Below, piece after piece: positions 1 to 40,418 of a stretch of DNA of 40,418 nt. Position numbers and translations under genes: made by a program. This DNA comes from Leptolyngbya sp. Lineage in GTDB: Bacteria; Cyanobacteriota; Cyanobacteriia; Leptolyngbyales; Leptolyngbyaceae. Where the stretch lies: positions 1-40,418 of the forward strand of contig QBMH01000015.1 of NCBI GenBank assembly GCA_003249025.1, written 5' to 3'. Within the stretch, counting starts at the first letter, position 1. Each line of letters starts with the position of its first letter. The notes under the pieces were generated by a model. It worked only from the letters and a program-made list of their open reading frames with translations. It was not told the DNA's origin and searched no databases.

Positions 1-1492
1 AGTTGAAGAGGGTATTTAATCCGCTTGTGACAGTACGAAGGGCGGAATGTGGGTTCCAGACAGATTGGAGCAGTTCTGGGTGCGCTGTGAGCAGAGTTGC
101 TAAATGTTCTTTCGGGTACATCATTAAATAAACATTAGGGGCGATTGCTTTGGAGTGGTTAAGGATGAAGCGAAAAGGCTTGCCGTCCTTAGATTGATGT
201 CGCCCCATATACGTACAAAGAAACCTTGCAGGATCTCTAGCTTCTTGCAAGTACCACAACGATCTATGTTTACACAAGTAACGCTCTGATATTCCAGCAT
301 CTATGCCTTGTTGAAGATAATTCCAAACAGAAGGATAATTAATGCGTAACTCTTCTGACTGCTGTTTACAGGTCAGCAAGAAAAGTTTGCGCTGGAAGTC
401 AGGATTTCCTTGTTTATCTGCAAATATTTCAGCATTTACCAAGTATCTAGGACTCGGCAAGATGGGCGTTAAAAGTTCATTTGGAATATGAAGCTGACAA
501 ATCTGTTCTGGTGTGAGAATGAAAAAGTTGTTGGCTCCAGTGGCAACTCCTCGCTTAATCTGAAATAAGTCAGACAACTTAATTTCAGACTTAATACTTG
601 TTTCTTGAGTGTCTAGAATGAAGCCTCTATTCCATTTTGAGGATTTTTGTAGAGTTTTTGTTGAGACAGTATGTGAAAAGCTTGGTTTACTAATACTTCC
701 TTCACAAGTAAATTCTACAGAGTAGTCACAAACTGGCTGTGTATTCTTAATCCAAATAACGGAAGTAGATACCAGCACATTAGCAAATTGCAAATCATTA
801 GGACTAAATCTGTGTACTCGAAGTAAAGTTACTTGATTTAACAGATATTCTTTGACTTTTCCTCCGTAATTTACATCCATAAACTCGGAAGGAATTAGCC
901 AGCAAGCCAAACCATCCTGTGACATCCATCCATGTGCTGCTAAGACAAAGTAGCAGTAAAGACCTGCGAGACCGCTTAGTTGAGTACCAGTGGCTTCTAT
1001 CCCTAGTTTCTTAAGAGAAGTTTTCTTATCGATTGACAAATGATGGTGCCGCACGTAAGGCGGGTTACAAATCAATAAGTTGGCTCTATCCTGTTTGTTC
1101 TTAGGTGCAATACTTTCTGTAAAATCTGCAATGTTAAGTTGTAGAGGAGTATTGACCCATAGCTTAAGGGCAGTTTCAGCAAAATCTTGATCGATTTCAT
1201 AACCAACAGCGCTTTCAATTTGTTCAATCGGAAATAATTGCAGCAAGGCAGAATAGAAGGAACCAGTCCCGATCGCCGGATCTAAAAATCGAATTTTTTC
1301 ATGGGGTGGAAGTAAAGTTTTAGAGTAATTGAGAATTTCAATCGCCAAGGCATTCGGCGTGGAAAACTGCCCTGAACGATTACGTTCCGCAGCATTCTTA
1401 GAAGCATCTAATTGAGTCTGTTCAATAATCCTCTTAGCTTCCATTGAAGCGATATAGCAAGATTGCTCATAATCCAAATTCTGCAAGGTCAT
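1..1492 (-). CDS. N6-adenine DNA methyltransferase of a XamI-like R-M system (C-terminus off the window edge)
   Basis: Reading the minus strand from an ATG at 1492 gives about 497 codons with no stop, open at the left edge of the window. It should methylate adenine in the recognition site to protect host DNA from the neighbouring endonuclease. Motif I (SAM binding) is visible as FLDPAIGTGSF at residues 69-79. The catalytic NPPY tetrad is at residues 143-146, followed by VRHHH. The region before motif I (RNRSGQFSTP) is typical of Eco57I-type N6-adenine methylases, and the later half would be the target recognition domain. The start overlaps the last 26 bases of the endonuclease frame, suggesting translational coupling. 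Length so far is close to what I expect for the family, so probably little is missing. Family assignment is strong; specificity (GTCGAC for XamI itself) is only inferred from the partner. Confidence 0.85.
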   Translation of the reverse strand, partial: MTLQNLDYEQSCYIASMEAKRIIEQTQLDASKNAAERNRSGQFSTPNALAIEILNYSKTLLPPHEKIRFLDPAIGTGSFYSALLQLFPIEQIESAVGYEIDQDFAETALKLWVNTPLQLNIADFTESIAPKNKQDRANLLICNPPYVRHHHLSIDKKTSLKKLGIEATGTQLSGLAGLYCYFVLAAHGWMSQDGLACWLIPSEFMDVNYGGKVKEYLLNQVTLLRVHRFSPNDLQFANVLVSTSVIWIKNTQPVCDYSVEFTCEGSISKPSFSHTVSTKTLQKSSKWNRGFILDTQETSIKSEIKLSDLFQIKRGVATGANNFFILTPEQICQLHIPNELLTPILPSPRYLVNAEIFADKQGNPDFQRKLFLLTCKQQSEELRINYPSVWNYLQQGIDAGISERYLCKHRSLWYLQEARDPARFLCTYMGRHQSKDGKPFRFILNHSKAIAPNVYLMMYPKEHLATLLTAHPELLQSVWNPHSALRTVTSGLNTLFN

Positions 1493-2431
1493 TGATGCGA
1501 TGTTCCCAAACCCAATCTATACCTTCCGCCGCCTCGTAGCCTAAATATCCACTGTCGAAGTAGCCACACAAGAATAAAACAAACTCAATCTGATTGCCAT
1601 AGGTTGCGTTGAGCATCTGGACTTTTCGAGCTTCTTCTTTTCTGCGCTTGTTGACATTTGTAAAGTCACCTGCCGATTTTGCTTCCATCAATAAAGGGCG
1701 ATCTCCTGATTGGGCTGTTTTACGCATAATCACCGCATCAATAGGAATATTGACTGTCTTTCCCCCTCATCAGACAAATTGACAGGTATATTCAAACGAA
1801 AACTGTATGTTCCTGGCGGCATTTCATTAAACCGCACCCTTTGAGCAGCAGGCAGTAGGCGATAGCTATGCCCATCAAGCCATGCGGCTATCTCCCGCAA
1901 TTGTCTTGTCTCCTGGGCGTTACGAACAATAGGATCTGCCGATGAACCACATAACCGATCTGCGACAATTGTGGCTGCACGATAGATCTCAGTTTCTGTC
2001 GGCGTTTGATTCGTATCGAGCCAAGGGAAAATATCTCGATCAGCAAGCCTTGAAACAATGCTTGTGATTTTTCTTAGTTCTTCGTTGAGACGATCGCTTG
2101 TTAGACGAACGGGGAGCTTACCTTGAATCTCCATTCGATCTACGACACTCTTCGCGACACCAGCTAGTCCAATGAGTCGATCTCTGGCTATAGGCGGACA
2201 AGTACACATCCTGAGAGTCGAAAGTATACCTGGATTTTGGCGTAGAATCTCCAAATGCAAATTCTTGAGGTTGTCGGTAGCTTTTAGGTTAGAAGCAACA
2301 ACTTCCGTGACTTTGACACGAGTTTCACGAAATGCTTGTGGCGCAAAATTTATAAACCAAGTGTTATACATATCAACAGACAGCGCTACGTCTGCTTTCC
2401 AGAGATCGGGTTTATCACGGTTTACTGCCAT
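1467..2431 (-). pseudogene. XamI-family type II restriction endonuclease, frameshifted
   Basis: Two minus-strand frames make one endonuclease. The upstream part (2431 to about 1767, starting MAVNRDKPDLWKADVALS) resembles the N-terminus of XamI-family enzymes. The downstream part (ending at 1467) carries the C-terminus with the nuclease core. The frame breaks in a run of five C on the plus strand (1762-1766). Adding one base there would restore ...DEGGKTVNIPIDAVIMRK..., joining the IDAV acidic residue to the LLMEAKSAGD segment, which fits a PD-(D/E)XK active site (D then ExK). As it stands, the upstream frame ends shortly after the run, before any catalytic residue, so the product would be inactive. 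Either this is a sequencing or assembly slip, or the restriction half of the system is dead while the methylase survives. Recognition of GTCGAC is known for XamI and only inferred here. Confidence 0.75.
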
Positions 2432-2522
2432 TCGAGCTTTACGGATGTGTTCGCCTCTACTTTACTCCTGCTGCATTATCAAGGGAAGACATATTATGGC
2501 ACCGTCAAGGATTAGCATCTAA

Positions 2523-3179
2523 ATGATTCAAACAATCTTAGTACCGCAAGGGGCAGAGCATCGCGCTGTCTGTCGAGGTTTGCGGGGCATTGCTGATCCG
2601 CCGACGGTGTTGCCTACGCCTGCCGGAGCGGCGATCGCGCCCTATTTGCGATCGCTACAAACCGCAGGCTGTCTTGTCAAAGGGCAGCGGGTTTTGATGA
2701 TGGGCTTATGTGGTGGCTTAATTGCAAAGCTGGAAATCGGTGATGCCGTGCTGTATGGCGAAAGCCTTGCTGCCACCCCTCACACTTGCGATCGCGATCT
2801 GACGATCCACCTCCAGTCTCTGCTGAGTGTGCCGATTGTTCAAGGTGTTACCAGCGATCGCGTCATTTCCACCGTTCACGATAAACAGCAGCTTGCCATT
2901 CAGTTCAGTGCGGATGTGGTGGATATGGAAAGTGTTGCTGTTTTGGCGATTCTGAACGCGATCGGGGTTTCCACCGCCGTTTTACGGGTCGTTAGTGATG
3001 ATTGCCATCACAACATTCCCAATCTCAGCAATGCCTTTAATGCCGAAGGTTCATTGCAGCCTGTAGCTTTAGCGATCGCAATGCTCCGCCACCCGATCGC
3101 CGCCACCCACCTCATCCGTGGCTCCCTACATGGCTTGAAAAGCCTGCAAGAGTTGACTCAAAGGCTATTTACCTTTTAA
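2523..3179 (+). CDS. hpnG: Hopanoid-associated phosphorylase HpnG (nucleoside phosphorylase fold)
   Basis: The 218-residue protein has the purine nucleoside phosphorylase / MTA-SAH nucleosidase fold. It shows a glycine-rich early strand (LMMGLCGGLIAKLEIGDAVL, about residues 59-78), the diagnostic VVDMES motif near residue 140, and a late SDD. HpnG enzymes remove adenine from adenosylhopane on the way to ribosylhopane and bacteriohopanetetrol, at the cytoplasmic face of the membrane. By motif alone it could be any nucleosidase. The assignment rests on its place beside hpnB and shc, a neighbourhood typical of hopanoid loci. hpnH, which makes adenosylhopane, is not in this window. The ATG at 2523 gives a start MIQTILVPQGAE that fits the family. 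The gene is 9 bases from the convergent hpnB stop. Confidence 0.8.
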   Translation: MIQTILVPQGAEHRAVCRGLRGIADPPTVLPTPAGAAIAPYLRSLQTAGCLVKGQRVLMMGLCGGLIAKLEIGDAVLYGESLAATPHTCDRDLTIHLQSLLSVPIVQGVTSDRVISTVHDKQQLAIQFSADVVDMESVAVLAILNAIGVSTAVLRVVSDDCHHNIPNLSNAFNAEGSLQPVALAIAMLRHPIAATHLIRGSLHGLKSLQELTQRLFTF

Positions 3180-3188
3180 TGAGGGGTA

Positions 3189-4451
3189 TTAATTGGCTTC
3201 CGTGGGATACACTCGCCCTTTCCAGGCTCCGCCCTGTCCGCGCCAGTGACGGATGGCAGAATCAATGGTCATTAAGTTGTAGAGAAAGGCGATCGCGGGT
3301 AAGCAAACTGCCCATAGGAAAGACAGGTTATACAGTCGCACAGTCGGCAAATAAGCGATCGCCATCAATATCCAGCCCAGTAAACCCGTGATGCTCAGCG
3401 TCCAGTTTTGAGTGAAAACGCCAATGAAGAGGGCGATCGGGGCGACCAAATAGATCAACGTCATGCCAAACACGGTTCCCATTAGCAAGAATGGCGAGTA
3501 ACCCAATTGGGTATAGGCAGTGCGCGCCACCATCTCCCAAATGGTTGCCAGGGTATCGTAAGGGCGGAGGCTGCGTGTGGTTTGCGTTAATCCCAGCCAG
3601 ATTTTGCCAGAGGTGCCAGAGGGTAGGCGATCGGGTTGCCTCACTTCCTTGCTTGCCTGTCTTTTTACCTGCTGCGCCAAGGAGCAATCATCAATTAAGG
3701 CTTGCCGCAAACTTTGCAGTCCGCCAATGCCTGCCAGGGCTTGCCGCTGCATCAGAATACAGCCGCCAGCAGCAGCAGCAGTCGAACGATTGGGATGATT
3801 CACCCAGGGAAAGGGATAGAGCTTTTGAAAAAAGAAGACAAAAGCCGGAATCAGCAATTTTTCCCAGACGCTCTGACACCGCAGCAACACCATCAGCGAA
3901 ACGAGATCGAGGTCATCATGTTGGGCTTTGGTCACCAATTGATGGAGATTGGCGAGATCGTGTTCAATATCGGCATCAGTCAACAAAAAATAGTCTGGCA
4001 CCGGGTCGTAGGTTTGAGCTTGTTGAACGCCCTGCTCCATTGCCCAAAGTTTTCCCGTCCAGCCTGGGGGTAGAGGTTTGGCACTAATCACTGTTAGCCT
4101 TTCGGATACATTGAGTTCTTGGGCGATCGCCTGCGCGATCGTGCCCGTCCCATCCGTGCTTTGGTCATCCACCACAATCATGTGAAATTCACCGGGATAA
4201 TCTTGCAACAGCAGCGATCGCAGCGTTTTCGGCAGCATATCCGCTTCATTTCGAGCCGGAATTATCGCGCAGACGGTAGGAAAGGTGTCGGGTGTTGGGA
4301 TGTTTTTTTTAAACTCCGCACTCCGCACCCCCGACTCCGCACTCTTTTCTTCTAGCCGCTGATTGCAGCGCCAAAACTGTCCCCAAAGCGCCAGTAGTCC
4401 TGCCCAAATCAGCGCAGATAGCAGCGCCATCGCCAGACCTAGTTCACCCAT
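3189..4451 (-). CDS. hpnB: Hopene-associated family 2 glycosyltransferase HpnB
   Basis: This is a membrane-anchored GT-A glycosyltransferase. An N-terminal hydrophobic helix (about residues 5-25) precedes the catalytic domain with CAIIPARNEA, the nucleotide-binding VVDDQSTDGT and the metal-binding TDADIEH. Three or so hydrophobic segments close the C-terminus. HpnB proteins occur with squalene-hopene cyclase genes and are thought to glycosylate hopanoid side chains, though the exact substrate is not settled. I use the ATG at 4451 because it gives the family-like MGELGLAM start; an ATG at 4475 or a TTG at 4487 are possible and none has a clear ribosome site. It is divergent from shc with a very short gap, so the shc promoter must lie at least partly in the start of this gene. 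Residues about 33-58 are encoded by a low-complexity repeat, unusual inside a protein (see findings). Confidence 0.82.
   Translation of the reverse strand: MGELGLAMALLSALIWAGLLALWGQFWRCNQRLEEKSAESGVRSAEFKKNIPTPDTFPTVCAIIPARNEADMLPKTLRSLLLQDYPGEFHMIVVDDQSTDGTGTIAQAIAQELNVSERLTVISAKPLPPGWTGKLWAMEQGVQQAQTYDPVPDYFLLTDADIEHDLANLHQLVTKAQHDDLDLVSLMVLLRCQSVWEKLLIPAFVFFFQKLYPFPWVNHPNRSTAAAAGGCILMQRQALAGIGGLQSLRQALIDDCSLAQQVKRQASKEVRQPDRLPSGTSGKIWLGLTQTTRSLRPYDTLATIWEMVARTAYTQLGYSPFLLMGTVFGMTLIYLVAPIALFIGVFTQNWTLSITGLLGWILMAIAYLPTVRLYNLSFLWAVCLPAIAFLYNLMTIDSAIRHWRGQGGAWKGRVYPTEAN
4284..4344. repeat. Low-complexity heptamer-like repeat inside hpnB
   Basis: The unit ACTCCGC(A) appears three times in 4313-4344 with a C-rich interruption, preceded by a GGTGTCGGGTGTTGGG stretch. 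Such short tandem repeats are common between genes in filamentous cyanobacteria; here the tract is in frame and translated within the linker after the hpnB membrane helix. Confidence 0.6.
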
Positions 4452-4517
4452 CCGCACGATTGCCAAACTCAACATACACAGGCACAATACATCAACATTG
4501 GGGAGGAGTGTGAATCA

Positions 4518-6455
4518 ATGCCAACGCAGGATCAAGTTTTGTCATCGAGTATCTCGCTAGAAAAGCTGGATCAGGTCATCGATCGCAGCCAGGATTATTT
4601 GCTCTCGCTGCAAGCCACAGAAGGCTACTGGTGGGCAGAGCTAGAGTCGAATGTGACCATGGCAGCGGAGACGGTGCTGGTTCACAAAATTTGGGGCACG
4701 GATGCGACTCGTCCCTTGCACAAGGTTGAGAATTATTTGCGGCGGCAACAGTGTGATCATGGCGGTTGGGAGCTTTTTTATGGCGATCGCGGCGAACTGA
4801 GCACAAGTGTTGAAGCGTACATGGCAATGCGATTATTGGGCGTACCTGCCTCTGATCCGGCATTGCAACGGGCGCGAAAATTTATCTGCGATCGCGGCGG
4901 CATCAGCAAAACTCGCATTTTTACCAAGTTTCATCTGGCATTAATCGGCTGCTATGACTGGAGCGGCTTGCCGTCTCTTCCACCTTGGCTGATGCTGTTA
5001 CCCGACAGTTTCCCGATCTACGAAATGTCCAGTTGGGCGCGGGGCAGCACCGTGCCCTTGCTGATTGTGTTTGATCGAAAGCCCGTGTATGTCGTCGATC
5101 CCGCGATCAACTTGGATGAACTTTATGCCGAAGGGCGCGAACATGCCAAGTTTGAACTGCCCAGCAAAGGCGACTGGAGCGATATATTTTTGTGGCTCGA
5201 CCAGGCATTTAAACTGGGCGAAGCGCTCAATTTAGTCCCGTTTCGGCAAGAAGGACTTGCCGCCGCCGAAAAATGGGTGTTGGAGCGGCAAGAACCCACG
5301 GGCGACTGGGGCGGCATTATTCCCGCCATGTTGAATTCGTTGCTGGCGTTGAGGGCGCTGGGATACGATGCCCACGATCCAGAAGTAGTGCGGGGGATGC
5401 AATCCGTCGATCGCTTTGCGATTGAAACAGAGGACGGTTACTGGATGCAGCCCTGCGTTTCGCCCGTGTGGGATACGGCGTTGGTCATTCGTGCCCTGGT
5501 GGATTCTGGGATTGCGCCCGACCATCCAGCCTTGGTGCAGGGTGCCCAATGGCTGCTGGATCACCAAATTTTGGATGATGGCGACTGGACGGTGAAAAAT
5601 AAAGCTGGCAAGCCCGGAGGTTGGGCATTTGAGTTTATCAATCGGTTTTATCCTGATGTGGATGACTCGGCGGTGGTGGTGATGGCGCTGAATGCAGTGC
5701 AAATGCCGAATGAGAGCATGAAACAGCAGGCGATCGCCCGGTGCGTTGACTGGATTGCTACAATGCAGTGTAATGGCGGCGGTTGGGCAGCCTTTGACCT
5801 GAATAACGATGCCGATTGGCTGAATCAGGTGCCCTATGGCGACCTCAAAGCCATGATCGACCCGAATACGGCGGATGTGACGGCACGGGTGCTGGAAATG
5901 ATGGGGCGATTGGATGGCAACAGTCCGGCAGCGCTATCCCAAACTGCCATAGATCGTGCGATCGCCTATTTGCGCCACGAGCAGGAACCCGAAGGCGGCT
6001 GGTTTGGGCGCTGGGGAGTTAATTATATTTACGGGACAGCAGGCGTTTTGTCTGCACTTTCCTTACTGGCTCCAAGTATCTGCCAGCGGGAAATTGAACG
6101 CGCTGCCCACTGGTTGCTCACCTGCCAAAACTCAGATGGCGGCTGGGGCGAAACCTGCTTCAGCTACAACGATCGCTCGTTGATGGGTCAGGGCGACAGC
6201 ACTGCCTCCCAAACCGCCTGGGCACTCACAGGATTGCTGGCAGCAGGTGACGCGACGGGCACCCACAACCTGGCGGCGATCGAACGCGGAGTGAAGTATT
6301 TGCTTGATACCCAACGACCCGATGGCACCTGGGATGAAGCCTATTTCACCGGAACGGGTTTTCCGGGGCACTTCTACTTGAAATATCACCTGTATCTGCA
6401 ACATTTTCCCCTGACCGCGATCGGTCGCTATCGGGCATTGCTGCTTAAGGTGTGA
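4518..6455 (+). CDS. shc: Squalene-hopene cyclase
   Basis: The 645-residue enzyme cyclises squalene to hopene (and diplopterol), the committed step of hopanoid synthesis, as a monotopic membrane protein. The catalytic DVDD (family DXDD) is at residues 380-383, in a setting like the DXDD of the Alicyclobacillus enzyme. Many QW repeats are visible (for example QxxxGGW-type segments near residues 77-84, 258-266, 422-428, 492-498 and 535-545), and the active-site cavity segment FGRWGVNYIYGT is present near residue 500. Length is normal for the family. An ATG start with GGGAGGAG about 8 bases upstream is well supported. The last 11 bases overlap the convergent Uma2-family gene. With hpnG and hpnB it forms a small hopanoid locus. 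I see no frameshift or missing key residue. Confidence 0.97.
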   Translation: MPTQDQVLSSSISLEKLDQVIDRSQDYLLSLQATEGYWWAELESNVTMAAETVLVHKIWGTDATRPLHKVENYLRRQQCDHGGWELFYGDRGELSTSVEAYMAMRLLGVPASDPALQRARKFICDRGGISKTRIFTKFHLALIGCYDWSGLPSLPPWLMLLPDSFPIYEMSSWARGSTVPLLIVFDRKPVYVVDPAINLDELYAEGREHAKFELPSKGDWSDIFLWLDQAFKLGEALNLVPFRQEGLAAAEKWVLERQEPTGDWGGIIPAMLNSLLALRALGYDAHDPEVVRGMQSVDRFAIETEDGYWMQPCVSPVWDTALVIRALVDSGIAPDHPALVQGAQWLLDHQILDDGDWTVKNKAGKPGGWAFEFINRFYPDVDDSAVVVMALNAVQMPNESMKQQAIARCVDWIATMQCNGGGWAAFDLNNDADWLNQVPYGDLKAMIDPNTADVTARVLEMMGRLDGNSPAALSQTAIDRAIAYLRHEQEPEGGWFGRWGVNYIYGTAGVLSALSLLAPSICQREIERAAHWLLTCQNSDGGWGETCFSYNDRSLMGQGDSTASQTAWALTGLLAAGDATGTHNLAAIERGVKYLLDTQRPDGTWDEAYFTGTGFPGHFYLKYHLYLQHFPLTAIGRYRALLLKV

Positions 6456-7056
6456 TTTTTGCGGGAAAGGTTTTGGATAAATCTAAGATTAAATCAGGGA
6501 AGTGCGGCAGGGAGATCGCTTCATTGGGTAGCGACACTCTTTTAATTCGATAACCAAAATCTCCTTGAAATCTCTGATAAGGTTCGCTGTAGGTTTCTAA
6601 AACGTTTTCCAGTAGGTTGAAAATCCAGTAATCTTGAATGTTGTTTTCAGCATAGAGACTCAGTTTTGTTTCCTGGTCGTAAGTCAAAGAAGAGTCAGAA
6701 ATTTCAATCAGCAATAAGACATCCTCTGGAGTTGGATGGATTGATACGTAGTCGTCATCACGGTTTTTGACGACAGCAAAATCAGGTTCGGGTGCCCCAT
6801 CAGTTGGCATGACTACAGGAGACTGATCTTGAAGCGTTGCCCGATCGCCAATGAGTTTAGGAAGTTCTCGAATTAGTTTTCGGTTACAAGCTTCGTGCGC
6901 GGTGCCTTTTGCTGCCATGTATACCAGTTCTCCTCGAATCAATTCGATGCGATCGCCTTGTGCAAAAAAACCAAGCTCACCCAGGCGATGATACTCCTCT
7001 AGCGTGAAGCGTTTGATAGTCGGAGTTTGGGCGTGGTTGCCTGTGGAAAGATTCAT
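6445..7056 (-). CDS. Uma2-family putative endonuclease (DUF820)
   Basis: This 203-residue protein matches the Uma2/DUF820 family, which is greatly expanded in cyanobacteria and has a PD-(D/E)XK nuclease-like fold. The pattern is visible: RFTLEEYHRLGELGFF at the start, DRIELIRGELVYM, then EPDFAVV, LLIEISDSSLTYDQETK (acidic and lysine residues of the active site) and YAENNIQDYWIFNL. The biological role of these proteins is unknown; nuclease activity is inferred from fold only. The 3' end overlaps shc by 11 bases on the opposite strand. The gene is divergent from murD with a 124-base gap. The ATG at 7056 lacks an obvious Shine-Dalgarno. Confidence 0.85.
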   Translation of the reverse strand: MNLSTGNHAQTPTIKRFTLEEYHRLGELGFFAQGDRIELIRGELVYMAAKGTAHEACNRKLIRELPKLIGDRATLQDQSPVVMPTDGAPEPDFAVVKNRDDDYVSIHPTPEDVLLLIEISDSSLTYDQETKLSLYAENNIQDYWIFNLLENVLETYSEPYQRFQGDFGYRIKRVSLPNEAISLPHFPDLILDLSKTFPAKITP

Positions 7057-7180
7057 AGGAGTTTTAGTGAATGCATCTTATGTTTGGGATTATAACGATT
7101 CGCGTTGTTCAGCGCGATCGCACGATCCGGATTAGCAGTACTATGAGGGGTACAAAATTAGGGATTCCGACTCAGTAGCT

Positions 7181-8542
7181 ATGCCTCAAGCCTGTGTAAT
7201 CGGTCTGGGAAAATCAGGTGTTGCCGCAGCCCGATTGCTCAAACGTCAAGGTTGGCAAGTGGTTGTCAATGATTCTGGCAACTCAGCAGCGCTGCAACAA
7301 CAGCAGCAGCAATTAGAGTCTGAAGAGATTGAGGTTAACTTAGGTAGTTTTTTCGATCCGGAAGCCCTAGCGCCGGAGTTGGTCGTGGTCAGTCCGGGGG
7401 TGCCGTGGGATGTGCCGGGACTATTGCGCTGTCGTGAGTTGGGGATTGAAACCATTGGCGAGATGGAATTGGCATGGCGTAATTTAAAGGATATTCCCTG
7501 GGTTGGCATTACTGGAACCAATGGCAAAACGACCACGACCGCATTAACGGCTGCCATTTTCCAAGCGGCTGGACTTGACGCTCCGGCATTTGGCAATATT
7601 GGCTATGCGGCGTGTGAAGTGGCGTTGGCAACGAAAAGACCGGAGTGGGCGATCTCGGAACTCAGCAGTTATCAAATCGAAGCATCTTCTTCTATCTCTC
7701 CCAAAATTGGCATCTGGACGACCTTCACACCCGATCATCTTAGTCGGCACAAAACCCTGGAGCGCTATTACAACATCAAGGCGCAACTGTTGCAGCGATC
7801 GCAGTTTCAAATCTTCAACGCCGATGATCCCTACCTTCGCAGCGTCAGCAAATTGATGGCAGAACCCGTGCGATCAGACACCTGCTGGACGAGTGTGCAA
7901 GGTCTGGCAAATATCCCTGGCAACCCTGAGCTAAGCGTTTACATTGAAGACGGTTGGGTGAGAACTCCAGCGGAATTAATCTTGCCAGCTAGCCTATTCA
8001 AAATGCCTGGAAGTCACAATCAGCAAAATCTGTTGATGGCAGTGGCAGCAGCAAGACTAGCAGGCATTGATAAGAAAGCGATCGCCGAAGCAGTGACAAG
8101 CTTCTCAGGAGTGCCCCATCGCCTGGAATACATTTGCACTTGGCAAGGCATTAATTTTATCAATGACAGTAAAGCCACCAATTACGATGCCGCTCAGGTC
8201 GGATTAGCCTCTGTCACCAGTCCAGCAATTTTGATTGCCGGTGGCGAAGCCAAACAAGGAGACGACCAAGCCTGGATTGCCACTATTCAACAAAAAGCAG
8301 CAGCGGTTCTGCTGATTGGCACGGCTGCCCCGGTTTTTGCGAAGCGGCTAGACGAGGCAAACTATTCTAACTACGAAATCGTTGAAACCATGGATCGCGC
8401 GATCGCGCGATCGCGGGAACTAGCTCCCCAGTTAGGTGCTGCTGTAGTCCTACTCTCACCTGCCTGTGCCAGCTTTGATCACTATCAGAACTTTGAGCAA
8501 CGTGGTGATCATTTCCGCCAACTCTGCAATGAGGGGAAATAG
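7181..8542 (+). CDS. murD: UDP-N-acetylmuramoylalanine--D-glutamate ligase
   Basis: MurD adds D-glutamate to UDP-MurNAc-L-alanine in the cytoplasmic phase of peptidoglycan synthesis, using ATP. The 453-residue length is normal. The N-terminal Rossmann domain begins [16 protein letters not shown]. The ATP-binding P-loop [12 protein letters not shown] is at residues 109-120. SELSSYQIE and the [20 protein letters not shown] segment follow, and the C-terminal domain carries FINDSKATN and [23 protein letters not shown] glutamine run (residues 39-44) is encoded by a CAA/CAG tract. Near the 3' end three overlapping GCGATCGC octamers (8393-8416) encode part of [10 protein letters not shown]. The gene stands alone; its stop lies inside a low-complexity tract. 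Confidence 0.97.
8393..8416. repeat. Tandem HIP1 octamers within murD
   Basis: Overlapping GCGATCGC units are packed head to tail here. The same octamer occurs singly throughout the window and is the hallmark HIP1 sequence of cyanobacterial genomes. Confidence 0.7.
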
Positions 8543-8594
8543 GGAATAGGAGTTTTGAAATTCACCTAACACCTGACACCCGAAACCTGACCCC
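8533..8594. repeat. Intergenic low-complexity repeat (GGGAATAG / CACCTAACACCTGACACC type)
   Basis: The tract GGGGAAATAGGGAATAGG is followed by CACCTAACACCTGACACC and a degenerate copy AAACCTGACCCC. The same two motifs recur together at 37181-37270. It spans the murD stop and reaches the stop of the convergent gene. This looks like the short tandem repeats scattered in filamentous cyanobacterial genomes. Confidence 0.55.
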
Positions 8595-8998
8595 TACTTC
8601 TCCGGCTTCTGCGTGCTTTCCTCAATCTCTGACAAAGTTTGCAGCACCAGGCGTTTTGCCTCAAGTTTCCAGCCATAGCGCTGGAGGGCGATCGCCAATC
8701 CACCTGCAACCACAGTCACAATCAGGTCTAACGGTTGCAGCATGGAGATGCCAAACAGCAACCCTAATCCAGCAATGCCCCAAAAAGGCAGGGCTACGGT
8801 TTGCCGTTGTTCCACGATTATTTGACTAATCGGATCAGTAGGAATCTCTGCCACTAAAGTTTCTTTAATCTGCTTTTGCTCCCTCGCGCTGACGGACAGA
8901 CCAATTTTTTGGCGCAGTTTTTCTAGTTTTCGGGCATCGGTGCTGTATTGGGTCAGTTCATCTTCTGCCATCATGATCAAGCGTTCATACTGTCCCAC
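8594..8998 (-). CDS. Conserved small membrane protein of unknown function
   Basis: I do not recognise a named family. The 134-residue product has a charged, helical N-terminal half (about residues 1-65, rich in K/E/Q, possibly coiled). Two closely spaced hydrophobic segments follow at about residues 70-85 and 88-105 (VALPFWGIAGLGLLFGISML and a following one), then a short basic/acidic tail (RYGWKLEAKRLVLQ...EEST). Topology therefore suggests a hairpin in the membrane with both ends on the same side. ATG start at 8998 (MGQYERLIMMAEDEL). The gene is convergent with murD. The sequence is well-formed and its codon use matches its neighbours, so I take it as real; function is unknown. Confidence 0.7.
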   Translation of the reverse strand: MGQYERLIMMAEDELTQYSTDARKLEKLRQKIGLSVSAREQKQIKETLVAEIPTDPISQIIVEQRQTVALPFWGIAGLGLLFGISMLQPLDLIVTVVAGGLAIALQRYGWKLEAKRLVLQTLSEIEESTQKPEK

Positions 8999-9215
8999 GG
9001 GTCAACCTCTTCCGCTTACACCATTGTTTGCTTACGCGATCCTAATTATCTCACTGAAGGCACTGTGAGCAAGAGGCGAAATTTTTGGGCGATCGCCCAA
9101 ACCAAATTAATCGAGGTCATGCAAACTGGCACAATTACCGTACCTGAATTTCATTTCACGAGTATTTCTAGATCAGTCAAACTGTAAATAATTCCCTTAA
9201 TCAGGTGGGTATCGT

Positions 9216-10259
9216 GTGCCCCGTTTTAAGATGACCCGCCGATTCTTTCGCTTTTTCAAGTATCTCAATCTAGCAACGGTAAAAGAAGTCGTCGTCTGCA
9301 CGGGAAATCAACGCCTATCCGGATTGGCAGCAGAGATTGCTTATAGTGCTGCGTTGGCAATGTTTCCGGCAACACTGGCATTGCTGACCGCGATCGGCTT
9401 GGTTGGATCTTCTCAAGCAGCATTTGGCGAGATGGCAAAACAGCTAAGCTGGATCGCTCCAGCGGAAGTGCTCCAGATCATTCAACGGTTTATTCAAGAA
9501 GTAAGTCCGGGTAGCAGCCAGAGCTTGCTATCGATTAGTTTCTTGGCAGCATTATGGGCGGCATCTGGAGCAGTCAGTTCCACGATGAGCGCGCTGGATC
9601 GCATCCACCAAGTTCCATCTCGGCAACTGCGCCCTTTTTGGAAAGCTAAGATTGTCTCCATTATTTTGACGGTTGGAACTATTTTGCTGTTGGTCGCGGC
9701 TTCTACGGTTGTTTTTGTGAGTGATGTGATCATCAAAATTGTGGTTGCCCAGAGCGACCAGATTGTAGAAGCGGTGGCAAAACGCCCAAACTTTCTGGAG
9801 CCTCAGGTACTCCGGGTATGGCAACGATTGAGTATGCCGTTGGCGCTGAGCATGGTGGCGATCGCCTTTGCCTTTATTTATCGATTTGGACCAAGCCGTT
9901 GGTATAAAGGTACGCCAATTTTGCCCGGTGCCTTCTTAGCAACCCTGGCATGGGCAGCTTGCTCTAAGCTGTTTAGTTTTTATGTGGCTAACTTTGGCAA
10001 CTACAACCGGATCTATGGGGCGGTTGGAGCCGTGATTGTGGTGCTGCTTTGGTTGCAGCTAGGAGCCTTAACCCTTTTGATTGGGGCACAACTCAACTTC
10101 ACTGTCGGCAAGGCGATGCATCCAAAGCCTCAATCCTTAGGTAGAATTCGACCCGATGCTGCTCTCGCCAATCGTGATCTATCGGATCGCGCTCAATACC
10201 GCCAGCAGAATGGAGGCAATAATCAACCCCCAGAGAATCCACCCCGGCATAAAGCCTAG
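9216..10259 (+). CDS. YihY/virulence factor BrkB family membrane protein
   Basis: The 347-residue protein has about six hydrophobic segments and the conserved features of the YihY/BrkB (formerly mis-called RNase BN) family. These are AAEIAYSAALAMFPATLALL near residues 38-57, the WAASGAVSSTMSALDRI segment, and the late FGNYNRIYGAVGAVIVVLLW and LLIGAQLNF blocks. Its function in cyanobacteria is not established; a transport or envelope role is usually assumed. The C-terminal tail is polar and proline-rich. The start is either GTG at 9216 or ATG at 9231 (MTRRFFRFFKYLN); neither can be excluded. The 3' end overlaps a small membrane-protein gene on the other strand (10179-10349). Confidence 0.88.
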   Translation: MPRFKMTRRFFRFFKYLNLATVKEVVVCTGNQRLSGLAAEIAYSAALAMFPATLALLTAIGLVGSSQAAFGEMAKQLSWIAPAEVLQIIQRFIQEVSPGSSQSLLSISFLAALWAASGAVSSTMSALDRIHQVPSRQLRPFWKAKIVSIILTVGTILLLVAASTVVFVSDVIIKIVVAQSDQIVEAVAKRPNFLEPQVLRVWQRLSMPLALSMVAIAFAFIYRFGPSRWYKGTPILPGAFLATLAWAACSKLFSFYVANFGNYNRIYGAVGAVIVVLLWLQLGALTLLIGAQLNFTVGKAMHPKPQSLGRIRPDAALANRDLSDRAQYRQQNGGNNQPPENPPRHKA

Positions 10260-10349
10260 TAGCGTTAATCCTCGCAAAATCCAGAGTGCCAGCGTGAGTG
10301 CTGCAACACTTAAAAACACAAGCGTAGTTACTTTAAAGCGTTTGGTCAC
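10179..10349 (-). CDS. Tiny two-helix membrane protein (56 aa)
   Basis: A GTG at 10349 with AGAGG seven bases upstream opens a 56-codon frame ending in TAG at 10179. The product starts with a basic VTKRFKVTT and contains two hydrophobic helices (LVFLSVAALTLALWILRGL, then a WILWGLIIASILLAVLSAI segment) joined by a short glycine/proline turn. It reads as a genuine small membrane protein. It lies 22 bases downstream of another small membrane protein on the same strand, suggesting a two-gene operon. Its last 81 bases are antisense to the end of the BrkB-family gene. No function can be assigned. The plus-strand frame over the same bases has poor composition and is its shadow. Confidence 0.6.
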   Translation of the reverse strand: MTKRFKVTTLVFLSVAALTLALWILRGLTLLGFMPGWILWGLIIASILLAVLSAIR

Positions 10350-10371
10350 CTAATTACCTCTGGTATGTGAG

Positions 10372-10566
10372 TTACGGTTTGAGACTCCGTAACCCGCCTA
10401 AAATGCCACCCCCGATCGCAAACAGAGTCAGTGCCCAGGCGATGTAATCGGGAATTTTAGTCACCCATCCTAAACCCTTCAGCACAACCAGGATGGCTAG
10501 CATCACCAATGCAATGCCAAGAATATAAAGCCCAATAGTAATAAAAAGACTGAGAAACCTATTCAC
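10372..10566 (-). CDS. Small two-helix membrane protein (64 aa)
   Basis: The frame runs from a GTG at 10566 to a stop at 10372. The product has two long hydrophobic helices (LFITIGLYILGIALVMLAIL and a second around ALTLFAIGGGILGGL) with a short polar loop KGLGWVTKIPDY between them and a basic end. I do not recognise a named family. It heads a probable two-gene unit with the 56-residue membrane protein downstream; the similar architecture suggests they work together or arose by duplication. No clear Shine-Dalgarno precedes the GTG. Confidence 0.6.
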   Translation of the reverse strand: MNRFLSLFITIGLYILGIALVMLAILVVLKGLGWVTKIPDYIAWALTLFAIGGGILGGLRSLKP

Positions 10567-10790
10567 GGCAAATTTTACACGTTTAAAGAATTATTCTGTG
10601 GGAAAAACTACGTCGCCATTTATGAATTTTTTATGTCCTTCCGCACTATCACGCAACCCGGTTTCACAAAATAGGAGTAATCTCATGAGAAAGAACAGTT
10701 TATTTAAAGTACTTTAGTTGATTAAAGCTCCCTTAAAATCTCACATATTTATCTTTGGCTCTGAACTTAACCTAGGAGTTAAGAATCCAT

Positions 10791-11378
10791 ATGGTTGCTT
10801 CAACTGCACCAAGCTTCAATGGCGATCGCACTCGCTCCGTAGGGGTTGCTCAAAAATCTGACTCAGCGGCTTTAATGCGAGGAGATATTTTACTTGAAAC
10901 TCGTGCCCACACTGCTTGGGGAGCAGCGGTTACGGCTCAAATGTATCTGCCCATTCCCCGTGAATCTGCTTGGCAACAACTGATTGATTATCCGCAGTGG
11001 GTTCGATATTTTCCAGATGTCAACAACAGCTATCTGCTAACGGATCATCTCCCAAAATCTGATAACTCCGACAAAGTAGCGTGCAAAAGACTTTATCAAA
11101 CTGCTAGCAAAAGCTTTTTATTTTTATCAGCCCAAGTCGAAATTTATCTTAAGATCATCGAAACGTTTCAGCAACAGATCCAATTTCAGTTTGAATCAGG
11201 CAGTTTTCACGACTTTTTAGCTGAATTAACCCTTCAGGACTTTGGTAACGGCACCCTATTAATCTACTTTGTCCAAGCAACACCATTAATCCCCGTTCCC
11301 AGTCTGTTCATTCAGCAAGCAATTCAGTTTGACCTGCCAATCAATATGAGAACAATGCGTCAAGCGCTTATCTCATAA
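10791..11378 (+). CDS. SRPBCC-family (START/polyketide cyclase-like) protein
   Basis: This 195-residue protein fits the SRPBCC helix-grip fold that binds hydrophobic ligands. After a disordered leader (about 1-35) comes a beta-rich stretch with the typical AAVTAQMYLPIPRESAWQQL-type opening and DYPQWVRYFPDVNNSYLL, and a C-terminal helix rich in hydrophobics (SLFIQQAIQFDLPINMRTM). Cyanobacterial members often annotate as cyclase/dehydrase; the ligand is unknown. The ATG at 10791 has TAGGAG about ten bases upstream. It is convergent with the large Cache/PAS sensor, and I see no operon partner. Confidence 0.7.
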   Translation: MVASTAPSFNGDRTRSVGVAQKSDSAALMRGDILLETRAHTAWGAAVTAQMYLPIPRESAWQQLIDYPQWVRYFPDVNNSYLLTDHLPKSDNSDKVACKRLYQTASKSFLFLSAQVEIYLKIIETFQQQIQFQFESGSFHDFLAELTLQDFGNGTLLIYFVQATPLIPVPSLFIQQAIQFDLPINMRTMRQALIS

Positions 11379-11473
11379 AGATCGGTTTTAAAGGTCAGTG
11401 GTGTCCAATGCTCCCATTCAATCCTGTTGATATTTAGCTCCAATAATCGCCGCTGACGGTAATAACAGAGCAT

Positions 11474-14400
11474 TCAATGTGGGGAAATCTGATTCCTCAC
11501 TTTATTCACCATGTCAGTGGAGCCGTTTGCATTAGCGAGAATCGTCTCAAGCCGTACAATATCGGTAATGTCGATCGCTGAACCAATAATGCCTTGCACC
11601 TGATTATCGGCATCAATCAATGGGCGAAGATTGACTTGATGCCAGCGCAATTTACCCTGGGGAGTAGAAATTGCTTTGGGTGAAATGACCTGTGGTTGGC
11701 GAGTTTGCATCACTTCTTGGTCTATGGCTAAGAAGTCTTCAACTTGGGCACCAGCCGGATTAAAATCGGTATCTTGCTTCCCTAAAATATCGGCGATCGT
11801 GGTGCCATAAATATCCGCAAAGGCTTGATTTACCATGAGATAGCGCCCTTCTTGGTCTTTCACAAAAATGGCAGAAGGCACCGCATCAATCACTTGGCGC
11901 AAATACAACTGCTGGGCTTTGAGTGCCACCTCGACTTGCTTACGCTCACTCACCTCCGTCACAATGCTATACCAAGCGATGTCTCCATTTGCTCGCCGCT
12001 CTGGGCGAGAGTTGCCCTGAAGCCATTTCAGCTTGCCCGATGGAGTAATAATGCGCCACTCATGCTTAAACAGAGTTAGGGTTTCGGCGCTATGGGCAAC
12101 CGCCGCTTGATAGGCAGCCTCATCCTCAGGATGAATGCAGCGCAACAAAAGAGAGGCATCCTGAAGGATATCGGTGGCAGATAGCTCGTGAATCTCTTCG
12201 ATCGCCGCACTCATATATTCAAACCAGACCCGCCCATCCAAAGACTGTACCACCGTGTAAATATTGCCTGGAATGGTTGCGGATAGTTGCTCAAACCGGG
12301 CTTCAATTTTTTTACGAGCGGTGATATCCAAGCTGGTGCCCACCATCCGAACCACCTGTCCAATCTCGTTAAAAATAGGTTTGCCGCGATTTTCGGTATG
12401 GCGGATTGAACCATCGGCGTGAAGAAACCGTAGATCGATTTTGTAGGAAGTTCCTTGGGCGATCGCAGTTTGAAAGACTTGCCTGAAGCGATCGCGATCA
12501 TCAGGATGAATCATCTGCTCAAGCTGTTCCAAAGAAGGGCTTGATTGATGAGGGGCAAGACCAAACAAACGGAACAGTTCTTCGCTCATGCTGACCTTGT
12601 TAGTCATCACAGCTAATTCCCAACTGCCAATCCGGGCGACTTGCTGAGCTTCTCGCAGACTGGCTTCCTGCTGTCGCAAATCGTCTTCAATCTGTTTGCG
12701 ATCGCTGATATCAAGTGCCGCTGCCGTTACAACCCAGCAATTTTTGATCGGATCTTGGCGAAACATCACCTGGTCGGCAATCCATCGGAGGGAGCCATTT
12801 TTGTGATAGAAGCGATATTCCGTTGTTACCGTTCCTGCTTCAGCGGGAGGAATGCCCCCCAGGGCTTTGTGGCGATCGTCGGGATGCACCCGCGAAAACC
12901 ACAGGCGGGTATCTGCAAGCAATTCCTCTGGAGAATATCCAAACACCCGTTCGTTATTCAGCGAAAAATAGTCATACTCGATTTGCCCATCGGGGTAGAG
13001 GTCGTAGCTGCAAATGGCAATGGTTGCTGTATCAAGCACCTGGTTTAGCTTGGCTTCTGATTTTTGCAGTGCGACTTCTAGGTGTTTGCGATCGGTGATA
13101 TCTTTCCCCACGGAGAGCAAGCAGCGTCGTCCCTCCAGTTCCACCAGTTCACAGGATGCCAGCAAAAATATTTGCTTGCCAGAGCCAGTTACCCACTCAA
13201 TTTCCAGACCCTGAAGCCTGCCAGAGTCATTTAAGGTTTGCATCGCTTGCTGTTGTTCTTCAGGAGATGCCACCCAAGTACCCAAATGATCAAGGGTCTG
13301 CCCAATAATCTCCTCTCTGGAATATTCCAGTAGGTTCACAAAGCTGTCGTTGACCTCCAGATATTTTCCTTCTGGAAAACTTCTCAAGCTAATTGGATCT
13401 GGAGATGCACGAAAAATTTTGGCAAACCGCTCTTCCGACTCCTGCAAAGCATCTTTCACCTCTTCAAATGACTCTTGTAAATAGGCGGTCATTTGGTTGA
13501 AGGTATATGCCAAAATTTCTAGTTCGACGATCGGGCTATTGTCATCAACCGGGTTTTCTAATCGGTCTAATGCGAGATCGCGGCTAGCTTGGCTAAGCTG
13601 AGAAATGGGTTTAGTAATCCAATAGGTGGTGATTAAGCCGAGGGCAAGTGAGGTCGCTAAGGCAGCAATCATGAGCTGAATGGTGACATGATTGCTGCGG
13701 TTAATGTCTGCAATAAAATCGGCTTCAGGCACGACGACGACAATCAGCCAATCTAGACCCGCTTTATCTTTGTAGGGCACCACTTGCACGAAATTTCGCT
13801 GATGGTTTTCGACAAAACTCAGGCTTTTCGGTTGAGCGATCGCCTTCAGATCACCAAACTCACTCTTCAGATATGCTGCCGTTGCTTGGGTGAGAAAATT
13901 TTGGCTGCTAGTGGCGGACAACCGAAACCCTTTTTGTTTGTTAGGCTTCAGTCTAAAGGGAGTCTCTAAGGTGGAGGTTGCAACCAAATTGCCCGATCGC
14001 TCCATCAAAAACGCCTGCCCACTAGGGGAAATGTCTAATCTCTGTAAAAATCTGCTTATTTCTTCGAGAGGAAGTTCTGAAACCAACACTCCCTTAAATT
14101 TACCGACTGGCTCATAAAGCGGCGATGCCAAAGAAACTGCCACCCTGGAATCAAATGGATATTGAAAAATGGGACTCCACGTTGGTTTGCCTGTCTGCTT
14201 TGCCGCCTGATACCAAGGGCGCAGTCGGGGATCATAGTTAGGAATTTGATTGATGGATTGCTTAATTTTGCCTTGAGCATCAAGGGTATAATTGCGCCTC
14301 AAGCCACTATCGGCTTGCTTCATGATGGATAAATAGGTAAGCCCCTTTTCAAGCTTGGCAACACTGATAAATTCTCGTTGTTCATTGGCATAGTAAATTG

Positions 14401-14746
14401 CTGTGACGGACTCTAGAAAACGCTTTTGCCCCCAAAAATGACGCTGAATTTGATTAAAATCCTTGAGATAGAGAGTCCCTGATTCAACGGCATCCAGGTT
14501 GAGGTTGTTGATCAGTTGCGGTGTTTCTAAATAGGTGTGAAGGCGTTCTTGAATGCGATCGCCCACCTGACTGGTCAACTGAGTTGCAAAGCTGTGAACC
14601 GCCGTTTGCCCATTGCGAAATGACAAATATCCTGTTAGCCCAACTGCGCCCACCACTTCCAATACAAAGGGCAAAATTAGCACTAGGCGTAATGGAATGC
14701 CACGGACACGAGTCGAGAATTGAGGCTTAAGAGAAGACTTTTCCAC
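11474..14746 (-). CDS. Membrane sensor protein: dCache-HAMP-five PAS domains, no output domain
   Basis: The 1090-residue protein starts with a transmembrane helix (about 22-43), an extracellular double-Cache-like domain (about 50-345, with YDPRLRPWYQAAKQTGKPTWS and SLASPLYEP) and a second transmembrane helix (about 353-375). A HAMP linker follows (ITKPISQLSQASRDLA). Five PAS/PAC units then run from about residue 435 to 1065, each ending in a DITDRK- or DITARK-like motif. It should sense a small extracellular ligand plus intracellular cues. The last PAS ends in DITDIVRLETILANANGS and the protein stops 24 residues later. There is no HisKA, HATPase, GGDEF, EAL or methyl-accepting region, and nothing downstream could supply one. 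GTG start at 14746. Either it is a C-terminally truncated kinase or cyclase, or it signals by protein contact. Confidence 0.85.
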   Translation of the reverse strand: MEKSSLKPQFSTRVRGIPLRLVLILPFVLEVVGAVGLTGYLSFRNGQTAVHSFATQLTSQVGDRIQERLHTYLETPQLINNLNLDAVESGTLYLKDFNQIQRHFWGQKRFLESVTAIYYANEQREFISVAKLEKGLTYLSIMKQADSGLRRNYTLDAQGKIKQSINQIPNYDPRLRPWYQAAKQTGKPTWSPIFQYPFDSRVAVSLASPLYEPVGKFKGVLVSELPLEEISRFLQRLDISPSGQAFLMERSGNLVATSTLETPFRLKPNKQKGFRLSATSSQNFLTQATAAYLKSEFGDLKAIAQPKSLSFVENHQRNFVQVVPYKDKAGLDWLIVVVVPEADFIADINRSNHVTIQLMIAALATSLALGLITTYWITKPISQLSQASRDLALDRLENPVDDNSPIVELEILAYTFNQMTAYLQESFEEVKDALQESEERFAKIFRASPDPISLRSFPEGKYLEVNDSFVNLLEYSREEIIGQTLDHLGTWVASPEEQQQAMQTLNDSGRLQGLEIEWVTGSGKQIFLLASCELVELEGRRCLLSVGKDITDRKHLEVALQKSEAKLNQVLDTATIAICSYDLYPDGQIEYDYFSLNNERVFGYSPEELLADTRLWFSRVHPDDRHKALGGIPPAEAGTVTTEYRFYHKNGSLRWIADQVMFRQDPIKNCWVVTAAALDISDRKQIEDDLRQQEASLREAQQVARIGSWELAVMTNKVSMSEELFRLFGLAPHQSSPSLEQLEQMIHPDDRDRFRQVFQTAIAQGTSYKIDLRFLHADGSIRHTENRGKPIFNEIGQVVRMVGTSLDITARKKIEARFEQLSATIPGNIYTVVQSLDGRVWFEYMSAAIEEIHELSATDILQDASLLLRCIHPEDEAAYQAAVAHSAETLTLFKHEWRIITPSGKLKWLQGNSRPERRANGDIAWYSIVTEVSERKQVEVALKAQQLYLRQVIDAVPSAIFVKDQEGRYLMVNQAFADIYGTTIADILGKQDTDFNPAGAQVEDFLAIDQEVMQTRQPQVISPKAISTPQGKLRWHQVNLRPLIDADNQVQGIIGSAIDITDIVRLETILANANGSTDMVNKVRNQISPH

Positions 14747-15162
14747 GGAAACACCTAAGAATTAAGGAAGCGGTGCATTGAAGCGATCGGGAAACACTCT
14801 TTATAAAAAGCCTAAAACGTTTTAGCCATGACTCGTCTGGTTTTCATGAACGAAAAATCAAAACTTCTTTTGTTCAGTTTCAGCAACTTTTGACTTTCAT
14901 CCTTCAAAACTTTACTTAACATACCGTAGTCTAGTTAGACATTTATAACGGAATGATCGAAATATCAAAAGCTAGCGTTGTAAAACAAACCGCTTATCTG
15001 AACCTTTTAGTGAGTCGATGCCATTCGTTGCCCATCGCATGACTTTTCATCATCTTTGCGCTTTTCGAGTATAAGGAAGCCAGGTTTGATATGGTTGTAT
15101 AACTCAGGGCATTCCTGTGGGACATAACAAGCGTTGAGTTGTTTAGTGATAAATTTCATTCC
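14747..15162. other. Intergenic region between the PAS sensor and minD
   Basis: This 416-base divergent spacer is AT-rich and holds no convincing gene; the longest ATG frame is 28 codons with poor composition. It contains a perfect 14-base palindrome CTAAAACGTTTTAG at 14812-14825 upstream of the sensor gene, a possible operator. The minD promoter should lie near 15060-15110 (TGTATAAC at about 15094) but I cannot assign it firmly. No minC is present. Confidence 0.5.
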
Positions 15163-15969
15163 ATGAGTCGCGTTATTGTAGTCACCTCTGGCAAGGGTGG
15201 TGTGGGCAAGACTACCACTACTGCCAATTTGGGTATGGCGTTGGCAAAGCGGGGTCGCAAGGTGATTGTGATCGATGCAGATTTTGGGTTGCGAAATCTT
15301 GACCTGCTGTTAGGTTTAGAAAATCGAGTTGTGTATACCGCTGTAGATGTGTTGGCGGGGCAGTGCCGTTTAGAGCAAGCGTTGGTCAAAGATAAGCGCT
15401 ATCCGAATTTGATGCTGTTGCCAGCGGCGCAAAACCGGACGAAGGATGCCGTTAAGCCAGATCAAATGAAACAGTTGGTGAATGCGCTGACGAAAGCATT
15501 TAACTATGTGCTGGTGGATTGTCCGGCGGGAATTGAGATGGGGTTTCAGAATGCGATCGTGGCAGCCAAAGAAGCCTTGATCGTGACCACGCCCGAAATT
15601 GCAGCAGTGCGGGATGCCGATCGCGTGATTGGGCTACTTGAAGCCAACAACATTAAACAAGTGCGCTTGATCATTAATCGGCTTCGTCCTGCCATGGTGC
15701 AGGCAAACGACATGATGAGCGTGGCAGATGTGCAAGAAATTTTGGCAGTACCCTTAATTGGGGTGGTTCCCGATGATGAGCGCGTCATTGTATCTACTAA
15801 TAAAGGCGAACCGCTTGTATTGTCAGAAACCCCATCTCTAGCAGGAACCGCCTTCGACAACATCGCCCGCAGACTAGAAGGTGAAACCGTTGATTTTTTA
15901 GATCTAACCGTGCCAAATGATGGATTGATCTCGCGTCTTCGCAAGATGTTTTCGACCAAGCTTTTCTAA
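15163..15969 (+). CDS. minD: Septum site-determining ATPase MinD
   Basis: MinD is the membrane-bound ATPase that, with MinC and MinE, keeps the division ring at mid-cell. The deviant Walker A motif GKGGVGKTT is at residues 10-18, followed by VIDADFGLRNLDLLLGLENR and the VDCPAGIE segment. The C-terminal amphipathic membrane-targeting helix ends the protein (LISRLRKMFSTKLF). I place the start at the ATG at 15163 (MSRVIVVTS), giving 268 residues as usual for the family; a TTG at 15139 extends the frame by eight unconserved codons. It is followed 30 bases later by minE. minC is usually just upstream in cyanobacteria but is not here. Confidence 0.97.
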   Translation: MSRVIVVTSGKGGVGKTTTTANLGMALAKRGRKVIVIDADFGLRNLDLLLGLENRVVYTAVDVLAGQCRLEQALVKDKRYPNLMLLPAAQNRTKDAVKPDQMKQLVNALTKAFNYVLVDCPAGIEMGFQNAIVAAKEALIVTTPEIAAVRDADRVIGLLEANNIKQVRLIINRLRPAMVQANDMMSVADVQEILAVPLIGVVPDDERVIVSTNKGEPLVLSETPSLAGTAFDNIARRLEGETVDFLDLTVPNDGLISRLRKMFSTKLF

Positions 15970-15999
15970 AGTCTTCCCCCTACTTTACCCGCCTGCTTC

Positions 16000-16485
16000 A
16001 TGTTATTTGAACTGATCGAACGTTTCTTTGCTCGCCCAACCAACAGTCGTCATGACGTGAAGAACCGATTGAGATTGGTTTTGGCACACGATCGCGCTGA
16101 TTTGCCGCCTCACATGATCGAATCCATGCGAAAAGAGATTCTAGAAGTGGTTGCCCGTTACGTCGAGCTAGACACCGATAGTATGGAATTTGCTCTGGAA
16201 AGCAACCAGCGATCGACTGCCCTGATCGCCAACTTGCCCATCCGGCGCGTGATCTCCTCCACAGAGATCGATCGCCCCGAAACCGCAGAGATCGCCATCC
16301 CAGAAGTGACCTTAACCGAATCGGGCGACCCGATCGCCACATCCACTGTTGACACTGCGTTAGCAGATGCATCGTCTAATACGGCTATTTTGCCTGAAAT
16401 CTCCCCTGATACTCCCGTAGAAGTGGCAGATCTCGAATTTTCCCCTACACCCACCGAACCCGCCAAACCAGAATCGGTTGCTTAA
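16000..16485 (+). CDS. minE: Cell division topological specificity factor MinE with long C-terminal extension
   Basis: MinE stimulates MinD ATPase and drives Min oscillation. Residues 1-84 are a normal MinE: an N-terminal amphipathic helix ([13 protein letters not shown]), the MinD-binding segment ([20 protein letters not shown]) and the dimerisation domain ([17 protein letters not shown]...). Residues 85-161 form an extra tail rich in E, T, P, S and A with few basic residues, most likely disordered. Typical MinE proteins are about 85-100 residues, so the tail nearly doubles the protein. It sits 30 bases after minD and 21 before aroE, so all three may be co-transcribed. Confidence 0.95.
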
Positions 16486-16506
16486 CTTATTTTTTCTGCT
16501 CATCCC

Positions 16507-17370
16507 GTGATTACTGGCAAAACAAAGCTACTGGGCGTAATTGGGCATCCGGTGTCCCATTCCTTGTCCCCTGTGATGCACAACGCCGCGATCGCGAATC
16601 TTGGCGTAGATTTTGCGTATTTGCCGTTGCCTGTCAAGCCAGAAGATTTGGCGGTGGCGATCGCTGGGTTTGCCGCGATCGGGCTAGAGGGCTTCAATAT
16701 CACCATTCCGCATAAGCAGTCAATAATGCCCTTTTTGACGGAAATCACCCCGATTGCTCAGGCTGTCGGCGCAGTGAATACGGTTTGGCGAACCGAGCAA
16801 GGTTGGAACGGTACAAATACCGATGTGATTGGATTTCTGGCTCCACTCAAGCCGCTTGATCAGCCTTGGACAGAAACCGATGCGGTAATTTTGGGCAATG
16901 GGGGCGCGGCTCGTGCCGTCGTTGCAGGCTGTGCTGAGTTGGGTTGTCGATCAATTCACGTCGTTGGACGCGATCGCGCCAAACTAGCCACTTTTCAACA
17001 AAGTTGGGCACATTCAGCCGCAGCAGCTTTACTTCAAACCCATGAGTGGCATGACTTAGCAACCCTGATTCCCACCGCAGGCTTAATCGTCAACACCACC
17101 CCGATTGGAATGTATCCCCAAGTCGATCACTCACCTGTGGATGTTTCCCTGTTAGAAAGGCTACAACCGGGCGCGATCGCCTACGACCTGATCTATGTTC
17201 CCAAGCCGACGCTATTTTTGCAGCAGGCAGCCCAACAAGGCGCGATCGCGATCGACGGGTTAGAAATGCTCGTGCAACAAGGAGCCGCCGCCCTAGAAAT
17301 CTGGCTTCAGCAGCCTGCGCCCGTGGATGTGATGCGGCGATCGCTTCAGCAATATTTGAATCTTACGTAA
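16507..17370 (+). CDS. aroE: Shikimate dehydrogenase (NADP+)
   Basis: AroE reduces 3-dehydroshikimate to shikimate with NADPH in aromatic amino acid synthesis. The 287-residue protein shows the shikimate-binding GHPVSHSLSPVMHNAA (about 13-28), the catalytic lysine in FNITIPHKQ, AVGAVNTV, GTNTDVIGF, and the NADP-binding glycine motif GNGGAARAVVAG. The C-terminal GLEMLVQQGAAALEIW is also present. The start is a GTG at 16507, giving the standard MITGKTKLLGVIGHP. It follows minE after 21 bases; co-transcription is likely but the functions are unrelated. It is convergent with the response regulator, with only 16 bases between the stops. Confidence 0.96.
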   Translation: MITGKTKLLGVIGHPVSHSLSPVMHNAAIANLGVDFAYLPLPVKPEDLAVAIAGFAAIGLEGFNITIPHKQSIMPFLTEITPIAQAVGAVNTVWRTEQGWNGTNTDVIGFLAPLKPLDQPWTETDAVILGNGGAARAVVAGCAELGCRSIHVVGRDRAKLATFQQSWAHSAAAALLQTHEWHDLATLIPTAGLIVNTTPIGMYPQVDHSPVDVSLLERLQPGAIAYDLIYVPKPTLFLQQAAQQGAIAIDGLEMLVQQGAAALEIWLQQPAPVDVMRRSLQQYLNLT

Positions 17371-17386
17371 CGCCTTTCTTAGTTTT

Positions 17387-18058
17387 TCACACTAGCCCTA
17401 CTCGGAGGGCGACAACTGCGGCTTGAACGCGATCGTCTACTGCTAATTTGTTCATAATCCCCCGCACATGGGTTTTGATGGTGTTGGGGCTAAGATAAAG
17501 CGACTCGCCAATCTCAGTGTTGTTTTGCCCTTCCACCAACAGCTTCAGCACATCCATTTCTCGTTCGGTCAGATGCCCTACATGAATATCTGGCGCGGGT
17601 GGCTTGAGATTCTCCAACACCGTTCGAGCGATTTGCGGATCGAGGTACACTGCCCCAATTTCGGCGGCAGAAATGGCAGTCATCATTTGCTCAACACTGG
17701 CTCCCTTGACACAATAAGCATCTGCGCCACTCGCCAACGCAGCCATCACTTGGGTTTCATCGGTGTGTGAAGTGAGCATAACTACTCGCACAGTCGGTAG
17801 CTGCTGCTTAATTTCCTGAGTGGCTGCAATGCCGTCTTTTCCGGGCAATCCAATGTCCATAATAATCAGATCAGGTTTATGCTTCAATGCCGATCGCACT
17901 CCCAAAAAGCCATCCTCAACAATTTCTACAATTTCAAACTGAGGATAATCTGACAAGATTCGCTCTAACCCTAGCTGAATCATTGGGTCATCTTCCACAA
18001 TTAGAATTCGTAAGGGCTTTGCCCCAAAGGGCATTGGTGATTTGTCAGGGTCTACCAC
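17387..18058 (-). CDS. NarL/FixJ-family response regulator
   Basis: The protein has a receiver domain (about residues 16-135) and a LuxR-type helix-turn-helix (about 150-212). The acidic pocket is in VEDD, the phospho-acceptor aspartate is D68 in LIIMDIGLPG, and the conserved T and K are in MLTSH and CVKGAS. The DNA-binding helix lies in LTEREMDVLKLL...SPNTIKTHVRGIMNKL. It is a phosphorylation-dependent transcription factor. I prefer the GTG at 18058, which has GGAG eight bases upstream; a TTG at 18064 sits too close to that GGAG. It follows the receiver-kinase gene after about 47 bases on the same strand, so the two are a likely cognate pair. Targets are unknown. Confidence 0.93.
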   Translation of the reverse strand: MVDPDKSPMPFGAKPLRILIVEDDPMIQLGLERILSDYPQFEIVEIVEDGFLGVRSALKHKPDLIIMDIGLPGKDGIAATQEIKQQLPTVRVVMLTSHTDETQVMAALASGADAYCVKGASVEQMMTAISAAEIGAVYLDPQIARTVLENLKPPAPDIHVGHLTEREMDVLKLLVEGQNNTEIGESLYLSPNTIKTHVRGIMNKLAVDDRVQAAVVALRVGLV

Positions 18059-18105
18059 GAGCAATTCTCCGCAAAAACTGGTGAGTACAGATGCTACTTC
18101 ACACT

Positions 18106-19278
18106 TTATATTGCCTGTTCAAACAGCGGTAGGGTAAACCAAAAAGTTGAGCCAGGTTCAGAATGACTTGTGAGTCCAATTTGTCCGCCATGAGCCATGA
18201 TGATTTGGCGGCAAAGATAGAGTCCTAATCCTAATCCCACTGTGCGCCGAGCTTGCTCTCCCCGTTTATAAAGTTCAAAGATACTGTCAAACTGTTCCGG
18301 GGGAATACCAATGCCGTTATCGTGAACGGTGCAGCGCATCATTGGGGAATCAGGATAAGAAACCTGCTCAATTTCAGCCGTTAGCGTCAAATTCACTCCA
18401 GGAGGATTGTGTTTGAGGGCATTCGCAATCAGGTTTTCGTAGACGCGCCAAAGTTGGTTGGAGTCAGCGTTGATGGGTGGTAGGTCAGAGGAAACTTGAT
18501 TTTGTAAGACTGATTCATCTTGCTCAATCATCGGTTGCCACTCGATCGCAAGTTCACTGACCAACGTAAACAGATCCACAGATTGACACTCTAGGATGAT
18601 GCCGCTCATATCATTCGCATGAGTTTCCAACAGGGAATTAATTAGGGCAAGTTGGCGATCGTGGCTTTGAATCATCCGTTGCAAAATTGAACGAGAAACA
18701 GCAACCGTTCCCCCCTGTGCCTCCGCTTCTTTCTGCAAACTTTTAAGCACCATTAGCCCCCCTGTGACCGGATTTCGTAGATCGTGGGAGACCGCATTCA
18801 GAAAAACTTGCACGGCTTCTTGGGCTTTTTGGCGATCGCAGATTTCGGCTTGCAGTTGCTCATTTTGATTTTGAAGCTGATTTTGCAATTTCTGAATCGC
18901 CAAGTGAGTACTCACCCGCACCAGTGCCTCTTCTATTTCAAAGGGTTTGGTGATGTAATCCACAGCGCCCACTTGAAACCCTTTGACCTTATCAAAAACA
19001 TCTGACAGCGCCGTCATAAAAATAACGGGAATAGTTTGAGTTTCTGGAACAGCCTTCAGGCGGCGACAGATTTCAAAGCCATCAATTCCTGGCATCATCA
19101 CATCCAACAAAATTAGATCAGGCTTGGCATAGGGAATTTGAGCGATCGCGCTTTCCCCATCCTGCGCTATTCGCACTTTATAGCCCGCCTGACTCAACGA
19201 TTGAACCAAAATGCTTAAATTAGTGGCATTATCATCCACTAACAAAACCATACTTGCCTCAGCACTGTTGCTATTCAT
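18106..19278 (-). CDS. Receiver-histidine kinase (response regulator fused to HisKA/HATPase)
   Basis: This soluble 390-residue protein has an N-terminal receiver domain (about 10-125; phospho-acceptor D59 in LILLDVMMPG, lysine in YITKPF) and a short coiled linker (about 125-155). A HisKA domain follows with the H-box SHDLRNP (H165). The ATPase domain has the N-box (NALKHNP), G1 (DNGIGIPPEQF) and G2 (GLGLGLYLCRQI). It probably receives a phosphate from another kinase and passes a signal to the LuxR-type regulator encoded just downstream. The ATG at 19278 has GGGAG a few bases upstream and is preferred over a TTG at 19302. No membrane segment or sensory PAS/GAF domain is present. Confidence 0.93.
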   Translation of the reverse strand: MNSNSAEASMVLLVDDNATNLSILVQSLSQAGYKVRIAQDGESAIAQIPYAKPDLILLDVMMPGIDGFEICRRLKAVPETQTIPVIFMTALSDVFDKVKGFQVGAVDYITKPFEIEEALVRVSTHLAIQKLQNQLQNQNEQLQAEICDRQKAQEAVQVFLNAVSHDLRNPVTGGLMVLKSLQKEAEAQGGTVAVSRSILQRMIQSHDRQLALINSLLETHANDMSGIILECQSVDLFTLVSELAIEWQPMIEQDESVLQNQVSSDLPPINADSNQLWRVYENLIANALKHNPPGVNLTLTAEIEQVSYPDSPMMRCTVHDNGIGIPPEQFDSIFELYKRGEQARRTVGLGLGLYLCRQIIMAHGGQIGLTSHSEPGSTFWFTLPLFEQAI

Positions 19279-19413
19279 CAAACTCCCACTAAGTGCTAAC
19301 AACAGCCTACTTTCAACGCTGCTCTAAAAACAATCCATAGAAAAACTCTGAACCCAGGCGAGTCGTACTACAATTGTAATACGAAACACTTGAAAACTTT
19401 GCGGAGACACCCA

Positions 19414-19746
19414 ATGCATACACTGACGCGAACATCCACCACCGAAATGGAAGTGACCAGCATTCGTTTAGAACGAGAGCTAAAAGAAAAATTAAAAGAA
19501 TTGTCTGGCAATCAAGGCTATCAGGCATTAATTCGAGACATTTTATGGAACTACATTCAGCAAAAATCTGGCGACTGTCACTCGTCCGTTTCCCTGCCGG
19601 AGATTCGCGCGACGATCGCTGCCACTGCTCACCAAGAAGAACGCTGTGCTTTAACGGGCAAGGTGATTCCATTAAACGCGGCAATGCTTTTAGGTTTTAC
19701 ACTCACTGGCGCAATGGTTCCCCTCAGCGCTGACAGCATTTTATAG
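19414..19746 (+). CDS. Small protein with ribbon-helix-helix-like N-terminus
   Basis: The 110-residue protein starts MHTLTRTSTTEMEVTSIRLE and continues with a charged helix. The pattern strand (VTSIRLE) then two helices (RELKEKLKELSGN, YQALIRDILWNYI) resembles a ribbon-helix-helix DNA-binding domain of the CopG/MetJ kind. The C-terminal half (about 60-110), including an ERCALTGKVIP segment and a hydrophobic AMLLGFTLTGAMVPLS stretch, is not recognisable to me. The ATG at 19414 has GGAG eight bases before it and is preferred over a TTG at 19390. It is divergent from the receiver-kinase gene and might regulate it; that is only inference. Confidence 0.6.
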   Translation: MHTLTRTSTTEMEVTSIRLERELKEKLKELSGNQGYQALIRDILWNYIQQKSGDCHSSVSLPEIRATIAATAHQEERCALTGKVIPLNAAMLLGFTLTGAMVPLSADSIL

Positions 19747-19891
19747 AATGCGATTGGAACAGCACACTCGCGATCGGTAAAACTATCTCAAAAATACTCC
19801 CCATCTGTTTGTGTGTTGAGATAATAAAGCACTCCTCTTGGTGTGTCCGTAGAAGCACAGTGTGATTGATGACAAAAGATTAACCTTTAAG

Positions 19892-19930
19892 AAGACGATC
19901 GCCCCTTCAATCGTCTTAAGATTGCTTTTT
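19892..19930 (+). terminator. Rho-independent-type terminator
   Basis: AAGACGAT (19892-19899) pairs with ATCGTCTT (19910-19917) around a 10-base loop. A run of T follows at 19925-19931 after a short spacer. It lies 146 bases after the small RHH-like gene and would end its transcript. Confidence 0.5.
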
Positions 19931-19945
19931 TGAATAGTAAATGCC

Positions 19946-20045
19946 TAACCGCGATCGCAGTATTTTCACGGTTAAATTAATAATTGATCTATACAAGACT
20001 GGGAAAAAATTACCAACAATTGGTGGTTTTCCAGTCTTGTTTTTA
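19946..20045 (+). ncRNA. Candidate small RNA ending in a strong terminator hairpin
   Basis: A first stem TAACCG/CGGTTA (19946-19951 with 19969-19974) is followed by an AT-rich single-stranded stretch. A long hairpin follows, in which ACAAGACTGG (19993-20002) pairs with CCAGTCTTGT (20031-20040), with inner GGAAAA/TTTTCC and ACCA/TGGT pairs, then a T-run. The terminator lies downstream of another one, so it needs its own transcript; a short RNA starting near 19930 is plausible. It lacks the ACUCCUCACAC core of Yfr1. The hairpin itself is certain as a sequence feature; the RNA gene is inference. Confidence 0.4.
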
Positions 20046-20564
20046 TATCTTTCGATCAACTATAAAAAATATATTTGTACACGAAGAAGCCTTCCTTGAA
20101 GCACTTTAACGCCCTGATTTTTCTAGTGATTTTTACTATAGTTAGAACGAGTTCAGTCTAATTAAATGCTTTATATCAACTTCACTTTTTTTGAAATAGC
20201 TTCATATAAATACTGGTATTAAAGCGATGATAGCAACCTAACTACTTCTCCATGAAGAAGCTTATGTATCAATCCAGTTCAGTAGCTTCTAAGGCTTTAT
20301 TGGGTTATTAAAAGATTGTTTAAAGATGCATTTTATTTGCTTAAAAGTTCAGCAATTTAGCCGATTATGAGCAGAGAGATGGGAATGCTAGGTTTGTCCT
20401 GTGATGGAGAGATTTCCAAGTAGCCTTGAGCAAAAGAACTTTGTATCTAACTCATCATCTTCAGGTTTAGATTTTGTTTCTTAGATTAAATTTCATCGGT
20501 TGTCAGAGTTCAGTTTTTGAGTTTTGTCAGGTTTTTCACATTACGTAATAGGTTGCTCTTCCCC

Positions 20565-20846
20565 ATGAGATCCAATTCTTTGAACCGTTCATCAACGTCA
20601 TCTTCTGAATTAGGCGTATATGAGTGCGAGATTCATCTCAAGTTCAGGCTTGTTGAAGAGAAAGGAGCGTTCGTAAATCGCGATCAGCTGCTAGAAATTT
20701 TACTGGATGCTTTTTCTTATGGATCTGATGAATATATGGAACCGACTCACGTTGAGGTAGTGGCTCAAGAAGTTTGTGAATTATTAGCTTCGCCTCAAAT
20801 GCGCCGTCAACTAATTCGCTTACGAAACTCTGGTGAAGTGATCTGA
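20565..20846 (+). CDS. Conserved cyanobacterial small regulator-like protein (possible Npun_R1517 family)
   Basis: From the ATG at 20565 the product is 93 residues: a serine/asparagine-rich leader, then VYECEIHLKFRLVEEKGAF, a helical DQLLEILLDAFSYGSDEYME, and a C-terminal helix MRRQLIRLRNSGEVI. The compact pattern and length resemble a small cyanobacterial family that I recall being annotated as Npun_R1517-type heterocyst differentiation regulators. I cannot verify that from sequence alone, and presence of the family does not imply heterocysts. A TTG at 20517 would add 16 codons and is less likely. The long AT-rich upstream region suggests complex regulation. It is convergent with the XRE-cupin gene, 12 bases apart. 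Confidence 0.6.
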   Translation: MRSNSLNRSSTSSSELGVYECEIHLKFRLVEEKGAFVNRDQLLEILLDAFSYGSDEYMEPTHVEVVAQEVCELLASPQMRRQLIRLRNSGEVI

Positions 20847-20858
20847 GCAGAGCGATCG

Positions 20859-21482
20859 CTATCCATCTGTGGCAGTGGAAGCACCGTAATAAATGATTGC
20901 AAGAAACCGAATCGGCAGAGCAACCAAGGTTTCCGGTCCATGGGGAATATCGCCTCGAAAGGTGAGTGAATCTCCTGGCTCTAACAAGTATGTGGATTGC
21001 CCATGTCGATATTCCAACGTGCCTTCTAGCATATGAATAAATTCGATGCCCGAATGCTCAAACGTGGGAAACATTTCAGAGGCATCATCCATACTGATCA
21101 AGAACGGCTCAAATAGCTTTTTAGGTCCTTGATCATAAGCAAGCAAGTGGTAAGTATGTCCCCGTTTGGTGCCACGCCGCACCACTTTCATGCCTTCCCC
21201 CTGTTTCACCAATTGCGCTCCGCCTTGGGGCGAATTGTAGTGACGAAACAGAGTTGACATAGAAACTCCCAACGCACTGGCGATTTTGACGAGCGTTTCC
21301 AGGCTGGTTGCCGTTTGAGCATTTTCAATTTTAGATAGCATTCCACGGGAAATTCCGGTTTGTTCGGCAACTTCGGCGATCGTCAGGCGATGTTTTTGCC
21401 GCAGTTCACGAATGGTGTTGCCCAAATAGCGACTGAGTTGATTGTCGTCTGCATTAAGAGCGGGGTCTGAAACAGCGGTCAT
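20859..21482 (-). CDS. XRE-cupin transcriptional regulator
   Basis: The 207-residue protein has an N-terminal Cro/C1-type helix-turn-helix (about 23-77; IRELRQKHRLTIAEVAEQTG, then SRGMLSKIENAQ and SLETLVKIASALGV). A C-terminal cupin barrel follows (about 125-195; EFIHMLEGTLEYRHG, YLLEPGDSLTF, DIPHGP). Regulators with this architecture, such as PuuR, bind a small metabolite in the cupin and control adjacent amine or amino-acid operons. The ATG at 21482 with AGGA upstream is preferred over a longer start at 21521. It is divergent from the desaturase/hydrolase/ligase run, which is its likely target. The ligand is unknown. Confidence 0.88.
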   Translation of the reverse strand: MTAVSDPALNADDNQLSRYLGNTIRELRQKHRLTIAEVAEQTGISRGMLSKIENAQTATSLETLVKIASALGVSMSTLFRHYNSPQGGAQLVKQGEGMKVVRRGTKRGHTYHLLAYDQGPKKLFEPFLISMDDASEMFPTFEHSGIEFIHMLEGTLEYRHGQSTYLLEPGDSLTFRGDIPHGPETLVALPIRFLAIIYYGASTATDG

Positions 21483-21618
21483 GATTCCTGAAAGGCATGG
21501 GAGTAATCTGATTATCGCCAATCCTGAAGCGCGATCGCCGCAAATCTTATGAAACTTTGTTGACCTATATGAATCAATCTGCCAGGATGTTCTTAAGTTT
21601 ATTTACTACACCCTCACG

Positions 21619-22590
21619 ATGTTGACCCAGCCAACAGCGACTCAGCCAGAGCCATTCTCCAATTCATCGGTTGCCATCCCGCCGAATCAACTGATGTCTG
21701 CCCAAACTCTCACTACTTTGAATGCTCGGTCGGATGTTAAAGGCGGCTTACAACTCGCAGGACATCTGGTGCTGCTGGCGGTGAGTGGCTATCTCTGGAC
21801 AACTCAGGGCGATCGCTGGCTGATTTCCCTGCCTGCTCTGTTTATCTATGGGGCTGGTTTGGCGGCAATGTTTGCACCCATGCATGAAGGCTGCCACCGC
21901 ACTGCGTTTGCCAACAATCGCCTCAATGATGGGGTTGCCTGGTTTGCGGGGCTGCTGTCGTTTTATAACAGCACGTTTTATCGTCGTTATCACAAGTGGC
22001 ATCATCGCTACACGCAAATTCCTGAGAAAGACCCGGAACTGAGCGATCGCAAGCCGCAAACCTTGACCGAATATCTAGTCGCCATTAGTGGCTATAACTG
22101 GTGGACTGGCAAAGTACGCGGACATATGAGAATTGCGCTTGGCAATCTAGAGGGCTGTCCTTATATTCCCGATAGCGCCCGGTCTGAGGTGATTCGTTCA
22201 ACCCGGCTGCAACTGCTTGTTTATGGAATCGCGATCGCCCTATCCATTGGCTATCAACAACCCTGGTTTTTGACCTATTGGCTCATTCCCTTAGCGATTG
22301 GACAACCGCTTTTACGGGGATTTTTGCTGGCTGAACATACGGGCTGTACTCTTGACGATAATTCCCTGACCAACACCCGCACCACATTGACGATCGCCCC
22401 GGTGCGCTGGCTGATGTGGAACATGTCATTTCATGCCGAGCATCATTTAGTTGCTTCCATTCCGTTTCATGCGCTGCCTGCTGCCCATGAAATTTTGCAG
22501 TCTCATTTCACGCAAGTGGATCAGGGCTATGTGAAAGTCAACCGCGATATTATTGCAAACCTGAGCGCTCAAATGGGTTCGCCTTCATGA
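21619..22590 (+). CDS. Membrane fatty acid desaturase-like di-iron oxidase
   Basis: The 323-residue integral membrane protein has the histidine boxes of the desaturase/hydroxylase superfamily: HEGCH (H89, H93), HKWHH (H125, H128, H129) and HAEHH (H272, H275, H276). An extra HTGC near residue 240 is also present. Hydrophobic segments lie around residues 45-62, 70-86, 107-117, 200-215 and 218-235. Such enzymes use O2 to desaturate or hydroxylate a hydrophobic substrate. It is not one of the acyl-lipid DesA/B/C/D enzymes as far as I can judge, and the substrate is unknown. Its stop overlaps the start of the next gene by four bases (ATGA), so the two are translationally coupled. ATG start at 21619; no strong ribosome site. 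Confidence 0.85.
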   Translation: MLTQPTATQPEPFSNSSVAIPPNQLMSAQTLTTLNARSDVKGGLQLAGHLVLLAVSGYLWTTQGDRWLISLPALFIYGAGLAAMFAPMHEGCHRTAFANNRLNDGVAWFAGLLSFYNSTFYRRYHKWHHRYTQIPEKDPELSDRKPQTLTEYLVAISGYNWWTGKVRGHMRIALGNLEGCPYIPDSARSEVIRSTRLQLLVYGIAIALSIGYQQPWFLTYWLIPLAIGQPLLRGFLLAEHTGCTLDDNSLTNTRTTLTIAPVRWLMWNMSFHAEHHLVASIPFHALPAAHEILQSHFTQVDQGYVKVNRDIIANLSAQMGSPS

Positions 22591-23597
22591 CTGCTGGCTG
22601 CTTTACGCTTAAAGATTTTGCGCTTCAGTGCGGCACGGTATTACCCGAAGCCAAGCTGGTCTATCAAACCTATGGCGAGTTGGCAGGCGATCGCCAAAAT
22701 GTCATTCTCTATCCCACGTCCTACGGTGCCCAACACAGCGATATTGACTGGTTGATTCGACCCAATGGCATTCTTGACCCCACGCGCTGGTTTATCATTA
22801 TTCCGAATATGTTCGGTAATGGGCTGTCTAGTTCGCCGAGCAATTCTGCCGATTGCGGCTTAGCGGAGCAAGGGTTTTGGTTTACCCAGGTTGATAATGT
22901 GTGCGCTCAGTCCCAGCTTTTGCAAGAAGTATTTGGGATTGAGCAGTTGGCGCTGGTGTATGGCTGGTCGATGGGCGCACAGCAGGCGTATCACTGGGGG
23001 GTAATGTTTGGCGATCGCGTGCAACGGATTGCGGCGCTTTGTGGCACGGCACGAACGACGGATCACAATCGAATTTTTTTGGAAAGTCTGCGATCGGCAT
23101 TGACCGCAGATCCCACCTGGAATGGTGCAGGTTTTGATGGCACGCCCGATCGCGGTTTTCGCACCTTTTCCCGAATTTATGCCAGTTGGGCAGCCTCCCA
23201 AGCTTTTTATCGCGCAGGTCTGTATTATCAACTGGGCTATGAGTCGCTGGATGATTATTTGATGCGGGGTTGGGAAGCGGTTTATCGTCAGCGCGATCCG
23301 CATAATTTAATTGCCATGATTGATACTTGGCTGCGGTGCGATGTGGGCAATAATCTAAGCGGTCAAATGGACTACGCTCACGCTTTGCGATCGATTACAG
23401 CCAAAACTCTGGTCATGCCTTCTGCCACAGATTTATACTTTACGCCGGAAGATTGTGAGGCTGAGGCGGCTTTGATTCCTCAGGCAATCTATCGCCCCAT
23501 TCCTTCCATTTGGGGACATCGGGCGGGGAATCCCTATCAAAATCCAGCAGATGAGGCGTTTATCCAAGGGGCTGTTTGGGAGTTGTTGGAAACTTAA
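22587..23597 (+). CDS. MetX-like alpha/beta hydrolase (homoserine acetyltransferase superfamily)
   Basis: The 336-residue protein has the MetX-type alpha/beta hydrolase layout: an N-terminal LVYQTYGEL, a nucleophile elbow YGWSMGAQQ (S128), the acid in MPSATDLYF (D282) and the histidine in IWGHRAGNP (H311). MetX transfers acetyl or succinyl groups to homoserine, but genuine MetX usually has GGSMGG at the elbow and the usual substrate arginine block. Here the elbow reads GWSMGA, so another acyl transfer or a hydrolysis is likely. Coupling to the desaturase upstream (4-base overlap) and the glutamate ligase downstream (76 bases) points to a dedicated pathway. Substrate unknown. Confidence 0.82.
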   Translation: MTAGCFTLKDFALQCGTVLPEAKLVYQTYGELAGDRQNVILYPTSYGAQHSDIDWLIRPNGILDPTRWFIIIPNMFGNGLSSSPSNSADCGLAEQGFWFTQVDNVCAQSQLLQEVFGIEQLALVYGWSMGAQQAYHWGVMFGDRVQRIAALCGTARTTDHNRIFLESLRSALTADPTWNGAGFDGTPDRGFRTFSRIYASWAASQAFYRAGLYYQLGYESLDDYLMRGWEAVYRQRDPHNLIAMIDTWLRCDVGNNLSGQMDYAHALRSITAKTLVMPSATDLYFTPEDCEAEAALIPQAIYRPIPSIWGHRAGNPYQNPADEAFIQGAVWELLET

Positions 23598-23673
23598 GAC
23601 TGCTAAGAATGGTGGGTGACGCTGATGCTAAACTCGCTCTACAGAATTGCTGACACCGATATAAATCATTGCT

Positions 23674-24981
23674 ATGACCACACTATTATCTGAATTTGCC
23701 CGTGAAAATGGGATTCGCTATTTTCTGATTTCTTTTACTGACCTGTTTGGGGTGCAGCGATCGAAGTTGGTGCCGACTCAGGCGATCGATGCAATGGCGG
23801 TGAATGGGGCGGGGTTTGCAGGGTTTGCGGCGTGGTTGGATATGACTCCGGCTGACCCGGATATTTTGGCGATTCCCGATCGCGACAGCTTAATCCAACT
23901 CCCCTGGCAACCCGATGTGGCATGGATGGCAGCCGATTTATATATGAATGGGCAAGCGGTAGAGCAAACGCCGCGATGGGTGCTAAAGCAGGTAGTGGAC
24001 AAAGCGGCAGCGCAAGGCTACCGGGTGAAAACGGGGGTGGAATGTGAATATTTTCTGCTGGCGGCGGATGGTGAGCAGATTTCGGATGGACGCGATCGCG
24101 CCAGTAAACCGTGCTACGACCAACAGGCTCTGATGCGCCGCTTTGAGGTGATTGCAGAAATCTGTGATGCCATGCTGAAACTAGGCTGGGGTGCCTATCA
24201 AAACGATCATGAGGATGCCAATGGTCAGTTTGAAATGAACTGGACTTATGCCGATGCGCTGGTGACTGCCGATCGCCATGCTTTTTTTAAGTACATGGTC
24301 AAGGCGATCGCTGAAAAACATGGACTGCGGGCAACCTTCATGCCCAAACCCTTCCCCCACCTGACGGGCAATGGCTGCCACACGCATCTGTCCGTTTGGG
24401 ATACCGCAGGCAACACAAACCTGTTTGATGATCCCAATGGCAAACTCGGACTGGCACCCTCGGCGTATCAGTTCATCGGCGGCGTATTGCACTCTGCCGC
24501 TGCCCTCTGCGCCTTCACCAATCCCACAGTCAACTCCTACAAGCGGATTAATGCCCCCGTAACAACCTCCGGCGCTACCTGGTCGCCCAACACCATCAGC
24601 TACAGCGGCAACAACCGCACTCACTCCATTCGCATTCCAGAACCCGGACGGTTTGAGTTTCGTTTGGCAGATGGTGCCGCCAATCCTTATCTGCTGCCTG
24701 CTGCCCTAATTGCCAGCGGCTTAGATGGCATGGAACACCAACGCGATCCGGGCGATCGCCACGATAATAACGCCTACACCGATCCGCTGCCAACTGGAAT
24801 CCTCAAACGCTTACCTGCAAATCTGCTGGATGCCTTGCGCTGTCTAGAAGCGGATACTGTTCTCACTCCGATCCTGGGATCTGCGCTGGTGTCAGCCTAC
24901 ACCAAACTCAAACATCAAGAATGGAATGAGTACAGCACCCACATTAGCCCCTGGGAACTGGAAGCCACTCTAGACTGTTAG
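23674..24981 (+). CDS. glnT: Type III glutamate--ammonia ligase / gamma-glutamyl-amide synthetase (GlnT-like)
   Basis: The 435-residue protein has a glutamine synthetase fold and the N-terminus of the GlnT/type III group (YFLISFTDLFGVQRSKLVP, then GAGFAGFAAWLDMTPADPD). Metal and glutamate ligands are in VECEYFLL and NDHEDANGQFEMNW; ATP-binding GNGCHTHLSVW and NSYKRIN; and the late NRTHSIRIPEPGRFEFRL. Members of this group ligate glutamate to ammonia or to alkylamines (gamma-glutamylmethylamide synthetase, EC 6.3.4.12, is a relative). It is clearly not the housekeeping GlnA or the large GlnN. ATG at 23674 (MTTLLSEFARENGI). The amine substrate is inferred to be linked to the upstream oxidase and hydrolase. 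No gamma-glutamyl hydrolase or dehydrogenase is in the window. Confidence 0.88.
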   Translation: MTTLLSEFARENGIRYFLISFTDLFGVQRSKLVPTQAIDAMAVNGAGFAGFAAWLDMTPADPDILAIPDRDSLIQLPWQPDVAWMAADLYMNGQAVEQTPRWVLKQVVDKAAAQGYRVKTGVECEYFLLAADGEQISDGRDRASKPCYDQQALMRRFEVIAEICDAMLKLGWGAYQNDHEDANGQFEMNWTYADALVTADRHAFFKYMVKAIAEKHGLRATFMPKPFPHLTGNGCHTHLSVWDTAGNTNLFDDPNGKLGLAPSAYQFIGGVLHSAAALCAFTNPTVNSYKRINAPVTTSGATWSPNTISYSGNNRTHSIRIPEPGRFEFRLADGAANPYLLPAALIASGLDGMEHQRDPGDRHDNNAYTDPLPTGILKRLPANLLDALRCLEADTVLTPILGSALVSAYTKLKHQEWNEYSTHISPWELEATLDC

Positions 24982-25091
24982 GCAGTTTTCAACAAATTGC
25001 TACGAAGTTTTGCCACCAAAGAAATATGATACTCTCTCAAGAGATTGCTACTTGTTAATAGCGATCCTTTTCAGTGTGAGGAGCAGAATTT

Positions 25092-27002
25092 GTGCAATTT
25101 TCTAATTCGTTATTAGCCCGGACAATGCGACGATACCTTCGCATGACAAGCGGCTTAACAATCTTTGCTGCTACTTTAGCCATTTATCCTCAGGCAGCGA
25201 TCGCCCAGGTAACGACACTACCTTCAGCACTCAACCCCGCTCTAAACTTTCAAACGAGTGGACGCGAACGCCTTCCGATCATTGGCGATTGGTACACTAC
25301 CCGCACTTCTGCCAGTACCGATAGAATCCATCGATTTTTCATCAGCGTTACCCCATCAGATTTAGCCGCCGCAGGCGGTGCAATTCCCGTCCGAATTTTA
25401 GATGGAGAAAGCAATGGAGCAATTGATGAAATCAATGCTGGTCTGTTTGGTAGCGTAACCTGTGTGGCAGCAGGCACCTGCGACCCAACCCGATTTACCT
25501 TGCTGGCTCCAGGCGGTGCAAACCTTGGGACATTGACCTACAACATTGGCTTACCCACTGCGGATGGTCAAAATGATCTGCTGGGCACCATCACAACTCC
25601 CGGAATTTATCAGGTGACTAGCGAGACGGGAGCATTCCCCATCTTAGGAGATCCGACATTTGCTTTGAACGATGACGATAACGGCTTCCGAATTCAAGTT
25701 TCGGGCGTTGCAAACTTGCTGATTGGACAATTTCAGGGAAATATTCAGCAAAATTCCCCGGGGTCAATTGACTTGAGGCTGTTCACCCTGGTCGGTCCAG
25801 GGACAGGCACCCTGTCTTTTCGCAACTTTGACCTTGATAACGGTGCTGCCCTTCGCTACATCCGTCCTTCAGGTGGCTTAGCTACCCCCGTATCGGTATC
25901 AGCGAATGGGGTCTGGAATGGCGGCGGCAACTTGGATACTGGTGCAGATAATATTACTGGTTTAGATCCACTGAATGACGCAGGATCATGGGAATTTCGG
26001 GTGGATGCCTACACCACCAACAATCAAACCTTATTTGAGGCAAATACGGGTCCGGCTCGCCTGCCGCTGTTTGATACCCAGCCCACTCGCGCTGGAAACT
26101 TTACGATTACAACCGATACTACCCGCGAAACTCCTGTGGGTCAGCGGGTTTGCCACCCGTTTAGAGTAATAAACAACTTCTTTACAACCGATATCGTTAA
26201 CTTGGTGCCCACTGGCACAAACCCTAACTACACCGCGCAATTCTTCCAAGATGAGGCAGGCACCCTGCCGCTGACCGATACTGATGGCGATGGGCAGGTG
26301 GATACAGGCATTCTGGCAGCAAGTGGTGGCTTTGTGGATCTGTTCCTGTGCGTTACCCCCGCACCGGGTGCCATCCAACCGGACGGCACCATTCTGACCG
26401 ACACCACTACAATTACTGCCACTTCATTTATGGATCGTAAGGTGCGTGCCCAAGCGGGTGCAGGCGCTCCGGTGCCGCAGTCGGTCGTGAAAACGACGCG
26501 CCCATCGGCTGCTGGGGCTGACTTTAAGCTGGTGAAGCGGATTACCAATGTGATTCGCAATGGGGCACCGCTGGCTGGGGTCAACTTTGGCGCAGTGATT
26601 GATGACCCAGCGGATACTAATGATACGGCGGCGGGTTTTGCCCAAATTCCGCTGGTGGGTGTGACGGCTGTACCCGTTACTACGCCAGTACAGAGTAATG
26701 ATGAAGTGACTTACACCGTTTACTTCTTGTCGGATGGTGCATCTCCGGCGATCGCGGTCAACATTTGCGACTTGATTCCTGGGGGGATGAGTTTCATTCC
26801 TGGGTCTTTAGAGTTGAAGATTGGTAATGCAGCGACGCTTTCCGGTGGCAACTTCTATGCGCCTTTAGCACCGCTGCCCAACAATAACTCCTGCATTATT
26901 AAAACGAACCCGAATGGTGCGGCGATTTATGAGTTAGGCACTGTTTCCAATAGTGCAGGCAGCAATTTTGGCTTTGCCCGCTTCCGCGTCCGAGTAAATT
27001 AG
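25092..27002 (+). CDS. Secreted DUF11-like surface protein
   Basis: A GTG at 25092 with AGGAG upstream starts a 636-residue protein with a clear signal peptide (basic start, hydrophobic TSGLTIFAATLAIYPQAAIA, probable cleavage before QVTT). The mature part is beta-rich and low in charge. It begins with GDWYTTRTSASTDRIHRFFI and ends with a DUF11-like unit (DEVTYTVYFLSDG...NICDLIPGGMSFIPGSL) of the kind found in repeat adhesins and S-layer-associated proteins. A DTDGDGQVD calcium-loop-like segment lies at about residues 395-403. There are several paired cysteines. Probably exported and cell-surface associated; no enzymatic domain seen. It stands alone, convergent with sbpA. Confidence 0.75.
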   Translation: MQFSNSLLARTMRRYLRMTSGLTIFAATLAIYPQAAIAQVTTLPSALNPALNFQTSGRERLPIIGDWYTTRTSASTDRIHRFFISVTPSDLAAAGGAIPVRILDGESNGAIDEINAGLFGSVTCVAAGTCDPTRFTLLAPGGANLGTLTYNIGLPTADGQNDLLGTITTPGIYQVTSETGAFPILGDPTFALNDDDNGFRIQVSGVANLLIGQFQGNIQQNSPGSIDLRLFTLVGPGTGTLSFRNFDLDNGAALRYIRPSGGLATPVSVSANGVWNGGGNLDTGADNITGLDPLNDAGSWEFRVDAYTTNNQTLFEANTGPARLPLFDTQPTRAGNFTITTDTTRETPVGQRVCHPFRVINNFFTTDIVNLVPTGTNPNYTAQFFQDEAGTLPLTDTDGDGQVDTGILAASGGFVDLFLCVTPAPGAIQPDGTILTDTTTITATSFMDRKVRAQAGAGAPVPQSVVKTTRPSAAGADFKLVKRITNVIRNGAPLAGVNFGAVIDDPADTNDTAAGFAQIPLVGVTAVPVTTPVQSNDEVTYTVYFLSDGASPAIAVNICDLIPGGMSFIPGSLELKIGNAATLSGGNFYAPLAPLPNNNSCIIKTNPNGAAIYELGTVSNSAGSNFGFARFRVRVN

Positions 27003-27206
27003 GGGTCTAAAGTATCCCTGTCAAGGTGACTATTTGTACAGTTACAGCTAGTAGGGGAGGATTCATCCCCGTGTGATCAACAGCGACTTTTTGGAACGCG
27101 CTCAGTTTCGCGGCACCACGAATTAAGTCAGTGATACTACGCGCCAGCGGATGCAGACAGCACTTCAAGCAACAGAAGTCAGACAACCTCATCTCCCCTA
27201 CAAAAA

Positions 27207-28310
27207 TTACGACTTACCCAGCTTGGATTGAATTTGGTCAAACAAGGCTCCATCGGAAAAGAACTGCTTCTGAACCTTGCCCCAGCCACCATATTCGTCA
27301 ACGGTCGCAAGCTTTTTAACGGGTGGAAACTGAGTTGCCAACGTTTTTTCGTTCGTCTTGGCATAGTCACCAACAGGACGAAATCCGAGCTTGACGAATT
27401 CCGCCTGAGCTTCTGGGGTAAACAAGAATTTGGCAAAGGCTTCAGCGACTTCGCGAGTCCCGTGCTTGTCCACATTTTGATCCACTACGGCAGCCGGGGT
27501 ATCGATTGAAATATTAACTTCGGGCACCACGAAATCGATCTTTTGTCCTTTTTGCTTCGCCAAAATCACTTCATTTTCATAGTTAATCAGGGCATCCCCT
27601 TGTCCCTGCTTGGCAAAGACATCCGTAGCTTCCCGCGCATCTTTTGCCAGAATTGCCACATTCTTAAAGGCTTGGGTAACAAATTCGGTTGCCTTTGCCT
27701 CATCTCCTCCATTTTTCAGGGCATAATCCCACAAAACTAGGAAGTTCCAACGAGCGCCCCCAGAGGTTTTTGGGTTTGCGGTCACCCATTTCACGCCATC
27801 GCGGGTTAAGTCCCCAAAGGTTTTGATATTTTTGGGGTTGCCCTCACGGGTGATCACTGCGGCAACGGATTTTGCCACGATGCCATTATTCGGCAGTGTT
27901 TTATTCCAATCTTCGTTTACGACTTTGGCTTCAACGAGTTTTTCCACGTCGGCTCCCAGCGCCAGGTGAACCACATCCGCTTCCAGTCCATCAATGATGG
28001 CGCGAGTTTGGGAACCCGACCCACCATAGCTTTGCTTAAAGGTGACGGTTTGCCCTTTTTCTTTTTGCCACTTTTCCTGAAACAGGGTGATGATGGCATC
28101 GTGAGCGGCTTTGGGCACGGCGTAGGCGACAAGGTTGATTTCAACATCCTTTTTGGGGTCGGCAGTAGGGCTGGCACCGCCCGTCGTGCTGGTATTGGTG
28201 GAGCCTCCTGAACAAGCAGCGATCGCCACGCTTAAACCAATTCCAACTAAAAACAAGGAGATAGCGCGATTGAATGACTTAAATCGCCAGCGAGTCACTA
28301 TCCGCTGCAT
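27207..28310 (-). CDS. sbpA: Sulfate ABC transporter substrate-binding lipoprotein
   Basis: The protein binds sulfate (or thiosulfate) outside the membrane for a CysTWA-type importer. From the ATG at 28310 (GGGGAAGG upstream) it has a basic signal peptide with lipobox VAIAAC (C33), then the family pattern: INLVAYAVPKAAHDAII, TFKQSYGGSGSQTRAIIDGL, ADVVHLALGADVEKL, NPKTSGGARWNFL and SIDTPAAVVD. Frames extend upstream to ATGs at 28352 and 28361 and to 28466, so the exact start is uncertain; the 28310 start gives the most typical signal peptide. The transporter's membrane and ATPase genes are not in the window. It is convergent with the secreted DUF11-like protein. Confidence 0.92.
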   Translation of the reverse strand: MQRIVTRWRFKSFNRAISLFLVGIGLSVAIAACSGGSTNTSTTGGASPTADPKKDVEINLVAYAVPKAAHDAIITLFQEKWQKEKGQTVTFKQSYGGSGSQTRAIIDGLEADVVHLALGADVEKLVEAKVVNEDWNKTLPNNGIVAKSVAAVITREGNPKNIKTFGDLTRDGVKWVTANPKTSGGARWNFLVLWDYALKNGGDEAKATEFVTQAFKNVAILAKDAREATDVFAKQGQGDALINYENEVILAKQKGQKIDFVVPEVNISIDTPAAVVDQNVDKHGTREVAEAFAKFLFTPEAQAEFVKLGFRPVGDYAKTNEKTLATQFPPVKKLATVDEYGGWGKVQKQFFSDGALFDQIQSKLGKS

Positions 28311-28670
28311 CCATCCTTCCCCAAGACTCAAAAACCCCTGTCGCTGTTTCATTACTGGCATTTCCTTCCCATACAAAGCGAACTCATGATCACCGATTGT
28401 TCTGTGAAAAACCGATGATCGAAACTCGATTTTACAGAGCAGAGAGTTTAAATGCAAGAAGAACACCGATATTCTTATCGGAAAATGAGAGATTAAAGAT
28501 AGGCTCTAAGAGTCATTTAACCAGTCAATTTTAGGGTTGACATCTAGAGAGAGGTTTAATATAGTTCGAGTGTACTAATTGGGCGAATTCAGGCGCAATT
28601 GGGGACAACGATTTAATACCTATCTTGATGCATAACTTGCAATCAGATGTAACCCATTGGGAGATTCACC
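28311..28670. other. Divergent spacer between sbpA and the ParM-like gene
   Basis: This 360-base stretch holds alternative sbpA starts (28352, 28361) in its left part and a near-consensus promoter for the rightward gene (28537-28565). I see no additional gene. Confidence 0.5.
28537..28565 (+). promoter_or_regulatory. Near-consensus sigma-70 promoter of the ParM-like gene
   Basis: TTGACA (28537-28542) and TATAGT (28560-28565) are separated by exactly 17 bases, about 105 bases before the ParM-like start. It matches the housekeeping consensus in 11 of 12 positions. Confidence 0.6.
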
Positions 28671-29699
28671 ATGACCGCCACAGAAACCCGTCGAACGAAA
28701 GCCACCATCAAAGAGCCTGCGCCGCCCAATCTATCAACTCGTACTCTGGCGTTAGATGCTGGCAACTATGATCTGAAGTTTTGGGATGGTCATATCCACC
28801 CTCGTGCTATTCGATCCATTCGCTATCAGTTGCCCCAAGGTCGAGATGCCGTTCGCTACTTGGATACTTCCCCTTTAATTGAACTGGCTGATGCCACCCG
28901 CTATCACTTTGGCACTCAGGCATATAAGTATCGTCGCCAGCAGCAAACCGTGATTGAAAACAAGGTAGAACTGGCGCGGCTGCATCTTTACGCCTGTCTT
29001 GAGCCTTGGGATGGCAACAGTGAGTTTTCATTAAACTTGCATGTTTCCACGCCAGAACCCGATCGCACTGAGCAAGCGTTGCGATCGCAACTCATGGGCA
29101 TTCACGAATTTAAGCGGAACGGCATTCCGTTTCGGGTGACAGTCGATCGCGTTAGCGTTGAGCGCGAAGGCATGGGAGCCTACTGTTACGCGCAGCGGCT
29201 AGGGCTAATTCCTGATACTGGCTACACCATCGTGATTGATATTGGCGGCGGCACCTGGCTGACTCGGCTGGTGGATGCGGAAGGCGATGTGATTAATGAA
29301 AATGTGATGGATCGGGGCGGCACCTACGAACTGGCAACCTCCATTAGTTTTGATAAACGCCTTGCGGATGCCTTAGGCACCACCGCCGACCCCGGCATTG
29401 TCATGGATGGATTCAAATCGGCACATGCCTACGCCGATACGGGTTTATCCTGGTCACCTTGGCTAGAAGAATATCTCGATCCCTGGTTTCGGGGCATTTT
29501 TCAAACGGTGAAGGCACAATATACGCCTTATATGTCGCGGGTGACGCGGTTTTTGGTGACGGGCGGCGGGTCGCACCTAATCACTGAGCGACTGGCAGGA
29601 CGCAAGCTGTTTGCCATGATTCCCGATCCTCAATTTGCCAATGTGCGCGGTTTGTATCCACTTCCAGAGGGCTTACAGCTATGTATGACAACAAGATAA
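28671..29699 (+). CDS. ParM/StbA-family actin-like ATPase
   Basis: The 342-residue protein has the actin/Hsp70 ATPase motifs: phosphate-1 LALDAGNYDLKFW (about 26-38), phosphate-2 VIDIGGGTW (D190-GGG at 192-194) and the adenosine motif FLVTGGGSHLI (about 302-312). ParM proteins polymerise to push apart plasmid copies. On a chromosome their relatives have uncertain roles. The first 22 residues are a basic, proline-rich tail not needed for the fold. The ATG at 28671 follows GGGAG. The stop overlaps the next small gene by 19 bases, so the two look like a ParM/ParR-type pair. Confidence 0.82.
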   Translation: MTATETRRTKATIKEPAPPNLSTRTLALDAGNYDLKFWDGHIHPRAIRSIRYQLPQGRDAVRYLDTSPLIELADATRYHFGTQAYKYRRQQQTVIENKVELARLHLYACLEPWDGNSEFSLNLHVSTPEPDRTEQALRSQLMGIHEFKRNGIPFRVTVDRVSVEREGMGAYCYAQRLGLIPDTGYTIVIDIGGGTWLTRLVDAEGDVINENVMDRGGTYELATSISFDKRLADALGTTADPGIVMDGFKSAHAYADTGLSWSPWLEEYLDPWFRGIFQTVKAQYTPYMSRVTRFLVTGGGSHLITERLAGRKLFAMIPDPQFANVRGLYPLPEGLQLCMTTR

Positions 29700-29929
29700 G
29701 ACTCAGCCAGGATGTGCTGGAAAAGGCAGAAGTCATCGCCCAAGAATGGGGGCTAAAAAACTCACGGGCAGCGGTTGAGGCGGTGTTTCGTCGCTATGCT
29801 GATGAATATTTGGGACGACGGACACACACAGAGCAAACTGCCTCTGGTGGGGCGATCGCCTCTACAATCTCGCCATCCTCTGCCGCTTGCGATGCCCTAA
29901 ACGAACTGGATGACCTCCTGGGATTGTAA
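29681..29929 (+). CDS. Small ParR/CopG-like partner of the ParM-like ATPase
   Basis: The 82-residue protein starts MYDNKIRLSQDVLEKAEVIA, a short strand plus helix, followed by WGLKNSRAAVEAVFRRYADEYL; this resembles a ribbon-helix-helix DNA-binding domain. The C-terminal part is Ser/Thr/Ala-rich and ends in an acidic amphipathic ALNELDDLLGL helix. ParR adaptors contact ParM through a C-terminal tail, and the acidic end would fit that role. It overlaps the ParM-like gene by 19 bases. The DNA site (repeats) it might bind was not found. Confidence 0.6.
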   Translation: MYDNKIRLSQDVLEKAEVIAQEWGLKNSRAAVEAVFRRYADEYLGRRTHTEQTASGGAIASTISPSSAACDALNELDDLLGL

Positions 29930-29962
29930 AAAGTAGTTGAATTACGTTGTGCTAAGTCACGC

Positions 29963-30202
29963 TCAAACTTTGGGCACCAAAGCAGACGTTATTTGACCCA
30001 TTTCTACAGTGACACTATCAAAGCGATCGTCTCCAGGATGGTAGGAGAGAATTTCTAGCCCAATCGGTTCACTGGTTCTGGAATCTTTAATCAAAATTAC
30101 CCCATCTCCCAGTTCAGTACTGATTTGTTCTTTCCGAGGAGTTTGCCAGAACACCGTTAATAACTCTGTTTCTGGTTCATAGAAGATTTTTACCTGTGCC
30201 AT
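29963..30202 (-). CDS. DUF2283-family protein, putative antitoxin-like partner
   Basis: The 79-residue protein (MAQVKIFYEPETELLTVFWQ..., with EPIGLEILSYHPGDD) matches the DUF2283 pattern, a short beta-rich domain often encoded next to toxin-like or DUF4258-like genes. It overlaps the upstream 30190-30492 gene by 13 bases, so the two are translationally linked. An antitoxin role is suggested by that arrangement only. ATG start at 30202. Confidence 0.7.
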   Translation of the reverse strand: MAQVKIFYEPETELLTVFWQTPRKEQISTELGDGVILIKDSRTSEPIGLEILSYHPGDDRFDSVTVEMGQITSALVPKV

Positions 30203-30492
30203 AGTGCTTCACCTTCCTTAATTGCATCAGTCTGGTAACTCGTAATCAAGAATCCATCTCCATTTAAGCGTCGAGCTACTGCTACAACCCATCGGCTTTC
30301 GTTTCGCGCCAAGTAGAACAGCAATACGTCTTTATCTCGGCTGCTGCGACGAATTTCATCGGGTGTAGCGAGGGCTTGTTGAACTACCTCTTCCAGCATT
30401 TCGAGATCAGGATGCTTGACGATTAACCGTTGCCAGTAGCTTTCAGAAGTTCTGACGGTAAATTCAAGTGGTGTAAGGATTTCAAACTTCAC
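30190..30492 (-). CDS. Small BECR/RelE-like toxin-type protein
   Basis: The product of about 100 residues contains SYWQRLIVKHPDLEMLEEVV, TPDEIRRSSRDKDVLLFYLA and WVVAVARRLNGDGFLITSYQTDAIKEGE. The spacing of the basic and aromatic residues resembles the BECR fold (RelE/barnase/colicin-like) and the phage-type PBECR domains. GTG start at 30492 with GGGGAGGA upstream; a TTG at 30495 is the only longer option. Its start overlaps a tiny upstream frame by GTGA, and its end overlaps the DUF2283 gene. A ribonuclease activity is possible but not shown. What else it could be: a DUF4258-like non-toxic protein. Confidence 0.6.
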   Translation of the reverse strand: MKFEILTPLEFTVRTSESYWQRLIVKHPDLEMLEEVVQQALATPDEIRRSSRDKDVLLFYLARNESRWVVAVARRLNGDGFLITSYQTDAIKEGEALWHR

Positions 30493-30621
30493 CAATCCTC
30501 CCCCTCTCCTGCCAGTTTCAATTGTTCATTTTCCACTTTTAATTGCAACGCCTTGTACTCCTGCTGCCAAGGGAATGCCTAACCCGATCGCCAGTGCCAA
30601 AGCCTGCTGAAAATATGCCAC
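30489..30621 (-). pseudogene. Tiny membrane/coiled-coil ORF, apparently frameshifted
   Basis: A GTG at 30621 begins VAYFQQALALAIGLGIPLA, a hydrophobic helix. In another frame, after the break, QQEYKALQLKVENEQLKLAG runs to a TGA that overlaps the start of the toxin-like gene (GTGA). Joined by a one- or two-base shift near 30563-30575 they would make a 40-45-residue helix plus charged helix. The 4-base stop/start overlap with the next gene suggests a real coding end. Confidence is low because the fragment is short. Confidence 0.3.
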
Positions 30622-30671
30622 CTTATCTCAACCTTAACTAATTTCTGCTGTTGGTCGGCGATTTTTTATAG

Positions 30672-30753
30672 TAGATCTCTTGCAAAAGTGGCAAATTAGG
30701 AGGTTCAAACTATTAGAAACTCGTGCCAAAAATCGACTTATGCAAGAAGTCTA
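30672..30753. mobile_element. MITE-like element with imperfect terminal inverted repeats
   Basis: TAGATCTCTTGCAAAAGT (30672-30689) and the inverse of the bases at 30736-30753 (TAGACTTCTTGCATAAGT when read on the other strand) match at 15 of 18 positions. The element is 82 bases long with no coding capacity. The ends resemble those of insertion sequences common in cyanobacteria (CTTGCAAAAGT type), as I recall. It may be a non-autonomous derivative inserted next to the kinase gene. Confidence 0.5.
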
Positions 30754-30780
30754 GTGAATTTCAATCTGTGTTATGACCTA

Positions 30781-33700
30781 TTAGGCTTGTAAGGGTAGCT
30801 GGATGGTGAAAGTCGTCCAGCCGTTTTGACTAGAAACCGCGATCGCGCCGTTTAACCGTTCCACTCGTTTTTTCACCAGTGCTAATCCCAGTCCAGTTCC
30901 GCCATGTTTCCAGGGGTCGTTGTTGGGAACTCGATAGAACTTATCAAACACATGCTGGAGTTCGGTTTCTGGAATTTCTACGCCAGAATTGGCAATCGCA
31001 AGGATTACGCCCGAAGTTGCAGAATTGAGGGTCGCAGAGACAGCGATCGCTTCGCCTAGAGGCGTATATTTGCAGGCATTGTGCAATAGTTCAGTCAAGA
31101 TCATCTCTAGATAATTGAAATCAGTCGTCAGTGGTGGCAAATCGTCAAAAATGGTGATAGAAAACTGCTGTTGTTGACTTTGAGCGCGCTCTACAAACGA
31201 TTCTGCGATGTGGGGCAACCAGTATTGCAAGTGATGGGTCAGCGGCAATAAGGGTTCTGAGCCAGAGTCTAGCCGCGATAGATCCAGCAGGTCGTTGATT
31301 AAGCTAGTTTCTCGATGACATTCCTCTTTCAGAATTTGTAGATAGCGCTCTATGCGATCGCCTATATTTGTGCAGGCTAGATTGCCATTGCCATCGGCGT
31401 AAACGAGTCGCTGTTGTTCCATGCTAAGTTCTAGCATCTGCGTTGCCATTTTGATGTTTGCCATGGGGGTTCGCAGTTCGTGAGACACCGTACTGAGGAA
31501 GTCGTCTTTCAAACCATTGAGTCGCTCTAATTCTTGTACTTGTGACTGGGCGGCTTGATATAAACGAGATTGCCGCAGGGCGATCGCGCATTGAGTTGCC
31601 ACTTGCTGCACCAACCGAATTTCTAACTCATCAAAAGCATCCTGCTTGGGTCGATATAGCCAGAGATCGCCCAAAACGCCCTGATCATCCCGCATAGGAC
31701 ACGCCAAAATCGTGTAGATTTCACCGTGGGGCTGAGCATAGGTTGACACTGTAAAGCAGAACTGGAGACAAATAGCCTGGATTAGCTGATCAAAAATTTC
31801 GATCGCAGGACAATCCGCAAACGCTATCTGTTGCCCAAGGGCAAACGGTTGAGTGGTGGAGTATTCATGGGTGATTGTGTGGGAAGTGAGCGTTAGATCA
31901 TAAAGGGCAGCGTTGCTGCATATGACCTGTAGCCCTTGCCCTAACTCATCTACAGCGGTTTGCAAAATCTGGTTTTCATCTAAACTATCTCGTACTTTAT
32001 CCGTGATGCGCTTAAGGAGTGCTTCAAAGGCAAGTGCTTGGCAGAGTTGAGCGGTGTGCTGCTGCACTTCTTGCTCTAGGCTGGCATTTAGCTGTTGCAC
32101 CCGTTGGTATAGCTGCGATTGTTGAATGGCGATCGCCAACTGATCCGCCACAGCACACGCCAAATCGACTTCTGCATCTTGCCAGAGGAGATGTGGCCCT
32201 AGGCGCATTAGCGTTAAACTGCCCCACACCTTACCCTCCACTTGCAGCGGAATCAGCAACCAGGCACCCGGATACCGAGTAGCAATGTCCTGATTCACTG
32301 CATCGGCACAGGTGCTAGAGTCATCAATTTTGACAATCTTGCCCTGTTTTAGCTGGGCAGCAATAGGATTGGCTTCATCCGGAATTTTCTCGTCTAATGA
32401 AGACAACTGGTTGGGATGCCGCAGATATTCTTCTAAAGGTTGCCAATAGCCCTGATCGGGGAACCATTTCACAACCCTGACTCGACTAAGCTGCAATAGG
32501 GTGCCAATTTCGAGGACGGCAGTTGAAAAAATGGTTTTTAACTCTAAAGAATTACGAATTGCTTGCGTGAGGTGATTGAGCGCTTGCTCTTGGTTTGCCT
32601 GTCGTCGTAGCAAGGCGGCTGCCTGGTTGCGTTCTAGGTCACTGCGCTTGCGATCGCTAATGTCGCGCACCATTACCAGCACCTCATTTTCACTGATCAT
32701 CGCAATCCGAGTTTCTTCATCATACAAGCCCCCATTCACCTCTATTTGATGTTCATAGACTTGCACCTGCCCTGTTTGTAGAGCCTGTTGCACAAATCCC
32801 ATGCGCTGCTGAGCCAGATGTTGAGGCAAAATATCAAAAATTGTTTTATTGTGGAAGCCATCTGCGGGTTTCATCAATTGCATATTTTGACCTTGCACTA
32901 CATCAAGATAGCGCCCAGTTTCATCCATGCAAACGAGCAAATCTGGTACAGCGCTGATCATCGCCCGATTTCTCGCTTCACTTTTCCGTAGGGCTGCTTC
33001 AGTGATTTTTCGCTCCGTGATGTCGCGAATGATGAAGATGACTTCCTTGTCATTCACAGCGACAATCCGGGCTTCTTCATCCCGTATTTCTCCTTCGATC
33101 TCAAGCTGATATTCATAAACTTGAAGTTCGCGGGTATCCAAGGCTCGGCGGGCATAAGCCATTCGTAGGTCTGCGTGTTCAAAGGGCAGCACCTCATAAA
33201 TCTTTGCACCCTTCACAAAAGCTTGTGGATTGTAGATTTTAACTTTGCCGCCGCTGAAAAAGTTCAAATAACTTCCCTGGTCATCCATCCAGATCATTAA
33301 GTCAGGAATCACGCTGACGATCGCACTATTTATAGCTTCGCTTTGGCGTAAGGATTCTTCGGTAAGCTTGCGATCGCCAATATCCTCCACCATTGCCGTT
33401 GCAAACAAGGTATCTCCCTGGCTATCTAGCACACTAGATACATGCACATTCACCCAGCACAGTTGACCATCTTTCCGCACATAGCGCTTTTCTAAAGAAT
33501 AGGTTTGCAGGTCACCAGCTTGCATCTGGGCAGCCAGCAACATTTCCATTTCTTGATCTTCTGGGTAAGTCAAGTCTCGATAGCTCATTTCCAGCAGTTC
33601 AGCTTTGCTATATCCCACCAAACTGCAAAACGCCGGGTTTACTTGCAAATATCTGCCAGAGAGGTGGGTCAGATTCATGCCAATCTCAATCTGATCAAAA

Positions 33701-34854
33701 ACAGAACGAAAGCGCTCCTCACTTTGGCGCAGCGACTCTTCTGCCTGTTGGCGATCGCGCTCAACCCGTTCCTGAGTTTCTTGCAGGGCAGCTTCAGCCT
33801 GTTTGTAGGCAGTGATATTGGTTACCACACAGGTCACCACCCAGCAGTTAGCTACCCCATCCCAGCGGGGGGTCGCGGTGTCTGAAATCCAGTAAATGGA
33901 GCCATCTCGATGTTGAATGCGAAACTCTATTGTGGCGACCCGTCCAGCCAGAATGTCTTGCAAAACGGGTATCACGATCTGTTCTTGATCGGCTGGCAAA
34001 ATTCGCGACATCCACAAGCCACGATCAGCCATAAACTCCTCGGCTGTGTAGCCAAACAGGGTATAGCAATTCTGGGAAAAATAAACGTATTCCCAAGTGC
34101 CATCTAAAAAAATATGACTTTGAACGATGATTGAAGATGAAGCATTGAGAATCGTACTGAGTTTGCTCTCTAACGCTTCGAGTTCAATTTCTGTTTGTTT
34201 GCGAACGACTTCGGCGCGCTTCGCTTCGCTAATATCTAAGCTGGTGCCCTGATAATACACGGTGCCTGCGGCATCTCGGACGATTTGAACATTCTCTGAA
34301 ACCCAAAAGGTGCTGCCATCCTTGCGATACACCTCAGAAACAAATTCTGTTAAAACGTCTTGTTGGTTGATTAAACGCAAAAATTCAGCACGACGACCCG
34401 GAGCCACATAGATTTGTGTTTCAAAATCTGTGACTATTGCCACCATTTCATCAGACGACTGGTAGCCATGCATCTTTGCCAGGGTTGGATTGACGCTGAG
34501 GTAGCGACCATCGGGGGTTGAGCGGAAGATTGCTTCGATCGCATTTTCATAAATGCCACGATAATCTGCCTCAGCCTGAATCAAAACGGTTTCGACATCT
34601 AAAAACTGCTGCACCTGCTGAATGATGTAGCGAGTTAGCGCTGCGGTAAACGGTGAGGGTGCAATTCCCGCAGGAATTGTTTTACGAATTGCTAGCTTAC
34701 TGGTCTTAAATGATCGCCATACCCGCAATAGTAATGCTGCAATCACGGTCAAGAGTGCTGCAAGTGCAAATCCGATAATAATCAACGGATCAGACAATGT
34801 TAGCAACCAAGAACTACTGGTCATAGGAACGATAGATAGGAACCTGAAGGTCAT
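30781..34854 (-). CDS. Membrane-anchored PAS-GAF hybrid sensor histidine kinase
   Basis: This protein of about 1357 residues has one N-terminal transmembrane helix (about 20-45, LIIIGFALAALLTVIAALLL), five PAS/PAC domains (roughly 85-750), and two GAF domains (about 760-920 and 950-1100). A HisKA domain follows with H-box TVSHELRTP (H1125), then a HATPase domain (NACKYTP, then GTGLGLALVKKRVERLNG) to the C-terminus. It is a multi-input kinase with no receiver. The GAF domains lack the Cys-His motif of phytochrome or cyanobacteriochrome bilin binding. Start at ATG 34854 (GAAGG upstream) or TTG 34857. No response regulator lies next to it; the cognate partner is elsewhere. It ends just downstream of the MITE-like element. 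Confidence 0.9.
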   Translation of the reverse strand: MTFRFLSIVPMTSSSWLLTLSDPLIIIGFALAALLTVIAALLLRVWRSFKTSKLAIRKTIPAGIAPSPFTAALTRYIIQQVQQFLDVETVLIQAEADYRGIYENAIEAIFRSTPDGRYLSVNPTLAKMHGYQSSDEMVAIVTDFETQIYVAPGRRAEFLRLINQQDVLTEFVSEVYRKDGSTFWVSENVQIVRDAAGTVYYQGTSLDISEAKRAEVVRKQTEIELEALESKLSTILNASSSIIVQSHIFLDGTWEYVYFSQNCYTLFGYTAEEFMADRGLWMSRILPADQEQIVIPVLQDILAGRVATIEFRIQHRDGSIYWISDTATPRWDGVANCWVVTCVVTNITAYKQAEAALQETQERVERDRQQAEESLRQSEERFRSVFDQIEIGMNLTHLSGRYLQVNPAFCSLVGYSKAELLEMSYRDLTYPEDQEMEMLLAAQMQAGDLQTYSLEKRYVRKDGQLCWVNVHVSSVLDSQGDTLFATAMVEDIGDRKLTEESLRQSEAINSAIVSVIPDLMIWMDDQGSYLNFFSGGKVKIYNPQAFVKGAKIYEVLPFEHADLRMAYARRALDTRELQVYEYQLEIEGEIRDEEARIVAVNDKEVIFIIRDITERKITEAALRKSEARNRAMISAVPDLLVCMDETGRYLDVVQGQNMQLMKPADGFHNKTIFDILPQHLAQQRMGFVQQALQTGQVQVYEHQIEVNGGLYDEETRIAMISENEVLVMVRDISDRKRSDLERNQAAALLRRQANQEQALNHLTQAIRNSLELKTIFSTAVLEIGTLLQLSRVRVVKWFPDQGYWQPLEEYLRHPNQLSSLDEKIPDEANPIAAQLKQGKIVKIDDSSTCADAVNQDIATRYPGAWLLIPLQVEGKVWGSLTLMRLGPHLLWQDAEVDLACAVADQLAIAIQQSQLYQRVQQLNASLEQEVQQHTAQLCQALAFEALLKRITDKVRDSLDENQILQTAVDELGQGLQVICSNAALYDLTLTSHTITHEYSTTQPFALGQQIAFADCPAIEIFDQLIQAICLQFCFTVSTYAQPHGEIYTILACPMRDDQGVLGDLWLYRPKQDAFDELEIRLVQQVATQCAIALRQSRLYQAAQSQVQELERLNGLKDDFLSTVSHELRTPMANIKMATQMLELSMEQQRLVYADGNGNLACTNIGDRIERYLQILKEECHRETSLINDLLDLSRLDSGSEPLLPLTHHLQYWLPHIAESFVERAQSQQQQFSITIFDDLPPLTTDFNYLEMILTELLHNACKYTPLGEAIAVSATLNSATSGVILAIANSGVEIPETELQHVFDKFYRVPNNDPWKHGGTGLGLALVKKRVERLNGAIAVSSQNGWTTFTIQLPLQA

Positions 34855-35277
34855 CAACCTTCACCCTAAATAAAGATGAAGGCACACTACGTTGCACATC
34901 AAACAAGACATGAATACTCAGGACTGAAAGGCTGCAACAAGAACGTTTCGCCTTAGCACTGATCACCTCTAGCACTTCCGATCTCCTTTAGTACTTACAT
35001 AGAGAAATCCCAAAACATTCAAAATCTCAACAGAAATCCTAAATTGCACCCAATGATTGATCCAGGATATCGTAGATTATTGTTTGCTTTTGTAGTGATA
35101 CAGCCCTAAACCGCCAGCCCAATTCTCGGTTTGTTGGGGTAGTGCAGAGCCACAAAAAAGGATATTTTCAAGGTGGGCGGCTGTTGATTCCTTAAATAAC
35201 TTAGGAGAAACGGGTCGAAAATGGACGGGCGATCGCACCATATTCCAAAGACGCACTAAACGCAAAGGAGAGTCCAA
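34855..35277. other. Intergenic region upstream of the FKBP gene
   Basis: This 423-base divergent spacer is AT-rich and has no gene I can support. The minus-strand frame at 35077-35316 overlaps the start of the FKBP gene and has no recognisable domain. A short stem CCCAA/TTGGG lies near 35118-35140. The FKBP ribosome site AAGGAGAG is at about 35264-35271. Confidence 0.45.
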
Positions 35278-35709
35278 ATGTCGCAGGCTAAACACGGCGA
35301 TACTGTAAAAGTCCACTACACCGGAAAATTAGACGATGGCACAATGTTCGATTCGTCGATTGAGCGCGAGCCTTTGGAATTTACTATTGGGGCTGGCGGA
35401 ATTATTCCTGGATTTGAGCAAGCCGTAATCGGGATGATTCCCGGTGATTCAAAGACTGAGCATATTCCTACGGATAGCGCCTATGGAGCTTATTTAGAAG
35501 AAATGGTCTTAGTCATCGATCGCCAGCAAATGCCCTTAGATGTGGAACCAGAAGTTGGGCAACAGTTGCAGCTTCAGCATCAAACGGGTGAACTGATTAC
35601 AGTCATCATCACCGATATTTCTCCGTCCACCATCACGCTCGATGCCAACCATCCCCTAGCCGGAGAAGATCTTACCTTCGATATTCAACTGATTGAAATT
35701 GCCGCATAA
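35278..35709 (+). CDS. SlyD-like FKBP-type peptidyl-prolyl cis-trans isomerase
   Basis: The 143-residue protein catalyses proline isomerisation and probably acts as a chaperone. The FKBP core is split in the SlyD manner: GDTVKVHYTGKLDDGTMFD (about 7-25), IIPGFEQAVIGMIPGD (about 42-57), an inserted flap domain (about 65-120, LEEMVLVIDRQQMPLDVEPE) and NHPLAGEDLTFDIQLIEI near the end. The histidine-rich metal-binding tail of E. coli SlyD is absent. ATG start with AAGGAGAG upstream. A strong terminator follows 45 bases after the stop. Confidence 0.92.
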   Translation: MSQAKHGDTVKVHYTGKLDDGTMFDSSIEREPLEFTIGAGGIIPGFEQAVIGMIPGDSKTEHIPTDSAYGAYLEEMVLVIDRQQMPLDVEPEVGQQLQLQHQTGELITVIITDISPSTITLDANHPLAGEDLTFDIQLIEIAA

Positions 35710-35753
35710 CTTCTAGAAAAGCAACCTTCCTGATTGCGCCAAAAAACCATGTA

Positions 35754-35795
35754 AAAATGACGAGAGCAACCTTAAGTATCACTCTCGTCATTTTT
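35754..35795. terminator. Bidirectional rho-independent terminator
   Basis: AAAATGACGAGAG (35754-35766) pairs with CTCTCGTCATTTT (35782-35794), a 13-bp stem with a 15-base loop, flanked by T on the right and A on the left. It can stop the FKBP transcript from the left and the tRNA-His transcript from the right. Confidence 0.75.
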
Positions 35796-35853
35796 GCTGT
35801 ATTTATCCAACACCGAACTTAAGAAATGCTCTTAGCTACAATGCTTGGATGAG

Positions 35854-35927
35854 GGCGAACGATGGGACTTGAACCCACGAATGGCGATACCACAAACCGC
35901 TGCCTTAACCACTTGGCTACGCTCGCC
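35854..35927 (-). tRNA. tRNA-His (anticodon GUG)
   Basis: The minus-strand 74-nt sequence folds into a standard cloverleaf. The acceptor stem is eight base pairs (GGCGAGCG with CGTTCGCC), the extra pair being the G-1:C73 that identifies tRNA-His. The D-arm is GCCAAGTGGTTAAGGC, the anticodon loop TTGTGGT reads GUG, and the T-loop is TTCAAGT. The 3' CCA is not encoded, as usual in cyanobacteria. It lies downstream of no obvious operon; the shared terminator is 59 bases beyond its 3' end. Confidence 0.95.
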
Positions 35928-36154
35928 ATGCACGTCCCTTACTATAACAGTTTTGATTGAAATTGGTCTATATGAAAAAATTCCTCGTATAATTACTGGA
36001 AAATATTTGAAGGTTAATCTATCTCAAAAAATGCTCCGTATGATTGCTGAGAAATGTATTGAAAAATGAGCCACTTTGAAAAGTTGATGATTCAATTCTT
36101 TTCAAGAGGAGCCGCTAACCAGATTGGAACTGTGGTGAATTAGGAGAAAAACAA

Positions 36155-36559
36155 ATGGAATCAAGTTGGCTGCCGCCCCGATTTTCACTGGGAAAAATGA
36201 GTTTTTTGGCAACGTTTGGAGCCACTTCATTCGCTTGCTTGGGTGCAGCCATGGCAATCACCAATCCAACTCCTGCTGCTTATAGTCGCTACGCTACACA
36301 CCAGTTGACTCAGTATGCTCAATCTAATATTTGCGCTGAAGCACCCACTGCTTTTGGATTAAAAGAGGAATGCCGATCGCTGCTCAAATCCAATCAGCCG
36401 GAGATCCAAAGTTTCATCATGAGCCATACCGATCGCCGCAACTTTTTCTTTTTCAGCGTGTATACGACTGATCTGGCGATCGCTTCATTTTTGCCAAGCT
36501 ATCAGTTGCAAACCATTGGACTATTTCAAGGGTTTTATGTGGTTCGTATGGAGCAGTAG
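36155..36559 (+). CDS. DUF4359-like small secreted or membrane-anchored protein
   Basis: The 134-residue protein has a hydrophobic helix at about residues 15-36 (MSFLATFGATSFACLGAAMA), which could be a signal anchor, followed by a mixed domain. The mature part contains NICAEAPTAFGLKEECRSLL and TDRRNFFFFSVYTTDLAIAS, resembling DUF4359 proteins of cyanobacteria. Two cysteines (in NICAE and KEECR) may form a disulfide. Function unknown. ATG at 36155 with TAGGAG about 12 bases upstream. It stands alone on the plus strand. Confidence 0.6.
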   Translation: MESSWLPPRFSLGKMSFLATFGATSFACLGAAMAITNPTPAAYSRYATHQLTQYAQSNICAEAPTAFGLKEECRSLLKSNQPEIQSFIMSHTDRRNFFFFSVYTTDLAIASFLPSYQLQTIGLFQGFYVVRMEQ

Positions 36560-36682
36560 AAGGCTCAAATTTCAAAATCTCAGCAACTAATGAACCTTTT
36601 TCAAACTGCAACTGTCTTAAGAGATACATTCACCGATTGAATGAACGTTACTAATCCTTTAGACAGTTTCTACTACTGAGCC

Positions 36683-37171
36683 ATGAACATTAAACACATC
36701 TTGCTACTCCCAGGCGTATTCGCGCTAGCTCTTGCCGCTGTGCCTTCCATGCCCGCATTTGCCCAAAACCAACCTGCTCCCACTCAATCGGCTCCTGCTA
36801 AACGGGGCATGGATCGTTTGAATCTGACAGCAAGCCAAAAGACCCAAATGCAGCAAATTCGTCAGAACACAAAAGCTGAAGTTGATGCCTATTTGCAATC
36901 TCAAGGAATTACCGTTCCTCAAGGACAAAAGCCTGGTAAAGGGATGCGATCGCTCAATTTAAGTGAAGCCCAAAAAGCACAGATCAAGGCAATCCACGAA
37001 AAAGGGAAACAACAAGTCCAAGCGCTGTTGACTCCTGAACAAAAAGCCATGATGCAACAACGTCGTGGTGAAATGAAAAATCGTGGGCAGCAACGTCAGC
37101 AAGGTCAATCTGGACAATTCCAATCCGGACAACCCCAACCTGGACAAGCGCCTGTTCAACCTGGAATTTAG
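36683..37171 (+). CDS. Spy/CpxP-like periplasmic protein with LTXXQ motifs
   Basis: A 162-residue exported protein with a signal peptide cleaved after AFA (before Q28). Two LTXXQ-like repeats follow: LNLTASQKTQMQQIRQ and LNLSEAQKAQIKAIHEKGKQ, then ALLTPEQKAMMQQRRGEMK. The C-terminus is a Gln/Gly/Pro-rich tail (QRQQGQSGQF...) probably disordered. Spy/CpxP family proteins are envelope-stress chaperones; here the role is inferred. ATG start at 36683. The gene ends near a low-complexity tract. Confidence 0.75.
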   Translation: MNIKHILLLPGVFALALAAVPSMPAFAQNQPAPTQSAPAKRGMDRLNLTASQKTQMQQIRQNTKAEVDAYLQSQGITVPQGQKPGKGMRSLNLSEAQKAQIKAIHEKGKQQVQALLTPEQKAMMQQRRGEMKNRGQQRQQGQSGQFQSGQPQPGQAPVQPGI

Positions 37172-37180
37172 CTGATAGCA

Positions 37181-37270
37181 GGGAATAGAGAATAGGGGAT
37201 AGTGTTGAAAAGTTGTTAGGGTTATTCTAGATAGTCAGGTTTATTTTATTCACTGACACCTAACACCTAC
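37181..37270. repeat. Intergenic low-complexity repeat (second copy of the 8533-8594 type)
   Basis: GGGAATAGAGAATAGGGGATAG (37181-37202) and CACTGACACCTAACACCTAC (37251-37270) are the same two motifs, in the same order, as those after murD. Confidence 0.5.
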
Positions 37271-37286
37271 TTTCCCTTTCCCCTGC

Positions 37287-38798
37287 ATGACAACTGCTCC
37301 CGAAGTAATTAGACACAGCGAATTACTCAATCAATTGGTGCTAAACCGCGCCACATTGGAGGAGTTTGGGCGGGTTGAGATACTGTGGATGTATCCTCCC
37401 GCCCATCGCGTGTTGGGATTCATTTGCAAATCAGGTTTTTTAGGCAATCAAAAATCGGCGTTTAAGCTGTCCCAAGTTGAGGCGATCGGCAGCAACGGCA
37501 TTTTGACCCATTCCCAGCCCGATGCCACCGATGCGGAACGGGTTCGCCAGCTTGAGTCACTCATCCACTCCGAGGTGTGGAGCAACAGCGGTGAAAAAGT
37601 TGGCAGGATTATTGATTGTGTGTTTAATCTGCGAAGTGGGGCGATTTCAGAATATTTAATGGTGGGAGATCGCCTGAGTACATTGGCTGGCACCATTTAC
37701 CGTTTGCCGATCAATCGCATCAGCAGTTTGGGACGAAAACGGGTTCTAGTAAGCGATCTCACGATCCAAGACTTTCCTTTGTATCGCGAAGGCATTCAAC
37801 AAAAAATTTCTAAAGTGAGTAACGCTGTTAAAGAGGATTACACCCAGGTTACCCAGGAGTTAAGATCCATTGCCCAGCGTGCCCAAGATACAACTCTGCA
37901 AACCACTTCTCAGTTAAGAAATCTGGCAGAGCAGACAAAAGATCGGGCGCAATTATTGGCAGAACAAGCAAAAGAAAGAGCGCAGGAATTCAACGAGCAG
38001 ATCCGTGAAGGAGCAGAAACGTTTGTTGAGCAAGCTGAAACCCTAGTGGAAAGATTTCAGGAGCAAGCCGATAGTTTAGGCAGCGATCGTGGTTCACGCA
38101 ACGATGTTGTTCGCCCCCGCCAAAACCAATCTTCAAACAATGCAGGGCTTGAGGTAGAAAGTTGGTTTGAAGATGAATTTGAAGAAAGCGTTGAGAAAGC
38201 CAATCCCGATGATTTAATCATTGACGAAATCGAAGAAATTTTTGAAGAGATCGAAGAAATCTTTGGGGTGCCACCTAGTCCCGTTGCAAAGGTGACCGTT
38301 GCAGAGGTTGCTCCAGACGCTCCTTGGATTGAAGAGTTGCCTTGGAGCGCTGAGAAGGTTGAGTTTTGGGATGCGAAAAAGGGAGATCAGTGGGATGTGA
38401 ACGATGAGGATAATGAGGATGACGATCCTTGGGATATTACTGAACTGCCACCTCCCACCAACTTAAATCTTCCGGTGCTGGATGCTTCAGACTTCTCGAA
38501 TCTAGAAGCCGAAGCATTCAAGACGGAAGCGTTGGACATTGAAGAATTAGGAATTGAAGAATTAGGAACTGAAAAATTACAAACTGAAGAGTCCAAACTT
38601 GTGGAGTTGCAGCGATCGCCGCTTAATCCGCCCGAATCAACAGACTCCAATCTGCCCGAAGCTGTCCATACTGCTACGGCTGAAGTGGTTGAAGAGGAGG
38701 AAGAGCAGCGATCGCTCACTCTAATCTCTGAACCTGAACCCAAACAAACCATCGTGGTGGAGGTGGTCAGAGACAAAGATGATGAACCCTGGATTTGA
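37287..38798 (+). CDS. PRC-barrel protein with coiled coil and acidic tail
   Basis: The 503-residue protein has two PRC-barrel-like domains (about residues 5-80 and 88-165; the second has VWSNSGEKVGRIIDCVFNL, then SEYLMVGDRL). A long amphipathic helix follows (about 170-265, QTKDRAQLLAEQAKERAQEF), likely a coiled coil. A very acidic tail (about 285-503) includes repeats such as EEIFEEIEEIFG and DIEELGIEELGTEKL. Aromatic motifs PWIEELPW and DDPWD recur, and the last residues are DDEPWI. PRC barrels bind tetrapyrroles, metals or protein partners; the role here is unknown. ATG at 37287. Confidence 0.75.
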   Translation: MTTAPEVIRHSELLNQLVLNRATLEEFGRVEILWMYPPAHRVLGFICKSGFLGNQKSAFKLSQVEAIGSNGILTHSQPDATDAERVRQLESLIHSEVWSNSGEKVGRIIDCVFNLRSGAISEYLMVGDRLSTLAGTIYRLPINRISSLGRKRVLVSDLTIQDFPLYREGIQQKISKVSNAVKEDYTQVTQELRSIAQRAQDTTLQTTSQLRNLAEQTKDRAQLLAEQAKERAQEFNEQIREGAETFVEQAETLVERFQEQADSLGSDRGSRNDVVRPRQNQSSNNAGLEVESWFEDEFEESVEKANPDDLIIDEIEEIFEEIEEIFGVPPSPVAKVTVAEVAPDAPWIEELPWSAEKVEFWDAKKGDQWDVNDEDNEDDDPWDITELPPPTNLNLPVLDASDFSNLEAEAFKTEALDIEELGIEELGTEKLQTEESKLVELQRSPLNPPESTDSNLPEAVHTATAEVVEEEEEQRSLTLISEPEPKQTIVVEVVRDKDDEPWI

Positions 38799-38867
38799 AA
38801 AATCTTCTCTATATTTCTTGACCCATCAACGGTAAATTAGTAACGCGGTGCATCGTACAGTGAACTT

Positions 38868-39791
38868 GTGGTAACTAATCAATCGTCTTTAGCAGAATCG
38901 CCAAATAGTTTGAGCATGGGTAGTCGGGTGCAAGAGTTTAAATGGTCATGGAAAGGGCAACCCATGACGATTACCTATGAAGTTTTGGGAGAAGGCAACC
39001 CGGTTTTGTTGTTACCTGCTTTCAGTACAATTTCCAGTCGGGCTGAAATGCAGGGTTTAGCCGAGCAGCTTGCTGAGCAATTTCAGGTGTTTGTGGTGGA
39101 TTGGGTGGGTTTTGGCGAGTCTTCTCGTCCCCTGATCGAGTATCGCCCTGCCTTGTATCATGCGTTTCTGCGTGATTTCGTGCGATCGATGTTTTCGCAG
39201 CCTGTTGTAGCGATCGCCGCTGGTCATTCTGCTGGCTTTATCATGCAACTCGCCCATCAAGATCCCTGTCCCTGGTCATACGTCATTCTTACCGCTCCCA
39301 CTTGGCGAGGTCCCTTTCCGACAATGGGCAAGCACCGCTGGTTTTATAAGCGGGTACAGCAGTTGATTGGGCTGCCAATTGTGGGGCAATTTCTCTATCT
39401 GCTCACGACCCTTCCTTGGTTTCTCCGCCGGATGATGAGCCGCCATGTGTACAGTGACTCCAAGAATATTACCCGTAACCTGGTTACTGCAAAATGGCGA
39501 ACCACCCAACAACGTAACGCCCGGTTTGCCTCTGCTGCTTTTGTTACTGGCGCACTTGATCCGATTCGCACCCGCCAAGAATTTATTGACTATTTTCAAC
39601 CGCTGCCTGTGCCAGTATTAATGGTAATTGGCGAACAAACTCCGCCCAAATCTCGTGAAGAAATGGAGTTTGTGGTTCACTTTTCTGGAGTGCAGGTCTA
39701 CCGGATGCCGGGTTCCTTGGGATTACATGAAGAATATCCCCGTACTTTGATGAGCGGCATTTTGCCTTTTTTGACTAAAGTCCTCTCGTGA
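38868..39791 (+). CDS. Alpha/beta fold hydrolase
   Basis: The 307-residue protein has an alpha/beta hydrolase fold: oxyanion region NPVLLLPAFS, the nucleophile elbow AGHSAGF (S121), and a probable catalytic histidine in LGLHEEYP (H287). The acid is less clear; the D in GALDPIRTRQEF and the E in VIGEQTPP are both candidates. The substrate is unknown; the fold includes lipases, esterases and chlorophyll-modifying enzymes. The GTG at 38868 gives a leader of about 20 residues. It is followed 10 bases later by the pentapeptide-repeat gene, so the two may share an operon. Confidence 0.8.
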   Translation: MVTNQSSLAESPNSLSMGSRVQEFKWSWKGQPMTITYEVLGEGNPVLLLPAFSTISSRAEMQGLAEQLAEQFQVFVVDWVGFGESSRPLIEYRPALYHAFLRDFVRSMFSQPVVAIAAGHSAGFIMQLAHQDPCPWSYVILTAPTWRGPFPTMGKHRWFYKRVQQLIGLPIVGQFLYLLTTLPWFLRRMMSRHVYSDSKNITRNLVTAKWRTTQQRNARFASAAFVTGALDPIRTRQEFIDYFQPLPVPVLMVIGEQTPPKSREEMEFVVHFSGVQVYRMPGSLGLHEEYPRTLMSGILPFLTKVLS

Positions 39792-39801
39792 TGTCACCTC
39801 C

Positions 39802-40329
39802 ATGAAACCCTCTTTTACTTTTATGTCTACCGCGATCGTCGCTTTTGGTTTAGTCACTACGGTTGTAGCTGCAAGTCCTGAGCAAGTGCAGCAGTTGATC
39901 AACACTCGCCAATGTGAAGGCTGCATTCTGACGGGCGCTGTGCTCTATAGCTATGACCTATCAGGAGCCAATTTGAAAGGGGCTGACCTGACCTCGGCAG
40001 CACTACAAGGCTCAAACCTCAATTACGCCGTGCTAACCAATAGCAAACTGGAAAAAGCCAATTTAGCATTGGTCAAACTGCAAGAAGCTGACCTAAGCGG
40101 AGCCAATCTTGCGGGAGCCAGCTTGCTAGGAGCCGATTTGACAGGCGCAAATTTAACGGGCGCAAACCTGCAAGGCGCAGCGCTAGAAGGTGCAGATCTA
40201 CGGAGAGCCGATTTGAGTGGAGCCAACTTGCAAAAAGCAAACCTATTAAAAGCGCGCATGTCTGGAGTGAAACTGGAAGGTGCGATTTTGAAGGGCGCAC
40301 GAATGCCAGACGGCAGAGAGGCGAGGTAG
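39802..40329 (+). CDS. Secreted pentapeptide-repeat protein
   Basis: The 175-residue protein has a signal-like N-terminus (hydrophobic to about residue 23, cleavage probably after VAA) and a small CEGC pair (about residues 38-41). About 20 pentapeptide repeats of the A(D/N)LXX type follow (GADLTSAALQGSNL, SGANLAGASLLGADL and so on). Pentapeptide repeats form a right-handed beta-helix. In cyanobacteria they are abundant and their roles mostly unknown; some export targets sit in the periplasm or thylakoid lumen. ATG at 39802 follows a possible TCACCTCC spacer 10 bases after the hydrolase stop. It is the last gene in the window; the final 89 bases hold nothing I recognise. Confidence 0.9.
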   Translation: MKPSFTFMSTAIVAFGLVTTVVAASPEQVQQLINTRQCEGCILTGAVLYSYDLSGANLKGADLTSAALQGSNLNYAVLTNSKLEKANLALVKLQEADLSGANLAGASLLGADLTGANLTGANLQGAALEGADLRRADLSGANLQKANLLKARMSGVKLEGAILKGARMPDGREAR

Positions 40330-40418
40330 GCTAGGCATTGCTCAATCTGAAAATGACCTTTTAGGGCAGGGTTAATTCAAGGTGGTGGTAGGAAATAGTA
40401 GGATAGCAAGCAACCTTG

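Follow-up and report, generated by a model that had tools for sequence, protein, structure and literature searches.

A chromosomal ParM-type actin gene pair of Leptolyngbya-type cyanobacteria with a conserved palindrome on its promoter

Does a ParM-like actin gene with a small partner, encoded in the draft genome of a Leptolyngbya species, represent a partition system captured from a plasmid, or an actin that has taken on another role in the cell? A first-pass annotation had put forward both readings for the pair, which lies in the window, the whole 40,418-nt stretch of contig QBMH01000015.1 analysed here. There are precedents for such actins on chromosomes. According to one report, FcmB and FcmC of Nostoc punctiforme form a chromosomal ParM-derived actin system needed for rod shape, which is lost when either FcmB or FcmC is deleted, and FcmB is held to stem from a plasmid partition system (PMC12645912). 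CorM and CorR of Anabaena sp. PCC 7120 are represented in the PDB by entry 9rmi, and genome-encoded cParMs are known from Desulfitobacterium and Clostridium (PMC12270681). Like FcmB/FcmC and CorM/CorR, the window pair belongs to filamentous cyanobacteria and joins a chromosomal ParM-derived actin to a small partner encoded downstream of it. For the comparisons below, we take FcmB and CorM to be one family. Among the titles and abstracts listed in a search of the open literature, with bioRxiv and most subscription papers outside its scope, none dealt with the family of the window pair, which the FcmB authors may have met already.

The gene pair and its neighbourhood

The pair consists of two open reading frames on the forward strand, one of 342 codons for the actin-like protein (28671-29699) and one of 82 codons for its partner (29681-29929), and the 19-nt overlap that had been reported between them (29681-29699) is present. 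The same offset of -19 is found in 46 of 59 distinct loci, with -28 in eight and -25, 2, 13, 24, and 184 in one each. A partner ORF was found at 78 of 79 loci, several of which repeat one genome, and the only locus without a partner (L050) stops 105 nt into the actin gene.

The window contig (40 kb) is part of a draft assembly of 5.46 Mb in 407 contigs. Upstream of the pair, on the reverse strand at 27207-28466, is a divergent gene for a solute-binding protein (SBP_bac_11, 9.6e-38) that shares its intergenic region with the actin promoter. Downstream, also on the reverse strand at 29963-30495, two small overlapping ORFs converge on the pair; neither has a Pfam match at E 0.001, and by eye only they resemble a toxin-antitoxin-type pair. 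Across the loci, with the pair itself and overlapping frames set aside, the most frequent neighbour family is one that we take to be glgC-like (15 of 47 loci). The same contig also carries, at 15139-16485, adjoining genes for a MinD/ParA-type ATPase and MinE (MinE Pfam 7.7e-23), and a comparison of the window MinD with the actin found nothing.

A ParM-type actin and a putative DNA-binding partner

The motifs DAGNYDLKF, DIGGGTW, and VTGGGSH, which had been read as ParM-like, are intact and largely invariant in 39 aligned orthologues, where A27, L28, D29, G31, N32, Y33, D34, L35, K36, and F37, D190, I191, G192, G193, G194, T195, and W196, and V296, T297, G298, and G299 are near-invariant. The actin-like protein matched PHROG 691 ("partition protein", phrog_691) at 3e-21, and its matches to curated ParM-type families fell under their cut-offs: in Pfam, ALP_N at 24 bits (4.8e-5; limit 26.3), MreB-like_C at 21.5 (27.8), and ParM_N at 14.1 (27.4), and in NCBIfam, NF010498 at 19.6 bits (cut-off 417). 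The AlphaFold2 model with a mean pLDDT of 71.6 (the other four of five models had 54.5-62.9) matched CorM best (Z 24.8, 3.0 A over 277 residues), tied with Ta0583 (Z 24.2), as rows no more than 1 Z apart count as tied. It also matched Dh-cParM1 (Z 23.2) and the complex of ParM R1 with the C-terminal peptide of ParR (Z 22.6). Ta0583 is also the best PDB sequence match (1.6e-4), but it is an archaeal actin homologue with 20% identity over aligned residues; likewise, the cParMs are chromosome-encoded ParMs with a partner, but they come from other phyla and their sequence match is weak (profile E 0.32). On its motifs and structural matches, the window protein has the fold and nucleotide motifs of a ParM-type actin ATPase, and we infer that it would bind ATP and polymerise. 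Identity with MreB was considered and rejected, as the same genome encodes a separate MreB (G000:C222, 8.5e-147) and none of the seven MreB_Mbl matches is the window actin.

The small partner has a conserved N-terminal core (residues ~3-46), a variable linker, and a conserved C-terminal helix (68-80). D-N-K-x-R-[LI]-S occurs in 59 of 59 distinct partners, as does A-[LI]-x-x-L-[DE]-x-[LV]-L, the motif of the C-terminal helix, near the end and after the linker. The residue-level alignment had 31 rows and was made without the Nodosilinea-type partners, which have a longer N-terminus, while the motif count took all 59. In the divergent partner of genome G177, which lies outside the 59, R7 and S9 are kept and D3, N4, and K5 are not. 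The partner model places helices at 10-23, 28-50, and 68-80 with low confidence (mean pLDDT 60.8). Its structural matches were weak, with NikR, TacA/TacA2, CopG, and Arc all below Z 5 and HU and homeodomains near Z 3; we take NikR, TacA2, CopG, and Arc to be ribbon-helix-helix (RHH) proteins. Foldseek found no match to this model at E 0.001, Pfam gave no family and only chance-level matches, and PHROG 26198, a family of unknown function, was matched at 1.2e-4. A partner search of 386 phylum genomes, which scored no more than 13 first-look candidates in each and so probably missed some, returned at least six matches, each adjoining an actin gene by coordinates. Conservation and the low-confidence model support the RHH-like N-terminus proposed earlier as a predicted beta-alpha-alpha core, and what had been called an acidic tail is better described as a helix, conserved at the C-terminus. 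Going by this model, the partner looks like an RHH DNA binder that would dimerise and grip DNA with its N-terminal strand (K5, R7, S9), and the C-terminal helix may grip the filament end in the way that ParR does, capping it. Plasmid partners end in a similar C-terminal motif, for example ...ATNALDALLSA.

Distribution and replicon

A scan of genome contigs identified 49 loci with 68-94% identity to the window actin, one of them a contig-end fragment, and all were in records titled cyanobacteria. Leptolyngbya, Nodosilinea, Phormidesmis, Myxacorys, Stenomitos, and others are represented, together with one MAG titled Cyanothece, a unicellular genus; going by genus names, we presume that the Leptolyngbya-type carriers are mostly filamentous. 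Within the class, 86 of 291 genomes had any match to the actin at E 0.001 or better, and orthologues (at least 68% identity) were found in 61 of the 291 and in 32 of the 34 genomes of the window's own family, its own genome being counted in both cases. The two family genomes without an intact copy are G073, in which no orthologue was found, and G062. In the latter, an N-terminal piece of ~94 residues (G062:C56:6635-6913, query residues 19-112, 76% identity) is all that was seen of the orthologue, possibly a loss in progress.

Three genomes assembled as one contig of 5.3-6.4 Mb (G149, G135, and G190) carry the orthologue on that contig, and in Nodosilinea nodulosa PCC 7104 it lies on a contig of 6.1 Mb; most other orthologue-bearing assemblies are drafts. 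For the window, a 40-kb contig in a draft assembly, these relatives point to a chromosomal replicon. We rejected carriage by a low-copy plasmid, because closed assemblies place the orthologues on megabase contigs and no plasmid record exceeds 47% identity, the closest relative among 72,556 such records standing at 46.9%. The ParM/StbA of the Allocoleopsis franciscana plasmid pMIC7113.05 (46.9% identity over 93% of the actin) is also followed by a small gene with a similar C-terminal motif, but this plasmid has 38 kb, and the N-terminal sequence of its partner is different. Among viral contigs, two peptide patterns gave 40 pattern matches with no relative among them, and the phage relatives are two records, both Bacillus phage Goe8, at 26% identity. 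Genome G101 has several ParM-like copies (on C1, C24, C146, and C235) with 32-34% identity and in-frame TGA codons, and their sequences suggest that the copies have decayed or that they belong to a genetic element in which TGA is recoded.

The pair could in principle be a plasmid partition cassette that was inserted recently and is now decaying or parasitic. Such an origin would agree with the existence of plasmid relatives and with the more distant ParM-like copies in some carrier genomes, but both genes are strongly conserved, with 68-94% identity across families and a divergence that tracks that of RecA and LexA (see below), and none of the rows with at least 68% identity carries an internal stop among the matches listed. 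We therefore regard a recent cassette as very improbable.

Inheritance and probable independence from CorM

Pairwise distances between the actins were correlated with those between RecA proteins (r 0.74, n=15) and between LexA proteins (r 0.80, n=15), and none of 2000 permutations reached as high a value in either case; for comparison, RecA and LexA distances gave r 0.82 (n=16). G095 and G288, where the actin was not found by pattern, and G084, where RecA was not found, were left out of this comparison. The RecA+LexA tree of 14 genomes contains six of the 11 splits seen for the actin, and of the seven actin splits with support above 0.8, six are shared with support.

A tree of 46 proteins places the orthologues in one clade (100/98) and CorM in a separate one (100/100). 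The sister of the orthologue clade is the pMIC7113.05 plasmid ParM (92/85, not starred). The backbone is weak (47/72), with further plasmid-type ParMs on either side of it, and several plasmid branches are long. With a profile that was itself built from the orthologues, these scored 593-689 bits, their three nearest relatives 296-388, other plasmid-type ParMs 55-181, and CorM 7-16. Orthology with CorM was rejected on these scores and clades, despite the common actin fold. The separate clades and the profile scores support an independent capture, and from its sequence the family looks like a second chromosomal ParM capture, independent of CorM/FcmB. With its presence in one-contig genomes, its near-universal occurrence in the family, its correlation with RecA and LexA, and a plasmid protein as its nearest named relative from outside, the earlier idea of a partition system taken over by the host, or of an actin serving some other role, has held up. 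The reading that we favour, with moderate confidence, is that of a two-gene actin module derived from a plasmid ParM-ParR system, fixed in Leptolyngbya-type hosts independently of FcmBC/CorMR.

A rival reading holds that the window pair works like FcmBC/CorMR, with an actin of the cell cortex, linked to the membrane, that determines cell width and rod shape in filamentous cyanobacteria without FcmB, as a case of parallel evolution. By analogy, it would draw on the loss of rod shape in the Nostoc deletions and the plasmid-partition origin proposed for FcmB (PMC12645912), on CorM ranking first among the structural matches (level with Ta0583), and on the presence of MreB in the window's own genome. 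It also draws on the distribution of the two actins. When the CorM stretch was used as a query, 73 of 291 genomes had a match at E 1e-10, of which 72 were counted after G258 (a 30% match) was dropped. Among the 34 family genomes, CorM was matched in a single one, G177, which also has the window-type pair. Both actins occur together in seven of the 291 genomes where 15.1 would be expected (Fisher p 0.007), but the genomes are related, so that the test overstates the difference, and 165 of the 291 have neither. The partners also speak against this rival: CorR-type partners start with MFQWSKKVVKSVTF, a MFQWSKKVVK-type segment that is absent in all 59 distinct partners here, and the latter keep basic residues on the strand predicted to face DNA. 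We consider a cortical actin possible but doubtful.

A palindrome on the promoter

The TTGACA-N17-TATAGT promoter proposed for the pair was recovered on the forward strand at 28537-28565, with a -35 box at 28537-28542 and a -10 box at 28560-28565. It matches the sigma-70-type consensus at 11 of 12 bases, both boxes are kept in close relatives, and the distance to the ATG is 105 nt, as claimed. This is the sole match of a promoter scan over 2501 bases, but the scan alone is no evidence, because shuffles average 3.2 matches of its minimum score.

On the -10 box lies a palindrome, AGTTCGAGTGTACT (28563-28576), with nine of ten arm bases matching the consensus AGTAC-N4-GTACT, and it is the only match of at least nine in the window. 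A palindrome of this quality was found in 42 of 59 upstream regions of orthologues, compared with 11 of 1659 control windows from the same loci and ~0.9% of shuffles. At eight or more arm bases it is found in 58 of the 59, a figure that is partly due to chance, as shuffles give eight in 11%. The start of the palindrome forms the -10 box in 36 of 58 regions. This conserved palindrome on the promoter is newly seen here, and judging from its sequence and position it is probably an operator, for which the partner, LexA, or both are candidate binders. In the upstream regions of the orthologues at L042 and L029, two 14-bp boxes were seen by eye, mirrored and ~22-23 bp apart.

Behind the palindrome, comparison of upstream regions pointed to TTGGGC (28579-28584) and TTGGGGACAA (28599-28608), which lie 20 bp apart within 28579-28608 and, by sequence, may be the remnant of a parC or operator array. 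On either strand, TGGGGACAA occurs in 28 of 58 upstream regions. GNAC/GTNC tetramers occur at +10, +20, and +30 behind the palindrome in 18, 23, and 16 of 58 regions (mean over offsets 5%), and the 37 segments tested for self-similarity gave z 6.3 at lag 10 and z 5.7 at lag 20. The phasing and self-similarity figures are inflated by relatedness, the operator counts do not come from independent sequences, and the shuffles for the palindrome, TGGGGACAA, lag, and tetramer tests keep base composition only. The first-pass annotation had found no parC repeat array and had proposed a search for direct repeats. That search found exact repeats only as short two-copy pairs, in agreement with the earlier statement, which falls short in another respect, since a conserved palindrome and weak 10-bp phasing are seen across species.

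The relatives at L094 and L095 (45-47% identity, a homologous partner, and contigs of 24-30 kb) have no palindrome upstream, which is evidence against the palindrome being the ancestral ParR site. No palindrome with nine or more arm bases was found in the stretch fetched from pMIC7113.05.

LexA as a candidate regulator

If LexA were to repress the pair through the palindrome, the actin would belong to the SOS regulon, and a damage-induced filament might position damaged or replicating DNA. PMC3091678 gives 48 published sites and the cyanobacterial LexA consensus AGTACWNWTGTACT, which the palindromic box fits. With a matrix built from these sites, 43 of 58 upstream regions exceeded 13.06 bits, the 99th percentile of shuffles, the match being the palindrome itself in 38 of the 43; the best match lies elsewhere in 10 of the 58. 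Of the lexA-type genes of the family, at least 30 (from 33 genomes) were covered, and all of these have an upstream match of 10.9-17.0 bits. In 24 the score exceeds 11.87, the limit that shuffles gave for lexA in a separate scan, and the lexA of the window's own genome is preceded by GGTACAGTTGTATC. None of 12 CorM promoters has a palindrome/LexA-matrix match above the limit.

Several results run against this reading. The window's own box reaches 11.6 bits and so stays under the 13.06 limit. The inner bases A6 and T9 are present in 25 and 26 of 27 lexA boxes but in only 23 and 21 of 42 parM boxes (p 0.001 and 4e-5), a comparison that used 27 of 30 lexA boxes and left out three in another register, which also have A6 and T9. 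At least one of the two bases, in either orientation, is present in 34 of the 42 parM boxes, and the contrast with lexA is then weaker. In the window's own genome, RGTACNNNDGTWCB is not enriched (27 occurrences versus 53 for the reversed control). Among the upstream regions of recA, for which 29 of 30 genes were found, five of 29 pass their own limit, and that of the window's own genome does not. Two LexA-type sites in the window's own genome precede a hypothetical gene and a gene that we presume to be DUF2721-like. Membership in the SOS regulon is in our view possible but doubtful, and because the fit to LexA stands against the inner-base, own-genome, and recA results and those for L094 and L095, both LexA and the partner are kept as candidate binders.

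Proposed function and implications

For the captured two-gene module, we propose that the partner would probably anchor filaments to DNA, at its own operator and perhaps at chromosomal sites, and not directly to the membrane, because a strand like that of a DNA binder is kept and the N-terminal segment of CorR is absent. The palindrome on the -10 box would probably serve as this operator. The pair probably serves the cell and not a plasmid, because it has host-like inheritance and a conserved control site on its promoter. As to what that job may be, the partner's sequence favours an action on DNA and, by analogy, the FcmB precedent favours cell shape. A rather unlikely but more specific version would be a second domestication wired to DNA damage, in which LexA and/or the RHH partner would control the promoter through the palindrome and the DNA-bound partner would let the filaments act on the chromosome as a host-encoded, possibly damage-inducible actin spindle. 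The earlier picture of a capture or another cellular role is kept, and is amended by the palindrome upstream and by the existing records of FcmB/FcmC in the literature and of CorM/CorR in the PDB.

Our results suggest that chromosomes of cyanobacteria have taken up plasmid ParM systems on at least two occasions, with little overlap between the lineages concerned. This would make it possible to ask directly whether partition actins that were captured independently evolve towards a role in cell shape, or whether the window-type actin, which has a partner like a DNA binder and a promoter site similar to a LexA box, still moves DNA. One conserved promoter would also have two candidate regulators, LexA and the partner, which simple binding tests could tell apart.
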